From positions 1 to 64,000 of the forward strand of contig NZ_JACSRD010000210.1 of the NCBI RefSeq assembly GCF_014879935.1: a DNA stretch of 64,000 bases, given 5' to 3'. This document shows positions 1 through 64,000 of this stretch, in pieces. Every line of letters starts with the position of its first letter. Position 1 is the first letter of the stretch. The stretch comes from Prosthecobacter sp. GTDB taxonomy: Bacteria; Verrucomicrobiota; Verrucomicrobiia; Verrucomicrobiales; Verrucomicrobiaceae. A model generated the notes under the pieces. That model did no database searches. It saw only the letters and a list, made by a program, of their open reading frames with translations, and was not told where the DNA came from. Both the position numbers and the translations under genes were made by a program.

Positions 1-15
1 CGGGAATGAGAGAAG

Positions 16-116
16 CGCGGCAGCGTCCTGGAGTGCGCCGGCCCTCCGGCGCTTTCGAGCGTCCTCGGGTCTGCGAAAAGCTCCAGAGGGCTGGAGCACT
101 CCAAAACGCTGTCGCG
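16..116. repeat. 101-bp palindromic interspersed repeat, copy A
   Basis: The ends are inverted: the left arm CGCGGCAGCGTCCTGGAGTGC (read without its last base) pairs with the right arm that ends in ACGCTGTCGCG. Inside lies a second small hairpin, CTCCAG-AGGG-CTGGAG. An element of the same length and orientation lies at 47506-47606. The surrounding 1-301 bases hold no gene I can support. A frame on the plus strand stays open from 10 to 228 but has no start codon and runs through the repeat. Confidence 0.8.
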
Positions 117-268
117 CCCGCGTCTGCTCAATGGCATCGTAACGGCTGAGGCCAATCATCCGTTGCTGCCCACGACAGAGGTCGTCACGCTGACGCTTGC
201 CACCAGCTCCACGAGGCTGCCGCGTTAGAACGAACCCAATTTGTGGGCAAAGGTCAGGGAGGGCCAGC

Positions 269-289
269 GCACTCCAGGACGCTGTCGCG
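269..289. repeat. Right-end fragment of the 101-bp repeat (copy C)
   Basis: The 21 bases starting GCACTCCAGGACGCT match the right arm of the repeats at 16-116 and 47506-47606. No left arm is visible, so this is a solo end or remnant. It sits 13 bases beyond the stop codon of the FabZ-like gene on the minus strand, where it could act as a transcript-end hairpin partner or simply be debris. Confidence 0.65.
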
Positions 290-301
290 ACGTTTTGCCA
301 C

Positions 302-742
302 TCACTTCTCGCCCGCCAGCGTGACAGCCCCAGTGACGATCACATTGCCCGCATCATCACGGATCTCACCGCTCACCTGCCCCAGCGTGTCCAGCATTCC
401 CTGCAATGTGCCGCTGAGGTGAATCGACTGGCCGGGCGTGATGCTGCCGAGGATCTTGATCTGACGCACCGCGGTGAGGCGCAGGTTCTTCAGCGGTGCC
501 TCACCGGGACGCGTCTGCACCAAAATGCCGCCGAGCTGGGCCAGCGCCTCGATCATGAGCACACCCGGCATCAGCGGAGCACCGGGAAAGTGGCCGCGCA
601 GGAAGGCCTCGTCTCCTTTGAGCTTCCACACGGCTTTTCCAGACACTCCGGGCACCAGTTCGGTCAGTTCATCGATAAAACGGAATTCCGGGCCGTGCGG
701 CAGGGAGGAAAGCGCTTGAACAAGATCAGCGTGCGGTGGCAT
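302..742 (-). CDS. fabZ: FabZ-like 3-hydroxyacyl-ACP dehydratase
   Basis: A 146-residue single hot-dog domain, the usual length for FabZ. FabZ dehydrates (3R)-hydroxyacyl-ACP to trans-2-enoyl-ACP in the cytoplasm. The active-site signature is visible as [17 protein letters not shown], with catalytic His51 and Glu65. The start ATG at 742 lies within seven bases of the divergent acyltransferase start, so the two genes share a very short or overlapping promoter region. The dehydratase, acyltransferase and glycosyltransferase neighbours resemble the edge of a lipid or aryl-polyene type cluster. That pathway is an inference, so it could be a cluster-specific paralogue rather than the housekeeping FabZ. 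Confidence 0.87.
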
Positions 743-1365
743 CCTGCGGTCTTATTCAGGAATCACCACCAGAGCAAACGCCAAGATGCACGCCGCGGCG
801 CGGGCGTGTGCTCACGCTGGCCTGGCTGGCCTTGGTCCTGGTGCTCAGCATGGCCTACTGGGCGGTCGGCGGACTGCTATTCGTGGCCGCAGGCGTCGTG
901 CTCGCCCCGTTGCTGCCGCTGGAAAAATCACGCGCCATCGGCCAGCGGCTGCTGCAGACGGCGTTTCGCGGTTTTTTGGGCCTGCTCCGTCTCTGCGGCG
1001 TGTTTGAGTGCGAATTTCGCGGCTTTGAGGCGCTGGAGGGCGTCAGCGGCGGACTGATCATCGCGCCGAATCATCCCGCGCTGTGGGATGCCGTCTTCGT
1101 GATCGCCCAGGTGCCCGGATTGCGCTGCATCCTGAAGTCCTCGCTCATGCACAATCCCTTTTTGCGCGGCGGGGCGAAGCTCGCCGGCTTCATCCCGAAC
1201 AAACCCGCGCACAAGATGCTGCAGCAGTCGATCGAGGCGCTGCGGCAGGGGGACCGGCTGCTGTTTTTCCCGGAGGGCACCCGCACGCGCAAGCAGGAGA
1301 ACCCCATCAACACCTTCCTCGGCGGCATCGGCATCATCGCCACGCAGTCCAGCGCCCCGGTCTGA
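736..1365 (+). CDS. 1-acyl-glycerol-3-phosphate acyltransferase-like protein, truncated by in-frame TGA
   Basis: This is a PlsC/LPLAT family membrane acyltransferase that would move an acyl chain from acyl-ACP or acyl-CoA to a lysolipid. The N-terminus has a hydrophobic segment (about residues 27-55). The HX4D catalytic motif appears as NHPALWD and the third motif as FFPEGTRTR. Translation stops at TGA 1363-1365 right after SSAPV, but the same frame continues at once with a typical family C-terminus (next entry). The nominal start is GTG 736; GTG 808 is an alternative that removes the overlap with fabZ. The catalytic motifs all lie before the stop, but the last third of the fold is lost. Confidence 0.75.
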   Translation: MASCGLIQESPPEQTPRCTPRRGRVLTLAWLALVLVLSMAYWAVGGLLFVAAGVVLAPLLPLEKSRAIGQRLLQTAFRGFLGLLRLCGVFECEFRGFEALEGVSGGLIIAPNHPALWDAVFVIAQVPGLRCILKSSLMHNPFLRGGAKLAGFIPNKPAHKMLQQSIEALRQGDRLLFFPEGTRTRKQENPINTFLGGIGIIATQSSAPV

Positions 1366-1368
1366 CCG

Positions 1369-1566
1369 GTGTTCATCGAAACGAACAGCGATTATCTGTG
1401 CAAAGGCTGGCCACTGTGGCGGCTGCCAGACCGCAAGATCAAGCTGCGCATCACTCTTGGCGAGCCCCTCGCCAGCCCGCCGGATGAGAATGCCGCCGCC
1501 TTCACGCGGAGGCTCCGCGAGGTGTACCTCGACGCTCTTGTCAGTGATCGCCTGACCGCGGGATAA
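1369..1566 (+). pseudogene. C-terminal remainder of the interrupted acyltransferase
   Basis: Same reading frame as the acyltransferase upstream, separated only by the TGA at 1363-1365. The residues VFIETNSDYL and GWPLWRLPD are what the PlsC family carries after the APV segment, so the two pieces form one ancestral gene of about 276 codons. The local bases GTCTGACCGGTG could arise from GTCCTGACCGTG by one lost C and one gained G. A direct substitution to TGA is the other possibility. Confidence 0.7.
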
Positions 1567-1632
1567 GCGGCCGCATTTCAGCTTGCCTCACGGATGTTCC
1601 TCGCGTCCATCCCGCCTCCTTTTCACGGGCGC

Positions 1633-2406
1633 ATGAAGCTCATTGTCCTCATTCCCAGCTACAACACCGGCCGCCTGCTGGCGGACACTGTGGCGCACGC
1701 GTTGGAGCATTGGAACGAAGTCCTCGTCGTCATCGATGGCAGCACCGATGGCAGCGAAAAGGCCGTGGAGTCCATGCGGGCCACGCATCCCGGCCTGCGC
1801 GTGCTGAAACAACCCTGCAATCGTGGCAAAGGCGCCGCCGTGCTGCGCGGCGCCGAGTTTGCCGGGGCGGAGGGTTTCACCCACGTGCTCACCATGGACT
1901 CCGACGGCCAGCATCCGCCGGACTGGATTCCCAAGTTCATCGCCTTGATCCAGACGCACCCTGAGGCGGTACTTTTTGGCAAGCCGGTGTTCGGCCCCGA
2001 GGCGCCGCTGCTGCGCGTGCGCGGCCGCCGCATCTCGAACGCGTGGTCGGACATCGAGACGCTCGGCTGGGGCATCGGCGATTCGCTCTTTGGCATGCGC
2101 GTCTATCCCGTGCAGCCGCTGCTGCGCGCCTTTCGTGGCACGCTCTTCGCTCGACGCTTCGATTTTGACACGGAGATCGCCGTGCGCGTGTGCTGGCAGG
2201 GCGTGCCCACGATCAATGTGCCCACGCCCGTGCGCTACCTCACCGCCGCAGAGGGCGGCGTGTCGCAGTTCCGCTACGTGCGGGACAACGCATTGCTGAC
2301 CTGGATGCACGCGCGTCTGCTCATCGGCTTCGCCCTGCGACTGCCGCTGCTGCTGGTGCGCACGCTGCGCGGCGGCAATCCGCTGAAAAATGTCGTGGTG
2401 CCGTGA
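1633..2406 (+). CDS. Family 2 glycosyltransferase
   Basis: A 257-residue GT-A fold enzyme of the dolichyl-phosphate-mannose-synthase-like kind, which transfers a nucleotide-activated sugar to a lipid or polymer acceptor. The N-terminal strand reads MKLIVLIPSYNTG, followed by the nucleotide-binding VVIDGSTDGS and the metal-binding DSD of TMDSDGQHPP. The C-terminus is hydrophobic (ALRLPLLLVRTL), suggesting membrane association. The start at 1633 was chosen because the family begins right at this strand; an upstream ATG at 1594 would add an unlikely leader. It follows the acyltransferase by 66 bases in the same direction and probably shares its transcript. Confidence 0.85.
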   Translation: MKLIVLIPSYNTGRLLADTVAHALEHWNEVLVVIDGSTDGSEKAVESMRATHPGLRVLKQPCNRGKGAAVLRGAEFAGAEGFTHVLTMDSDGQHPPDWIPKFIALIQTHPEAVLFGKPVFGPEAPLLRVRGRRISNAWSDIETLGWGIGDSLFGMRVYPVQPLLRAFRGTLFARRFDFDTEIAVRVCWQGVPTINVPTPVRYLTAAEGGVSQFRYVRDNALLTWMHARLLIGFALRLPLLLVRTLRGGNPLKNVVVP

Positions 2407-2437
2407 TGGCCGGGCATGCGCGGCACGTTAACCGCTC

Positions 2438-3805
2438 ATGCGCACACTGTTTCTCCTCCTCGCATCCAGCATCGGGCTCACGGCCGCGCCGAACATCCTC
2501 CTCATCGTCAGCGATGACCAGCGCCCGGACACGATTCATGCGCTGGGAAACGCGGTGATCGAAACGCCCCATCTCGACCGTCTCGTCGCCAGCGGGACGT
2601 CATTTACCCGGGCCTGTGCCGGTTATCCGATCTGCCATGTCAGCCGTGCGCAGATCCTCACCGGCACGCATGCCTTCCAGGCCCTGCCGAAGTATCCCGG
2701 CGGTGCGATCGATCCGAAGCTCGCCACCCTCGCAGGAACGCTGCAAAAGGCCGGCTACCACACCTGCTACACCGGCAAGTGGCACAACGACGGTCATCCC
2801 ACCCAGCGTGGCTACACGACCACCAGCGGCCTCTACTCCAGCGGCGGCGGCAAAGGCGTCACACAGCCGGACATTGATGATCGCGGCCGCCCGCTCACCG
2901 GTTATCGCGGCTGGACCTTCAAGGACGACCAAAACAAGGCCCAGCTCGACAAAGGCGTCGGTTTGCAGCCCGACAACAGCCGCCACATCGCCGAGGGTGC
3001 CATCCGTGGCATTCAAACCGCCCCGAAGGACAAGCCATGGTTCATGCATGTGAACTTCGCCTTTCCGCATGATCCGCGTCAGTGGCCTGCAGGCATGGAA
3101 AACCGCTACGACGCGGCGAAAATGATGCTCCCGGCCAATTTCGCCAAGGATCACCCCTTTGATCACGGAAACCGTGGCGGACGTGATGAAATCCTGCTCC
3201 CGATCCCGCGTGTCGAAAGCGAGGTGCGGGAGGAACTCGCCCTCTACTACGCCATGATCACCGATCTCGACACGCAGCTCGGCCGCATCCTCGCCGCGTT
3301 GCCTTCATTCGAGGACACCATCATCGTTTTCACCGCCGATCAGGGGCTCGCGCTCGGCAGCCACGGCCTGCTGGGGAAACAAAACCAGTATGAGCACAGC
3401 ATCCGCAGTCCCTTCATCATTGGTGGCCCAGGTCTGCCGAAAAACCAGCGCCGCGCCGCCCTGATCGAGCTGCGGGACATCTTTCCGACGCTCTGCGACC
3501 TCGTCGGCATTCCCATTCCGTCCACCGTGCAGGCGAAGAGCCTCGTGCCCGTGCTCCGGCATCAAACCGATCATGTGCGCGACTTCGTCACCGGCGTCTT
3601 CACCGACACGCAGCGCATGATCTGCGACGACCGCTGGAAATACATCCTCTACCCCAAGGTAAACCGCGAGCAGCTCTTCAATCTGCAAAATGACCCCGAC
3701 GAACGGCACGATCTCAGCGCTGACCCTGCGCAGTCTGCCAGGCGCGATGAGATGAAGTCACGCCTGGAGACCTGGCGGCGTGAAAACGGCGATCCGAACC
3801 TGTGA
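2438..3805 (+). CDS. Secreted sulfatase
   Basis: A 455-residue type I sulfatase with an N-terminal signal peptide (about residues 1-17). It would hydrolyse sulfate esters, probably on polysaccharides, outside the cytoplasm. Metal ligands are seen in NILLIVSDDQRPD (Asp26, Asp27) and later in FTADQG. The formylglycine site is Cys66 in CHVSR, where the third position is Val rather than the usual Pro or Ala. The C-terminal LYPKVNREQLFNLQNDPDE is typical of the family. It stands 31 bases after the glycosyltransferase. No sulfatase-maturing enzyme lies in the window. Confidence 0.9.
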   Translation: MRTLFLLLASSIGLTAAPNILLIVSDDQRPDTIHALGNAVIETPHLDRLVASGTSFTRACAGYPICHVSRAQILTGTHAFQALPKYPGGAIDPKLATLAGTLQKAGYHTCYTGKWHNDGHPTQRGYTTTSGLYSSGGGKGVTQPDIDDRGRPLTGYRGWTFKDDQNKAQLDKGVGLQPDNSRHIAEGAIRGIQTAPKDKPWFMHVNFAFPHDPRQWPAGMENRYDAAKMMLPANFAKDHPFDHGNRGGRDEILLPIPRVESEVREELALYYAMITDLDTQLGRILAALPSFEDTIIVFTADQGLALGSHGLLGKQNQYEHSIRSPFIIGGPGLPKNQRRAALIELRDIFPTLCDLVGIPIPSTVQAKSLVPVLRHQTDHVRDFVTGVFTDTQRMICDDRWKYILYPKVNREQLFNLQNDPDERHDLSADPAQSARRDEMKSRLETWRRENGDPNL

Positions 3806-3842
3806 TGTGTTGTAAATTGCCTCGATTCTCAATTGAAGCTCC

Positions 3843-5126
3843 ATGTCCCACCAACCGCACAACATCCACGCCGGCACCCAGATCGTGACCAAGGTCGGCG
3901 TACATGGCAGCAACAACGCCCTCGTCCATTCGCGTGGAGCCGTGGGCATCGTAACACGCACGCCCTGCGGGCATGAGCAGCATTTCCTCGTGCGCTTTCC
4001 AGATGGCTTCGAGGCCTCGCTCCTGCGCGAGGAGCTGGAGGTGTTGAAACTCTTCAAAGACCGCCTCGATCCCGCTGGGGCTCACGACTTCGACCTAGAG
4101 GAACACGTCATCTACCGCTGCATCGTTGGCTCCCGCGCCTATGGGCTCGACACGGAGGCGTCGGACACCGACTTGCGCGGCATCTACCTCGCCCCGGCGG
4201 ATCTTCAGTGGTCGCTTTACGGAGCGCCGGAGCAGTTTGAGGACAATGCCACGCAGAGCTGCTACTGGGAGCTGCAAAAGTTCCTCGTCATGGCCCTCAA
4301 GGCCAACCCGAACATCCTCGAATGCCTCTACTCGCCGCTCGTGGACAAGGTCACGCCCATCGGCGAGCGCCTCCTCGCCATCCGTGATCGCTTTTTGTCC
4401 CAGATGATCTTTCAAACCTTCAACGGCTACGCGCTGAGCCAGTTCAAGAAGATCGAACAAGACCTCCGCAACCACGGCGAGGTGCGCTGGAAGCACGCCA
4501 TGCACCTCCTCCGCCTCCTCATGACCGGAGCCGCCACCCTCCGCGAAGGCCGCGTCCCCGTCCACGTCGGCCCCCATCGCGACGAACTCCTCGCCGTCAA
4601 ACGCGGCGAGCTGACCTGGGATAAAGTCGATGCCTGGCGACAGGAACTGCACCACGACTTTGAGCTGGCGCTGGCGGAGACGAAGCTGCCCGAAAGGCCG
4701 GACTATGAGGCAGCGAATGGGTTGCTGCTCACTGCGAGGAACGAAAGCGCCAAGCCGCTCGCGAGATCATCCACATCGCTCCGACTCGTCGTGCTGCAAA
4801 CGAGTGACTTGGAACGTGCAGCCGCATTTTACCGCTGCCTCGGTCTCCAACTCGTTCGCCACAAGCACGGCAACGGGCCTGAGCATTTCGCTGCTGAAAC
4901 CTTGACCGGCGTTTTCGAACGGTATCCACTTTCAAAAGATGGAAGCAGCGCCCTGGGCGCGAGAATTGGCTTTCAGGTGGCTTCTGTTGATGCCGTCATC
5001 GCTCGCGTGATGGAACACTCGCCCGCCATCATCACCGCACCGCATGATTCCGAATGGGGACGAAGGGCCGTGATCGCCGACCCGGATGGGCATCGAGTCG
5101 AACTCACGGAGCAGGAAACACTGTGA
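3843..5126 (+). CDS. COG3541-like nucleotidyltransferase fused to a C-terminal VOC domain
   Basis: A 427-residue protein in three parts. Residues 1-75 form a small beta-rich domain I cannot name. Residues 88-300 are a predicted polymerase-beta-type nucleotidyltransferase with GSRAYG and SDTDLRG, whose acidic residues Asp108 and Asp110 would bind metal. Residues about 310-425 are a glyoxalase/VOC domain (LERAAAFYRCLGL, ADPDGHRVELTEQ). Family members usually end near residue 300, so this is an unusual fusion. The VOC part is visibly lower in GC than the first two thirds. It overlaps the convergent toxin gene by 23 bases. Its substrate is unknown; a relative lies at 6542. Confidence 0.75.
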   Translation: MSHQPHNIHAGTQIVTKVGVHGSNNALVHSRGAVGIVTRTPCGHEQHFLVRFPDGFEASLLREELEVLKLFKDRLDPAGAHDFDLEEHVIYRCIVGSRAYGLDTEASDTDLRGIYLAPADLQWSLYGAPEQFEDNATQSCYWELQKFLVMALKANPNILECLYSPLVDKVTPIGERLLAIRDRFLSQMIFQTFNGYALSQFKKIEQDLRNHGEVRWKHAMHLLRLLMTGAATLREGRVPVHVGPHRDELLAVKRGELTWDKVDAWRQELHHDFELALAETKLPERPDYEAANGLLLTARNESAKPLARSSTSLRLVVLQTSDLERAAAFYRCLGLQLVRHKHGNGPEHFAAETLTGVFERYPLSKDGSSALGARIGFQVASVDAVIARVMEHSPAIITAPHDSEWGRRAVIADPDGHRVELTEQETL

Positions 5127-5544
5127 ACCCAAGAAACAAAGCCGCTTTTCGCAGCCCTTTGTCGGAGCTCACGACTTCGGATTCATTCGCTCGTCTAGCA
5201 GCGGCGAGGTGGAGCCCGTCATTGGTGCGGAGAAAGATCGGCGGACTTTGACTCAGGCAAGCATCCAGAATGTTGTAATACTCAGCCTCTAGCTCTGGTG
5301 TGATGGATTCCCCCCTGAACTGACCCGAACTGATGAGAGAACAAAACGAGTCATGCATGGCCTTTGTGGAGCCAGCACTCAACGAACCCTCTGCCTCGCG
5401 GCGGCGTAACACCGCACGCAGTTCGAGCCTGCCAGTCTCGCTCACGGTGATCTTCGAGGCTTGCGCAGCGTGGCTTTCAAAAACGACGCTGTCCGTCTCC
5501 TGGACATACAATTTTGCCAGTGCGGAGGTGTCCCAGTAGCTCAT
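5104..5544 (-). CDS. vapC: PIN-domain toxin, VapC family
   Basis: A 146-residue PIN-domain ribonuclease. The acidic residues that hold the metal are seen in YWDTSALAKLY (Asp5), in SETGRLE, in RTNDGLHLAAAR and in SSDKGLRKAA. VapC toxins cleave RNA, often initiator tRNA or 23S rRNA, when released from the antitoxin. It starts 4 bases after the stop of the small gene upstream (5549-5779), the usual antitoxin-toxin order. Its 3' end overlaps the convergent nucleotidyltransferase-VOC gene. Base composition is less GC-rich than the flanking genes, which fits transfer. Confidence 0.85.
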   Translation of the reverse strand: MSYWDTSALAKLYVQETDSVVFESHAAQASKITVSETGRLELRAVLRRREAEGSLSAGSTKAMHDSFCSLISSGQFRGESITPELEAEYYNILDACLSQSPPIFLRTNDGLHLAAARRANESEVVSSDKGLRKAALFLGFTVFPAP

Positions 5545-5548
5545 GAGA

Positions 5549-5779
5549 TTAGCTGCGAATTTCGGTGATCAACTGCTCCACGGATGTGCCGGGCTTTCCG
5601 GTAGAGCAAGCTTCTCTCATCTGCCTGACTTCATCAAGCCAGGTCGGACGTCCTGGTGAGACTGGCTTTTGGACTGTTGGAGCAGCCTTCAGACGTGCTT
5701 GCAGCCAAGAGAGCAGCGACCACTGATCTTGCGCAGGCAGATCAGCCACGGCGGACTCGATTTGAACTAAGGTGCTCAT
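5549..5779 (-). CDS. Putative VapB-type antitoxin
   Basis: A 76-residue protein starting MSTLVQIESAVADL, placed directly before the PIN-domain toxin with a 4-base gap. The N-terminal part looks helical (LPAQDQWSLLSWLQARL), and a proline-rich linker leads to WLDEVRQMREA and a short C-terminal helix that could wrap the toxin. I see no clear named DNA-binding fold, so the antitoxin role rests on position and size. The start at 5779 was preferred over a GTG/ATG extension to 5824, which would run into the divergent gene's leader. Confidence 0.7.
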   Translation of the reverse strand: MSTLVQIESAVADLPAQDQWSLLSWLQARLKAAPTVQKPVSPGRPTWLDEVRQMREACSTGKPGTSVEQLITEIRS

Positions 5780-5864
5780 GGGGATGATTTTAAGCGGTGC
5801 CGCATGTCTGGCAACTCTCATCATCCAAGTTGCCGCCAGTCCGTCACGCGGCTATCTCTCCGCC

Positions 5865-6476
5865 ATGAGCACCGCAATCGCTCTTCAACCCGTAACCTGG
5901 CAACGCATGGCAAAAGGCATCGACGACGTGAGACAGCGCCTCGAACGCGCAGCGGCGGCGCTCGCGAAGCTCGGCGTCCATTACGCCGTGGTCGGTGGAA
6001 ATGCCGTCGCGGCCTGGGTTTCGCGTGTGGACGAAAGCGCCGTGCGCAACACGCGTGACGTGGACATCCTGCTCCGCCGCGAAGACGCTGACAAAGCCCG
6101 TGAAGCTCTCGAAGCGGCTGGTTTCGTCCATCGACGCGTCGCCTCACTGGGCAAAGCGGGCGCCATGGATGTCTTCCTCGACGGCCCCGATGCCAAAGTG
6201 CGTGACGCCGTGCATGTGCTCTGGGCAGGAGAAAAGCCTGTGCCGGATGCCATCGAAAACACGCCTGAACTTCGTGAAACCGAGCCGGGTGAAGGCTTTG
6301 AACTCGTGCCGTTGCAGGATCTCGTGCGCATGAAGCTCATTTCCTTCCGCGACAAAGACCGCATGCATCTTCGCGATCTGCTTTCCGTCGGCCTGATCGA
6401 CGAAAGCTGGACTCGGCGCTTTCCAGACGAACTCGCGGCGCGGCTCCAGGTCATCCTGGATGATCCGGAGGGCTGA
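5865..6476 (+). CDS. Nucleotidyltransferase-fold protein (AbiEii/MNT-like)
   Basis: A 203-residue cytoplasmic protein with the minimal nucleotidyltransferase pattern: VVGGNAVAAW (residues 42-51) and RDVDILL with Asp65 and Asp67. Such proteins occur in AbiE-type and MNT/HEPN toxin-antitoxin systems and in small-substrate nucleotidyltransferases. No HEPN partner is adjacent. It is divergent from the VapBC-like pair (86 bases between starts) and ends 2 bases before an ATG at 6478 that may once have begun the next gene. Function beyond nucleotide transfer is unknown. Confidence 0.72.
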   Translation: MSTAIALQPVTWQRMAKGIDDVRQRLERAAAALAKLGVHYAVVGGNAVAAWVSRVDESAVRNTRDVDILLRREDADKAREALEAAGFVHRRVASLGKAGAMDVFLDGPDAKVRDAVHVLWAGEKPVPDAIENTPELRETEPGEGFELVPLQDLVRMKLISFRDKDRMHLRDLLSVGLIDESWTRRFPDELAARLQVILDDPEG

Positions 6477-6541
6477 AATGAATCCCGCCCCTCCTCCACC
6501 GCATCACGGTCGCGCAGCCGTATCCGCTGCTGTTTGCGACG

Positions 6542-7228
6542 ATGAGCGGGGCGCATCTCTACGGGTTTCCGTCGCCGGATTCGGATTTTTATCTGCGTGG
6601 GGCGCATGTGCTGCCGCTGCCGAAGGTTTTGGGGCTGGAGGTGCGGGATGAGACGGTGGAGGACAGACGCGTGATCGAGGGGCTGAAGATAGACATCGTC
6701 TCGCATGACGTGCGGAAGTTCTTCGGACTTCTGCTGAAGAAGAACGGCTATGTGCTGGAGCAGCTCTATTCGCCGCACATCGTTCACACGACGCCGGAGC
6801 ATGCGGAGTTGAAGGAAATCGCGAAAGGGTGCATCACACGGCACCACTCGCATCACTACTTCGGTTTTTCGGAGACACAGTGGGAGCTGTTTGCCAAGGA
6901 ATCGCCCCGACGGGTGAAGCCGCTGCTGTATGTCTATCGCGTGCTGCTCACCGGCATCTGGCTCATGCGCACGGGCGTGGTGGAGGCGAACCTCGTCACC
7001 CTGAACGAAACCTTCCGCCTGCCCTACCTCGCCGATCTCATCGCCCGCAAACTCTCCGGACCGGAGCAAGGCACGCTCGATGACAATGATCTGGCCTTTC
7101 ACCAAGGCGAATACGAACGCCTCTGCGCCGAACTCCAAGCCGCGCACGATGCCAGCACGCTCCGCGAGATGCCGGAGGAGAGCACGCGGGCGGCGCTGAA
7201 TGATCTGTTGGTGACGGTGCGGATGTGA
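6542..7228 (+). CDS. Second COG3541-like nucleotidyltransferase, probably degenerate
   Basis: A 228-residue relative of the gene at 3843, sharing the GAHLYGF...SD..LRG core and the KKNGYVLEQLYSP stretch. Two faults suggest decay. The second catalytic Asp is Tyr (SDFYLRG, codon TAT). The natural N-terminus (HRITVAQPYPLLFAT) lies upstream in this frame with no start codon, while an ATG at 6478 is out of frame by one base. Removing one C from the CCCC run at 6487-6490 would join them as MNPALLHRITV. As it stands, translation can only start at ATG 6542 inside the nucleotide-binding motif. Confidence 0.65.
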   Translation: MSGAHLYGFPSPDSDFYLRGAHVLPLPKVLGLEVRDETVEDRRVIEGLKIDIVSHDVRKFFGLLLKKNGYVLEQLYSPHIVHTTPEHAELKEIAKGCITRHHSHHYFGFSETQWELFAKESPRRVKPLLYVYRVLLTGIWLMRTGVVEANLVTLNETFRLPYLADLIARKLSGPEQGTLDDNDLAFHQGEYERLCAELQAAHDASTLREMPEESTRAALNDLLVTVRM

Positions 7229-7318
7229 GCGATTCCAGCTTCAGGAACCAAGCCGGCCACGATGAGCTAGCTAAGCCGCGTTTGAAAACCGGTCCTACCG
7301 GCATTGGAGCAAAAATTC

Positions 7319-7567
7319 AGCGCCAACGGCGCGGTATTCCTCAGCCCACGGGCGAAGCCCTGGGTGTGCAAGAGGCGACAGCCCTTTCGGATGGAGTGAA
7401 GCCCTGCAAGGACGAGACTCGACTCAGTGTGATCTTTGCGGATGGGGTGACAGCGGAAGCACGGTGTCGAGTGCCGCCCTTGCAGGGCTGGATTTCGTCA
7501 TCGGTGTCGGGCGGACACGGCTCCCAGGATTGCATCCTGGGCTCAGGAGTCACGCACCGTTGGCGCT
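7319..7567. repeat. About 250-bp imperfect palindromic repeat
   Basis: The outer arms are AGCGCCAACGG (7319-7329) and CCGTTGGCGCT (7557-7567), followed inward by related stretches around CAGCCCA and its complement TGGGCTC. An inner dyad pairs AAGCCCTGCAAGG with CCTTGCAGGGCT. The whole fills most of the 433-base gap between 7228 and 7662, which otherwise holds no gene I can support. The shape resembles the dispersed palindromes at 24204-24529 and 47147-47268, but the sequence family is different. Confidence 0.7.
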
Positions 7568-7661
7568 TCTCACCCCTCGGGGTATTCCAAATACTGTCGA
7601 GCCAGGCAGTGCTATAAGCCCCCACGTGGCGACGTTTCCAGCCGTGGTCTGCCATCCAGCC

Positions 7662-8582
7662 ATGAAAATGCATCGCCTTCCGTCCGTGCTGACGACTTTG
7701 CTCGCCAGTCTTCTCCTCTTCAGCATCGCAAACGCCCAGCGTGGAGGACCGAAACCACCTCCAGATCTCACAAACGAGCGCTATGGCCCGCATGAGCGCA
7801 ACGTGCTCGACTTCTGGAAGGCGAAGTCGGACAAGCCTGCGCCGCTGGTCGTTTACGTTCACGGCGGTGGCTTCCGGGCCGGCAGCAAGGAGTCCGTTTC
7901 GCCCACCCTGTTGCAGTTGCTCGACAAAGGCATCTCCGTGATGGCGGTGAACTACCGTTTTTCGCCTGAGGTGACGTTTCCCGCGCATTACATGGACTGC
8001 GCCCGAGCGATTCAATACGCGCGGCTGCATGCGAAGGAGTGGAACATCGATCCCAGGCGCATCGGAGCGACGGGTGGTTCCGCAGGGGCGGGCACCTCGC
8101 TGTGGATCGGCTTCCACGATGACATGGCTGATCCGAAGAGCGATGATCCTGTGCTGCGTGAATCGACACGACTGAGCTGCATGGCCGTTTTTGGTGCGCA
8201 GAGCACGTATGATCCGTTCACCATCACGGAATGGGTGGGTGAGGCTGCCGCCCGGCATCCAGCGCTGGAGGGCTTTTATGGTTTGAAGCGGGAGCAGTAT
8301 GACACACCGGCCGCACGCGAGATGTTCAGGAAGGCCGCGGCGATCACCTATCTGACGAACGATGATCCGCCGGTGTATGCGTTCTACAGCGAGCCGCGTG
8401 GACCTGTGCCTGTCGGTGCCAAGCCCGGAACCGGCATTCATCACATCAACTTCGGCCTCAAGCTGAAGGAGCAGATGGACAAGCTGGGCATCGAATGCAC
8501 GATCCGCCACGCCGACGAGAAGACGAGCGCCGCGCAGGAGACGAACGAGTTCTTCGTCAAACATCTGCTCGGAGGCCGGTGA
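7662..8582 (+). CDS. Secreted alpha/beta hydrolase (esterase/lipase, HSL-like)
   Basis: A 306-residue enzyme with a signal peptide (about 1-27, ending IANAQ). The oxyanion-hole motif HGGG is in [13 protein letters not shown] and the nucleophile elbow is GGSAG in [10 protein letters not shown]. The His expected near the C-terminus lies in a stretch without the usual GxHG pattern (RHADEKTSA), so the triad is not fully clear. It probably removes acyl groups from carbohydrate or lipid substrates outside the cytoplasm. The next gene's ATG overlaps its stop by one base (TGATG), so the two are translationally coupled. Confidence 0.82.
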
Positions 8583-9997
8583 TGCGAACGTTGCCTCTTC
8601 AAGTGGCCGCCGGTTTCGTGGCGGTGTTGTGCTCCAGCCCGTTGCGCGCGGAGGTGCTGGCCACCGATGACGGGTTTCGGGGCATCTGGTATGCCAACCA
8701 GCCGACGAAGGACGAATACCGCTACAAGTACAGCGGCGGGATGGCCACATATCCGCAGCAGCACGCGCCGCTGGCGATTTATAGCGCCGCGGCAAACAAG
8801 ACGTTCTTCGTGTATGGCGGCACCACGGCCCGTTCAGCCGCAGACAAGCAGCAATTGCTGCACATGATTTCGTACTTCGACCATGCCACGGGCACGGTGG
8901 CACGGCCGCGCATCCTGCTGAACAAGAAGACCGACGACGCGCACGACAACCCGGTGCTCTCGATCGATGACAACGGTCATTTGTGGATCTTTTCGCCCTC
9001 GCATGGCACCTCACGGCCGTCGTTCATTCATCGCAGCGTGCGTCCGCATGACATCACGGAGTTCGAACGCGTGCTGGAGACGAATTTCTCATATGTGCAG
9101 CCATGGTGGCTGCCGGAGCTCGGCTTTTTGTTCCTGCACACGCACTATGAGAAACCCGGCGCGGGCAAAGGTGTGCGCGGGCTCAATTTCATGACGAGCC
9201 GCGATGGCCGCGGGTGGAGTGCGCCGAGTCCGTTCGCCAACATCGCGCAGGGTGATTACCAGATCAGCTGGTGGGCGGGCGGCGCACGTGTGGCGACCGC
9301 GTTTGATCATCATCCCGCGCCGCTCGGACTCAACGCGCGTTCCAACATCTACTACCTCGAAACGGCTGATGGTGGCGCGACGTGGACGACGGCCGCCCAC
9401 GATCCTGTCGGGCTGCCGTTGCGCGATGCGCAGAACGCCGCGCTCATCTACGACTCGGTTCGCGAAGAGAAGCTCGTCTATTTGAAGGATCTCAACTTCG
9501 ACAAGCAAGGCCGCCCGGTCATCCTGTTCCTGACCAGCAAAGGCTACGAGCCAGGCCCTGCAAACGGCCCGCGTGAATGGAAGACGGTGCACTGGACAGG
9601 CAGTGCGTGGCAGATGAGGCCGTTCACGACATCGGACAACAACTACGACCACGGCTCGCTTCACATCGAGGCTGATGGCACATGGCGCGTCATCGCGCCG
9701 ACCACGCCGGGGCCGCAGGCTGGCAATCCAGGAGGCGAGATGGTCATGTGGACCAGCTCTGACGAAGGAGCCACGTGGAAGCAGGCGAAACAACTGACCC
9801 GCGGCAGCACGCGCAATCACACCTATGCACGGCGTCCTTTGCATGCGCACCCCGCCTTTTACACGCTGTGGGCCGATGGGAACGGCCGCCAGCCCTCCGA
9901 GTCCGCGATTTACTTCACCGACCGCGATGGCACGCAGGTCTGGCGGCTGCCGATGACGATGCCGGGTGACTTTGTGAAGCCTGAAATCGCTTGGTGA
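8582..9997 (+). CDS. Secreted BNR_4-type beta-propeller protein
   Basis: A 471-residue exported protein (signal peptide about 1-23). Early GFRGIWYANQ and YSGGMATYPQQHAPLAIY, then FFVYGGT and repeated strands such as TSSDEGATWKQ, match the BNR_4 family of seven-bladed propellers. Some relatives are polysaccharide lyases acting on ulvan or similar polymers, so a lyase or glycan-binding role is possible, but I cannot identify catalytic residues with certainty. It is coupled to the esterase upstream through a TGATG overlap, and a sugar dehydrogenase follows within 20 bases. This suggests a small carbohydrate-use operon. Confidence 0.78.
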   Translation: MRTLPLQVAAGFVAVLCSSPLRAEVLATDDGFRGIWYANQPTKDEYRYKYSGGMATYPQQHAPLAIYSAAANKTFFVYGGTTARSAADKQQLLHMISYFDHATGTVARPRILLNKKTDDAHDNPVLSIDDNGHLWIFSPSHGTSRPSFIHRSVRPHDITEFERVLETNFSYVQPWWLPELGFLFLHTHYEKPGAGKGVRGLNFMTSRDGRGWSAPSPFANIAQGDYQISWWAGGARVATAFDHHPAPLGLNARSNIYYLETADGGATWTTAAHDPVGLPLRDAQNAALIYDSVREEKLVYLKDLNFDKQGRPVILFLTSKGYEPGPANGPREWKTVHWTGSAWQMRPFTTSDNNYDHGSLHIEADGTWRVIAPTTPGPQAGNPGGEMVMWTSSDEGATWKQAKQLTRGSTRNHTYARRPLHAHPAFYTLWADGNGRQPSESAIYFTDRDGTQVWRLPMTMPGDFVKPEIAW

Positions 9998-10017
9998 GCC
10001 GTATTTCATGGGCGTCC

Positions 10018-11271
10018 ATGAAACTTGCCTCACTGCTTGCCCTTGTGATCAGCGGATCCGCCGCGATCGCCCAAACACCGCCGGCCAGGAAACAGCCGGC
10101 CGTGCCTCCTTCCTTGCCGCCGCTGCCGTATGCGCTGGCAGATGCGCTGGGCGGGCTGACGTTTTCGATGCCGGTGGCCGTGGTGAGCCCGCCAGGAGTG
10201 ACGGACAGGCTGTTCGTGGTCGAAAAAACCGGCCGCATCCAGGAGGTCACGCAGCTCGATCAGGCGATGCCGAAAAAGCGCGAATTTGCGAGCCTGATCG
10301 ACCGTCCCGACGGCACGCTGGATGACAAAGGCGAGTGCGGCTTGCTCGGCCTCGCGTTTCATCCCGAGTTCGCACGCAACGGCCGCTACTTCGTCTGCTA
10401 CAGCCTGCGCATCGGCGGACAGCTCCATCAGCGCGTATCGCGATTCGACGGGCAGAAGGAACAGCCGCTCATCACGCAGCGTGATCCCGCAGGCAACCAC
10501 AACGGAGGCGATCTGCACTTCGGCCCTGACGGTTACCTTTACATCAGCGTCGGCGATGGCGGTGGAGCCAACGACGTCTTCGACAACGCGCGTTTCATCA
10601 ACAAGGGCTTCCACGCCGCCATCCTGCGGATCGATGTGGACAAGAAATCCGGCAGCCTGCCGCCGAATCCGCACCCTGCGGTGCATGCGGGAACCTACAC
10701 GGTGCCGGCGGACAATCCCTTTGCCGGTGCCACCACGCATCACGGCGAAACGATCGATCCCACGACGGTGCGCACGGAGATCTGGGCCACCGGTCTGCGC
10801 AATGTCTGGCGTTTCAGCTTTGATCCGCCGACGGGACGGCTCTTTGCCGGTGATGTGGGCCAGAATCTCTATGAGGAGGTCGATCTCATCATCAAAGGGG
10901 GTGATTACGGCTGGAGTCATCGCGAAGGGCTGCATGCCTTCGATCTTGGTCCCGGGAAGGACATGCCGCCGCCGAACTTCAAACCCATCGACCCGGTCTT
11001 TGAATACCCGCGCAGCACCGGACTGAGCATCACCGGCGGCTGCGTGTATCACGGCGGGCGTTTTCCCGAGCTCAAAGGCGCCTACTTCTGCGCTGACTAC
11101 GCCTTCGGCCGTGTGATCGTCCTCCGCGAGGCAGACGGTGGCTGGAAGGATGAGATCATCGCCTTCGAGCCGGCCATCACCTGCATCAGCCGCGATCCGC
11201 GCGATGGCGAGCTGCTGTTCTGCAACATGGCGAAAGGAAGCGTCATGCGGCTGCAAAGGCAGCCAAAGTGA
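10018..11271 (+). CDS. PQQ-dependent sugar dehydrogenase-like protein (GSDH/HHIP type)
   Basis: A 417-residue periplasmic six-bladed propeller with a signal peptide (1-18). It carries LFVVEKTGRIQ, GLLGLAFHPEF, and the catalytic-His region AGNHNGGDLHFGPDGYLY. Soluble glucose dehydrogenases of this family oxidise aldoses with PQQ and Ca2+. The DGGGANDVFDNA and WATGLRNVWRFSFD segments are also standard. It lies 20 bases after the BNR propeller, so co-transcription is likely. PQQ synthesis genes are not in the window, and some relatives in this phylum act without a proven substrate. Confidence 0.85.
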   Translation: MKLASLLALVISGSAAIAQTPPARKQPAVPPSLPPLPYALADALGGLTFSMPVAVVSPPGVTDRLFVVEKTGRIQEVTQLDQAMPKKREFASLIDRPDGTLDDKGECGLLGLAFHPEFARNGRYFVCYSLRIGGQLHQRVSRFDGQKEQPLITQRDPAGNHNGGDLHFGPDGYLYISVGDGGGANDVFDNARFINKGFHAAILRIDVDKKSGSLPPNPHPAVHAGTYTVPADNPFAGATTHHGETIDPTTVRTEIWATGLRNVWRFSFDPPTGRLFAGDVGQNLYEEVDLIIKGGDYGWSHREGLHAFDLGPGKDMPPPNFKPIDPVFEYPRSTGLSITGGCVYHGGRFPELKGAYFCADYAFGRVIVLREADGGWKDEIIAFEPAITCISRDPRDGELLFCNMAKGSVMRLQRQPK

Positions 11272-11357
11272 ACGCCGGGACGCGGAGGCGCTAACAAGGC
11301 CACGCCTGCGTTCGTTGATGCGCAGAATCCCGCCAGATCACCGCTTGGGCAACAACC

Positions 11358-12065
11358 ATGACACTCGACGAAACCATGAAGCTGCTCGCCTCCAAAGGCA
11401 CGGAGCAGACCCGGAAGACCTACAAGCGTCACGGCGCCCCTGAACCGATGTTTGGCGTGAAGGTCGGCGATCTGAAGCCGATCGTGAAGCAGATCAAAGG
11501 CGATCAGGAGCTGGCAATGCAGCTTTACGCCACCGGCAACAGCGATGCGATGTATCTGGCCGGACTCGTCGCCGATGGCAGCAAGATGAAGCGCACGGAG
11601 CTCGAGCGCTGGGTCAAAGGCGCGACGTGGCACATGATTTCCGGCACCACCGTGCCGTGGGTGGCGGCCGAGCACCCGGACGCCGTGGAGATCGCTTTGA
11701 AATGGATCGATTCGCCCAGGGAATCCATCGCCGTGGCCGGCTGGGCCACGCTTTCAAATGTGGTGACGACCACGCCGGACGAAAACCTTCCGCTGAAGCA
11801 GATCGGCGCGTTGCTCGGACGCATCATGAAAACCATCCACACGTCGCCCAACCGCGTGCGTTATGCGATGAACAGCTTTGTCATCTGCTGCGGCACTTAC
11901 GTCGCCCCGCTGGCGGACAAGGCCATGGCTGCCGCGAGGAAAATCGGTCGCGTGGAAGTGGACATGGGCAAAACGGACTGCCAGGTGCCGGATGCGGAGT
12001 CCTACATCCTCAAAAGCCGCCGCGGCCTGCCGGTGGCGCCGAAACGCAAAACCACTCGTTGTTAA
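11358..12065 (+). CDS. AlkD-like DNA alkylation repair protein
   Basis: A 235-residue all-helical HEAT-like protein. The start MTLDETMKLLASKG is followed by EQTRKTYKRHG and FGVKVGDLKPIVK, then KWIDSPRESIAVAGWATLSN, a pattern of the AlkD family of 3-methyladenine/7-methylguanine DNA glycosylases. AlkD grips alkylated DNA without flipping the base. The catalytic Asp of characterised AlkD cannot be placed safely by eye. It has no signal peptide, so it is cytoplasmic. It is followed by a hydrolase after 7 bases, though a functional link is not obvious. A second, AlkC-type glycosylase is at 29096. Confidence 0.82.
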   Translation: MTLDETMKLLASKGTEQTRKTYKRHGAPEPMFGVKVGDLKPIVKQIKGDQELAMQLYATGNSDAMYLAGLVADGSKMKRTELERWVKGATWHMISGTTVPWVAAEHPDAVEIALKWIDSPRESIAVAGWATLSNVVTTTPDENLPLKQIGALLGRIMKTIHTSPNRVRYAMNSFVICCGTYVAPLADKAMAAARKIGRVEVDMGKTDCQVPDAESYILKSRRGLPVAPKRKTTRC

Positions 12066-12072
12066 TCTCCCC

Positions 12073-12942
12073 ATGAGAATCCTGTTCCTCATCAGCCTCG
12101 CGCTTGCTTCATCTGCCATTGCCCAAACTCCTGCCAAAACGAAGGCACCCGATGCCGTGGACCGGATGTCCAGGGATTTGAAGCCGTCGCGCATCCTGGT
12201 TTACAAGAAAATCGCCGGTCTTGACCTGCAGATGCACGTCTTCGAGCCGGAAGGCTTCAAGGCCGGCGACAAACGGGCCTGCTACCTCATCATTCATGGC
12301 GGTGGCTGGACGGGCGGAGCGCCGCCGCGCATGTATCCCTTCGCCGCTCACTACGCAAGGCTCGGTCTCGTCGGCATCAGCGTGCAGTATCGCCTGAACA
12401 GCGCGAAGACCGGCGTGAGCGTGTTCGACTGCGTCAGAGACGTGCGTTCGGCGATGCGCTACCTCCACACGCATGCGAACGAACTCGGCATCGATCCGAA
12501 GAAGATCATCGTCAGCGGGGGCTCCGCAGGCGGGCATCTGGCCGCGGCGACCGCCATCTTCGACAAGGTGAACGAGGAGAGCGATGATCCCGCCATTTCC
12601 GTCACGCCAGCGGCGCTTGTGCTGCTCTTCCCGGTGATCGACACCTCGAAGGAGGGCTATGGTCAGGCGAAGATCGGCGAGCGCTGGAAGGAACTGTCGC
12701 CCGCACACAATGTGCGCTCCGGTCTTCCGCCCACCATCGTCTTCCACGGCACCGGCGACACCGTGACGCCATTCGCCGGGGCCAAAGCCTTCCATGAAGC
12801 CATGCTCAAGACTGGGAACCGCTGCGAACTCGAGGTGAACGAAGGCGGCGTCCACGGCTACCTCATGCGCGACAAAGCGCTCTTCGACGATACGATGGCG
12901 AAAACGGATGCGTTCCTGAAGTCGCTCGGGCTGTTGCCGTGA
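12073..12942 (+). CDS. Secreted alpha/beta hydrolase (BD-FAE-like esterase)
   Basis: A 289-residue enzyme with a signal peptide (about 1-17). It has the HGGGW oxyanion motif in LIIHGGGWTGG, the nucleophile elbow GGSAGGH, the acid in GTGDTVTPF and the catalytic His in GGVHGYL. The set matches carbohydrate esterases and feruloyl-esterase-like enzymes such as BD-FAE. It starts 7 bases after the AlkD-like gene. An inverted repeat at 12947-13016 lies just after its stop and separates it from the convergent transpeptidase. Confidence 0.87.
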   Translation: MRILFLISLALASSAIAQTPAKTKAPDAVDRMSRDLKPSRILVYKKIAGLDLQMHVFEPEGFKAGDKRACYLIIHGGGWTGGAPPRMYPFAAHYARLGLVGISVQYRLNSAKTGVSVFDCVRDVRSAMRYLHTHANELGIDPKKIIVSGGSAGGHLAAATAIFDKVNEESDDPAISVTPAALVLLFPVIDTSKEGYGQAKIGERWKELSPAHNVRSGLPPTIVFHGTGDTVTPFAGAKAFHEAMLKTGNRCELEVNEGGVHGYLMRDKALFDDTMAKTDAFLKSLGLLP

Positions 12943-12946
12943 GTCC

Positions 12947-13016
12947 CAAGTTCAAAGTTTCAGGTTTCAGGTTCCGCGTCCCCACCGACTTGAAACTTTG
13001 AACCTGAAACTTGAAA
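12947..13016. repeat. Inverted repeat between convergent genes, possible two-way terminator
   Basis: The left arm contains TTCAAAGTTTCAGGTTTCAGG and the right arm contains its near complement CTTGAAACTTTGAACCTGAAA, separated by a GC-rich loop. It fills the space between the stop codons of the hydrolase (plus strand) and the L,D-transpeptidase (minus strand). The position fits transcription ending in both directions, although neither side has a clean run of T. Confidence 0.55.
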
Positions 13017-13017
13017 C

Positions 13018-13491
13018 TCATTCCCCGATCCACACCGGCGTGCCTTCCGGCACGAGGTCGAACAGCTCGATCACGTCCCGGTTCCGCAGACGCACGCAGC
13101 CATGGCTGGCAGGCCGGCCGATGCTTTGTTCATCGTTGGTGCCGTGGATGTAGATGTAGCGTTGGAACGTGTTCGCGTTCCGGGCTTCGAGGCCGTGCAG
13201 CCAGAGGATGCGGGTGAGGACGAAATCGGACTTCGTGTCCATGCCGGGCACCCACTGGCCCACGGGCTGCCGGGATTTGAAGATCGTGCCGCATTCCGCG
13301 CCATCGCCATGCTTCTCCTTCACCACGAAGCAGCCCAGCGGCGTCTTGTTGCTGCCCTCCACGCTGCCGATCCCAAACTTCGACGTCGAACACGGCCACT
13401 CCCTGACAAGATGAACGCCATCGAACAAACGCAGCCGCTGCGTGCCGATGCTGACTTCGAGGCGAGGATTCGTGAGGCTCATGCCCGCCAT
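13018..13491 (-). CDS. L,D-transpeptidase (YkuD family)
   Basis: A 157-residue YkuD-domain protein. The active site appears as HGTNDEQSIG followed by SHGCVRL, with the catalytic Cys in HGC. These enzymes form 3-3 peptidoglycan cross-links or attach lipoproteins. No signal peptide is visible from ATG 13491, nor from ATG 13482 or TTG 13503, which is odd for an enzyme that acts in the periplasm. Export by another route or a related cytoplasmic role cannot be told apart. It lies next to an unrelated membrane protein and a macrodomain gene upstream. Confidence 0.85.
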   Translation of the reverse strand: MAGMSLTNPRLEVSIGTQRLRLFDGVHLVREWPCSTSKFGIGSVEGSNKTPLGCFVVKEKHGDGAECGTIFKSRQPVGQWVPGMDTKSDFVLTRILWLHGLEARNANTFQRYIYIHGTNDEQSIGRPASHGCVRLRNRDVIELFDLVPEGTPVWIGE

Positions 13492-13548
13492 GATAACGGA
13501 CAAGCCTCCCGTCTCCAGCAGTGGTTTTGCTTCCGTGACACCGAGAGG

Positions 13549-13944
13549 TCACAACGAGCCTTTCAGGTACTCGGCCAGCCGCGGATTCAACCTCCGGGCG
13601 AAGATGCCGTGATACCATGGCGAGCGCATTTGGAGCCAGAGTACGAACAAAGTGGCGGGTGTCTGCATGATCAGCGGTGACAGCCAGCCGGCATGACCTG
13701 CCGCCAGATGAATGCCGACGATCAACACAAAACACGCCGCCCAGGCCAGTTCCAGCCGCCACCAGACGAGGAACACATTGCAGAACAGGAAGAAGTGTCC
13801 CAGCGCGACCGCCACTATCCACCAGAGAGGAAAGTCCACGATTCTGAGCCAAAAGGTCAACGCGGCTCCAGAAAGCAGGACGACTGCGTCTGGCCCCGAA
13901 ATGCGGAAGCCATGTCTTCGGAGGGTGGCTGTGCGGGGCTTCAT
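13549..13944 (-). CDS. Small integral membrane protein, function unknown
   Basis: A 131-residue protein with about four hydrophobic segments, including AVVLLSGAALTFWL, WWIVAVALGHFFLFCNVFLV and LAWAACFVLIVGIHLAAGH. The N-terminus (MKPRTATLRRHGFR) is positively charged and would stay in the cytoplasm. I recognise no catalytic motif. The gene begins 4 bases after the stop of the macrodomain gene upstream, so the two are probably one transcript. Confidence 0.68.
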   Translation of the reverse strand: MKPRTATLRRHGFRISGPDAVVLLSGAALTFWLRIVDFPLWWIVAVALGHFFLFCNVFLVWWRLELAWAACFVLIVGIHLAAGHAGWLSPLIMQTPATLFVLWLQMRSPWYHGIFARRLNPRLAEYLKGSL

Positions 13945-13948
13945 GCGA

Positions 13949-14455
13949 TCATTGGCTGAGCAGTTCTTCATACCGCGCCCGATCTGCCTCGCTGAAGCAG
14001 CAGAAGATGATCTTTTGCAGCGACGAGGGCACCTGGGAAAACGTGCGCACTGCCTCCACCGCGATCTGTGCCGCCTGATCTGCAGGAAAGTGATACACGC
14101 CCGTCGAGATGCATGGGAAAGCGATGCTTTGCAGATGGTGTTTCGTCGCGAGCTCCAAAGAGTTCGCATAGCACGAGCGCAGCAGTTCCGGCTCACCGTT
14201 GCCACCACCATGCCACACCGGACCGACGGTGTGGATGACGTGCCGGGCCTTGAGCTTGTAACCCTTAGTGATCTTCGCCTCGCCAGTGCGACAGCCGTTC
14301 AACGTCATGCACTCGCGAACGAGATCCGGGCCAGCCGCACGATGAATCGCTCCATCCACGCCACCACCGCCCATCAGCAAGACGTTTGCCGCGTTGACGA
14401 TTGCATCGACATCGAGCGTGGTGATGTCAGCGCAAATGGCCTCCGAGGTGATCAT
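13949..14455 (-). CDS. Macrodomain protein, O-acetyl-ADP-ribose deacetylase-like
   Basis: A 168-residue single macrodomain. The ligand-binding motifs are [21 protein letters not shown] (read in part), [12 protein letters not shown] and [12 protein letters not shown]. The spacing matches the MacroD/YmdB class, which removes ADP-ribose or acetyl groups from ADP-ribosylated or acetyl-ADP-ribose substrates in the cytoplasm. The start [15 protein letters not shown] at 14455 fits the family; an upstream in-frame Met would add an unlikely basic leader and overlap the asd promoter region. It is divergent from asd. Confidence 0.9.
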
Positions 14456-14504
14456 GCGTGATCTTTGTAGCGGCTGGGCTGGCGGGCAAGGCACTTTCCC
14501 GTCC

Positions 14505-14532
14505 TTGCATCCGGGCGGCTTGCCCTTACTAT
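14505..14532 (+). promoter_or_regulatory. Candidate sigma70-type promoter for asd
   Basis: TTGCAT (14505-14510) and TACTAT (14527-14532) are separated by 16 bases and lie 36 bases before the asd start. The match is fair by eye and the position is right between divergent genes, but no transcript evidence supports it. Confidence 0.35.
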
Positions 14533-14568
14533 CGCGGCCCTTTTTCAACCACCCCCAAACCTGACACC

Positions 14569-15594
14569 ATGAGCACCCTGAAGAACGTCGCCATCGTCGG
14601 AGCCACGGGCGCTGTGGGCGCGGAGATGATCCGTTGCCTGGAACAGCGCCAGTTCCCCGTCGGCCAGCTTACCCTCCTCGCCTCCGCACGCAGCGCCGGG
14701 AAGAAGCTGAAGTTCAAGGGTGAGGACATCACGATCCAGGAACTCACGCCAGATTCGTTCAAAGGCATCGACATCGCGCTGTTCAGCGCCGGCGGCGGCA
14801 TCTCGCGTGATTTTGCGCCGCATGCCGTGAAGGCAGGTGCGGTGGTGGTGGACAATTCGTCCTACTTCCGTCAGGACCCGAACACGCCACTCGTCGTCCC
14901 GGAAATCAACGCCGCCGACGTGAAGTCGCACAAAGGCATCATCGCGAACCCGAACTGCACCACGGCGATCTCGCTGATGGCGCTGTATCCGCTGCATCAG
15001 GCCTTCGGCGTGAAGCGCATCTTTGCCTCCAGCTACCAGGCGGTGTCCGGCACCGGAGCGCAGGCCATCGAAGAGCTGGCGAACCAGTCCCGCGAATGGG
15101 CCTCACAAAATCGTGCCTGGGATGCGGCGAAGCTCGACAGCAAGCCGCACGTCTATCCGCATCAGATCGCGTTCAATGCGATCCCGCACGTCGATTCCTT
15201 CCTCGACAGCGGCTACACGAAAGAGGAGATGAAAATGGAGAACGAGGGCCGCAAAATCATGCATCACCACGATTTCCGTGCCTCGGTCACCTGCGTGCGC
15301 ATTCCCGTGTTCCGCGCCCACAGCATCGCCATCAGCGCCGAGTTTGAAAAGCCGGTCACCGTCGAAGCTGCCCGCGAAGTGCTGGCCAAGGCTCCCGGTC
15401 TGGACGTGCTCGACGATCCGGCGAACAAGCAGTACCCGCTGGCCCTCGACATCGCCGGCCGCGACAACTGCGCCGTGGGCCGCCTCCGCAAGGACTGCGC
15501 GCTCGACAACGGCCTGGCCTTCTGGGTCGTCGGTGACCAGCTCCTCAAAGGCGCGGCGCTGAACGCGGTGCAGATCGCCGAGTGTTTGCTGTAA
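14569..15594 (+). CDS. asd: Aspartate-semialdehyde dehydrogenase
   Basis: A 341-residue enzyme that reduces L-4-aspartyl phosphate with NADPH to aspartate semialdehyde, the branch point to lysine/diaminopimelate, threonine and methionine. The nucleotide-binding GATGAVG is at residues 11-17 and the catalytic Cys130 is in [24 protein letters not shown] and the acceptor His region [12 protein letters not shown] are also standard. Length and motifs match the bacterial family. It stands alone on the plus strand with a strong terminator just after it, so it is probably monocistronic. Confidence 0.96.
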
Positions 15595-15618
15595 ACGCAC
15601 TTCAGAGTCAAATGCGAA

Positions 15619-15647
15619 GGCGGAGCCGCGAGGCTCCGCCTTTTGTT
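15619..15647 (+). terminator. Rho-independent terminator after asd
   Basis: A perfect 9-bp stem, GGCGGAGCC with GGCTCCGCC, has the tetraloop GCGA and is followed by TTTTGTTT. It begins 24 bases after the asd stop. The reverse strand has no comparable T run toward the thioredoxin gene. Confidence 0.9.
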
Positions 15648-15666
15648 TGTCGGCAGGGCGATCAGA

Positions 15667-16065
15667 TCACAGCCCCAGCAGCTCGCGCATGCGCTCCTTC
15701 GGAATGCCGCCGACTTCACGGCCGGTTTCGCGTCCCGATTTGTAGGCGATGAAAGTGGGGACGCCACGGACGCCGTGGGAGCGGGCGAGCTGCGGGTCTT
15801 CGTCGATGTTGATGCGGACGACGACCGCCCTGCCCTTCACTTCGCGTGAGAATTCGTCCACCAGGGGCCCCACCACCTTGCAGGGGCCGCACCAGTCTGC
15901 GTAGAACTCGACCAGGACGGGGACTTTGGCCGTGCGGACGGCGGAAATGGAAGTTTCGCTGCCCACGCCGCCTCCCGACACGGGGCGCAGCATGTCAAAG
16001 GCGATCCAGCCCATGAGGAGCAGGAACGCCCCGGTGATCCAGAGGCCGATGTTTCCCTTGTTCAT
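15667..16065 (-). CDS. Membrane-anchored thioredoxin-like protein
   Basis: A 132-residue protein with one N-terminal membrane helix (residues about 7-25) and a thioredoxin domain after a Gly/Ser linker. The redox site is WCGPC at 58-62, followed by the cis-proline region GVPTFIAY. The domain would face the periplasm and act in thiol-disulfide exchange. The start at 16065 gives a clean signal anchor. The gene is convergent with asd and separated from it by the terminator. Confidence 0.88.
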   Translation of the reverse strand: MNKGNIGLWITGAFLLLMGWIAFDMLRPVSGGGVGSETSISAVRTAKVPVLVEFYADWCGPCKVVGPLVDEFSREVKGRAVVVRINIDEDPQLARSHGVRGVPTFIAYKSGRETGREVGGIPKERMRELLGL

Positions 16066-16207
16066 GCGGAAACATCTGGTCCGGCTTGGCTTCTGGCAAG
16101 TCCAACGTGTACCTCGCATGAAGCTGACCGAACGGTGGCGGTTTTGATCCCATCGTCACGCCTTCCGCTCAATGCTCGTCAAGAAGTCAGGCTTCTGCAC
16201 AGGTCTG

Positions 16208-17629
16208 TCACGCCAGCAGCTTTGTCACCAGCTCGCCCGCCACTCCCGTGAGCCGCATGTCGAGGCCCTGGAAGCGCTGGCTGAGCCGCGTGTGATCAAA
16301 GCCGAGCAGATGGAGCAACGTGGCGTGGAGATCGTGCACATGCACGACATCCTCGGTCGCATTGAAGCCGAACTCGTCGCTCTGGCCGAGCGTGAGGCCC
16401 GGTTTCATGCCGCCACCGGCAAACCACATGCTGAAGCAGTTCGGATGATGATCGCGGCCGTCGCTGCCGCCTTGCACCATCGGCGTGCGGCCAAATTCGC
16501 CGCCCCAAATGACGAGCGTGTCGTCGAGCAGGCCGCGTTGCTTCAAATCACGCACCAAGGCGGCGCAGGGCTGGTCAGTAAGACCGCACTGCTGCTTCAA
16601 ACCACCGACGAGACCGCCATGGTGGTCCCACGCCTCGTGGAAGAGCTGCACGAAGCGCACGCCGCTCTCGATGAGACGACGTGCGAGCAGGCAGTTGTTG
16701 GCAAAGGAGGCCTCGCCGGGCTTCGCGCCATACATGTCGAGGATGTGCTTCGGCTCCGTCGAGAGATCCATGAGCTCCGGCGCGGTCTGCTGCATGCGGT
16801 AGGCCAGTTCGAAGCTGTTGATGCGGCTGGCGATCTCCGGATCACCCACGACGTTGAGACGCTCCTCGTTGAGCTGCTTCAAAACATCCAGCGTGTCCCG
16901 TTGCGTCGCATCATCGACACCTTGCGGATTGTTCAGGAAGAGAACCGGCTCCCCGCTGCTGCGGAAGGGCACGCCTTGATACACAGTGGGCAGGAAGCCG
17001 CAGCCGAAGTTGCTCATGCCGCCGCTGGGACCTTTCTGGCCGCTTTGCATCACGACATAGCCCGGAAGATCCTGGTTCTCGGTGCCGAGACCGTAAAGCG
17101 TCCACGCACCGAAGCTCGGGCGGCCGAAAATCTGCGACCCGGTGCTCATCAAGATCTGCCCCGGCGCATGATTGAAAGCGTCCGTCTTCATCGAGCGCAC
17201 GATCGTCAGATCGTCGGCGATTTTGGCCGTGTGCGGCAGCAGTTCGCTCAACTCCGCGCCGCTTTCGCCGTGACGGGCAAACTTGAACTTCGGCCCCAGC
17301 AGCTTGCTGTTCGGATTGATGAAGGCTGCACGATACCCTTTCAGGAGATCGGCCGGCGGCAGCTTGCCATCCCACTTCGAGAGTTCCGGTTTGTTGTCGA
17401 ACAGCTCCAGATGACTCGGCGCACCGCCCATGAAGAGGTAGATCACGCGTTTCGCCTTCGCGCCGTAATGCGGCTTCTTGATTGCCTGCGGATTGGCGGC
17501 CGCAGGTGCCGCACGGGCGGCCAGATCCATCGCCGCGATGCTCGCCAGCCCCACGCCGCACTCCTTGAAAAACCAGCGGCGGGTGCGGTGGCGGGCGTAT
17601 TCGGCCTGAAGTTCGTGGCGGAGGTTCAT
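16208..17629 (-). CDS. DUF1501 family secreted protein
   Basis: A 473-residue protein of the DUF1501 (sulfatase-fold-like) family common in Planctomycetes and Verrucomicrobia. A twin-arginine-type leader is present ([18 protein letters not shown]), then [18 protein letters not shown], and near the end [23 protein letters not shown] and the [12 protein letters not shown] signature. These genes usually lie beside a DUF1549/DUF1553 cytochrome gene. Here that partner is absent and a sulfatase lies divergently 144 bases away. The biochemical role is not established for the family. Confidence 0.9.
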
Positions 17630-17773
17630 GACGATCAATGGACGCACAGAAATCGCCTTCTGGCGATGCCGTCTATCGGTCACGACCGCCCAGCACAATC
17701 CCGGCGGCGGCTTTTTCCATGGAGCCGCATTGTCGTGAAGGATCGAAACACCGGCAGTCGTTCCCACCGCCCC

Positions 17774-19681
17774 ATGAAGCTCCTGAGCATCGTCCTTTCG
17801 TCATTCGTCCTTCAGATTTCGTCATTCGCCGCGGAGCGGCCCAACATCCTCTGGCTCACCAGCGAGGACCACGGCCCGCACATGGGCTGCTATGGCGACA
17901 CCTATGCCACCACGCCGAATGTCGATGCACTGGCGGCGAAAGGCATGCTATTCAAGCACGCCTGGTCCTGCGGGCCGGTGTGCGCGGCGGCACGCACGAC
18001 GATCATCGCGGGCATGTATCCGCCTTCCACAGGTGGCGAGCACATGCGCAGCATGACGGAGATGCCGAAGGGCACGAAGATGTATCCGCAGTTCCTTCGC
18101 GAAGCCGGCTACTACTGCACAAACAACAGCAAGGAGGACTACAACCTCGCCAAACCCGAAGGCGTGTGGGACGAATCGTCCGGCAAGGCGAGCTGGAAGA
18201 ACCGCGCGGACGGCCAGCCCTTCTTCGCCATCTTCAACGAGACGTGCAGCCATGAGAGCCAGCTCCGCAAACGCCCTCACGATGCGATTCACGATCCCGC
18301 GAAGGTGCGCGTGCCTGCCTACCACCCCGACACGCCGGAAGTGCGGCAGGATTGGGCGCAGTATTATGATCAGGTCACGCTCGCGGATGCCTCCGCAGGC
18401 AAGCGCTTGAAGGAAATCGAAGAAGCAGGCCTCGCCGAGGACACAATCGTGTTCTATTACGCCGACCACGGCAGCGGCATGCCGCGCAACAAGCGCTGGC
18501 CCTGCAACTCCGGTCTTCAGGTGCCGATGGTCGTCTATTTTCCGCCGAAGTGGAAACACCTCGCGCCGAAGGAATATGAGGCCGGCGTGAAGTCCGACCG
18601 CCTTGTGAGTTTCGTCGATCTCGCGCCCACGCTGCTCAGCATCATCGGCGTGCAGCCGCCGGAGTGGATGCAGGGCCACGCCTTCGCCGGGAAGTTCCAA
18701 ACCGAGCCGCAGCCGTTCATCTTCGGCTTCCGCGGCCGCATGGACGAGCGCTACGACTGCGTGCGTAGCGTCACCGACGGCCGCTTCGTCTATGTGCGCA
18801 ATTACATGCCGCATCTCTCGCAGGCGCAGCACGTGGCGTATCAATTTGAGACGCCCACCACCCGCGTCTGGCGCAAGGCCTTCGACGACGGCAAGACCAC
18901 ACCGGAGCAGTCGATCTTCTGGAAGGAGCCCAAAACCCCCGAAGAACTCTACGACCTGCAAAACGACCGCGACGAGGTCCACAACCTCGCCCATTCGCCC
19001 GAGCATGCCGAAACGCTCACCAAGATGCGTGCGGCGCAGGAAAACCTGGCGCTGACCATCCGCGACGTCGGTCTGCTGCCCGAAGGTGAGATGCATCAGC
19101 GCTCCGAAGGCACCACGCCCTACGACATGGGCCACGATGACAAGCTTTATCCTGCCGCGCGCATTCTGAAGGCCGCCGGAACCGCCTCGTCGCTCAAGAT
19201 GGATGCCATGGGCGACCTCAAGGCCGGATTTGGAGACTCCGACAACGCGATTCGCTACTGGAGCACGATCGGCGTGCTCATGCGCGGCAAGGACGGACTC
19301 GCTGCCGCGCACGACGAGATGCTGAAAGCCGCCTCCGACAGCTCGACCTACGTGCAAGTCGTCGCCAACTGGTCGCTGGCCAAATACGGCAGCGATGCCG
19401 ATCGCGCCGCCGCTTTGCCAAAGCTCGTGAACCTCGCGAACTGGAGCCAGCACGACGTTTTCACCACGATGAGCGCCCTCAACGCCATCGGCGATCTCGG
19501 CGACAAAGCGAAAGCCATCGCCGAAGAGCTCAAAAAGCTCCCCGCCAAAGGCGAATCACCCGACGGCCGCTTCGCCGGCTACACCGCGCGTCTTCTCGCC
19601 GATCTGACCGGCAGCAAGCCCGCCTTTGAAGATGCTGGAGAACCGCCCGCGAAGAAAAAGAAGGGCAAGGCGAAGAAATAG
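17774..19681 (+). CDS. Secreted sulfatase with C-terminal HEAT-like region
   Basis: A 635-residue type I sulfatase with a signal peptide (1-20). Metal-binding [14 protein letters not shown] is near the N-terminus and the formylglycine Cys70 lies in CAAAR, matching the C-x-A-x-R form. The sulfatase domain ends near residue 450 with [15 protein letters not shown]. Residues about 450-615 form helical repeats ([33 protein letters not shown]), and the tail is very Lys-rich (KKKKGKAKK). The HEAT-like part may bind polymer or a partner. It is divergent from DUF1501. Confidence 0.92.
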
Positions 19682-19720
19682 GTGTCCGGGCCATTCCTGG
19701 CCCGCTCAGCATCAACCGAG

Positions 19721-20005
19721 TTAAGACTTCGATTCTGCCGTCCATATCCGCCACACCGGAATCAGTCCGCTTTGCACGACCTCCGTGGCGGGTGAGGCGC
19801 GTTCCTGGATCGCCACATAATCCATCCGGGGGATGCTTTTACGTACCAGATCCTCCCCACGCTCAAACAGCTTTTGATAGGCTTCCTTGGCGATTTGCGC
19901 TTCCGACTTGAGTCGCTCGTGCTCGGCCAGTTTGCTTCCCTGCCTGAGAGCTTCTTTTTCAATCTCGGCACATTGTTCATCCAAGGCGGCGATCAGACGT
20001 GGCAC
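19721..20005 (-). pseudogene. Frameshifted C-terminal tail of the M56/Wzz-like protein
   Basis: This frame continues the coiled coil of the gene upstream. Its open reading begins before its first Met with DITKELQQRYEGVPR, then LIAALDEQCAEIEKEAL and ERLKSEAQIAKEAYQKLFERG, ending in WRIWTAESKS. The previous frame reads out near 19993 in an unlikely SRRSCNSDMKACHV tail. A -1 shift near 20036-20040 joins the two. I see no classic slippery heptamer there, so a lost base or a sequence error is more likely than programmed frameshifting. Confidence 0.72.
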
Positions 20006-21843
20006 GCCTTCATATCGCTGTTGCAGCTCCTTCGTGATGTCTCGGCCAAAGCTTGCAGCAAGAACTTTGCCTTGGCGATCTTCTCATCCAGCGCCAGCAC
20101 CTCCACATGATCAGGCTTGCGGGTTTGCAGCAGGAACTTTCGATCATTGTCGAAAACAAACAGCTCGTTCTTGGTTTTGAGGTAGCTGGCCTCGGCGTCC
20201 GTTGGGATAAAATCGCTTCCGGGACGCGATTCCCGCTTCCTCGCTGCCAAGGCGGCAGAAATGTCATCCAACGCCAGCTTCATCCCCGCTGCCTCTGTGC
20301 GCTGCTCGTCTCGCTGCTTCCTCAATGCGTAAAGCCGTGTGGCGGTCTCATTGTTGGCATTCGCAAGCATCACGACATTGTTCTCTTTCTGGAAGGCTGC
20401 GAGCGCCGCGGTCTTTTCGTCCATGACCTTCTGCTTTTTCACTATCTCTTGAAGAAAGGTGTTCAGAACTTTGCCGCCTGCTTGTTCGCGGATCGACTGC
20501 CGGAAGGCAATGAACTCATCCAGCAGCGCGTCCAGAAACACCCTCGCATATTTGCCGTCCTCGCAGCGTGCCTGGATGCTGAAAATGGCTGAAGCCTTGT
20601 GCTGCGAGGCCATGATTTCCACATCATGGTTGTTCAGATTCGGATTCAATGCCTTCACGCGCTCCAGCGCCCGGCGTTTCATCTCGGCTGATTCGATGGT
20701 CTCGATGATTGTGCCGTAGAAGTCCTGGTTCTGCTCCCTCCAACTGGCGGCTGCCGTTGTGTTGAGTCCGCCCGCCACCAGCTTCGCCACGCTTTGATAT
20801 ATCGGCTTTTTCTGGGTGAACTCCATCTTCGTCGTCGCCAGCACGCTCAGAATCACCGCCAGGATCGCGATCAGGCTCAACGCGCCGACACCGACCCGCC
20901 CGCGCCAGCGGTTGTGTTTCATCAGTTCGCGCACACGCTGCCGCACCGGCTCCCCTCCGAACATCGCCAGGCCTGCCACGTTTTGAAGACGCGTTGGCAG
21001 ACCGGCGGCGATCTCCACCAGCATGCGCGCATAGTCGTGTGCGTCTCCGCCCGCCAGCACGGCGGCATCATCGGCCGCATGCTCGGTCTCGGTGCGCAGC
21101 CTCCGCCAGGCATGCCACGCCAGCGGCTGCCACCACCAAAGGCACACGGTGATCTGCGCCAGCCAGTGCCAGGGGACGTCCGCGCGACGCCAATGAGCCA
21201 CTTCATGCCGCAGCACCGCATTCAGCCGCTTCTCATCCCAGGCCAGTGCTTCCAGTGGCAGCCAGATCACCGGCTTGAGCCAGGCCGTGAGCATCGGTGA
21301 ATGCAAACGCTCCGCCACACGGCTGGAAAGGCGACAGGGCCCGTTCATTTCGTTCAGCAGGCGCTTCACGGACTCCGGCGATGGCTTGCTGTGTTTTCCA
21401 AGCCAGATCAAGCCCGCGTATGCTGAGACCACACGCCAGAACAGCAGCACGACCGCAACGCCGAGCCACACTTTGGCTCCGGTGTCCTCCACAAGCGCCA
21501 GGCCTTGCTGCCACCACGTTTCCTCCGCCAGGATCATGGCCGGCATCTTCGACATGGCGGGAATCACCTCGACAGGAGCGGCCGGGAGCGTCACGCGCCA
21601 CTCGACGACGGCCACAGGCGGCGTGCTTTTCGGCATCAGGCGCCACGCCGCCACTGCGAGCAGCAGCACCATGGTGATCCGCCACACCAGGCTGCGGGCG
21701 TGCGCAGAGTGTCGCTGCAAAGGCAAAGCGATCACCCATGCGACGCACACCACCGCCGTGCTCGTGAGAAAAGCGGTCAGCAGCAGCGCCAGATTCGGAT
21801 TGAGTGTCAGAATCCGCAGAAAGCTTTCCACAAGATCATTCAT
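19993..21843 (-). CDS. M56 (BlaR1-like) membrane metalloprotease fused to a Wzz-like coiled-coil region
   Basis: A protein of about 616 residues in its current frame. Residues 1-330 carry several membrane helices and the zinc site HEVAH (His213, Glu214, His217) in RLNAVLRHEVAHWRR, as in BlaR1/MecR1. Instead of a penicillin-binding sensor domain, residues about 340-600 resemble the periplasmic polysaccharide-chain-length (Wzz/GumC) domain: YQSVAKLVAGGL, GTIIETIESAEMKRRAL and long coiled coils. The ATG at 21843 overlaps the stop of the BlaI-type gene, so the two form a coupled sensor-repressor pair. The C-terminus is displaced by a frameshift. Confidence 0.85.
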   Translation of the reverse strand: MNDLVESFLRILTLNPNLALLLTAFLTSTAVVCVAWVIALPLQRHSAHARSLVWRITMVLLLAVAAWRLMPKSTPPVAVVEWRVTLPAAPVEVIPAMSKMPAMILAEETWWQQGLALVEDTGAKVWLGVAVVLLFWRVVSAYAGLIWLGKHSKPSPESVKRLLNEMNGPCRLSSRVAERLHSPMLTAWLKPVIWLPLEALAWDEKRLNAVLRHEVAHWRRADVPWHWLAQITVCLWWWQPLAWHAWRRLRTETEHAADDAAVLAGGDAHDYARMLVEIAAGLPTRLQNVAGLAMFGGEPVRQRVRELMKHNRWRGRVGVGALSLIAILAVILSVLATTKMEFTQKKPIYQSVAKLVAGGLNTTAAASWREQNQDFYGTIIETIESAEMKRRALERVKALNPNLNNHDVEIMASQHKASAIFSIQARCEDGKYARVFLDALLDEFIAFRQSIREQAGGKVLNTFLQEIVKKQKVMDEKTAALAAFQKENNVVMLANANNETATRLYALRKQRDEQRTEAAGMKLALDDISAALAARKRESRPGSDFIPTDAEASYLKTKNELFVFDNDRKFLLQTRKPDHVEVLALDEKIAKAKFLLQALAETSRRSCNSDMKACHV

Positions 21844-22225
21844 GGGCGCGTGCCTCCTCAATGAGTTGAATCAGTTTGTCCGCTTCGTCTTTGGACAGCT
21901 TCACGTTTTTCTGTCCCAGCAGCGCAAGCGCGGCTTCTCCGGCGGAATTCTCGAAAAACCGCCCCACAAAGCTCTGCAAGGCGCTCACGCGTGCCTTCTT
22001 CGGCGAGACTGGCAGTGAGAACCAGTCGCGCCCGTTCTCCTGCACTTTGTTCAACAGCCCGCGCTCCACCAGCAGCCGCAGGATGGACCGCACGGCCGAG
22101 TAAGTCGGCGCGTCCGGCAGTTCCTCCTCGATCTCACGCGCGGAGACCCGCCCGTGCTTCATCACGATCTCGATCACCTGCCGCTCTCGCCGGCTGAACT
22201 CATTGGAATGCTTGTCGTCCCACAT
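21836..22225 (-). CDS. BlaI/MecI/CopY family transcriptional repressor
   Basis: A 129-residue winged-helix regulator: FSRRERQVIEIVMKHGRVSAREI and the recognition part YSAVRSILRLLVERGLL, followed by a dimerisation region (KLSKDEADKLIQLIEEA). Family members repress their own operon until an M56 protease partner triggers their cleavage. The partner gene overlaps it by 8 bases downstream. Two perfect dyads immediately upstream of its ATG are probable binding sites, so autoregulation is expected. The inducing signal is unknown, and a beta-lactam role is not implied because no beta-lactamase lies nearby. Confidence 0.9.
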   Translation of the reverse strand: MWDDKHSNEFSRRERQVIEIVMKHGRVSAREIEEELPDAPTYSAVRSILRLLVERGLLNKVQENGRDWFSLPVSPKKARVSALQSFVGRFFENSAGEAALALLGQKNVKLSKDEADKLIQLIEEARAHE

Positions 22226-22226
22226 G

Positions 22227-22246
22227 GGTGTTGATTTTTCAACACC
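22227..22246. promoter_or_regulatory. Operator-like dyad 1 for the BlaI-type repressor
   Basis: Perfect 8-bp arms GGTGTTGA and TCAACACC flank TTTT. The site lies one base upstream of the repressor's ATG. It shares the core TGTTGA-N4-TCAACA with a second dyad 41 bases away centre to centre, about four helical turns. Confidence 0.72.
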
Positions 22247-22267
22247 AAGGGACAGTCGTCAAGTCCG

Positions 22268-22287
22268 CATGTTGAATTTTCAACATG
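22268..22287. promoter_or_regulatory. Operator-like dyad 2 for the BlaI-type repressor
   Basis: Perfect 8-bp arms CATGTTGA and TCAACATG flank ATTT. The spacing and core match dyad 1, so a pair of repressor dimers could bind the same DNA face. Confidence 0.72.
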
Positions 22288-22346
22288 GGGCTGTTTGCAC
22301 GCTCTCGTACCCGGGCCATGCCGGGGCAGGAATGCCCCGGTTACAG

Positions 22347-22375
22347 AAAAGGCACGACCTCGCGGTCGTGCCTTT
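22347..22375 (-). terminator. Hairpin terminator after the sialate esterase gene
   Basis: The stem AAAGGCACGACC pairs with GGTCGTGCCTTT around a short loop. Read on the minus strand it is followed by TTTTCTGT. It lies about 30 bases past the stop at 22404 and upstream of the repressor's operators. A second GC hairpin (CCGGGGCATTCC type) is next to it. Confidence 0.72.
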
Positions 22376-22403
22376 GAATTTTTGAACTTGGTGCCGCCGT
22401 CCC

Positions 22404-23966
<1,563 letters not shown>

Positions 23967-24203
23967 GGTCGGAAGGACAGAGCGTGAACAAACGTGGGCC
24001 ACTGCGGCTTTTCCATCAAAGTTTTGTGCTCGTGAGGTGCACGTGGTGGAACCTGTTTACCGCAGAGGGGCAAAGGAGCAGAGGTTGCAGAGATTCATTT
24101 TGATCTAAAAGTCCGCGACCTCTGCCTCTCCGCTATGAAATCGAGTGTGCGGAATGTGCTTCAACAGGTGTCGCCTCGCTATTGTTCCCGTCCACCTTGA
24201 GGA

Positions 24204-24529
24204 AGCCTGAAGGGCTTCCGGAATACAGCCCAGGGATGAACCGAAGCGCAGCGAAGATAGCCAGCCTCAGGCTGCCCGAAGGGCGAGCGAAGCGAGGCAA
24301 CGAGGCACGAGCGATTCCCTGGGTCCTCGTGCACAGCACCAACCGTGCAAACCCAAAACTGCGCAGGCACGCACAGGCAGCTAGCAGCACTGTTCCCAGA
24401 CGCTGCTGGCGGCTTCTGAGCTCCGTTGACACACTCGCTTTGCTTCCCATTGCGCTTGTCCATTGACCCAGGGAATCGCTCGCCAAGCCTCGCTCATCCC
24501 TGGGCTATAATACGGCAGCCCTTCAGGCT
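24204..24529. repeat. About 326-bp imperfect palindromic repeat
   Basis: The outer arms AGCCTGAAGGGCT (24204-24216) and AGCCCTTCAGGCT (24517-24529) are perfect complements. Further pairs follow inward: AGCCCAGGGATGA with TCATCCCTGGGCT, and GCGATTCCCTGGGTC with GACCCAGGGAATCGC. It occupies most of the 743-base gap between 23966 and 24710. The rest of the gap shows no gene; CGCATTCTGGCGAATGCG-type short dyads lie near 24612. Confidence 0.8.
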
Positions 24530-24709
24530 GCGGCGGATCTGAATGGCTGCGACGAGTCGTTCCTTGCCAGCGCCGGGAAAAGGTGATTTCTGAGGCCGTT
24601 GCAAATCTCCCCCGCATTCTGGCGAATGCGCCTACACAGCGCTCGGCAGGCTCGTTCGCCAGAACGAGGGATCGGGACGATTCACAACGACTCCCTCTGA
24701 TTTCACCGC

Positions 24710-25405
24710 ATGCCTGAAACCCCGACCACCGAGCCCGACACCTTCATCCCGAAGATCGTCAGCACGCCGCTGCGATCCGGGCATGGCATGAAGATCGGCC
24801 TCTTTGCCGGCATTCATGGCGATGAGGAGGCGGGCACGCTCGCCACGCAGGAGCTCATCCGCTGGGCGGCGGAGGAGCCGGAGGCGCTGCATGACTACGA
24901 GCTGCATTTCTACCCCGTGTGCAATCCCACCGGCCTCGCCCTCGGCACGCGGCACAGCCACAGCGGACTCGATCTGAACCGCGAGTTCTGGCGCGGCTCC
25001 ACCGAGCCCGAAATCATCTATCTGGAGGGCGAACTGCGCCGCGAGCACTACGACGGCATCGTCTCCCTGCACTCCGACGACACCTCCGACGGCTGCTACG
25101 GCTTCGTCAGAGGGGCGCTGCTCAGCGAGCACCTGCTGGAGCCCGCGCTGCAAGCATCGATCGAATTCCTGCCGCGCAACGAAGCACCGGTCATCGACGG
25201 CTTCCCCGCCTCACGCGGCATCATCAAGGAAGGCTACCTCGGCATTCTCAGCGCCCCGCCGGAGCAGCGGCCGCATGCGCTGGAGATCGTCTTCGAAACA
25301 CCCGCGCTCGCGCCGATGGATGCGCAGGTCAAAGCGACCGTCGCCGCCGTGAAACGCATCCTGGCGGAATACCGCGAGCTGCAGGCGTATGCGGCGAACT
25401 TGTAG
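24710..25405 (+). CDS. M14-type zinc carboxypeptidase / succinylglutamate desuccinylase-like protein
   Basis: A 231-residue cytoplasmic protein. The zinc ligands are His36 and Glu39 in GIHGDEEAG, with a third His121 in VSLHSDD. Substrate residues are in DLNREFW and the proton-donor Glu is in LEIVFETP. This is the short form of the family, near AstE/AspA and some M14 peptidases, which cleave amide bonds of acylated amino acids or peptides. The natural substrate cannot be named. It stands between the palindromic repeat and a lower-GC gene. Confidence 0.82.
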   Translation: MPETPTTEPDTFIPKIVSTPLRSGHGMKIGLFAGIHGDEEAGTLATQELIRWAAEEPEALHDYELHFYPVCNPTGLALGTRHSHSGLDLNREFWRGSTEPEIIYLEGELRREHYDGIVSLHSDDTSDGCYGFVRGALLSEHLLEPALQASIEFLPRNEAPVIDGFPASRGIIKEGYLGILSAPPEQRPHALEIVFETPALAPMDAQVKATVAAVKRILAEYRELQAYAANL

Positions 25406-25460
25406 CGATCATCGCCGTATTCTATTTCACTGTTTTTTCATCAACCAGCTCTTTCTGAAA

Positions 25461-26303
25461 ATGGCCAGCGACGAAACGATCGAAGACATTCTAGCATCTC
25501 TTGTGAGAAGGCAGGAAGCCTTGCGAGAGCACTTGAAGGCGCAACCTACCTCAGAAATCTCTGGCGTGATCTATCCAGGTGGACTCAGCGGCTCCGGTGG
25601 AGGGAACAGTGACCGTTGGACTTTTTCCATGTGCCTCAATCCGTGGAGAAGCAATGATGGCGAATTGAAGCATCAGACGATACGCCTGATAAAAGAAGGG
25701 ATTTCGAATGACGAGCTTCGCGAACTCATGGATTCGATGGCATCCTATGAGGTAATTCGAGTTTCCGCCAAATTCTCAGAGTCATGTCCCGAGTGGGACA
25801 CGCCTCAGGGACTTTTGGAATCAGTCCTTGAAACGAAGGCGCAAAATAAAGAACTGAGCGAGCAATCAGAGGCGTTGAAGAAGCCGTTTTCTGTAAATGA
25901 TCCGTTCTTCGGCAGGATGAAACTCGATCGTTCGGTGAACTGGCTTGAGTGCAAACGCAGAAACGGACTCTTCTCTACTTACAAGGTCTGTATTTCGCGA
26001 AATGGTGAGCGCTACGATGGAGCAAAGGCGAAGGAAATCGTGACATCACTCGAAGCAAGAATGCCGGAAATTCGCGAAGCCATTCGAAGCGCCCTTCACG
26101 ACACCTACAACGATTGTTGGGAGAGCATTGGCAAACTGAGCGCAGCACAATTTCTGAAGAGGATTAAACTTCAGAGCATAGTTGTCAGCAAATCCGGCTC
26201 TGCGGGTTGTTGGTTTGAGGACGGCGGGTTGTTTTTGGGTCATTCAATTGAAGTCCGGATCGACGAAAACGGTGAGATCAAGGGCGCGAATTTGGCCGGC
26301 TGA
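25461..26303 (+). CDS. DUF2262-like protein of unknown function
   Basis: A 280-residue protein without a signal peptide. The first part (residues 1-125) is helical, with LVRRQEALREHLKAQ and coil-forming stretches. The second part begins PFFGRMKLDRSVNWLECKR and ends LGHSIEVRIDENGEIKGANLAG, the pattern of the DUF2262 domain. The gene is visibly richer in A and T than its neighbours on both sides, which suggests recent transfer. No partner gene is evident, and the function is unknown. Confidence 0.68.
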   Translation: MASDETIEDILASLVRRQEALREHLKAQPTSEISGVIYPGGLSGSGGGNSDRWTFSMCLNPWRSNDGELKHQTIRLIKEGISNDELRELMDSMASYEVIRVSAKFSESCPEWDTPQGLLESVLETKAQNKELSEQSEALKKPFSVNDPFFGRMKLDRSVNWLECKRRNGLFSTYKVCISRNGERYDGAKAKEIVTSLEARMPEIREAIRSALHDTYNDCWESIGKLSAAQFLKRIKLQSIVVSKSGSAGCWFEDGGLFLGHSIEVRIDENGEIKGANLAG

Positions 26304-26341
26304 AAACACGCGAACGTAGGACGCCCAAAGCTGCTCTCGGC

Positions 26342-27499
26342 TCACCGCCCCTGCTTCAACCTCTCCAATTTCACCCCCGCCGCGTCCAGTGTCTCTTCTT
26401 TCTTCGCGAAGTGGAAGCGGATGAAGCGGTGTTCGGGTTCGCGGAAGAAGCTGGAGCCGGGGACGCCGGCGACGCCGATCTCGCGCACGAACCATTCGGC
26501 GGCCTCGGTGTCGGTGGCGAAGCCGAGGGAGGAGATGTCCATGAGCACGTAATACGCGCCGTGCGGCTCGGTGAAGGGCAGGCCGGTGGCGCGGAGGTGA
26601 GCGAGGAAGACATCGCGCTTGCGCGTGTAGAGATCGCGCAGGCCGTGGTAGTAACTGTCCGGCAGTTCCAGTCCGGCGATCGCGGCCTCCTGCAACGGCG
26701 CGGCGGCGCCGACGGTGAGGAAGTCATGCACCTTGCGCGCCTGCGCGATGATGTGCGGCGCGGCCTGCACGTAACCGAGACGCCAGCCGGTGATGGAGTA
26801 GGTCTTGGAGAGCGAATTGCACACGATCACGCGCTCCGCAGCTCCCGGCAGCGCGTGCATATAGACATGCTCATGCGGCGCATAGACGATGTGCTCGTAA
26901 GGCTCGTCAGTGATGACGAAGGCGTCGTGTTTTTCCGCGAGATCGAGGATCAACTGGAGTTCGGCGCGTGTGAAGACCTTGCCGGTGGGATTCGAGGGAT
27001 TGCAGACGATGATGGCCTTCGCTCCTTGGGCAAAAGCATGGGCGAGTTCATCGGGATCGAAGCCGAACTGCGGCGGGTGCAGCGGCACGTAGATCGGCTG
27101 GGCGCCGGAGAGAATGGCGTCCGCGCCGTAGTTCTCGTAGAAGGGCGAGAAGACGATGACTTTGTCGCCCGGCTCGCAGCAGGTCATCATGGCGCACATC
27201 ATCGCCTCCGTGCTGCCGCAGGTGACGACGAGGTTCTGATCCGGATCGACCGGCGTGCCGGAGAAGTGCGTGATCTTCTTCGCCAGCGCCTGCCGGAAAC
27301 GCGGCGCACCCCAGGTAACGGCGTATTGATGAAACGGGCCGCGTGTCGCCCGCTCCAACGCCGCGAGCAGCTCCTCCGGCGGATCGAAATCGGGGAAGCC
27401 CTGCGAGAGATTGATCGCGCCATGCTGGTTCGAGAGACGTGTCATCGCGCGGATGACGGATTCGGTGAAGGTGTGAAGGCGCTGCGAGGTCGCGGGCAT
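26342..27499 (-). CDS. Class I/II PLP-dependent aminotransferase
   Basis: A 385-residue fold-type I aminotransferase. Motifs include INLSQGFPDFDPP, VVTCGSTEAMMCAMM, CNPSNPTGKVFT, TDEPYEHIVY and the PLP-binding Lys in NSLSKTYSITGWRLGY, with the final Arg in HRFIRFHFA. The overall pattern is closest to methionine or kynurenine-type aminotransferases (YbdL/KAT). It is cytoplasmic. The start at 27499 (MPATSQRLHTF) matches the family; a Met at 27535 is less likely. It is divergent from the diheme peroxidase. Confidence 0.92.
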   Translation of the reverse strand: MPATSQRLHTFTESVIRAMTRLSNQHGAINLSQGFPDFDPPEELLAALERATRGPFHQYAVTWGAPRFRQALAKKITHFSGTPVDPDQNLVVTCGSTEAMMCAMMTCCEPGDKVIVFSPFYENYGADAILSGAQPIYVPLHPPQFGFDPDELAHAFAQGAKAIIVCNPSNPTGKVFTRAELQLILDLAEKHDAFVITDEPYEHIVYAPHEHVYMHALPGAAERVIVCNSLSKTYSITGWRLGYVQAAPHIIAQARKVHDFLTVGAAAPLQEAAIAGLELPDSYYHGLRDLYTRKRDVFLAHLRATGLPFTEPHGAYYVLMDISSLGFATDTEAAEWFVREIGVAGVPGSSFFREPEHRFIRFHFAKKEETLDAAGVKLERLKQGR

Positions 27500-27641
27500 G
27501 GCGGCGGATTTGAACGAGGCGTCGCCAAGGTGCAAGCGAAGGTCGTGCCGCGGGCCGTGGCGCGAAGATTACAGTTTATTCATCTGGATCTGCGGCGTGG
27601 CTTCATGCGAGAGGGGCTTTGTTGCACAGAACACTCCTCCC

Positions 27642-29018
27642 ATGAAAACACGTTCACTCCTCCTGGCGGCGGCCACCGCCGCCACCCTGTGCCGGGCGCA
27701 GCTTCCGGACGGCACCGCCGTGCATCTCGCCTCAGGTTCACTCGCGAACAGCTCGCTGGTGAGCATCGCGGATCCCGGCGATCACGTCTGGACGCTGCAG
27801 AGCTCCCCGAATCTCACGAGCTGGTCCGACGTGCAGACGTTCAAGGTGCACAACGGCCGGCTCAGCCAGCTCGTCACGCATGCGCCATCGAGCGCCATGC
27901 TGTTTTACCGCATGGCGTATTCAAACGCCCTGCAAACCAGCCTTTCCAGCACAACGGCCGATGCCCTGCTGCTCCCCGCAACTCCGGACAACTACGCAAA
28001 CCCGGTGCTGCCGGCGTCCTTTGCCGTGAATCCCATCCTGGCGCAGGACAACATGCCGGCGAACAACGCGACGTCCGACCTCGGAGCCAAACTGGGCCGG
28101 GTGCTGTTCTATGACAAACGGCTCTCGCTCAACCAGACGGTCTCGTGTTCCTCGTGCCATCAGCAGGAGCACGGATTTTCCGATCCGCGGCAGTTCAGTG
28201 TGGGGTTTGAGGGAGGGCTCACCGGTCGCAATTCGATGGGCCTCTCAAACGCGCGCTGGTATCAGCGGCGCGCCTTCTTCTGGGACGAACGCGCGGCCAC
28301 CCTGGAGGACCAGGTGCTACAGCCGATTCAAAACGCCGTCGAGATGGGAATGACGCTGACCGCTTTGGAGGCAAGGCTCGGCGCGGAGCCTTTTTACACG
28401 GATTTGTTCAGTGAGGTCTTCGGCACTCCGGAGGTCACCTCCGCGCGCATCTCCCAGGCGCTCGCGCAGTTTGTGCGGTCGATCATTTCGACCCACTCGA
28501 AATACGACGCCGGAGTGACGGCCACACCGCCGTTCTCCAACCTCACCACCGAGGAGAACCAGGGCCGGCAGGTCTTCTTTGGACCTCAGGGCGGATGTGC
28601 CGCGTGCCACGGCACGGACAACTTCGTCCCCGGCGGCGGCCCGGCCAACAACAACGGCCTGGAGAATCCCTACATCGACAAAGGCATCGGTGAGATCAGC
28701 GGGCGCACGCAGGATGAGGGGCTCTTCAAGGTGCCGTCGCTGCGCAACATCGAGCTGACCGCGCCCTACATGCACGACGGCCGGTTTGAGACGCTGGAGC
28801 AGGTGGTGGAGCACTACAATTCGGGTGTGGTGGCGCATCCGAACCTCTCCCCGCCTCTGCGCAATCCTCCAGGGAGCCCAAACGCCGGCCAGCCGCGTCG
28901 TTTGAATCTCACGACCGCCCAGAAGGCCGCGCTGGTGGCCTTCATGAAGACGCTGACCGATCCATCCCTGGCCGCCGACGCCAAGTACAGTGATCCTTTC
29001 AACTATGGCGACGAGTGA
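27642..29018 (+). CDS. Diheme cytochrome c peroxidase (MauG/CCP family)
   Basis: A 458-residue exported protein (signal peptide about 1-19). Residues 25-95 form a beta-rich extension (WTLQSSPNLTSWSDVQTF) often attached to secreted proteins in this phylum. Then come two CxxCH heme sites, CSSCH (169-173) and CAACH (319-323), with LGRVLFYDKRLS, GRNSMGLSNARW and TAPYMHDGRFETLEQVV. CCPs reduce hydrogen peroxide; MauG relatives oxidise other substrates. The gene following it starts beyond its stop with its own ribosome site. Confidence 0.92.
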   Translation: MKTRSLLLAAATAATLCRAQLPDGTAVHLASGSLANSSLVSIADPGDHVWTLQSSPNLTSWSDVQTFKVHNGRLSQLVTHAPSSAMLFYRMAYSNALQTSLSSTTADALLLPATPDNYANPVLPASFAVNPILAQDNMPANNATSDLGAKLGRVLFYDKRLSLNQTVSCSSCHQQEHGFSDPRQFSVGFEGGLTGRNSMGLSNARWYQRRAFFWDERAATLEDQVLQPIQNAVEMGMTLTALEARLGAEPFYTDLFSEVFGTPEVTSARISQALAQFVRSIISTHSKYDAGVTATPPFSNLTTEENQGRQVFFGPQGGCAACHGTDNFVPGGGPANNNGLENPYIDKGIGEISGRTQDEGLFKVPSLRNIELTAPYMHDGRFETLEQVVEHYNSGVVAHPNLSPPLRNPPGSPNAGQPRRLNLTTAQKAALVAFMKTLTDPSLAADAKYSDPFNYGDE

Positions 29019-29095
29019 TGCCGCCGACGGGCGGCCCACTGCCTCGCGGAGAGGTTGCAAGCGGGCCGGACGACGCCGAAAGGAGCGCCATCCGC

Positions 29096-30211
29096 ATGCC
29101 CTCCGAAGCCGATCCTCCCGCCCAGCTCAAAGAATGGTTCAATGAAGCCCGGCACCGGTCCATCGCGCGGGAACTGGGCGCGATCTCGCCGAGGTTTGAT
29201 GAGAAGACGTTTCTCAAACTGACTTTGGACGGCCTGGCGGGGCGTTCGTTGATGCAGCGGCTGAACCAGTGTGCGCTGGCGGTGAACGAGGCACTGCCGG
29301 GCACATTCCAGCAAAAGGTGCGCGTGTTGCAAAAGCTGGCCCCAAGACTCGGCCATGAGTTCGTGGCGGTTTTCCTCGGCGATTTCGTGGCAAACTTCGG
29401 CCTGGACGATTTTGACTTCTCAATGGAGGCGCTGCGGTTTTTCACTGTTTTTGGCTCCTCGGAGTTCGCCGTGAGGCCGTTCATCGTGGCGGATCAGAAA
29501 CGTGCGCTGAGGATCATGCAGACGTGGGCCGCGCACGCGGATGAGAAGGTGCGCCGGCTCGCCAGCGAAGGCTCACGCCCGCGGCTGCCGTGGGGCATGC
29601 GTTTGAGCTCGCTGGTGCGCGACCCTTTGCCGACGTGGACGATTCTGGAGGCGTTGAAGGATGACGGATCGCTCTTCGTGCGCCGTTCGGTGGCGAATCA
29701 CCTCAACGACATCACGAAGGATCATCCGGAGTTCGTTCTGCAGCGTCTGGAGGCGTGGGATCTCGATCAGGCGCACTCTGCCTGGATCGCCAGGCATGCG
29801 TGCCGCACGCTGATCAAGCGCGGGCATCCCCGGGCGCTGAAACTCTTTGGTTTTGGCAAGAAGGCGGAGGTGGCAGCGACCCTGGCTGCGTCACCACCAC
29901 GACTCGCGCTCGGTGAACGGCTGACGCTTTCGGCCACCATCACGTCCACCTCCACACGCACGCAGCGGCTCGTGATCGACTACGTCGTGCATTACGTGAA
30001 AGCGCGTGGCGTGAGCGCGGAGAAGGTCTTCAAGTGGACGGAGGCCGATCTTCCGGCGAAAGCGACGCTCGATCTCGCCAAGGCGCAGGTCATCCGCGAT
30101 TTCACCACGCGCAAACATCATGCTGGCAGGCATCGCGTCGAACTCCAGATCAACGGGGAGCGGATGGCGGAGACGGTGTTCGTTTTGAAACCTGCCGCGG
30201 ATCAACGATAA
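29096..30211 (+). CDS. AlkC-like DNA glycosylase with C-terminal Ig-like domain
   Basis: A 371-residue protein of the AlkC branch of HEAT-like-repeat glycosylases, which remove 3-methyladenine from DNA. The signature ASEGSRPRLPWGMRL is present, with KDDGSLFVRRSVANHLNDI and HPEFVLQRLEAW. Residues about 270-365 form a beta-rich Ig-like domain (RLALGERLTLSATITST, RHRVELQINGERMAETVF), as known in some AlkC proteins. The ATG at 29096 has an AGGAG at 29081-29085; an ATG at 29018 adjoining the previous stop is the alternative. Its end overlaps the next minus-strand gene by 10 bases. Confidence 0.88.
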   Translation: MPSEADPPAQLKEWFNEARHRSIARELGAISPRFDEKTFLKLTLDGLAGRSLMQRLNQCALAVNEALPGTFQQKVRVLQKLAPRLGHEFVAVFLGDFVANFGLDDFDFSMEALRFFTVFGSSEFAVRPFIVADQKRALRIMQTWAAHADEKVRRLASEGSRPRLPWGMRLSSLVRDPLPTWTILEALKDDGSLFVRRSVANHLNDITKDHPEFVLQRLEAWDLDQAHSAWIARHACRTLIKRGHPRALKLFGFGKKAEVAATLAASPPRLALGERLTLSATITSTSTRTQRLVIDYVVHYVKARGVSAEKVFKWTEADLPAKATLDLAKAQVIRDFTTRKHHAGRHRVELQINGERMAETVFVLKPAADQR

Positions 30212-31548
30212 AACGTCTCAAGAATCAGGGTGCACAGCGCCTGACGGTAGGTGGTGTCGGCGGCATCGGCCGCAGGCCAGTTCGGGCGGCCACGTTTGAA
30301 GCCGCCCGTGGGTTCCTGAGCTGCGACGATCTGTGGCATGACGGTGCGGGTGAACTCTTTCCAAGGTGCGCCACCATCGAGCGAAAGGGCATTGCCGTAG
30401 CCATACCAGCAATAGAGGTTGCAGTTGGCGTTCCAATCGGGCGGCTCGGCCTTGAGGAAGCCGTCGATGAATTTGATGCCCTTGGCGGCAGCAGGGGTGT
30501 TTTGACCGCTGAGCATCAAATGACCCGCCGTGGCGCCACCGCTGAGGCTCCACTGGTTGTAGTGCGCATCCCGGGTCGTTCCGCCGAAGCCGCCGTCCCG
30601 GGTCTGCATCGAGTCCAGGTAGTTCACCGCCCGTTTGATGCAGGCGTCGAGTCCGGCGAACTGCAGATTGCTTTCTTTGGCGACCTTGAGCGCCTGAAAG
30701 TGCCAGTTCGCGAGGGAGAGATCCGCGCCACTGCCGGGATTGTACACGATGGCGTCTCCGCCATAGGTCCAGGAGCCACGCTTCGTCTGCTGGCTGATGA
30801 TGACCTCAACGGCCTTTTGAAAAGCCTCCCGCAATCCTGGCAGGCTCTTGGCACCTGCCAGCACGCAGGCCTCACCGACGGCCACGGTGGCGATGGCATG
30901 CTCGTAGGTGCCCGCGCCGCCTTTGTTGCCCATCCAGTTTTCCGTCAGGAGGCCGTGGGGATTCTGGCTGGCGAGGTTGATGAGGTAGAGCAGTCCCTTC
31001 GTGATGGCGTCTCCGAACTCAGGCGACTCCGGAGTCTCGCCATGACCGAGATAGCACTGGATCACAAAGCCGGTCATCGCGCCTTTGTTGGCGCGTGCCC
31101 AGGAGCCGTCTGGATTCTGGCTGGTTTTGAAGCCCGCCAGCGAGCGCAACACGGCGGCCTCCATCTCTTCCGTGCCACCGCCTTCGAGGATTGATTTGAG
31201 GCGTGCGTCGGAACTGACTCGCGTGCGATAACGAGGTGGCAGGCCGTTGCGGACCGCATCGGAAATGCCGCCCGTGGCCGTCTCTGGAGTGGCTGGCGCA
31301 GTTTGCAACGCCGCCCAGTGCTCCTTGGCGTAGGCCCTGTCGGGCGTGCTGAGACTGTCGATGGCGATCTCGAACTCCTTGCCGTCCTTGAGGCGGACTT
31401 TGACGGCACGTTTTGGAACATTCACCCCGATCATCTCGGCCTCGATGAGCTGGCCGCTGGTGTTCGTCCAAAAACGCATCTCAGCGGCTGCTGCGGTGCT
31501 GGAGAGCAGCAGAGTGCAGGCAGCCGCCGAGCAAAGAGCGAGTTTCAT
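30202..31548 (-). CDS. Secreted SHD1-like plus alpha/alpha-toroid (prenyltransferase/squalene-cyclase-like) protein
   Basis: A 448-residue exported protein (signal peptide about 1-22). Residues 24-80 resemble the SHD1 domain (FWTNTSGQLIEAEM, KVRLKDGKEFEIAIDSLS). Residues about 125-440 carry repeated helical pairs with Gly-rich turns, such as NPDGSWARANKGAMTG, KRGSWTYGG and TRDGGFGGTTRDA, typical of terpene-cyclase and prenyltransferase toroids. The usual cyclase DxDD motif is not seen, so binding rather than cyclisation is likely. It starts 3 bases after the cytochrome gene, and the two are certainly an operon. Confidence 0.8.
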   Translation of the reverse strand: MKLALCSAAACTLLLSSTAAAAEMRFWTNTSGQLIEAEMIGVNVPKRAVKVRLKDGKEFEIAIDSLSTPDRAYAKEHWAALQTAPATPETATGGISDAVRNGLPPRYRTRVSSDARLKSILEGGGTEEMEAAVLRSLAGFKTSQNPDGSWARANKGAMTGFVIQCYLGHGETPESPEFGDAITKGLLYLINLASQNPHGLLTENWMGNKGGAGTYEHAIATVAVGEACVLAGAKSLPGLREAFQKAVEVIISQQTKRGSWTYGGDAIVYNPGSGADLSLANWHFQALKVAKESNLQFAGLDACIKRAVNYLDSMQTRDGGFGGTTRDAHYNQWSLSGGATAGHLMLSGQNTPAAAKGIKFIDGFLKAEPPDWNANCNLYCWYGYGNALSLDGGAPWKEFTRTVMPQIVAAQEPTGGFKRGRPNWPAADAADTTYRQALCTLILETFYR

Positions 31549-31550
31549 GA

Positions 31551-32132
31551 CTACTTCGTGGCCGACTTCGCCTGCGTCTGGCTTTCAGCGGACAGCTTGT
31601 CGAGCGGGAAGATGTGCGTGACGCCTGTCGAAGGGATTTTCAGCAGGACGCCACCTCCATCGAGGCCCATGAAGTGTGCCTCGATGGTTTTGCCTTCGGT
31701 GTTGGTCCATTTCATGAGCGGGCCATCGCCTGGAGCACCGACCGTGGTGGCTGCGGCAGGAGCCGGGGCCGGGGCGGCACCGCCGGCGGTGAGGCTGGCC
31801 CCTTCGGTGATCCATGCCTTCAAGACGTCGAGCTCGGCGGCCGTGAGACGGTTCTTGCCATCGGGCGGCATCACGTCCGCGTCATCATCCGGAAGCGTGC
31901 AGTTGATGAACATGGTGCTCTTCATCGCCTCGCCAGGAATGATGTTCTTGCCCGCGCCGATCTGCTCCGGCAGCTTGGCATCATCGAGGGCCACCTTCCC
32001 TTTCACCTTCTGAGTCACGCTGTGACAGGCGAAGCACTTCTGGCGGAAAATGGGAGCGACCTGGGTTTTGTAATCGACTGCGGAGGCCGTGCCGACAGTG
32101 AAGGCGAGAGCAAGGAGGGTGCGATATTTCAT
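31551..32132 (-). CDS. PSCyt1-type cytochrome c with C-terminal SHD1-like domain
   Basis: A 193-residue secreted protein (signal peptide about 1-18). A single heme site CFACH is in IFRQKCFACHSVTQ, followed by the planctomycete-type c-domain with MPPDGKNRLTAAELDVLKAWI. An Ala/Pro linker leads to a small beta domain (MKWTNTEGKTIEAHFMGLDG, THIFPLDKLSAESQ) similar to the SHD1 part of the next gene. The pairing suggests a shared extracellular complex, but that is inference. Confidence 0.85.
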   Translation of the reverse strand: MKYRTLLALAFTVGTASAVDYKTQVAPIFRQKCFACHSVTQKVKGKVALDDAKLPEQIGAGKNIIPGEAMKSTMFINCTLPDDDADVMPPDGKNRLTAAELDVLKAWITEGASLTAGGAAPAPAPAAATTVGAPGDGPLMKWTNTEGKTIEAHFMGLDGGGVLLKIPSTGVTHIFPLDKLSAESQTQAKSATK

Positions 32133-32198
32133 TGGATGGCAGCGCATGGAACGATCAAATCTGTCGTTTGCCTAGCTTATTTTGCGAATTCGACGGAA

Positions 32199-33071
32199 TC
32201 AGCGTGCGGAGGGGTCCACATCCCGCAAGCGGCGCAAAGTGGCGATGATGGCATCCCGCATTTCTTGCAGGCGGCTGAGTCCGAGCACGGCCCGGCTGCC
32301 GGAGAGTGTGTTGAGCAGCGGACTGGCCTCCGGTGACGAGGGGCTCCACTCCACACCACGAAACGCGGCCGGGTTCTTCGAGCGGAGGGCCTGGTAGGCG
32401 TCGTTCAACTGCTTGCGCTGCGCAGCGAGCTGGCTCCGCAGAACGGTCGCGGCGTTGAGCGAGGCGTTGGCCATGCTGAGCACTGGTGCCGCAGGGGGAG
32501 CGGGCGCGCCGCGGTTGATCTCGAGCGCCCGCGCCTCCGCGAGCAGCTTCGCCCGGGCGGCGTCTTTGGCCTCCTGGGGATCGTAACATGCCTCCCAGCG
32601 CAGATCTTCGTTGGTGTCCGCCATCGCGACTTTGAGGAAGCCGGAGTCATGGCGGATCGAGATCTCATCGGCGCTGATCGTGGTGATCTGTGCCTCGTGC
32701 AGCACCTTGCCGTTGGCCAGGTTGAGCACCGGATACTTCTTCCCGATCATCGCATTGCGGCGCTGGGTGCGGAACTTCGCGAACTCCGTCCGCAGCGCCT
32801 CGATCTCAGCCTGCGCCTCGATCAGCAGGCCGCGGGTCTTTTGCAGTTCCGCCTGTGTCTCGTGGGTTTGCAGCAGTTGTCTTTGGGTGGCGCCCAGTTC
32901 CGCCTGCTTTTGCTGGAGTTCCCGGTTCAATTGGTCGATCCGCGCCTGGAGCTGCTGATTTTCCGTCTGAAGAATCTCGTAGTCCCCCTGCTTGACACAG
33001 CATGGCAGCAGGACCACCGCCAGCAGGGCGCCCAGCATTGGATTGGCAGCGGTGATGCGGTCTCGATTCAC
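32199..33071 (-). CDS. Coiled-coil envelope protein, probable lipoprotein
   Basis: A 290-residue protein. The N-terminus (GTG start; alternative ATG at 33038) has a hydrophobic stretch ending LLPCC, which fits a lipobox. Residues about 30-100 form a strong coiled coil (LQTENQQLQARIDQLN, ELQQKQAELGATQRQLL). A middle region (YPVLNLANGKVLHEAQITTIS, DEISIRHDSGFLKVAM) looks like a small beta domain found in many Verrucomicrobia surface proteins. The C-terminus is helical. I recognise no enzyme. It lies 66 bases upstream of the cytochrome gene. Confidence 0.65.
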   Translation of the reverse strand: MNRDRITAANPMLGALLAVVLLPCCVKQGDYEILQTENQQLQARIDQLNRELQQKQAELGATQRQLLQTHETQAELQKTRGLLIEAQAEIEALRTEFAKFRTQRRNAMIGKKYPVLNLANGKVLHEAQITTISADEISIRHDSGFLKVAMADTNEDLRWEACYDPQEAKDAARAKLLAEARALEINRGAPAPPAAPVLSMANASLNAATVLRSQLAAQRKQLNDAYQALRSKNPAAFRGVEWSPSSPEASPLLNTLSGSRAVLGLSRLQEMRDAIIATLRRLRDVDPSAR

Positions 33072-33181
33072 AGATGAGAGTCTAAGCCTTGAAAGTCTCT
33101 TTTGTCACGTCGGCGTTTGTTGTGATGCCACACCTTGGCAGGAAGACAGCAAAGCCGGTGCCACACTGGTTTCCATATAAA

Positions 33182-33200
33182 ACCGATAGGCTATTGAGGT
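33182..33200 (+). promoter_or_regulatory. Possible regulatory dyad upstream of cysI
   Basis: The bases ACCGATAGGCTATTGAGGT contain an imperfect dyad, CGATAG-G-CTATTG, in an AT-rich patch 72 bases before the sulfite reductase start. The look is that of an Rrf2- or Crp-like site, but the regulator cannot be identified from sequence alone. Confidence 0.3.
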
Positions 33201-33271
33201 AATACAAGTTGTCATCGCTTGCTTTCATGGCATTCTGGTGGAGTCTCCCCGCCCTCAAATCCACCCCTTCT

Positions 33272-35068
33272 ATGTCCAAAGCCTCTGTCGAAGACATCAA
33301 ACTCGAATCCCACGGTCTGCGCGGTCAGATCGCGGAAGAATTCGCCGACCCCGCACTTTCCCACATCTCGGACGAGTCGAATGTCTTGCTCAAACACCAC
33401 GGCTCCTACCAGCAGGACAACCGCGACCTTCGCGCCCAGCTCTCGAAAGAGAAGAAGGACAAGGCGTGGAGCTTCATGATCCGCAGCAAGATGCCCGGCG
33501 GCCGTGTCACGGCAAAGCAGTGGCTCATTCACGATGACCTGTGCACCAAGGCCTTTGGAAATGTCCGCCTCACCAACCGCCAGGGCATCCAGCTCCACGG
33601 CGTCCTCAAAGGCGGCCTGAAGGAGGTCATTCACAATGTCTGCCACAGCGGTCTCAGCACCATGGGCGCCTGCGGTGACGTGGTTCGCAACACCATGGGC
33701 CCGGCCGCTCCGGTCAAGGATGCCGTTCATGCCGACACGCAGAAGCTCACGGAAGAGATCAGCCAGCGCTTCCTCTGGCGCAGCCAGGCTTATGCCGACA
33801 TCTGGCTCGACGGTGAAAAACTCGAGCCGGACTGGATCAAGGACCCCGAGGTCAATCCGGCCGTCCGTGAAGCCACGAAGGCGCCCGAAGGCGATGACCC
33901 GATCTACGGCAAGGTCTATCTGCCGCGCAAATTCAAGATCGGTGTCGCCATCCAGCCCTGCAATGACGTGGACGTTTTCTCCCAGGATGTGGGCCTCGTG
34001 CCGCACGTCGTGAATGGCGAGGTCGAAGGCTACACCATCACCGTCGGCGGTGGCTTTGGCATGAGCCACGGCCAGCTCACCACACGCCCCTTCCTCGGCC
34101 AGCCGCTGCTGTATGCGAAGCGTGCCAACGTCGTCGATGCGGTGGAGGCGGTCGTCACCACCCAGCGCGACCACGGCAACCGCACCGAACGCAAGAACGC
34201 CCGCCTCAAGTACACCGTGCAGAGCATGGGCCTCGACGGCTTCCGTGCCGAAGTCGTCCGCCGCCTGCCCGGCATTGAGACGCTTCCGCCGAAGGAGCTC
34301 CATTTCGACACCGTCGAGGACAATCTCGGCTGGCACGAGCAGGGCGATGGCAAGCTCTACTGCTGCGTCCACGTCAGCATGGGCCGCATCGTCGATCGTG
34401 AGAACGGGCCGCAATACCGCAGTTGCTTTGCCGAGATCGCCCGCACGCTCGATCTGCCGTTCATCGTCACGCCGAACACCAATCTGATCATCGCGGAGGT
34501 CAAACCGGAGCAAAAAGCCGCGGTGGACGCCATCCTGGCGAAACACGGCGTCGTCCACGCGGATGAAGCCGGCTTCACCCGTGCGCGGAAAGTGGCTCAT
34601 GCCTGCGTGGCCCTGCCCACCTGTGGTCTCGCCTTGAGCGAGTCCGAGCGTGTGCTGCCCGGCTTCATGGACAAGATCGACGAGTCACTGCGTCAACTCG
34701 GCCTCGCCGACGAACCGATCCTGTTCCGCATGACCGGCTGCCCGAACGGCTGCGGCCGTCCCTACAACGCCGATTTCGGCTTCGTCGGCCGTGCGCCGAA
34801 CAAATACGCCATGTTTGTCGGCGGCAGCATCCGTGGCGACCGCCTCGCTGGGCTTGAGTTCAAATCCCTCACCGGTGACGAAATCCCGGTCAAGGTGCGG
34901 GCCATCCTTGAGGAGTTCAAAGCTGGCCGCAACGAGGGTGAAATCTTCGCCGACTGGTTCTCCCGCACCCGCACCACGGGCGAGGCGCCCACGCCCGAGC
35001 AATTCCACATCGAACTCGCCGAACGAGCCGCCAAGCTCGCTGGCGAGAAGGTGGCCGAAGCAGGCTGA
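33272..35068 (+). CDS. cysI: Sulfite reductase hemoprotein (assimilatory)
   Basis: A 598-residue siroheme/4Fe-4S enzyme that reduces sulfite to sulfide with six electrons. The cluster ligands are in CVALPTC (Cys445, Cys451) and CPNGC (Cys490, Cys494). Substrate-binding stretches NVRLTNRQGIQLHG and LSTMGACGDVVRNTM are also present. The CPNGCGRP pattern and length favour sulfite rather than nitrite reductase. No flavoprotein subunit (CysJ) or other cys gene lies beside it, so the electron donor (ferredoxin or a distant CysJ) is open. A dyad upstream and a strong terminator downstream frame it as a single gene. Confidence 0.93.
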   Translation: MSKASVEDIKLESHGLRGQIAEEFADPALSHISDESNVLLKHHGSYQQDNRDLRAQLSKEKKDKAWSFMIRSKMPGGRVTAKQWLIHDDLCTKAFGNVRLTNRQGIQLHGVLKGGLKEVIHNVCHSGLSTMGACGDVVRNTMGPAAPVKDAVHADTQKLTEEISQRFLWRSQAYADIWLDGEKLEPDWIKDPEVNPAVREATKAPEGDDPIYGKVYLPRKFKIGVAIQPCNDVDVFSQDVGLVPHVVNGEVEGYTITVGGGFGMSHGQLTTRPFLGQPLLYAKRANVVDAVEAVVTTQRDHGNRTERKNARLKYTVQSMGLDGFRAEVVRRLPGIETLPPKELHFDTVEDNLGWHEQGDGKLYCCVHVSMGRIVDRENGPQYRSCFAEIARTLDLPFIVTPNTNLIIAEVKPEQKAAVDAILAKHGVVHADEAGFTRARKVAHACVALPTCGLALSESERVLPGFMDKIDESLRQLGLADEPILFRMTGCPNGCGRPYNADFGFVGRAPNKYAMFVGGSIRGDRLAGLEFKSLTGDEIPVKVRAILEEFKAGRNEGEIFADWFSRTRTTGEAPTPEQFHIELAERAAKLAGEKVAEAG

Positions 35069-35090
35069 GCCTCCGAAATCATTCAAAACA

Positions 35091-35121
35091 GGCGGTTTGC
35101 GTGAAGCAAACCGCCTTTTTT
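35091..35121 (+). terminator. Rho-independent terminator after cysI
   Basis: A perfect 10-bp stem, GGCGGTTTGC with GCAAACCGCC, has a GTGAA loop and ends in TTTTTT. It isolates cysI from the TIR-NACHT gene 93 bases further on. Confidence 0.95.
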
Positions 35122-35213
35122 GCGCCCCTTCGGCTCTCCTTAAAATCAAAAACAAACCTCAAATCCTCCAAAAATGTTGCCAAATGACCACTTAGCCTCC
35201 CACATCAGCCAAA

Positions 35214-38200
35214 ATGAACGCAGATCTGAAATTGAGCGGCGATTCCCTCCGGGAGGCGGTGAAACCGTGGCTGGAAGAGCTGGGAAAGTCTGACCGGGAA
35301 CGGCTGAAGCGGCTCCTGGACCTCTCCCAGACGGCCAACACCCGGCTTTCGGACTGCCTCGCGGCCCTTTTCCCCGACGACGACACACCGACGGCACTGG
35401 CGAACCTCACCCGGCTCCGCAAACGCCTCAATGACGCGGCCGACGGCGACAAAGGGCAAGGAAAAGCCGTTCTCGGTCTCCGCTTCCATGTTGATACCAA
35501 AAAGAAGAGCCCGCCCAGCCAGCGTTTCGTTTGGTTCACCGGCCCCGACGCCGCCGTGCTCCGTGCCACCCGGTTTTCTGAGCAGGCGACCTCCGACATC
35601 GCCGGAAAGCCGCTGATTTCATCCAAAGGCATCGCGACCACCGGAAGCGCCCTCGCTGCCGGCAAGCGGGTGGTCCGCTTCTTCATATCCTACGCCCATG
35701 AGAACAAGGGGCTGGCGGAGACCTTGGTCAGCGCCCTGCGTTCCCAGTTCGGCCCGTCCCGGCGCTACCAGCTCGAACTCTGGATCGATCGCGAGATCAT
35801 GGTGGGAGAGAAATGGCATGAGCGGATCCAGCGGGCCATCGCTGAATGTGATTTTGGCCTTTTCATGGTCAGTCCGGACTTCCTGGGCAGCGACTACATC
35901 GGAGAAAACGAGCTTCCGCCTTTCCTCAGCGCCCCGACCGGCAAACCTGTTGTTCCCGTGGGCCTGGTGCCGGTCAGTTTCTCTCGCCACGACCTGAAGG
36001 GCTTGAAGGAAAACCAGATCTTCTTCCTGCGCGGGCGCAGCTTCGACCAGATGCGTCAGGCGGCGGAGAAAACCGAGTTCGCACGGCATCTGCACGAGGA
36101 AATGGAGAAGCGTCTCGACGCCTGGTTCGCCCCACCAACCGGCTCTCGCACCGCTGAAACACCGGACGGCACCGAATCGGACGCTCCACGAGGCCTCTCT
36201 GTCGAAGATGCCCTGGATTGGATGCCTCGGCCGGAGGAGACGCGGCATTTCCAGCGCACCAAAGGCTTCCCGCATCATCTGGCGGCCCGTGAATCGCTCG
36301 ATCCTGCGAAGGCACCGCCTGGCGAGGCACGTGATGCGCTGGAAGAACTTGAAGCCTGGGCCGTGCGCGCAGACGGGCAGCCGTTTTTCGCACTCCTGGG
36401 CGAGGTGGGCATCGGGAAGACCACCACGCTGAAGCAGTTCACACGTCAGCTCCTGGAAAAGCGGCGCAAGCAGCCACGCAAATTCCCGCTGCCCATCTAC
36501 ATCGACCTGCGCGACTACATCGGCGACCGGCCGGATGCCGTGCCGACCATCGAGGAACTGCTCGCCAGCGTGATCCAGCGTTCATGGCGTGTCGCAGATC
36601 GCAACGTCACCGCCGCCGATCTGCTGCGTCTCGTGCGGGAAGACGGCGCGCTTATTCTCTTCGACGGTCTGGACGAAAAGATCGTCCACCACACGCAAGA
36701 TCGTGCGCGGCAGTTCATCCGCACGCTGTGGTCGGCGCTGCCGCAGGCCATGCTGGCAGGGAGTGAGCATTCCCGAGGGAAAATGCTCCTCTCCTGCCGC
36801 AGTCATTACTTCCGCGATGTCTGGAGCCAGAATGCCATGCTCACGGGCGAGGATCGCGAGGGCATCGACCATGCCCAGTTTCCCGCCTTCTGTTTGCTGC
36901 CTTTCGACGAGGCGCAGATTCGTGCCTACCTGACCTCCTTCCTTGGCGATGAGAAACACGGCCATGCCGCCTTCGATCTGATCGCCTCCATCCACAACCT
37001 GCGCGACCTCGCCCAGCGTCCCTACCTGCTCAGCCTCATCAGCGGCCATCTAGGTGAGCTGGAGGCGCTCCAGTTGCGTGGTGACACTGTCAATGCCGCG
37101 CGGCTTTACGATCTCGTCGTCCGCTCCTGGCTGAACCGCGACGGCGGGAAGCATCACCTCGAAGCGGCGCACAAGCGCCGGCTCATGGAGGCGCTCGCCG
37201 CCGCCTTGTGGCGCAGCGGAGAGAAGCAGTGGGAGGTGGATCGCCTGGAGGACTGGTTCGACGACTTCCTGCTGCAAAATCCCGCCATCTCACTCGCTTA
37301 CGCGAACAAGGACCGCGCCCTGCTGAAGGAGGACCTGCGCACCGCCACCTTTGTGCTGCGCCCGGACACGGAGGAGAAAAGCTTCCGCTTTGCCCACACG
37401 TCGTTGCAGGAGTACTTCCTCGCCGCGCACCTGGTTCGCGCTCTGCGGGAACAAGCGCCCGCCGCCTGGGACCTGCCCCTGGTCTCGCTCGAAACCTTCG
37501 AGTTTCTCGGCCAGATCCTCATTCTGGAGCCCACTCCGCAGGCCATCGAGTCGATGGGCCGGGTTCTCGGTGGCGACTGCGTTCCTGCCGCCCTGCTCGC
37601 CTTCAAATACTGGCTGCACGCCATTCAAAAAGGCTACCCGGAGCCGAATCCGGGCCGCGTGAACCTCGCTGGCGCCGATTTGGAAGAATGGCATGTCCAA
37701 GGGCACGCCAAGGACCGCCCGCTGAACCTTCGCGGTGCCAATCTGCGCGGCTCCCGGCTCAACCGTGCCCGCATCGAGTTCGTCGATCTCGCCGCCGCCG
37801 ATCTGACCGGCTGCGAGGCACGTCAGGCCCTGTTTCTCCACGTGGACGCATCCCACGCGAAGCTGATCGAAGCCGACGTGGCAGGATTGCAGTGGCGGCA
37901 TGGCTCGCTGGAGAATGCGGAAGGTTTACACCCATCGTCCGGCTTTGAGCAGGTGATGCATGTGAAGGGGATTCCAAATCCAAAGGCCATTGTGGGCTCC
38001 ACCGCTCTGGCCACCGCTTACACAGGGCACCGAGGCACGATTTCGTGTTGTGCGTGGAGTCCTTCCGGGACGGCTTTTGTCACAGGATCATGGGATGGCA
38101 GCCTCAAGGTATGGGATGCGGTCTCCGGCAGCCAGATCATGACCTTGGCGGGGACGGGTGCCGCCGTCTCGTGCTGCACCTGGGCGCTCAACGGTTCCCT

Positions 38201-39161
38201 CCTCGTGTCAGGAACGGAGGACGGGACACTCACCACCTGGGACATCGTCACCGGGCTTGTTCTTTCCAGTTTGAAAGCCACGGACGAGACGCTGCGCGGC
38301 ATGTCTCGCAACCCGGTCAGCGCCGCAGCGGTGCTGATCCATGGAGATGCCGGCCTCAAAGTCTGGGATGTCTCCAAAGGCCGCTTGATCAACGATTGGG
38401 AAGGGCTGCGGGGACCGGTGTCTCTGGCTGATTGGAGTCCGACAGGCCAGACGATTCTGGTGCAAGCCGGAGATGGCCGCACAACGGTGCATGAGACCGC
38501 AAACGGCCACGAACTGGCGTGCCTCATGGAAAAGGGAGCCGACGAGCTATGGTGCTGCGCCTGGGCTCCAGATGGCAGACAAGTGGTGACTGGAAGCAGC
38601 ACGGGCGAAGTCATCATTTGGGACGTCGCCAGCGCCACGGCCATCCTGACATGCATGGCACCCGGTCCGCTCTGTTCGTTGCGTTGGGGAAGCCATGAGC
38701 GCTGCCCGACATGGCTGAGTTGCAGCGAACTCACCGGCATCGTGACGGCCAGCGGAATTGTCACGATGACCTTGCCTCCCCGGTCGCCGACTTGGCTTAC
38801 CCAGGGCGTGTGGAGCCCGGATGGCCGTTCGCTTGTCACCGCCGATTTCGCAGGCACCTGGAAGGTTCGTGACAGCAGAACGCTGATGCCACGTGTTCAA
38901 GGCTTCGTGGACCGTCTGGATCAACACGCCTGCGTGTTTCCAGGAGCGTCTGCTGCGGGGCTTCAAACCGACGCGGGCTGGACCCTGCATGCATTGCCTG
39001 AGCAACAATCCGCCATCATCAGCGCCGACAGGAAACACATCCTGCACGCGACGTCCGAGGCCTGGCGCTGGCTGGGCTGGGAGGAGCGGGATGCACGGGG
39101 ACGCTTCATCCGCCGCCTGCCGGCGGAGGTCTTCGGGCCGATCCCGGGCATGGACGACTGA
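35214..39161 (+). CDS. TIR-NACHT-pentapeptide-WD40 NLR-like protein (probable antiphage sensor)
   Basis: A 1315-residue cytoplasmic protein in one frame. Residues 1-150 are an unassigned helical and beta region, possibly an effector-associated adaptor. Residues 153-280 are a TIR domain (VVRFFISYAHEN, LWIDREIMVGEKW, DYIGENELPPF), with Glu231 or Glu233 a candidate NADase residue. Residues 390-745 are a NACHT ATPase: Walker A GEVGIGKTTT (396-405), Walker B ALILFDGLDE (479-488) and the arm FRFAHTSLQEYFLAAHL. Residues about 815-905 hold pentapeptide-like turns (LRGANLRGSRLNRARIE). Residues 930-1290 form WD40 blades (GSWDGSLKVWD, GSSTGEVIIWD). The order fits a sensor (WD40), switch (NACHT) and effector (TIR). 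It is probably an abortive-infection NLR, but this is not proven. It has an AT-rich leader and stands alone. Confidence 0.9.
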   Translation: MNADLKLSGDSLREAVKPWLEELGKSDRERLKRLLDLSQTANTRLSDCLAALFPDDDTPTALANLTRLRKRLNDAADGDKGQGKAVLGLRFHVDTKKKSPPSQRFVWFTGPDAAVLRATRFSEQATSDIAGKPLISSKGIATTGSALAAGKRVVRFFISYAHENKGLAETLVSALRSQFGPSRRYQLELWIDREIMVGEKWHERIQRAIAECDFGLFMVSPDFLGSDYIGENELPPFLSAPTGKPVVPVGLVPVSFSRHDLKGLKENQIFFLRGRSFDQMRQAAEKTEFARHLHEEMEKRLDAWFAPPTGSRTAETPDGTESDAPRGLSVEDALDWMPRPEETRHFQRTKGFPHHLAARESLDPAKAPPGEARDALEELEAWAVRADGQPFFALLGEVGIGKTTTLKQFTRQLLEKRRKQPRKFPLPIYIDLRDYIGDRPDAVPTIEELLASVIQRSWRVADRNVTAADLLRLVREDGALILFDGLDEKIVHHTQDRARQFIRTLWSALPQAMLAGSEHSRGKMLLSCRSHYFRDVWSQNAMLTGEDREGIDHAQFPAFCLLPFDEAQIRAYLTSFLGDEKHGHAAFDLIASIHNLRDLAQRPYLLSLISGHLGELEALQLRGDTVNAARLYDLVVRSWLNRDGGKHHLEAAHKRRLMEALAAALWRSGEKQWEVDRLEDWFDDFLLQNPAISLAYANKDRALLKEDLRTATFVLRPDTEEKSFRFAHTSLQEYFLAAHLVRALREQAPAAWDLPLVSLETFEFLGQILILEPTPQAIESMGRVLGGDCVPAALLAFKYWLHAIQKGYPEPNPGRVNLAGADLEEWHVQGHAKDRPLNLRGANLRGSRLNRARIEFVDLAAADLTGCEARQALFLHVDASHAKLIEADVAGLQWRHGSLENAEGLHPSSGFEQVMHVKGIPNPKAIVGSTALATAYTGHRGTISCCAWSPSGTAFVTGSWDGSLKVWDAVSGSQIMTLAGTGAAVSCCTWALNGSLLVSGTEDGTLTTWDIVTGLVLSSLKATDETLRGMSRNPVSAAAVLIHGDAGLKVWDVSKGRLINDWEGLRGPVSLADWSPTGQTILVQAGDGRTTVHETANGHELACLMEKGADELWCCAWAPDGRQVVTGSSTGEVIIWDVASATAILTCMAPGPLCSLRWGSHERCPTWLSCSELTGIVTASGIVTMTLPPRSPTWLTQGVWSPDGRSLVTADFAGTWKVRDSRTLMPRVQGFVDRLDQHACVFPGASAAGLQTDAGWTLHALPEQQSAIISADRKHILHATSEAWRWLGWEERDARGRFIRRLPAEVFGPIPGMDD

Positions 39162-39181
39162 ACCACCGCTTTGGCTCCACA

Positions 39182-39970
39182 TCAGTCGCCACCACCGCCG
39201 CAGCCGCCCCCGCCACATCCGGAACTGCAGCCTGAGGAACCGCACCCGGATGAGCTGTCGTGGCGGCTCGAGCAGCCTGATCCACCACAGCCCGTGGTGC
39301 ATCCGCCGCCGCCTTTCCCACCGCCGCCACGACGTGCCGAGCGAATGGCCAGACCGACGACGAACAGCAGAATGACCAACGGAAACACATTGCCGAAGGT
39401 GAGATCGTCCGCCGTCCAGGTGCAGGCGGCCAGCGCCGTCAGTGACAACGACACCACCAGGCAGGCCGCTGCCAGCCGGCCGACGCGTTGCTTCGGCAGC
39501 ATCCAGAATGCCGCGGTGTTCACCCGTGCGAAACGCGCCGGGGAGGCAAATCGCACCTCCGCAGGCGGCCAGATGTCGGCAGGAGGCTGCTGGCCAAACC
39601 ATTGTGCGTAACTCGTCTTGGTCTCGGCATACTGGCTTTCGAAACGATCATCCTCCGCCTTGCCACCGCGTGTGGGACCGTGGTGGAGCGGACGACCGAG
39701 CACGCCCTGGCAGAGATCTTCCCAGTAGGATCGCGTGTAAACGAGATGCAGGTGCCAGGCCTGATCGACCTCGTCCGACGGCGTGACGGGATGTCCTGCA
39801 CGCAGCGCCAGAAACAAAAAGCGGCGATACTCCTCCACGACTCGCTGCGCGAACTCGGGTGACCACCGGTTCTCACGGGCGAGGCGCCTTGTGAACGTCA
39901 GATCATCACCCGGCTGATCGAAGGCAAAGGTCTGAAGCTTGTGCCATAGCGGATCATTTGACGCATTCAT
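39182..39970 (-). CDS. TIGR04222-like membrane protein with Cys/Gly-rich tail
   Basis: A 262-residue protein. The N-terminal part has the GRDP-like signature VVEEYRRFLFLA and DEVDQAWHLHLVYTRSYWEDLC. Two membrane helices follow (about 165-185 and 195-210: LAAACLVVSLSLTALAA, VFPLVILLFVVGLAI). The C-terminus is a 50-residue tail of Gly, Cys and Ser (GCGSSGCSSGCGGGGCGGGG). This architecture fits the TIGR04222 family, of unknown function. The tail may bind metal or form disulfides. The gene ends 20 bases from the TIR-NACHT stop, convergent with it. Confidence 0.8.
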   Translation of the reverse strand: MNASNDPLWHKLQTFAFDQPGDDLTFTRRLARENRWSPEFAQRVVEEYRRFLFLALRAGHPVTPSDEVDQAWHLHLVYTRSYWEDLCQGVLGRPLHHGPTRGGKAEDDRFESQYAETKTSYAQWFGQQPPADIWPPAEVRFASPARFARVNTAAFWMLPKQRVGRLAAACLVVSLSLTALAACTWTADDLTFGNVFPLVILLFVVGLAIRSARRGGGGKGGGGCTTGCGGSGCSSRHDSSSGCGSSGCSSGCGGGGCGGGGD

Positions 39971-40090
39971 GGCGATGAAGGTGGGGAGCAGGACGAACGC
40001 TGGCAAGCCACGACTGTGGGCCGCATTCCGGCAAAATCCACGCATCCCGGCACTTGTGAGGGGCGTTTCTTTGCGCCACAGACTCCCGCC

Positions 40091-40432
40091 ATGTCCCTCC
40101 AAACCTATCACTTCCTCCATCTCATCGGCCTGATCTGCGTGTTCATCGGCTTCGGCGGCCTGCTTTCCAGCGAAGGAGCCAGGAAGGCCATGAAATGGCA
40201 TGGCATCGGCCTCGTCATCAGTCTCGTGTCCGGTTTCGGCATGCTGGCCAAAATGGGCATCATGGGTTCGATGCCCGTGTGGGTCTGGATCAAGATCGCT
40301 CTCTGGCTCGTGCTCGGCTTCCTGCCGGTTCTTGCCAAGCGTCGCGTGCTTTCCGCGCCGCTCGTGGTGCTGATCGCCGTGATCGTCGGCGCTGTGCTGG
40401 CCTACCTGGGCTATTTCAAGCCGGTGTTTTGA
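40091..40432 (+). CDS. Small four-helix membrane protein, unknown function
   Basis: A 113-residue protein with four hydrophobic segments: FLHLIGLICVFIGFGGLL, HGIGLVISLVSGFGMLA, VWVWIKIALWLVLGFLPVL and SAPLVVLIAVIVGAVLAYLGY. It resembles small uncharacterised inner-membrane proteins with a His near the start of helix 1. No motif gives a function. It is divergent from the TIGR04222-like gene and ends one base before the proC stop on the other strand. Confidence 0.75.
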   Translation: MSLQTYHFLHLIGLICVFIGFGGLLSSEGARKAMKWHGIGLVISLVSGFGMLAKMGIMGSMPVWVWIKIALWLVLGFLPVLAKRRVLSAPLVVLIAVIVGAVLAYLGYFKPVF

Positions 40433-40433
40433 T

Positions 40434-41237
40434 TCACGCGCCGAGCGCCTTGCTCTTCTCCGTCGCAGCCCGCACCGCCTGGATCATGGCGTTGCGCAGG
40501 CCGTGCTGTTCGAGCTTTTCGAGACCTGCGATCGTGGTTCCACCCGGACTGGTGACTTCATCGCGCAATGCGGCCGGATGCTTGCCGGTGGTGAGCACCA
40601 TTTCGGCGGCTCCGGCCACCGTTTGGGCGGCGAGTCGCACGGCCGAGCCTCGCGGCAGACCCATGAGGACACCGCCATCGGCCAGGGCCTCGATCACCGT
40701 GTAAACATACGCTGGTCCGCTGCCTGACAGGCCGGTCACCGCATCGAGCAGCTTCTCCGACACCTCCTCGGCGATGCCGACGGCACCGAGGATCTTCGTG
40801 GCGAGCGCCGCGTCTTTCGCCGTGGCTTTGCTGCCGCGGGCAAACGCCGCCGCGCCCATGCCGACAAGCGCGGGCGTGTTTGGCATGCTGCGGATGACAC
40901 GCTGGCGCGCCCCCAGCCACATCTCCAGATGAGAGAGATTCACCCCGGCCGCGATGCTCAGGTAAAGACGCGTGCCTTTCACACCCTCCAGTGCCTCGCA
41001 CAGCGTCTTCATGTCCGCAGGCTTCACCGCCAGGATCACCACATCGGACGCGGCGGCCACCTCTTCAGGCGTGCCGGTGACGGACTTGCACGTGAGGCAC
41101 TTGCGCAGGCCGTTCACGGCCTCCGGCACCACATCGCTCAGCGCCACGTGCAGGCTGGCCTTGCCGAGGGCCTGCTCCACGCCACGCAGCAAGGCGCCGC
41201 CCATTTTTCCGCATCCGATAAGTCCGAGTTTCAACAT
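40434..41237 (-). CDS. proC: Pyrroline-5-carboxylate reductase
   Basis: A 267-residue enzyme for the last step of proline synthesis (NAD(P)H-dependent reduction of 1-pyrroline-5-carboxylate). It begins MLKLGLIGCGKMGGALL, the dinucleotide fold, then VVILAVKPADM, MPNTPALVGMG and the signature ALADGGVLMGLPR...TVAGAAEM with DEVTSPGGTTIAGL. The length is typical. The start at 41237 is clear. It is convergent with the small membrane protein and divergent from the kinase gene. Confidence 0.96.
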   Translation of the reverse strand: MLKLGLIGCGKMGGALLRGVEQALGKASLHVALSDVVPEAVNGLRKCLTCKSVTGTPEEVAAASDVVILAVKPADMKTLCEALEGVKGTRLYLSIAAGVNLSHLEMWLGARQRVIRSMPNTPALVGMGAAAFARGSKATAKDAALATKILGAVGIAEEVSEKLLDAVTGLSGSGPAYVYTVIEALADGGVLMGLPRGSAVRLAAQTVAGAAEMVLTTGKHPAALRDEVTSPGGTTIAGLEKLEQHGLRNAMIQAVRAATEKSKALGA

Positions 41238-41342
41238 GACCGCGATTCTGCGGCGGATGCGGCCTTTGCGCAAGCTTCCCCATCTTCCTCCTTGCCGCCG
41301 GGGGCCGTTCTTTGCCATGCTGGGAAAGAATTCCCGGAAAAC

Positions 41343-42626
41343 ATGAACGCCGAGCAGTTTCATCCCGAAAAACTCCTCGCTGGAGGTCCTGCTGCGAAGG
41401 TCTATCGCGGCGTCGAGACCGCGACCGGCCGCAAGGTGCTGATGAAGGCGCTGCTGGACGAGCATGAGTCGCCGCATGCGCTGGATCGTGAAAAGCTCCA
41501 GCTCATGGCCCCTTCGCTCATGCAGGTGCGGCATCCGCAGATCGCCGGGCTCATCACCATGATCCCGACGGAGGATGAGTTTGCGCTCATCTACGATTTC
41601 ATGCCGGGGCTGAACATCCGCGGCTTCGCGGCGGCCCGCACGGCCTCCGCGGCGGACATCCGCGCCCTCGCGGTACAGCTCATGCACGCGCTGTTCATCG
41701 GCGAGCAACTCCACCAGCCGCATGGCGATCCGAAACCCAGCAATCTCATCATCGCCGATCATCCAGGCGGCGGATTGTTCATGCAGGTGCAGGACTGGGG
41801 CCTCTCCCTCACTCGCAGCGTGCATCCGCCGGAAAGCCTGTGGTTCCGCGCACCGGAGCTCCATGAAACCGGCACGCCGACCACCCAGAGCGATCTCTTC
41901 ACCGCAGCAGGGAGCCTTTTCTGCCTCGCCACGAACTCCGCGCCGGCCCAGGGCGACGATCCAGCCGATCTCACGCAGCAATGGCAGGCTTTCGACATGG
42001 GCCACGCCTTGCGTCACCTCCGTCCGGACCTCGATGCGCCGCTGATCGACTGGCTCACCTGGCTTTCGCGGCCCGATCCCCGGCAGCGGCCGCACTCGGC
42101 GGCCCAGGCGCTGGACATGCTGATGACGACGATGCACACCGGCTTCATCTACATGCCCCAGCAGGCACCGCAGATGGCTCCTGGCACGCAGACGACTCCG
42201 CTGAACCGGCCTCCCGCCGCTCCTCGTCCAAAAACTGTCACAACACGCCCCCCGTCCGGCATTGAGTCCCAAAGTGATCCGGCGCCGCCTGCACGCCCCC
42301 CACGCAGCAAAAAGCGTGTCTTTGCCGCCGTGGTGCTCAACCTTGCCGCCCTGGGTTTGGCCGCCGTCTTCGGCTGGGGCTGGCTCAGCGCCAATGGCAC
42401 CGCCTTGTGGAAGGATCTCAGCGCCTGGGCCGGCCGTTTCAAAGTGGAGACCGTGAGCGCCCCGGCAGCCACCCAGCCTGCTGCGGTGCCCGAACCTGCC
42501 GCAGCCAAACCGCCCGCCACCGTCGCGACCACAAAGGCTCCGTCCAAATCAAAGTCGAAGCCTAAGACCAGCAAAGCCAAAGCTGCCAGGACGACCGCGG
42601 AAAAATCGGCGGAATCGAAGAAGTAG
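41343..42626 (+). CDS. Membrane-anchored Ser/Thr protein kinase-like protein
   Basis: A 427-residue protein. Residues about 5-270 form a eukaryotic-like kinase domain. The ATP Lys35 is in VLMKALL, the catalytic loop is HGDPKPSN (His127, Asp129, Lys131, Asn134), the metal Asp151 is in QDWGLS (Trp in place of Phe in DFG), and APEL follows at 170-173. The glycine loop (LAGGPAAKVY) is slightly unusual. A Pro-rich linker leads to one membrane helix (about 325-347) and an Ala/Pro/Lys-rich outer tail. It is probably active and signals from outside to inside. The substrate is unknown. Confidence 0.85.
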   Translation: MNAEQFHPEKLLAGGPAAKVYRGVETATGRKVLMKALLDEHESPHALDREKLQLMAPSLMQVRHPQIAGLITMIPTEDEFALIYDFMPGLNIRGFAAARTASAADIRALAVQLMHALFIGEQLHQPHGDPKPSNLIIADHPGGGLFMQVQDWGLSLTRSVHPPESLWFRAPELHETGTPTTQSDLFTAAGSLFCLATNSAPAQGDDPADLTQQWQAFDMGHALRHLRPDLDAPLIDWLTWLSRPDPRQRPHSAAQALDMLMTTMHTGFIYMPQQAPQMAPGTQTTPLNRPPAAPRPKTVTTRPPSGIESQSDPAPPARPPRSKKRVFAAVVLNLAALGLAAVFGWGWLSANGTALWKDLSAWAGRFKVETVSAPAATQPAAVPEPAAAKPPATVATTKAPSKSKSKPKTSKAKAARTTAEKSAESKK

Positions 42627-42689
42627 CCGCACGGATTCTCCATCTCGCGGGACGTGAGAGGCGGGCAGCCGTTCCGTATTCATCCCCAC

Positions 42690-45701
<3,012 letters not shown>

Positions 45702-45704
45702 TTG

Positions 45705-47267
45705 TCATGGCCCGCGCTTGATGCGCCAGTCCCAGCTCTTGCCCCTCACGCTGGAGAGAACGTAACCGCTCTGTTCGAGACGATAGCCCGGCAGTTGGGA
45801 AGGTTTCGCAGGATCGGCGAGGGGAAACGGCTTCAACGCCTCTTTCACCGCATCGAGCGAAGCCGGATACGCGCCGTGTGTAAGGCGGTGCTTCTCCAAT
45901 TCGCAGGCGATGATGAGGCATCGGCGGTGGAAGAGTGTCTCTGCTGCGGCCGGGAAGAGGTTGCCGATGTTTGGCAATGCCACCGCACCGATTTTGCGGC
46001 GCATGTTCCAGCCGATGTGGCGATATTCCGTTTCGAGACGCTGCTTGAGTGCGGTGGCTCGTGTTCCAGCGTCCAGCCACGCCGTTTCGCCTTTCGGACC
46101 GAGCAGATCGAGGAAGCGCTCGGCGAAGAAGGCCGTGTTCGCATCGTGCCAGCCTACAGGCCCGTAGATGTAGCCGAAACGCGTGGCGTGCGCACCGATT
46201 CGTGCGAGCCAGGAATTGTCCTCTTGGCCAAAGCGGAGCATTTCGACGGCGAGGCCGTCTTTGCGGCAGCTTTCGCGAATGAAAAGGCCGACACCGTATC
46301 CGGTCAGTGTCTCCATGCTCATCGCTTGCTCCATCACTTCGAGATCGTTGATCCTGCCGAGCTGGAGTTGCAGCGCATGGAGGCCGTTCTCATCCCACGC
46401 CGGTTTGCTGAGCGCGTCTTGCAGTGCCTCAAAGGCGATCCCATGCGTCGCGATGCTCACCAGCGAGCCGATGAGGCATTGACGCGAACTGGCGGATTCA
46501 GGAAACAATCGCAGCAGGATGAGCGCAGTGCTGCGCGCTTTCTCCACATCACCCGCCGCAGCGGCCACCCGCAAATGGAGGCCGAGTTGACGCATTTGGT
46601 CGTTCACGTTGCTGACATGCGGCTGGATCGCGTCATAGGGATCGGCTCCGGCGGCGGCGAGTTCGTCATGCTGGTGCGGTTTCCAGGCGGAAAAAGGCCG
46701 CGAGAGCCCGGCAGCGAGTTTCGGGAGCAAGCCATTGCCATCGCCGAGTTCGCGATTCATCACGATGGCAGGCGATTCGCCCTTCAAATCGCGATTCTTC
46801 GCCCAACCCGCGAAATCGACGCGTGAAGTGCCATCGGCTTCGTTTTCGAGAATGGCCGGTGAAACGAAGTTGGGCGGCAAAAAGACGTTCTTCGGGATGA
46901 CGTAGCGCACTTGGCGACCATCGCGGTGCATCCATTGCTCGATGACCGGCAGCGCGAAAAAGTTCTGCTCATCCGGCACGACGGGCGGCGCGAGATCGAG
47001 CCAGTTTTCCGTGCCGATGCGTTCGAGCAGATGCTCGCGTGCGAGTTGCAGCTCACGCGCGCTGCGACGATTCTCCCACTGGTAATAAACCGTGAGCAGA
47101 GAGACGAGCGTCACGACCGTCCAGAAAAGGCGACGAAGCCATTTTCTTGGACTGCGGCAGCCTGCTACCGCTTTCGGGAGGCCAGCCTGCTGGCCGTCGA
47201 GTGTCGTTTGGCCTTTGTCGGCAGCAGGGCTGCCTGGGGAAAGCGGCAGCAAGCTGCCGCAGTCCAT
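45705..47267 (-). CDS. Membrane-anchored protein of unknown function, ECF operon third gene
   Basis: A 520-residue protein. The first 40 residues (MDCGSLLPLSPGSPAADKG and on) are the translation of a palindromic repeat. A membrane helix follows (LFWTVVTLVSLLTVYY), then a large helical outer domain (VPDEQNFFALPVIEQWM, DLEVMEQAMSMETLTGYG, HRRCLIIACELEKHR). The ending YRLEQSGYVLSSVRGKSWDWRI is seen in several large secreted proteins of this phylum. I cannot name a function. ATG 47267 is the only plausible start and belongs to the repeat itself. It follows the 142-residue gene by 7 bases. Confidence 0.7.
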   Translation of the reverse strand: MDCGSLLPLSPGSPAADKGQTTLDGQQAGLPKAVAGCRSPRKWLRRLFWTVVTLVSLLTVYYQWENRRSARELQLAREHLLERIGTENWLDLAPPVVPDEQNFFALPVIEQWMHRDGRQVRYVIPKNVFLPPNFVSPAILENEADGTSRVDFAGWAKNRDLKGESPAIVMNRELGDGNGLLPKLAAGLSRPFSAWKPHQHDELAAAGADPYDAIQPHVSNVNDQMRQLGLHLRVAAAAGDVEKARSTALILLRLFPESASSRQCLIGSLVSIATHGIAFEALQDALSKPAWDENGLHALQLQLGRINDLEVMEQAMSMETLTGYGVGLFIRESCRKDGLAVEMLRFGQEDNSWLARIGAHATRFGYIYGPVGWHDANTAFFAERFLDLLGPKGETAWLDAGTRATALKQRLETEYRHIGWNMRRKIGAVALPNIGNLFPAAAETLFHRRCLIIACELEKHRLTHGAYPASLDAVKEALKPFPLADPAKPSQLPGYRLEQSGYVLSSVRGKSWDWRIKRGP

Positions 47268-47268
47268 G
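47147..47268. repeat. 122-bp palindromic repeat at the start of a coding region
   Basis: The outer arms GGACTGCGGCAGCCTGCTACC and its near complement, ending CTGCCGCAGTCC, have few mismatches. An inner dyad GGCCAGC-CT-GCTGGCC is present. The right arm contains the ATG used as the start of the downstream gene, so the element supplies both the start codon and about 40 N-terminal codons. Confidence 0.8.
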
Positions 47269-47274
47269 TTTGAG

Positions 47275-47703
47275 TCAGAGCGGCGGGATGAGGCCGCGGC
47301 GTTGTTCGAGGAGTTCATGGGCGAGGCGTTTGGCTTCGGCGAGGTGGGCGATGAGTTGCGCAGGAGTGACCGGCGGTAGCTTGGCGTAGTTTTCCAGTGT
47401 GCTTTGCGGGACGGCCTCCGGCGTGGTGAGGCGGAAGTAGAACGCGAGCAGCCAGCACGCGGCCAGCGGCAAGCGCAGCGGACGCGGGATGAATGCAATG
47501 AGCCACGCGAAAGCGTTTTGGAGTGCGGCGGCCCTCCGCCGCTTTCGAGCATCTTCAGGTTCACGCAAAGCTCCAGAGGGCTGGAGCACTCCAGAACGCT
47601 GTCGCGACTCGGCAAGTGCCAGGTCCAGCGTTTGCTGCAAAAACGCCGGCGGCGGGTCTCGCCAGCGGAGGGTGCGCAGGGTTTGTTCGGGGTCGGGTTT
47701 CAT
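47275..47703 (-). CDS. Small membrane protein, likely anti-sigma partner
   Basis: A 142-residue protein beginning MKPDPEQTLRTLRWRDPPP. One hydrophobic segment lies near residues 75-92 (LRLPLAACWLLAFYF). Residues about 32-65 are the translation of the 101-bp repeat (SGVLQPSGALREPED). The start ATG overlaps the sigma factor stop by 4 bases (ATGA), so the two are translationally coupled. The position and single membrane helix suggest an anti-sigma role, but no zinc-finger or RskA motif is seen, so this is inference. Confidence 0.65.
   Translation of the reverse strand: MKPDPEQTLRTLRWRDPPPAFLQQTLDLALAESRQRSGVLQPSGALREPEDARKRRRAAALQNAFAWLIAFIPRPLRLPLAACWLLAFYFRLTTPEAVPQSTLENYAKLPPVTPAQLIAHLAEAKRLAHELLEQRRGLIPPL
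47506..47606. repeat. 101-bp palindromic interspersed repeat, copy B, inside a coding region
   Basis: The left arm CGCGAAAGCGTTTTGGAGTG and the right arm GCACTCCAGAACGCTGTCGC pair with two mismatches over 21 positions. The length and orientation are the same as copy A at 16-116, and the inner CTCCAG-AGGG-CTGGAG hairpin is shared. It lies wholly within the 142-residue gene. Confidence 0.85.
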
Positions 47704-48185
47704 ACGAGCGTGTGTTTGTGGGCGCGGAGTTTCTCCAAGGCATAGCGGTAACGGCTGGCGATGGTTTGCGTGGGCAGGCCGAGCAGCTCGCCGATCTCGC
47801 GGAAGCCCATTCCCTCCCACACATGCAGATGCACGACGCTGCGCTGCTCCTCCGGCAGCTCCGCGAGCGCGGCGATGAGCGCCTCGTGATCGGCCGCGGG
47901 CTCAAACCAGCCCGGCAGCTCCTGCTCGCAGGCCTCCAACGCCTTTTCCTCCCGCGTGCGTCGTCGAAGCGCATCGAGCGAGAGGTTTCGCACCATGGTG
48001 AAGATGACCGCACGCTCCGAGCGGGCCGACGTGACGACTTCGGCATCACGGGCGAGCTTCAAAAACAGCTCCTGCACCACTTCCTGCGCCAGACCGTCAT
48101 CTTTCGTCACCGACCACGCGAAGCGATACACGCTCACGGCGTGGTCGGCATGGAGTCGGGAGAGGGTGGCTTCGCTGGGCGGCAT
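47700..48185 (-). CDS. ECF-family RNA polymerase sigma factor
   Basis: A 161-residue sigma70-family factor with only regions 2 and 4. Region 2 includes VYRFAWSVTKDDGLAQEVVQ and region 4 includes LPEEQRSVVHLHVWEGM, then FREIGELLGLPTQTIASRYR. ECF factors direct stress or envelope genes and are held by an anti-sigma factor. The coupled downstream gene (47275-47703) is the candidate partner. Its own promoter should lie in 48186-48291, which holds no gene, but I see no clear ECF promoter motif there. Confidence 0.9.
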   Translation of the reverse strand: MPPSEATLSRLHADHAVSVYRFAWSVTKDDGLAQEVVQELFLKLARDAEVVTSARSERAVIFTMVRNLSLDALRRRTREEKALEACEQELPGWFEPAADHEALIAALAELPEEQRSVVHLHVWEGMGFREIGELLGLPTQTIASRYRYALEKLRAHKHTLV

Positions 48186-48291
48186 CCGCGGTCAGTTTGG
48201 CAGACGACGCACGGGATGGCTGGTTTTATCTACAAAGGTCAGCGCTCGCCACTGCCCGACGTTGGATCAAACGCCCGGGATCGCTCCCAAT

Positions 48292-50235
48292 TCAGGCTCC
48301 GGAAGGCGGGTTCACCGCTGCAGCATCGAACCACAGCATCTCATCCATCCACCGCTGCAACCACGGCTCGATGGCATCCTGCGATCCTTGGTTCCCTGGC
48401 GGTCCCGTGGCGACGATGATCCAGCCGCCGTCTTTGGCCTCCACCGCGCCTGGATCTGCGCCTTGGACGGCAAAGTGACCCGCAGCCTCCCACTTCGCAC
48501 CATCCGGGCTCGTCGCGGTGAACACACCGCGGCCGGTGCCGAAGAAAGTGACCGTCTTGCCGTCGGATTGCGCATTGCCGAGCCAGCGTGAGTCGTCATC
48601 CAGGGTGACATCGTCCGCACGGGTGAAGTGGATGCCGTCGGAGCTGGTGGCGTGGTAGGCCCGACCCGCAGGCGGCGGCTGGTGCTGACGCTCGTTTTCT
48701 GCAAAGGACTCCGCACTGCCGTTGTCCGGCGAATACAGGTGGAACGTGCCCTGATGCAGCACGACCGCGCAGTCGATCACGATGCGGCCTTCGATTCCGA
48801 AACGAACACCAGGCTCGAAGGTGTAGTGAATGCCGTCATTCGAGACTGCGGAGTAGATCTGCGGTGTGCTCATGCGGAAATCGTGATGGCGGTTGGAGGT
48901 GAAGTAGATCCGGATTCTCCCATCCGGCAGCGGCACGAGCGTGGGATCAAACGGACGCGCGAGACCTTCCTCCATGCCTTCCACCTCGATGGGCGCCGCC
49001 TTCGTCCACGTGCGCCCCTCATCCTCCGAAAAGCTCACCGCCACGCGGTCAAAATGACGCTCGTCATCAGCGGGGAAGTGCTGGTAAGCGGCGATGAGCC
49101 TGCCGTCCCGCAAGCGGGCGAGTGTCGGCACGCCTGCACGCTCAAAGGCTCCAAGCTTCTCAGTGCGGCCATCCGGAGTTGCTTTGTAAATCAGCACATC
49201 ATTGTTCCACGGTCCACTTTGCGGCCGCACCGGCCGGCTGGAGCCCGGATTGCGATCAGCGAAGCCCTGCGGGCCGCCACGACCTGCTCGCGGCGTGGGA
49301 ATGGCGTGGGTTTTGAAATACATCTTCCATTTCCCCCGCCACCGGATGACAAAGGGATCGGTGATCTGCTGGCCGGCGTCGGCGGTGAGCCGTGCACCGG
49401 GCTCCTGCTGCCAATTCAGGCCGTCGGTGGAGATGAAACTGCCGACGATGTTGCTGCCGGGCCTCTGCTCGAACGCATAAAGCCGCAGCCGGCCATCATC
49501 GAGCGGCACAGGCATCGTCGTGGCCCAGCCCTGGAGCGGCAGCACCCCGTGGTAACGGAATTTTAACCCGTCGTCTGAGCGTGCGATGACCGTGCCGCCC
49601 GTCCCATGCACGAACATGAACCACTCCTTGCCCACGCGAAACACATCGGGATCACACAACTCCTCGCGGCTGATCACCTCTCCCGTTTCGCGGTAATGAA
49701 CACCGTCATCCGATGTCGCAAGCGCGATGCTGTGCGACCCCTCCGCACGCGCAGGATCGCCGTGAAAGTCGGAACCGAAGTAATACAGGCGGAATTTCCC
49801 CTCCTCATCGCGGATGATCGCCGGATCGCAGGCTTTCATCGTGCGCATGCCCTCGATTTTGAAATCAGGTGCCGACGTGAAGTGGATGCCATCCTCCGAA
49901 ACCGCGCACGCGGTGTTCTCCGTGTGCGTCGTGAGGCCGTCCGGCGGCTTCACGTAGTAGATGAGCACGCGTTTGTCCCCATCATTGATCGCACAGGGCA
50001 CCGAGGCGCTGGTGAGGCGTGTGCCTTCATCCACCGTCCATGTGAGGCCATCCTCGCTCGTGGCGCTGCGGACGATGTGGGACTGGATGCCCTCGTTGCC
50101 CGGCGGAGCCCCCTGCTCTGCCGAAGGAGGCGGGAAAGGAGCCAGCGGATTGAACAGCTCCGAGAAAAAATCCTGCGCCGATGCGGACGCGAGTCCGCAC
50201 AACGCCACCAAGGCGAGTCGAGAGAGTGATTTCAT
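48292..50235 (-). CDS. Secreted Asp-box (BNR-like) beta-propeller protein
   Basis: A 647-residue exported protein (signal peptide about 1-20). At least eight Asp-box-like turns are visible: SEDGLTWT, SEDGIHFT, SDDGVHYR, SDDGLKFR, STDGLNWQ, SEDEGRTWT, SNDGIHYT and SSDGIHFT, suggesting one or two propellers of the sialidase/GH43-like kind. No catalytic set typical of sialidases is certain. It may bind or hydrolyse glycans. The end of the gene lies near the sigma operon but is on an independent transcript. Confidence 0.82.
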   Translation of the reverse strand: MKSLSRLALVALCGLASASAQDFFSELFNPLAPFPPPSAEQGAPPGNEGIQSHIVRSATSEDGLTWTVDEGTRLTSASVPCAINDGDKRVLIYYVKPPDGLTTHTENTACAVSEDGIHFTSAPDFKIEGMRTMKACDPAIIRDEEGKFRLYYFGSDFHGDPARAEGSHSIALATSDDGVHYRETGEVISREELCDPDVFRVGKEWFMFVHGTGGTVIARSDDGLKFRYHGVLPLQGWATTMPVPLDDGRLRLYAFEQRPGSNIVGSFISTDGLNWQQEPGARLTADAGQQITDPFVIRWRGKWKMYFKTHAIPTPRAGRGGPQGFADRNPGSSRPVRPQSGPWNNDVLIYKATPDGRTEKLGAFERAGVPTLARLRDGRLIAAYQHFPADDERHFDRVAVSFSEDEGRTWTKAAPIEVEGMEEGLARPFDPTLVPLPDGRIRIYFTSNRHHDFRMSTPQIYSAVSNDGIHYTFEPGVRFGIEGRIVIDCAVVLHQGTFHLYSPDNGSAESFAENERQHQPPPAGRAYHATSSDGIHFTRADDVTLDDDSRWLGNAQSDGKTVTFFGTGRGVFTATSPDGAKWEAAGHFAVQGADPGAVEAKDGGWIIVATGPPGNQGSQDAIEPWLQRWMDEMLWFDAAAVNPPSGA

Positions 50236-50336
50236 GGCAGGGACGGGAGGCCCGGCTAAGAAACGGCACCACTGCCGCCTTTTGTATGTGCGGTGGACGC
50301 CACAGAACACATTTGGCCGGCCGGAGAGGTGCAAAA

Positions 50337-50368
50337 ATGGCGTGAAGCTGGACACAACTTCACGCCAT
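50337..50368. repeat. Perfect hairpin in a long intergenic gap
   Basis: The 11-bp arms ATGGCGTGAAG and CTTCACGCCAT enclose a 10-base loop. No T run follows, so it is not a standard terminator. The rest of the 354-base gap (50236-50589) shows no further structure or gene I can support. Confidence 0.6.
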
Positions 50369-50589
50369 GGCGCCGGCGTTCCTCATGCGTCAAGAAAAGC
50401 ACGGCGGCCATTCCCCCATCGCTCCCCGGCCCACGGGCGGATGTGGCTAAGCCTTCCCTTAGGCCACCCCGCGTGCTTTTTACCCCGTCGATGGCACTCA
50501 GTGAGGCCCCTGATGTTCCGGCCCTCCATCGTCCTGAGGAAAGGGCGGGAGTGACAGGCGTTTGGGAATCACCGCATTCACTCACACGC

Positions 50590-51006
50590 ATGAAGATTCT
50601 TGCCCCTGCTGCCCGAAGAACCTCCCTCACCCGCAACAGCAGTGAACTTGTCAGCGGAAACCGGTGCCGGCGTGAGGAGTTCCGGGTCGGCGCGTATCGG
50701 ATGAACAATGGCAGGCTCGTGGAGGTCCTGATCGGGCAGAAGGCGAGGCGTGGCCTGCGCTACGTCGGCAGCGCCCGTCCCACCGCGTCGCATCTGGGCA
50801 GGCAGTTGTTGCAACTTCTGCGCATGCTGCATGTGCACACCTTTTGTCCCTTCATGGGCTTGCATGGCGACGAGACCCAGCCGCTCGCCGAGCCGGAGCT
50901 GTGGGAATGCCAGTGGGTGGAGGCCAACGTGGCTGTCTGGGTGGAGCACGATGGCTGGAGCAAAACCGGCCTGCTGCTCAACCCGCGCATCGTGGCGATG
51001 AACTGA
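50590..51006 (+). CDS. Stand-alone OB-fold domain resembling the C-terminus of ATP-dependent DNA ligase
   Basis: A 138-residue protein. The pattern EFRVGAYRMNNGRLVEVLIG, LRYVGSARPTASHL, LLQLLRMLHVHTFCPF and WECQWVEANVAVWVEHDGW follows the C-terminal domain of LigD-type ATP ligases, whose usual form is a beta-strand FVIGGY, then LxYxGKVRxG, then CPF, then WVxPxLVxEVxF. The catalytic adenylation domain (KxDG) is absent. It may be a free DNA- or RNA-end binding accessory or a remnant. It is followed by an unrelated gene. Confidence 0.75.
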   Translation: MKILAPAARRTSLTRNSSELVSGNRCRREEFRVGAYRMNNGRLVEVLIGQKARRGLRYVGSARPTASHLGRQLLQLLRMLHVHTFCPFMGLHGDETQPLAEPELWECQWVEANVAVWVEHDGWSKTGLLLNPRIVAMN

Positions 51007-51073
51007 CAGCGACGGAGATTCTCAGCGCGGCTTCCTGAAAAGCCATGCCGCATCGCCCGTTTGTTCAGCCCTC

Positions 51074-51853
51074 ATGAAGCGCCTCACCTTTCTCCTGCTC
51101 GTTCTCGCCGGTCTTTTCACACCCATTCTTCACGCCGCGGACGACGGACGTGTTTACGAGTTGCGCATCTACACCTGCAATGAGGGCAAGCTGGATGCCT
51201 TGCTCGCCCGCTTCCGTGATCACACCTGCAAGCTGTTTGAAAAGCATGGCATCGGGAATGTCGGCTACTGGGTGCCGGTGGATGAGGAGAATGGCTCGAA
51301 GACCACGCTGATCTACGTCCTCGAACACAAGAGCCGTGAGGCGGCCAAAGAAAGCTTCAGGGCCTTCGGGGCCGACCCCGAATGGCAGGCGGCCCGGAAG
51401 GCGAGCGAGGAAGGCGGCAAGATCCTGGCCAGAGCGCCGGAGTCGATCTTCATGACACCCACGGACTACTCGCCGCCGCTGGCGATCGCGAAAACCGCGA
51501 AGCCACGCATCTTTGAAATGCGCACCTACACCACCAATGAAGGCAAGCTGGACGCCCTGCACGCCCGGTTTCGCGACCACACGATGAAGCTCTTCAGCAA
51601 GCACGGCATGAGCCACATCGCCTACTGGGTCCCTGCAGACAAGGAGAAGGGCGCAGGCACGAAACTGATCTACATCCTCGCACACGACAGCAAGGACGCC
51701 GGCCTCGCCTCCTTCACCGCCTTCCGTGCCGATCCCGACTGGATCAAAGCGAAAGCTGAAAGCGAGAAAGACGGCCCGCTCACGATCCAGCCACAGACGG
51801 AGGGCGTGAAAAGCGTCTATATGAAGGCCACGGACTTCTCGCCGATCCAGTAA
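51074..51853 (+). CDS. Secreted tandem NIPSNAP-domain protein
   Basis: A 259-residue exported protein (signal peptide about 1-22) with two NIPSNAP domains. Both halves repeat the pattern VYELRIYTCNEGKLDAL / IFEMRTYTTNEGKLDAL, RFRDHTCKLFEKHGI / RFRDHTMKLFSKHGM and YWVPVDEENGSKTTLIY / YWVPADKEKGAGTKLIY. The dimeric ferredoxin-like barrel could bind a small ligand. The function is unknown and commonly annotated only as NIPSNAP. Confidence 0.92.
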   Translation: MKRLTFLLLVLAGLFTPILHAADDGRVYELRIYTCNEGKLDALLARFRDHTCKLFEKHGIGNVGYWVPVDEENGSKTTLIYVLEHKSREAAKESFRAFGADPEWQAARKASEEGGKILARAPESIFMTPTDYSPPLAIAKTAKPRIFEMRTYTTNEGKLDALHARFRDHTMKLFSKHGMSHIAYWVPADKEKGAGTKLIYILAHDSKDAGLASFTAFRADPDWIKAKAESEKDGPLTIQPQTEGVKSVYMKATDFSPIQ

Positions 51854-51894
51854 GGCCGCAACACGATGTGTCATGTGCCCGTATGCTGCGGGCC

Positions 51895-53244
51895 ATGATT
51901 GCCTTCCGCACGCTCTGCCTCGCCCTTTTTGCCACCGTCGCACATGCGGCCACGCCCGAGTTCGAATGGATCGCCGCAGGCGGCGGAGCGAAGAATGACA
52001 AGACTCGTGCGGTGACTTTCGATCGCGATGGGAATGTCTTCCTCGCCGGTGAAACGACCGATGAGGGCACGTTCGGCGACCTGAAGCGCACTGGACTCGG
52101 CGGGATGGACTTCTTTGTCGCCAAGGTGTCGAAGGAAGGCCGCTTCCTCTGGGTGCGCAGCCTTGGCGGAAGCCTGGTGGACCGAGGTTATGGCGTGGCG
52201 ACGGATGCGGCCGGCAACGCCTACGTCACGGGTCATTTTCAAAGCATAAACGCAAAGGCGAACGGCCAGATGCTGCCGAACGCGGGCGACTACGACATCT
52301 TTGTCGCCAAATACGACCCCGCCGGCACGCTGCTGTGGATCAAAACTGCCGGCGGCAAAGGCTACGACTACGGTCACGGCATCGCGGTCGATTCGAAAGG
52401 CGATGTCGTTGTCACCGGCGCTGTTGCGGGCGAGGCAAAGTTCGGCGACGTGGCCGTGAACGGCGGAAGCACCACACGACCGATCTTTTGCGCCAAGTAC
52501 GATGCCGCAGGCAACCTGAAATGGGTGAAGACGACCGGCGGCAAATTTTCCGGCAGCGGGCATGGCCTCGGCGTCGATGCGAAGGACGCTGTTTATATAG
52601 GCGGCAGCGGCGGCGGAGCGGGAACCATCGGCTCCGTTCCGGTCGAGGTCGCGAAAGGACAGGCTGGAGTCGTGTTGAAGCTCACACCCGAGGGCGAAGG
52701 CGTGTGGGCCGCCACCTTGCCAGGAGCACCGAGCGCCGGCTTCCACGAGATCACTGTCGATAACGCCGGTCGCACGTGGTGCGCGGGCATGTTCAAAGGT
52801 GAACTCAATGGCGGCCCGGTCAAAACCACTGGCGACAAGGACAGCGACGGCGTCCTCGCGCATTTCAGCCCCGAAGGAAAACTGGTCTGGAGCCACGTCA
52901 TTCAAGGGCCGGCCACGGATTACTGTCTCGGCGTCGCCACCGATCACACGGGACGTTGCTTCGTCACGGGCGAGTTTTCCGCGACGGCGACTTTCGCCGG
53001 AGAGACGCTGACAGCGCAGGGCGCAACCGACATCTACATTGCGGCACTCGATGAGAAAGGTGGCCTCGAATGGATGGTCAAAGGCGGCGGAATGAAGGGT
53101 GACAACGCCTACACCATGGCCTGGCACCCCTCCGGAAAGGTAGTTTTTTCAGGGGCTTGTGTCGCACCTGCGACATTCGGCGGCCAGACGATGACCTCAC
53201 CCGGCGGAGCGGAGGCCTACGGGGCGATTTTGCGGTTAAAGTGA
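51895..53244 (+). CDS. Secreted SBBP-type beta-propeller protein
   Basis: A 449-residue exported protein (signal peptide about 1-18, with start MIAFRTLCLAL at 51895). It contains about seven repeats of the SBBP kind: WIAAGGGAKNDKTRAV, DRDGNVFLAGETTDEGTFGD, DAAGNAYVTGHFQ and KAGGKGYDYGHGI-type units. The fold is a propeller often secreted in this phylum. An ATG at 51883 would add four residues. It starts 41 bases after the NIPSNAP gene, so they may be co-transcribed. Confidence 0.82.
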   Translation: MIAFRTLCLALFATVAHAATPEFEWIAAGGGAKNDKTRAVTFDRDGNVFLAGETTDEGTFGDLKRTGLGGMDFFVAKVSKEGRFLWVRSLGGSLVDRGYGVATDAAGNAYVTGHFQSINAKANGQMLPNAGDYDIFVAKYDPAGTLLWIKTAGGKGYDYGHGIAVDSKGDVVVTGAVAGEAKFGDVAVNGGSTTRPIFCAKYDAAGNLKWVKTTGGKFSGSGHGLGVDAKDAVYIGGSGGGAGTIGSVPVEVAKGQAGVVLKLTPEGEGVWAATLPGAPSAGFHEITVDNAGRTWCAGMFKGELNGGPVKTTGDKDSDGVLAHFSPEGKLVWSHVIQGPATDYCLGVATDHTGRCFVTGEFSATATFAGETLTAQGATDIYIAALDEKGGLEWMVKGGGMKGDNAYTMAWHPSGKVVFSGACVAPATFGGQTMTSPGGAEAYGAILRLK

Positions 53245-53408
53245 CCGCGTGGCACAAAAATCGGGCCTCGGAGCCTCCGGAACGGGGTTTGGAACCCGGT
53301 TTTGGCTACAAATCGACGGTTTGACAGGGGGAGCGAAGTGGACACCATGCGCGCCCCTTCGCCCGGGCCCCCACCCGGCGAGGCGTGACCCAACAACCCC
53401 ACCCCTGA

Positions 53409-53912
53409 TTGAATCGATCCATCCTTCTGTGCCTTGCAGCCTTGTGCGCCATCACCGCTTCGGCGGCTGAAACCAAATCCCAAGCCACAACGCCAGCCGG
53501 CACTCCAGGCCAGGTCATCGTCGGCGTCAAAACCACCGCCTACACCCACGACGAGAACGATCACATCGAGTACGGAGCCCGCACCGCCGTGGGCACCCCG
53601 CTCCGCCACGGCCAGATCCGCAGTGCCGCTGCCGACTGGTCCATCTACCCCGTCGGCACCGTCTTCCAGATCGCGGGTGATCCATCGCTCTACGTCGTGG
53701 ACGACTACGGCTCCGCGCTCGTCGGCACCAGGACCATCGACCTCTACAAGCCGTCGTTCGGTGCCATGAACCGCTGGGGCACCCGCCGCGTGACCATCCA
53801 GGTCATCAAGTGGGGCTCCTTTCAGAAGAGCCTCGCCATCCTGAAGCCACGCGCCTACAAGGCCCCGCACGTCCGCAAGATGGTGGCCAGCATCGAAGGC
53901 CGCGCCGCCTGA
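53409..53912 (+). CDS. Secreted 3D-domain (double-psi beta-barrel) protein
   Basis: A 167-residue exported protein with a TTG start and signal peptide (about 1-20). The 3D domain includes KTTAYTHDENDHIEYGARTA, YPVGTVFQI and VVDDYGSALVGTRTIDLY, with the three conserved Asp residues seen in the family, named for MltA and YuiC-like enzymes. It may act on peptidoglycan, though no lysozyme motif is clear. A strong terminator follows 32 bases later. Confidence 0.85.
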   Translation: MNRSILLCLAALCAITASAAETKSQATTPAGTPGQVIVGVKTTAYTHDENDHIEYGARTAVGTPLRHGQIRSAAADWSIYPVGTVFQIAGDPSLYVVDDYGSALVGTRTIDLYKPSFGAMNRWGTRRVTIQVIKWGSFQKSLAILKPRAYKAPHVRKMVASIEGRAA

Positions 53913-53943
53913 TCCCCTCCCCCAAAACCTGAATCCAGGTTGA

Positions 53944-53979
53944 GCCACGGAGCTGCTTCGTCAGTTCCGTGGCTTTTTT
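53944..53979 (+). terminator. Rho-independent terminator
   Basis: The stem GCCACGGA-GCTG pairs with CAG-TTCCGTGGC and is followed by TTTTTTC. It ends the 3D-domain gene and lies just before the convergent CehA-like gene. Confidence 0.9.
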
Positions 53980-54009
53980 CTTGGCTCGTTCCCGAGAACG
54001 ACAGACCGC

Positions 54010-56313
54010 TCACTCCGCCAGCCGCTCGCGATACACCTTCCGCGCATGCTCGTAGGCCGCCACGGCGTCCGCGTGCTCCTTCGGGGCGATGAGCGCTTCT
54101 TTTTGCGACCAGCATTGATCGACGCTCTTGAGGCACCATTCGAGGCTGCGCTTCTCGCGGATCGGTTTGTTGTCCACGATGATGAAAATCGGGTTCGTGT
54201 GCGAGCTGGCGCGGATGCGCAGGGCGATCCATGCGCTTTTTTCGATCGGCAGGTCGAACGTGAGGTCACGCATCGTGCCGTCCGCGGCGATGATTTGCTT
54301 CTGCACGGCAAAACCATTCACCAGCAGCTCCACCGGCACGTTTCTTGAAGTGCCGATGCGGGCGCGTTCAAGGTCCCAGAAGGGTTTTTGGCCTGCGGGA
54401 GCGTTTTGGATGTCAGGACGCGGCTGTTCATCGAGCAGCGCGGAGGCTTTGACGGTCACTTTCACGCTCGCGGGCTTCGCGAGGCGCAGTTCGCTGGTTT
54501 TCGTGCCGAGTTCGAGGTCGTTCGCCTTGAAGTCGATGAGGTGGCTTTTGCCATCGCTCACATAGGCGCGTCCGGCGCGGATGCCTTCGCACCACGCGTC
54601 GTAGCTGAGGCGCTCGTCGAGCTTCACGTAGGCGCGGCCGAGGCCCACGCGCTCGCCGTAGATGCAGGGGAAGTCGGTCTCGCCGCTGATGCGGGTGCGA
54701 AAACCAGCGTTCAGCGTGTGATACCAGATGTTCAGCTCCCAGGTGTGCGGCGTATCGACCATGCTGAGGAAATCGACCGCAGGCACCGGCTTGCCGTCCG
54801 GTCCTGGAACCTCGTGCGTGACATCGACAATGTATTCGCACGCGCCGATGCCGTTGAAGGGCGGCACGATGTAGTTCGGCAGCTCGTCGGTGGCGCTGGG
54901 TATGCCGAGTTTGTATTGCTGACCACGCGCGGGATCATTTTCCGCGAGCGGTTGCAGCCCCCAGCCGCTGTGCGCGGGACCGGTGAGCGCGCCCTGCTTC
55001 TTCGCCCACTTCAGCGTGTTCAGGCAAAGCGTGGGCCAGTGATCCGTCGAGTCGCCGCCGGGATACATCTGCTCCTTGAGCTTCAGCAGGCACAAATGCC
55101 CGCTCTTGTGCGATCCGAAGCCGCTGACCTCCACATCGTAGCGCAGCAGAAAAGGAAAACGCGATTCCTTGTCCTCGGTGCCCGTGAAGAACTGCTTCTG
55201 ATAATCGAAGCACGGCCCCCAGGTGAGGTTCGCGCCGATTTTCAAATCCTCGCCCATGCAATGCCGCGCCATGTCCGGCGCATGCACGCCCTGCGTCGGC
55301 ACGGAGTAGTGCGCGCAGCCTGCGGCATGGATGTGATGATCGCCGCTCCACCAGCCGAGCTTCGACGGATCGATCCAGCGCTTCACCTGAAAGCTCCACG
55401 AGGTGTTTTGGCCCGAAATGGCGACTTTTCGTGTTTCAGGCAACGATTCCGGCCCTCGACGAAAAACGACGTCATACTCGCCATCGGGCAATTTGATCGA
55501 TTCGCCGTCACCGCGGTAGATTTGCGGGTGGAAGAAGAAATCTGGCGCGTGGCGCTTGATCTGGCTCGGATACACGCGCCCGGCCTTGTCCTTGATGAGC
55601 AACTCCGCGATGCACGGCTGGCCATTTTCATCCGTGATCGCCAGTTTCACTTCACGCGCCGCCTGGCAGTCGAAAAGCACGCTCGTTTCATTGCGGAAAC
55701 CGAGGTCCTGCGTGCCCTGGCCCGTGTCGAAGCTGAACGTGGCATCGCGCTTGCCCGCGTCGCGGCTGTAAAGCTGCACGATTCGGTATTCGAGGCCCAG
55801 ACCGCTCAACGTCGGCTGCATCGGTGGCTCTTCGAACATCTGCAAATCGAGCCAGCGCGTCGAGATCGCCGGTTCACCCGGATCACGCGGCTTCGCATGC
55901 GGCGCGACGGGTGGCGAGCCTTTCACATACATCTCCTTCGCTTGCGGACTGCTCACCGCGAGCCGCGCCGTCACGCCCGCCTCGTTTTCGACCCGCACGA
56001 GATACTGCCGCCAGCCCGCCTCATCGAGCACGGCCTTCGCTGCGCCACGCTCCACCTTCACCCGCTGCTCCGGCGTGATCGTGACGTGGAATAACGCATG
56101 CGCATCGAGCACCGCTTTGGCCTTCTCGACGGCCGCGGCATCGTTTTGCGAGATCGCCGTCCTCAAAGTGATGATTTCATCATCGCTGAATGGCGAGCCG
56201 AGGAAACTCGTCGCCTCGATGATGCGCTGCGTGGCCGCCAGGAACGGCTGCGGCTCGACGCCAGCCGCATGAACGAGTGAAACGCAGGCGAGGAGGCTGA
56301 GGAGCGGTTTCAT
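54010..56313 (-). CDS. CehA/McbA-like secreted metallohydrolase
   Basis: A 767-residue exported protein (signal peptide about 1-17). An N-terminal helical and beta region is followed by a PHP-type metal site, WSGDHHIHAAGCAHY, with the H-x-H pair in DHHIH, and later by LTGPAHSGWGL and DTPHTWELN. These patterns match the CehA/McbA family, known for carbaryl hydrolysis but with diverse natural substrates. The C-terminal region is a beta-sandwich with a coiled tail (EHADAVAAYEHARKVY). It starts 45 bases after the transporter stop on the same strand, so they may share a transcript. Confidence 0.85.
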   Translation of the reverse strand: MKPLLSLLACVSLVHAAGVEPQPFLAATQRIIEATSFLGSPFSDDEIITLRTAISQNDAAAVEKAKAVLDAHALFHVTITPEQRVKVERGAAKAVLDEAGWRQYLVRVENEAGVTARLAVSSPQAKEMYVKGSPPVAPHAKPRDPGEPAISTRWLDLQMFEEPPMQPTLSGLGLEYRIVQLYSRDAGKRDATFSFDTGQGTQDLGFRNETSVLFDCQAAREVKLAITDENGQPCIAELLIKDKAGRVYPSQIKRHAPDFFFHPQIYRGDGESIKLPDGEYDVVFRRGPESLPETRKVAISGQNTSWSFQVKRWIDPSKLGWWSGDHHIHAAGCAHYSVPTQGVHAPDMARHCMGEDLKIGANLTWGPCFDYQKQFFTGTEDKESRFPFLLRYDVEVSGFGSHKSGHLCLLKLKEQMYPGGDSTDHWPTLCLNTLKWAKKQGALTGPAHSGWGLQPLAENDPARGQQYKLGIPSATDELPNYIVPPFNGIGACEYIVDVTHEVPGPDGKPVPAVDFLSMVDTPHTWELNIWYHTLNAGFRTRISGETDFPCIYGERVGLGRAYVKLDERLSYDAWCEGIRAGRAYVSDGKSHLIDFKANDLELGTKTSELRLAKPASVKVTVKASALLDEQPRPDIQNAPAGQKPFWDLERARIGTSRNVPVELLVNGFAVQKQIIAADGTMRDLTFDLPIEKSAWIALRIRASSHTNPIFIIVDNKPIREKRSLEWCLKSVDQCWSQKEALIAPKEHADAVAAYEHARKVYRERLAE

Positions 56314-56358
56314 GGCTACCCAAACGTGCGGCAACCGACACGGCTTGCCGTTGATGGC

Positions 56359-57255
56359 TCACACCACCACGAGCACGATGGCGCTCATCATCATGAAGGC
56401 TCCGGCCAGACGCCAGCGCATGACCGTGGGGCTGAGATGCTGCTCGGCGTTCTTGAACCAATGGCCGACCATCCAGACCAAGGCGACGCTGAGAAGACCG
56501 CGCGATGAATAGACGACGTTCGTGGAGGTGGCTTTGCCGAACACGGCCACGGTGCTGACGAAGGTGATGCTTTGCACGCCGAGCAGCACCGATCCGCCAG
56601 CCAGCCAGGGCCAGGCCCTGCCAGGAATGGCGCTCAACGGGGCGGAGAAACGCAGAATGAGGCCGAAGGAGAGCACCGCATTGATCCAGAAGATGCAGGG
56701 CAGCAGGCGCCCCACGCCCCACACCGGGCCCCACTTCTGCACGAGCACGTCAAAGATGGCGAAGGCGATGGAGCCGATGCCGCCGGCCACAAAGGTGATG
56801 AGCAGATGACGCGGCGGCTGGCTGGCGTCTTTGCGGTTCAAAAAGGTGATGCCGAGCACGCTGAGAAACGCGGCAATCCACAGCTTCAAGCCGACCCCTT
56901 CCCCGATCAGAATGGGCGTGAAGAACGCCACCAGGATCACCTTGAGCCCGAAAATCGGCACGGCGACTGACACATCCCCTTTTTCGAGCGCCAGGAACTG
57001 CGAAAGCTGGCCGACGAAGAGGCACAGGGCGATCACGCCGGGCTGCCAGAGCAGTTCTTTGTCCACCGGCGGCCCTCCCAGCAGCCAGAGCAGCGAAAAC
57101 AGCAGGGCGACGATGATGTTCGCCACAAACGTGGTGCGCCAGAGGCCGACTCCGAGATCGCTGGAGCGCTTGAACAGGAGTGCCCCGAAGGCATAAAGCA
57201 GCGCGGCGAGAAGCGGGAAGAGCGAGGTGGCGAGTTGCGGGGGCACGGGCGGCAT
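56359..57255 (-). CDS. DMT-superfamily (EamA-like) transporter
   Basis: A 298-residue inner-membrane protein with about ten membrane helices and the internal two-fold repeat of the drug/metabolite transporter family: LFPLLAALLYAFGALLFKRSS and HLLITFVAGGIGSIAFAIFDV. The substrate is unknown. An ATG at 57255 was chosen over a TTG at 57279. It is divergent from pfk and upstream of the CehA-like gene. Confidence 0.87.
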   Translation of the reverse strand: MPPVPPQLATSLFPLLAALLYAFGALLFKRSSDLGVGLWRTTFVANIIVALLFSLLWLLGGPPVDKELLWQPGVIALCLFVGQLSQFLALEKGDVSVAVPIFGLKVILVAFFTPILIGEGVGLKLWIAAFLSVLGITFLNRKDASQPPRHLLITFVAGGIGSIAFAIFDVLVQKWGPVWGVGRLLPCIFWINAVLSFGLILRFSAPLSAIPGRAWPWLAGGSVLLGVQSITFVSTVAVFGKATSTNVVYSSRGLLSVALVWMVGHWFKNAEQHLSPTVMRWRLAGAFMMMSAIVLVVV

Positions 57256-57435
57256 TAACACGCGGACGATGGCTGGCAAGGGAAGAGGAAAGAACGCCCT
57301 TGAATGCGAAATGACGGAGGGCGGCTCGGCGCGGGCGAGCGTCTGATGAGGTAACCCATTTTATGTCAATTCTGCGAAAACAGCCGCCGCTTGCGACGGA
57401 GGGCGTGCTCGCTATGGCAACGGCCCCCAACCACC

Positions 57436-58584
57436 ATGACCCCCGTTTTTCCTGAACAATCCGTGGTCGTGCTCTTCAGCGGAGGAGACGCGCCTGGAAT
57501 GAACGCCTTTCTCCGCGCCGTCGTGCGCCTCGGTCTGAACCGTGAAAAAATCGCCGTCCTCGGCATCCGCGACGGCTACCGCGGCCTCGTGCGCACCGCC
57601 CGTGCAGTGAATGGCGATGCTGAGGCGCTCGTCCGGCTGAAGAACGACATCGCCAATCATGTCGGACGCGCGGGCCTCATTTCGGAGCAGCTCCATGTCA
57701 TCCAGATGGACCATGCGAGCGTGAGCGGCATCATGGGCAAAGGTGGGACGATCCTCGGCTCGGCACGCTGCCTGGAGTTTCACGAGAAGGAAGTCCGGGC
57801 GAAGGTGATCAAGCTGCTGAAGGCGCTGAACGTGCGTGCGCTCGTGGTCGTGGGCGGTGATGGCTCGCTCACCGGTGCCAGGCTGCTAGCGGAGGAAAGC
57901 GATCTGCGCGTCATCGGAATTCCCGCGACGATCGACAACGATTTGCAGTTCACCGACATGGCGCTGGGCGTGGACACGGCGGTGCACACCCTGGTCTGGG
58001 CGGTGGATCACTTCATCGACACGGCACGCAGCCATCGCCGCGTGATGGTGCTGGAGACGATGGGCCGCGAAAGCGGTGACCTGGCCCGCATGGCCGGTCT
58101 GGCCTCAGGTGCAGAGATGATCATCACGCCCGAGCCCGGGCCGTTGAATGAGGAGCACATGAAACGCCTCGCCGCCAAGATCGAGGGTGCGATGACCCGC
58201 GGCCGCGGCCACGCCATCGTCCTGGTGGCTGAGGGGGTGAAGTTTGACCCGCCGCAGAAGCGCAACCGCGCCTACGTGCTGATGGATGCCTTCCAGCAGT
58301 ATTTCCAGCGTCCAGGAGCCCCCTTCCCCGATCTCGAAGTGCGTCCTTCCGTGCTCGGTCATTTGCAACGCGGCGGCCACACCACGCCGCAGGACTGCAT
58401 CCTGGCCGCCCGCTTCGCGGATTGTGCCTGGAAGTGCATCCAAGATTCGAACGGCGGCAGCGGCATCACCGCACTGCGCAAGAACGTGGTCGAGATCGTG
58501 CCGTATGGCTCGCCCGACATGCCAGAGCGCGCGGACTTCTCCCGCGAGATGGATCAATTGCACGACGATCTGAGCTCGTGGTGA
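57436..58584 (+). CDS. pfkA: 6-phosphofructokinase
   Basis: A 382-residue phosphofructokinase, the glycolytic enzyme that phosphorylates fructose 6-phosphate. It carries VLFSGGDAPGMNA, VVVGGDGSLTGA (the ATP-type GGDGS), GIPATIDNDLQ and VLETMGRESGDLA. The Gly in GGDGS and the PATIDND favour ATP rather than pyrophosphate as donor. The final GHLQRGGHTTPQDCILA is also standard. It begins 181 bases from the divergent transporter and is followed by an inverted repeat. Confidence 0.94.
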   Translation: MTPVFPEQSVVVLFSGGDAPGMNAFLRAVVRLGLNREKIAVLGIRDGYRGLVRTARAVNGDAEALVRLKNDIANHVGRAGLISEQLHVIQMDHASVSGIMGKGGTILGSARCLEFHEKEVRAKVIKLLKALNVRALVVVGGDGSLTGARLLAEESDLRVIGIPATIDNDLQFTDMALGVDTAVHTLVWAVDHFIDTARSHRRVMVLETMGRESGDLARMAGLASGAEMIITPEPGPLNEEHMKRLAAKIEGAMTRGRGHAIVLVAEGVKFDPPQKRNRAYVLMDAFQQYFQRPGAPFPDLEVRPSVLGHLQRGGHTTPQDCILAARFADCAWKCIQDSNGGSGITALRKNVVEIVPYGSPDMPERADFSREMDQLHDDLSSW

Positions 58585-58589
58585 GGAAA

Positions 58590-58679
58590 GCGTAGAGCCA
58601 AGGGCAAAGAGCAAAGAGACATCCTTCCAACGAAGGACGTGAATGCACGATTCGTGACTCTCTGCCCTCTGCTCTACGC
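58590..58679. repeat. Inverted repeat between convergent genes, probable two-way terminator
   Basis: The arms GCGTAGAGC...AGGGCAAAGAG and CTCTGCCCTCTGCTCTACGC pair with about three mismatches. It fills the 97-base gap after pfk and before the stop of the convergent esterase. It resembles the gap repeat at 12947-13016 in placement but not in sequence. Confidence 0.6.
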
Positions 58680-58681
58680 CC

Positions 58682-59800
58682 TCAGCCTCCCTTCACCCAC
58701 GCATCCATCCACTTCAGCGTCTTCTCCCACATCTCGGGCAGATAGATGTGACCGACGCCAGGATAAATGACGTTTTCAAAACGCTGCTTCGTGTCTGCGC
58801 CGTGCAACGCATAGATGTTGCCAATGATATCGCCGAGATGCCGCACGCCTTCCACCGGCGAGCCACCATCCTGATCGCCCGTCATGAAAAGCATCGGCCG
58901 GGGTGCGGCGAGAGCGATGACGGCCTCCGTGTCAAAGTGCTTCAGCATGCCCGGCACGAAGTAGTAAATGCCATGCGCCTTGAGCATCCCGGCGCGAATC
59001 AGCTCCTCATAGCGCGTCATGCAGCCCACGCACAGGGCGGCACGGGGACGGTCATCCAGCGCCATGATCCACCAGCTCCGCGTGGAGCCCATGCTGATGC
59101 CGGTGACGCCGATGCGCTCCGCATCCACCTCCGGGCGTGAGCAAAGGTAATCCAGCGCCGTGAGATCATCGCGGATCATCATGCCCCAAAGCGTGCGGCC
59201 GGCCCACAGATGAAATTTCGACGCTGACATCTCGCCCGAGCTGCCTTTTTGCTGCGGACCATCCGGCCCCTGGCCGTTTCGCTCCCCAAAACACGGCGCA
59301 TCGATGCCCAGCACCACATACCCCGCCTCCGCCAGCGCCGGCCCGGGAGCCACCGGCACGGCGTTCGTGCCCAGCAGCTCGTTTTTGCCGATGTCATACT
59401 GCCCGCCATGCCAGTGGCAGTAGAGGATCGCCGGAGCCTTGCTCTGCGCCGTTGCCTTCTTCGGCACAAAGAGCAGGCCCTTCACGATCTCGCCCGCGTG
59501 GTTGTCGAATTGGACGGTCTCCAGCGTGTAGCTTCCCTTGACCTCTTGGCTCACGACTTGAAACGCCGACACCGGTGGTCGCGGTGGCAGATCGCCGAGC
59601 AGCTCGTTCAGCTTCGCACGGATCTCGCCACGCTGCTTCTGCCATGTCTCCACGCTCGCCGGCACCACCAGCGGCGGCGCAATCTTCGTTTTTGCGAGCC
59701 AGTTTTCTGCCTGTGGTTCAGCGGCGTGCATGGATGAGGTCAGGAGGATGAGAAAGGCGACGATCGTGGCCGTGAGGTCATTTGGACGGTGTTGGGGCAT
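58682..59800 (-). CDS. Secreted acetyl-xylan-esterase-like alpha/beta hydrolase
   Basis: A 372-residue exported protein (signal peptide about 1-26). It has YCHWHGGQYDIG, GIDAPCFGERNGQ, the nucleophile elbow GISMGSTRSWW, ALAAPRPMLFMTGDQDGGSPV and the catalytic His in GVGHIYLPE. The layout fits the AXE1-like or DUF-type esterases active on acylated sugars. Its start overlaps the stop of the small gene upstream by 23 bases, suggesting coupling. Confidence 0.87.
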   Translation of the reverse strand: MPQHRPNDLTATIVAFLILLTSSMHAAEPQAENWLAKTKIAPPLVVPASVETWQKQRGEIRAKLNELLGDLPPRPPVSAFQVVSQEVKGSYTLETVQFDNHAGEIVKGLLFVPKKATAQSKAPAILYCHWHGGQYDIGKNELLGTNAVPVAPGPALAEAGYVVLGIDAPCFGERNGQGPDGPQQKGSSGEMSASKFHLWAGRTLWGMMIRDDLTALDYLCSRPEVDAERIGVTGISMGSTRSWWIMALDDRPRAALCVGCMTRYEELIRAGMLKAHGIYYFVPGMLKHFDTEAVIALAAPRPMLFMTGDQDGGSPVEGVRHLGDIIGNIYALHGADTKQRFENVIYPGVGHIYLPEMWEKTLKWMDAWVKGG

Positions 59801-60179
59801 CTCTTTGGATGATGATTGAATACGGTGTCAGAGTCCATGTCGCATCCGCCAAGGCACACATGGAATCAATGATCACCAGAGCGTTCCTGCCCCGGAGCTT
59901 GATGTTCACCCGGATTTTGTCGAACTCGCCTCTGAGAACAAAGCTTCCAACAGCTCGACCATCTGGAGTCACCTTTTTGGATGCCGTCATCAAATGTTGA
60001 ATCGCATCTTCCAAGGACCCGGAGAACTCGAACTCAGGAAACACCGACTTTTCCATCCAATCCCGCCACTTCACTTCTGCCGCAGCACCAGTCCAAGGAG
60101 TTTCATGACGTAACACCTCCCGCCCGATGATTGGGCTGCTCATCACAAGAATCGCCAAGGCCAGGAACGTCATGCGCAT
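59778..60179 (-). CDS. Small secreted STN-like protein, unknown function
   Basis: A 133-residue exported protein (signal peptide about 1-19). The segment FPEFEFSGSLEDAIQHLM, then VLRGEFDKIRVNIKLRG and the ending TWTLTPYSIIIQRD, resembles the secretin/TonB short N-terminal (STN) domain found as a free unit in Verrucomicrobia. No enzyme motif is seen. It overlaps the esterase by 23 bases. Confidence 0.65.
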   Translation of the reverse strand: MRMTFLALAILVMSSPIIGREVLRHETPWTGAAAEVKWRDWMEKSVFPEFEFSGSLEDAIQHLMTASKKVTPDGRAVGSFVLRGEFDKIRVNIKLRGRNALVIIDSMCALADATWTLTPYSIIIQRDAPTPSK

Positions 60180-60254
60180 CCGCTGCTTCTACCAGCCGGT
60201 GAAAATCACGGCAAGAGGCTTGTCGCGCATGCCGCGCTCCATCACAATGCCGCC

Positions 60255-60881
60255 ATGACCACCGCTGACATCACCGCCGCGCTCTCCTCGATCCGGCAGG
60301 AGACGGATTTGAACGCCAAGTCCCTGCTGCTGGCCGCTCTCGTCTCCGAGCTGTTTCGCGAGCGCGGCTTCGAGCCCGTGGTGGTCGGCGGGTCAGCCAT
60401 CGAGTTTTACACCGATGGTGCCTACATGTCCGGTGACACGGATATTTGCTGGGCGAATTGGACCACGCCGTCTGAGGAGCAAAAAGAGGAGATCATGCGG
60501 CAGATTCCCGGGGTACGCTCACATGGCGGTGCCAAGAGCTGGAACATCGAAGGACTGTGGATCGATCTGCTCGGAGATATCGACTACCTGGCCGAGAAAG
60601 ACATGGTGGTGCTGGAGACCCAGCTCGGGGAAGTGGCTCTGATTCCCGTGGAGGACGCACTCGTCGGGCGTGTCTATGCCGCCCGGTGCTATTGCAGCGG
60701 TTATGACGAGAAGGATGACGATTGCGCCAAGAAGCTCATGACTGCGGTGCTTTTGGGTCATGTTCCTATCGACTGGGATGAAGCTCGCAAGATCGCGGCT
60801 AGCCCCAAGTTCAACTGCCTTGCCGTATTTGAGACCGTGAAAGCCGAGGTCGAGGCCGAACTGGCGAAATCCGGCTTTTGA
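60255..60881 (+). CDS. Nucleotidyltransferase-fold protein, unknown substrate
   Basis: A 208-residue cytoplasmic protein with the nucleotidyltransferase-like signature VVVGGSAIEFYTDGAYMSGDTDICW: GGS near residues 43-45 and the DxD near residues 64-66. The rest (DIDYLAEKDMVVLET, LIPVEDALVGRVYAAR) fits the DUF6036/AbiEii-like group. No HEPN toxin is adjacent. A 72-residue gene follows after 13 bases. Confidence 0.68.
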   Translation: MTTADITAALSSIRQETDLNAKSLLLAALVSELFRERGFEPVVVGGSAIEFYTDGAYMSGDTDICWANWTTPSEEQKEEIMRQIPGVRSHGGAKSWNIEGLWIDLLGDIDYLAEKDMVVLETQLGEVALIPVEDALVGRVYAARCYCSGYDEKDDDCAKKLMTAVLLGHVPIDWDEARKIAASPKFNCLAVFETVKAEVEAELAKSGF

Positions 60882-60894
60882 GCTATCTCTAGCC

Positions 60895-61113
60895 ATGACA
60901 CCATCGAAACTTCCCATCAAACCCGACCGCCGTTGGACCTGGGAGCAATGGCAGGCAGGCCGCGCGGAGCGCCGACGCCTGGGGAACCTCGTCGCGCCGA
61001 AGAACATCCGGCGGAAGAAGAGCGAAGGAGACGAATACCTGCGCGAAACCTACGGGGGCGAACGAGGCCCAAAGTTCAACAAGCCCTTCGACCCCTCTGC
61101 GGACGAGGAATGA
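60895..61113 (+). CDS. Small basic protein of unknown function
   Basis: A 72-residue protein, rich in Arg and Lys (MTPSKLPIKPDRRWTWEQW, APKNIRRKKSEGDEYLRETY) and ending in an acidic tail. It starts 13 bases after the nucleotidyltransferase-like gene. It could bind nucleic acid or be an antitoxin-like partner; neither is shown. Confidence 0.55.
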   Translation: MTPSKLPIKPDRRWTWEQWQAGRAERRRLGNLVAPKNIRRKKSEGDEYLRETYGGERGPKFNKPFDPSADEE

Positions 61114-61162
61114 GGCGCTGGAGGGTGAAACATCGCCCCGGGCGCATCGTTCCCACCCGCCC

Positions 61163-61900
61163 ATGAAAACGACCGCTCTCCTCCTCCTCAGCCTGGCCGC
61201 CGTCACCGCACGCGCGGAAGAATCCAAACCCCTCCTCGCCGTTCCGGGCAAGGTCATCCTCGAAGCGAAGCTCGACGGCGCTCCCGGAGCCCCGTGGAAG
61301 GCCGCCAAAGGCAAGTGGGAGGCTGCGGAAGGTGCCATGAGCGGCAGCGAGCTCGTCGAGGACAAGCACGGTGCCGTGCTCCGCATCCCGAACAAGATGC
61401 AGGACTTCACCATCGAGTATGAGTTCAAATTCGACGGAGCCCGCTCCACCAGCCTTTCCATCAACGCGGTGAAGGACCACATGGCCCGCATCAACATCAC
61501 GCCGAAGTCCGTCACCATCCAGCGCGACGACAACGACCACGAAGGCCCGGACAAGGCCGTCGTCTTCGCCCGCTTCCCCGCCGAACTCGGCGAGGGCTGG
61601 CACAAGGTCCGCCTCGACATGGTGGGCGACAAAATGTACGGCCAGGTCGATGACCTCGCCGCGTGGGGAGCCAACGAGCTGTTCAAAACTGAAAAAGCCT
61701 CGCCAGGCTTCACCGTCGCCGGCCAGAGCGTCTGCTTCCGCAACTTCGTCCTGCGTGAGGCCACGCTGAACCCCGGTTGGGAGTCCATCCAGGCCACGCT
61801 GCCCAAACCCGGTGAGAAAGTCGCCCCTGCGGCCGCGCCCAAAGGAGCTGCAAAGGGCAAGGGCAAAGCCAAGGCCGGTGCGAAGAAGAAGGCAGAGTAA
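61163..61900 (+). CDS. Secreted DUF1080-like (3-keto-disaccharide hydrolase-like) protein
   Basis: A 245-residue exported protein (signal peptide about 1-18). A concanavalin-like sandwich is suggested by VILEAKLDGAPGAPW, FTIEYEFKFDGARSTSLSIN and LGEGWHKVRLDMVGDKMYGQVDD. The family includes 3-keto-disaccharide hydrolases and many secreted sugar-binding proteins. The tail is low-complexity Ala/Lys/Gly. The substrate is unknown. Confidence 0.7.
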   Translation: MKTTALLLLSLAAVTARAEESKPLLAVPGKVILEAKLDGAPGAPWKAAKGKWEAAEGAMSGSELVEDKHGAVLRIPNKMQDFTIEYEFKFDGARSTSLSINAVKDHMARINITPKSVTIQRDDNDHEGPDKAVVFARFPAELGEGWHKVRLDMVGDKMYGQVDDLAAWGANELFKTEKASPGFTVAGQSVCFRNFVLREATLNPGWESIQATLPKPGEKVAPAAAPKGAAKGKGKAKAGAKKKAE

Positions 61901-62028
61901 AGGCTGCCGCTGCGATTTGGTGAATCCGAATGACGAAGGTGGAGGCCTGACGAGGATTTCATCCGTCATTCGGATTCCATCACTATGCCAGTTGATTGAC
62001 TCGACCCCGCCTGCTGCTAAGTGGCGAC

Positions 62029-62460
62029 ATGTCCTTCCCCATCCGTTCTCCTCGTGACATGGTCGGCGGCGTCCACGTCTTCGCCCGCATCCTCGACAAA
62101 ATCCGCCTTTTCGCCAAGGAAGGGAAACTGCCGGATGGCTATCACCTGGGCTACATGCCCGGAAACCGCACCTTTGACGAGCGTGTGTGCAAATTCCTCG
62201 GCGTGGACTTCAACGCGCTGACGAAACGCACGCTCGAAGGCGGCACGGATGAGGAGATCTTCGAATGGTGCTGCCAGAACGGCCACCGGCCATCCCCGGA
62301 GCAGATCGAGATCTGGAATGGCTTCATGTCGAAACGCGGCTGGAACGACGCGGCTTCGAAAGGACTCCAGGCGAACAAGCTGGAGGCCGGACTGGGCGAC
62401 CGAGATGACATCGTGACCTTCTTCGACCTGATGGATGTCGAGGAAGGCCGCGCAAAGTGA
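62029..62460 (+). CDS. DUF5069 protein
   Basis: A 143-residue protein of the DUF5069 family: MSFPIRSPRDMVGGVHVFARILDKIRL, then YMPGNRTFDERVCKFLGVDF and GTDEEIFEWCCQNG. It is probably cytoplasmic. The function is unknown. The start was chosen at ATG 62029. It ends directly at the stop of the convergent peptidase gene. Confidence 0.85.
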   Translation: MSFPIRSPRDMVGGVHVFARILDKIRLFAKEGKLPDGYHLGYMPGNRTFDERVCKFLGVDFNALTKRTLEGGTDEEIFEWCCQNGHRPSPEQIEIWNGFMSKRGWNDAASKGLQANKLEAGLGDRDDIVTFFDLMDVEEGRAK

Positions 62461-63720
62461 TCACAGGCCGCGCGGAGCCATCGAGTAGAGGCCCATGGTG
62501 ACGTCGTAGGCGTCCAGCAGGGCCATTCGCTTCAATTCATGGCCCGCGCCCCAGGAGTCGGTGAAGAGAATCTGATTTTTAGCGGTGTTGTAGCCGATGA
62601 TCAGGCGCATGTGGCCGCCGCTGACCTGTCCGCCGCGGGGAAGCGGTGGGTCCTCCTCCTTTTCTCCCAGCGCCAGCCCCCAGAGCAGCGGCACCCCTTT
62701 GTCGGTGTATTCTTTGACGATGGAGACGAACTGTTTGTCCGACACCCGACGCTTTCGGCCGTTGGTGTAATACAACTCGGGATTGATGAGCGGCTTGAAC
62801 GTGACCTTGAAGGCTCCGTCGATCTTCGCCAGGCTCTTCTGCATGCCGAAGATGTTGGCACCTTTCTCGGCGTCGGCGCTGACCAGCTTCGCCATCTCAT
62901 GCTGGTCGCAGGGGATGCGCATGTATTCGAAAAGGCGCTGGCAGCTTGCGGCGACGCAGTAGCCTTTCTGCCCCTGGTCCACCATCGGCACGCCGGAGAT
63001 GTAGATGTCACCCTCCGGCGTCTTCGTCACCCGCTGCTGGAGTTCCATGCGCTGCACGCCCATGGCCATTTTCCCCATGCTCCAGTCCGCCTGGCCAGGC
63101 GCTGCCAGCTTCATTCGGAGGAACTCCGGCTTCGTGACCTTCCCGGGCGTGTTGTATTCGTTGTACTCCAGCAGGGCGACGCCAGCAGGTGCGCTCCACA
63201 TCCAGCTCGTCACAGGCAGCGCGGCATTGGCTGACATGATCTGACGCTTGGGAGCCACTTTCATCACCTGCCCGAGGTTCTGGCCGATGGTTTTGAAGAG
63301 CTTGTCGAAAGCAGGAACCTCAATGTCGCCGGAATCGCCGCGATTGTAGAAGGACACGGTCTCACGGGCCGCCTTGCCGTTCACGAACTCCACGATCGCC
63401 TCCTCCACATTGATCGACCCGCCGAACATCGTCAGCTTCGTCTCCACGTTGCTGAACATGTGCCGCGAAAATCGCGCCCGCGACTTGTCGGCGTTCACCC
63501 ATTCGAACTGCGGGGGCTTTTGCTGCTGCTTCTGGTCTTCGAGCTTTGCCACATAGCTGGCCTCGAACTTCTCCGAGGACCATTTCCACAACTCACTGAG
63601 ATTCAGCAGAGCATCGAGATCGGCGGCGAGTTCGGGCAGCCTGCGCTGACCTGGCTCCTGGGCCTGCCCGCACAGGACTGAGAAACACAGGATCAAGCCG
63701 AGTTTGCCAACGGATTTCAT
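62461..63720 (-). CDS. Secreted C39-like (papain-like) peptidase
   Basis: A 419-residue exported protein (signal peptide about 1-20). The N-terminal half is a beta region (ARFSRHMFSNVETKLTMFGG). The catalytic half has the Cys in VDQGQKGYCVAASCQRLFEYM, the His in VSGGHMRLIIGYN and the Asp in FTDSWGAGHEL, matching the C39-like/papain-like fold. It may cleave peptides or be an inactive binding relative. No ABC-transporter partner is present, unlike bacteriocin-processing C39 enzymes. Confidence 0.82.
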   Translation of the reverse strand: MKSVGKLGLILCFSVLCGQAQEPGQRRLPELAADLDALLNLSELWKWSSEKFEASYVAKLEDQKQQQKPPQFEWVNADKSRARFSRHMFSNVETKLTMFGGSINVEEAIVEFVNGKAARETVSFYNRGDSGDIEVPAFDKLFKTIGQNLGQVMKVAPKRQIMSANAALPVTSWMWSAPAGVALLEYNEYNTPGKVTKPEFLRMKLAAPGQADWSMGKMAMGVQRMELQQRVTKTPEGDIYISGVPMVDQGQKGYCVAASCQRLFEYMRIPCDQHEMAKLVSADAEKGANIFGMQKSLAKIDGAFKVTFKPLINPELYYTNGRKRRVSDKQFVSIVKEYTDKGVPLLWGLALGEKEEDPPLPRGGQVSGGHMRLIIGYNTAKNQILFTDSWGAGHELKRMALLDAYDVTMGLYSMAPRGL

Positions 63721-63756
63721 GCCGTCGTTTTACCCGCTCCCGAAAGTGGATGTCAA

Positions 63757-64000
63757 TCACTTCGCCACCACGGCAGCGGAAGCCGGCATGAGCACCTTCT
63801 GAAGCGGCTTGGGATAGACGCCGAGGACGACGATGGTCACGGCCAGGAGCCCCGCCACAGCCTTGGTGGCGACGCCGAGCGGAAGAGCCGGGGTGTCGGT
63901 GCCTTCGGTGGTGTAGATCGCGAGGACAGTCTTGAAGTAGTAGTAGAACCCGGCGGCGGCGGCGACGATGGCACAGGTCAGGGCACCCCAGTAGCCGTGA
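63757..64000 (-). CDS. nuoN: NADH-quinone oxidoreductase subunit N, C-terminal part
   Basis: The window's last 244 bases encode the C-terminus of a membrane protein on the minus strand. Membrane-like segments are HGYWGALTCAIVAAAAGFYYY (read in part) and KAVAGLLAVTIVVLGVYPKPL. The FYYYFKTVLAIY stretch is typical of the last helix of NuoN (complex I). The rest of the gene lies beyond the window. Confidence 0.72.
   Translation of the reverse strand, partial: HGYWGALTCAIVAAAAGFYYYFKTVLAIYTTEGTDTPALPLGVATKAVAGLLAVTIVVLGVYPKPLQKVLMPASAAVVAK

Follow-up and report, generated by a model that had tools for sequence, protein, structure and literature searches.

We describe an operon that pairs a gene for a BlaI/MecI-type repressor with a gene for an M56 protease whose sensor is, on the evidence of sequence comparison and modelled fold, a homologue of the periplasmic region of the resident Wzc-type tyrosine autokinase. 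Our main reading, to which we give a probability of about 0.5, is that of a two-gene self-regulated BlaI-M56 switch in which the sensor would be a captured periplasmic copy of the host's own autokinase: its base would join or dock on the Wzc ring, and the state of the ring would be converted into cleavage of BlaI and derepression. The operon lies in a window of 64,000 nucleotides (the whole stretch of DNA that was analysed), where the protease gene is broken by a one-base frameshift. The part worth following is the sensor base, which in several lineages is matched to the autokinase of the same genome, and it is better followed in relatives with intact copies than in the broken window copy.

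The protease, its sensor and the frame break

The protease gene of the window has the following parts.

19993..21843, minus strand: first frame of the M56 protease with its Wzz/Wzc-like sensor, 616 aa from ATG, cut short by the frameshift
20929..21783, minus strand: Peptidase_M56 domain (Pfam, aa 21-305, E=1.9e-25)
21193..21207, minus strand: HEVAH (HEXXH) zinc motif, aa 213-217, conserved in alignment A1
21070..21084, minus strand: EHAAD (EXXXD) gluzincin motif, aa 254-258, conserved in alignment A1
20824..20892, minus strand: hydrophobic helix ahead of the sensor, equivalent of BlaR1 TM4 (from sequence; helix 4-20 in the sensor model)
20041..20799, minus strand: Wzz/Wzc-like periplasmic sensor, first-frame part with base and coiled coil (from homology and fold)
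20040..20041, minus strand: position of the one-base frameshift (the only gap when aligned as DNA to L065)
19721..20040, minus strand: -1 frame part of the sensor, with returning helix, closing strand (DYVAIQERA) and tail (SGLIPVWRIW)

The protein is a member of Peptidase M56 (BlaR1 family), with 90.1 bits for Peptidase_M56 against the Pfam cut-off of 31, and the HEXXH and EXXXD motifs are those described for BlaR1 (PMC9834060). It stays far below the cut-off of NF000326, the whole-protein equivalog of the BlaR1 beta-lactam sensor/transducer (51.5 bits against 400), and that match is restricted to the protease part. A model of the full-length protein had low confidence and is too uncertain for judging the joint between protease and sensor. 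The earlier note on this DNA had proposed a fusion of an M56 protease to a Wzz-like domain, unlike the penicillin-sensing BlaR1, and Pfam, the homology to the autokinase and the fold search bear this out. Its implication that M56 sensors other than penicillin-binding ones are rare does not hold, as other M56 proteins in these genomes have CarboxypepD_reg or secretin/SLBB domains. M56 proteins with secretin and SLBB-like domains are encoded in the window's genome as well (L133:724-2754 and L134:618-3494), so M56 proteins may have borrowed sensors from export machines more widely.

The nature of the sensor became clear through the autokinase. A single-sequence search with the window protein gave no Pfam match to the Wzz family, TIGR03007 matched one sensor homologue only, and weakly (0.0035), and a sequence search of the PDB with the sensor profile returned mostly unrelated coiled coils, with Wzc only at E 2.4; matches to curated profiles are clear only via the autokinase. 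The closest relatives of the sensor are open frames of ~740 aa, one of them in the window's genome, where sensor and autokinase are 47% identical over 286 aa; in relatives the values are 45-57% over aa 339-551. This resident ~740-aa protein is a BY-kinase (AAA_31; TIGR01007 3e-39; TIGR03007 1.7e-17), and its gene forms one operon with an adjoining Wza-type Poly_export gene and a barrel gene. The fold was assessed on the intact homologue L010, whose sensor was modelled with AlphaFold2 (389 aa, pLDDT 78). The model consists, in order, of a TM helix, a strand, two helices, two strands, a long helical hairpin and a closing strand, and in a Foldseek search of the PDB the best nine chains were Wzc, followed by KpsE and WzzB. 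Comparison with Wzc 7nhr by VIA gave Z 13.4 (residues 18-436); because unrelated coiled coils get Z ~12, we put weight on the ranking of families and on the base, not on Z alone. The assignment as Wzz-like is thus confirmed both by homology to the autokinase (TIGR03007/TIGR01007) and by the modelled fold of L010, which is that of a Wzz/Wzc co-polymerase; the first frame of the window copy is without the closing strand. The second TM and the BY-kinase that mark a class 2a co-polymerase (Wzc) are absent, the sensor ending before TM2 and having no kinase domain. Separately, we observed proteins of ~340 aa, often in tandem, with a Wzc-like domain, two TM helices and no kinase (L057:4849-6981, L058:5225-8521, L059, L061 and L062), one group of which sits near the autokinases in the tree of the base (76/75).

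The frame break that the earlier note had seen near 20038 is real. DNA alignment to L065, the nearest relative (69% aa), places it at 20040/20041, with 20038 within the uncertainty: over 677 bp the two are 79% identical, and the alignment has a single gap, where the window lacks a base. The first frame terminates in SRRSCNSDMKACHV and a stop, and the -1 frame carries DITKELQQRYEGVPR and continues to a stop at 19721; the shift is -1, and there is no slippery heptamer. The longest homopolymer in 20020-20060 is 3, which leaves no easy excuse for a sequencing slip. We compared 16 M56-sensor genes, the window's being one, and 14 of the 15 other homologues have one open frame across the break point to the end of the sensor, which counters the possibility, raised earlier, that all homologues stop at the first frame. 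Two of these 14 are incomplete at the start, at a contig end (G045, and G195, whose start is on another contig); the open frames of the rest of the 14 span 709 to 823 aa, some pre-start codons counted in. The fifteenth, the G109/Prosthecobacter homologue (L012:3893-5602 / L047:8223-9932), has the whole coiled coil deleted and keeps the base and the closing strand at the end of the domain.

Past the break, the window protein and L065 share 74% of their residues, compared with 77% in the coil upstream of it, and identity to the outgroup G045 in this downstream part is 50% for the window and 51% for L065. The downstream sequence is still about as conserved as that of L065, and therefore the lesion should be recent, or else an assembly error. 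Such conservation is also what programmed -1 frameshifting, yielding a short and a long form, would have in its favour; however, the homologues pass the break point in one frame with no shift needed, L065 differs from the window there by a single base, and neither a slippery site nor a shifted frame conserved in homologues was found, so that we give this explanation almost no credence. As judged from these alignments, the frameshift reflects damage to this copy, or else faulty assembly, and not programmed recoding. With the final part of its sensor gone, and with it the base-closing strand, the window copy is probably not a working sensor.

Sensor and autokinase compared across lineages

Sensor and autokinase of the same genome were compared in 16 genomes from six lineages: A, the window's, with 6 genomes; B, with G191, G195, G072 and G103; C, with G129 and G193; D, with G106; E, with G157 and G085; and F, with G171. 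In lineages B-E, identity over the sensor's first 140 aa is 78-86% to the autokinase of the own lineage and at most 73% to the autokinase or sensor of any other, a contrast that is large but not blind, as the lineages and the cut between base and coil were chosen after seeing the data and genomes within a lineage are non-independent. The last 45 aa behave in the same way (68-87% to the own autokinase, at most 61% to others), whereas the coil between them is 26-40% identical to the own autokinase and has little or no preference for it except in E (40 vs 27). When identity is followed along the sensor of G193 in 25-aa steps, the profile is U-shaped: 96, 100, 96, 92, 100 and 76, then ~10-35, then 80 and 100. 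In the fold these two matched ends come together to form the membrane-proximal base. Motif 1 of Wzc makes the periplasmic ring contact, and the base does so in both Wzc and Wzz (PMC8285477). The window's own lineage gives little support, its values of 58/36/51% (N part of the base, coil and last 45 aa) being near baseline, and appears to show the matching only weakly; lineage F, at 39% on the base, has no match.

Four-fold sites between a sensor and its own autokinase are at background level even where amino acid identity reaches 93-97%. This argues that selection, not fresh copying, keeps the two matched, and it means that collapsed assembly repeats cannot explain the match. Recent gene conversion by DNA tract was rejected on the same grounds, long shared tracts being absent as well.

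In the tree of the base, a single clade of all sensors is rejected (AU p 1e-60), and with it a single origin followed by plain descent for the base, though the protease halves of the genus, together with G171, form one clade (96/94); the starred branches force at least five changes. A single clade of all sensors is also rejected in the tree of the coil (p 1.6e-4), which was built without G109, whose coil is deleted, and G171, which has a very long branch. When the constraint is limited to the sensors of the genus, it is rejected on the base (p 2.9e-4) and not on the coil (p 0.11). The protease halves of D and E fall in the CarboxypepD_reg group, where the fork is unresolved. From these trees, D and E probably gained or exchanged their sensors independently, whereas the base of the genus's sensors has been re-matched, by old conversion or by replacement. 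The distribution of the gene is patchy, with 12 of the 48 genomes of the genus having it. Beyond the family no M56-Wzz protein was found at E 1e-70 in 337 genomes of the phylum, which is weak evidence of absence given that few family members were drawn and at most three candidates per genome were scored; a plasmid collection yielded a weak M56 match only.

Repressor and operator

Upstream of the protease gene lie the repressor and two dyads.

21836..22225, minus strand: BlaI/MecI-type repressor, overlapping the start of the M56 gene (Penicillinase_R 3.1e-18)
22229..22244, no strand: operator dyad 1, TGTTGATTTTTCAACA
22270..22285, no strand: operator dyad 2, TGTTGAATTTTCAACA, 41 bp from dyad 1
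22257..22262, minus strand: TTGACG, a -35-like box between the operators (from sequence)

With 66.6 bits for Penicillinase_R against a cut-off of 22.6 and an M56 gene adjacent, the first of these is a repressor of the BlaI/MecI type. BlaI was found beside the M56 gene in most neighbourhoods, the exceptions being L050 (G129), where the gene caller missed it, and G045, where it is on another contig end. In G193 (L138:2971-3195) BlaI appears frame-broken next to an intact M56-sensor gene.

Dyads of the form TGYTGAWWWWTCARCA occur in 12 upstream regions, mostly in pairs spaced by ~41 bp; at some loci one member of the pair is not exactly symmetric, and G157 and G085 have a third. The exact consensus is found at 2 sites in the 7.7 Mb of the window's genome, both before this operon, and at none in the reversed control of that genome; with 0 mismatches, neither the autokinase nor any other gene of this genome lies under it. 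Allowing one mismatch adds an in-gene site and a single site before a small secreted protein, numbers that are near chance. The latter site (G000:C238:52251-52266, L127) lies just before the gene and may be due to chance. Across 47 genomes of the genus, each operator pair belongs either to this operon or to a sister BlaI-M56 CarboxypepD_reg operon (five places), and two single sites stand elsewhere. Since operator pairs lie at BlaI-M56 operons, the switch seems to control itself. No polysaccharide gene or clear second target was found downstream of the operator, nor were polysaccharide genes recognised adjoining the operon. Sister operons with CarboxypepD_reg repeats were seen at L119, L120, L121, L122 and L135, and the doubled operator is common to both types, which makes cross-talk possible in G190 and G097, where both are present.

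Proposed mechanism, alternatives and known systems

Under the main reading, the base of the sensor would allow the M56 protein to enter the host's Wzc ring or to dock on it. A change in the state of the ring would then move the last helix and free the cytoplasmic zinc site to cut BlaI, the signal being relayed, as in BlaR1 (PMC9834060), by the helix that precedes the sensor, and cleavage of BlaI would derepress the operon. Assembly and disassembly of the ring are controlled by phosphorylation of Wzc (PMC8285477). The sequence pattern suggests that the partner is the Wzc autokinase itself rather than polysaccharide. We hold more tentatively the broader idea that BlaI-M56 proteases repeatedly took up, or kept re-matching, the ring-forming base of the host Wzc, which would place the protease in or on the ring and link its assembly state to repressor cleavage.

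Other explanations make different use of the same observations. Wzc and Wzz act in the polymerisation and export of polysaccharide, and a sensor with the Wzc fold might sense polysaccharide, as the earlier note proposed, by binding it or a lipid-linked precursor directly, the domain having been captured for that binding. We consider this unlikely: the matching is strongest not in the distal helices but in the base near the membrane, which in Wzc forms the ring (PMC8285477), and the surroundings of the operon held no recognisable polysaccharide genes. It is also conceivable that the matching has nothing to do with partnership, as the pattern could arise, with no physical partner involved, from old gene conversion followed by general constraint. 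Occasional conversion between homologous stretches, added to constraint on the base, would make the match a by-product, and this would fit a genus in which the protease halves are one clade and the base is not. Yet the background level of four-fold sites excludes recent exchange, separate tracts would be needed for both ends of the domain to match and the middle not, and the match follows the structural base; we regard the by-product as a little more doubtful than direct binding. Less probable still is that the sensor serves as a decoy for a toxin, phage or antibiotic targeting Wzc, much as beta-lactams hit both the BlaR1 sensor and penicillin-binding proteins. A decoy would have a formal parallel in BlaR1 (PMC9834060), would account for the lasting match of the copy to the local Wzc, and would agree with presence in only a quarter of the genomes of the genus, but no resistance or defence gene was found under the operator and no agent of such a kind is known.

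If docking on the Wzc ring is true, a BlaR1-type transducer would sense by means of a maintained copy of an endogenous machine, not of a drug-binding enzyme. It would provide a direct proteolytic read-out of the state of the Wzc ring, and how cells sense their own capsule or exopolysaccharide export would become a testable question. A general clue would follow, namely that the partner of a sensor can be read from the paralogue in its genome to which it stays matched. In the open-access literature, covered by a search that was not a full one, we found no earlier description of an M56-Wzc sensor.

The operon resembles BlaR1/MecR1-BlaI/MecI in having BlaI and M56 genes side by side, HEXXH and EXXXD motifs, operator dyads ahead of the repressor, and a protease whose C-terminal domain lies outside, beyond the last helix. 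Unlike in BlaR1/MecR1, a Wzc periplasmic domain replaces the penicillin-binding sensor, and no resistance gene was found under the operator. With the Wzc/Etk/GumC autokinases (class 2a co-polymerases) the sensor shares the order of TM, base, helical hairpin and closing strand, and its base is about half identical or more to the resident autokinase of this type; in contrast to them, it lacks the second TM and the kinase domain and sits behind an M56 protease. A further parallel is offered by the BlaI-M56 CarboxypepD_reg proteins of the genus, which have the same repressor subfamily, the doubled operator and a related protease half, but carry a string of CarboxypepD_reg repeats where the proteins described here have a Wzc-like sensor.
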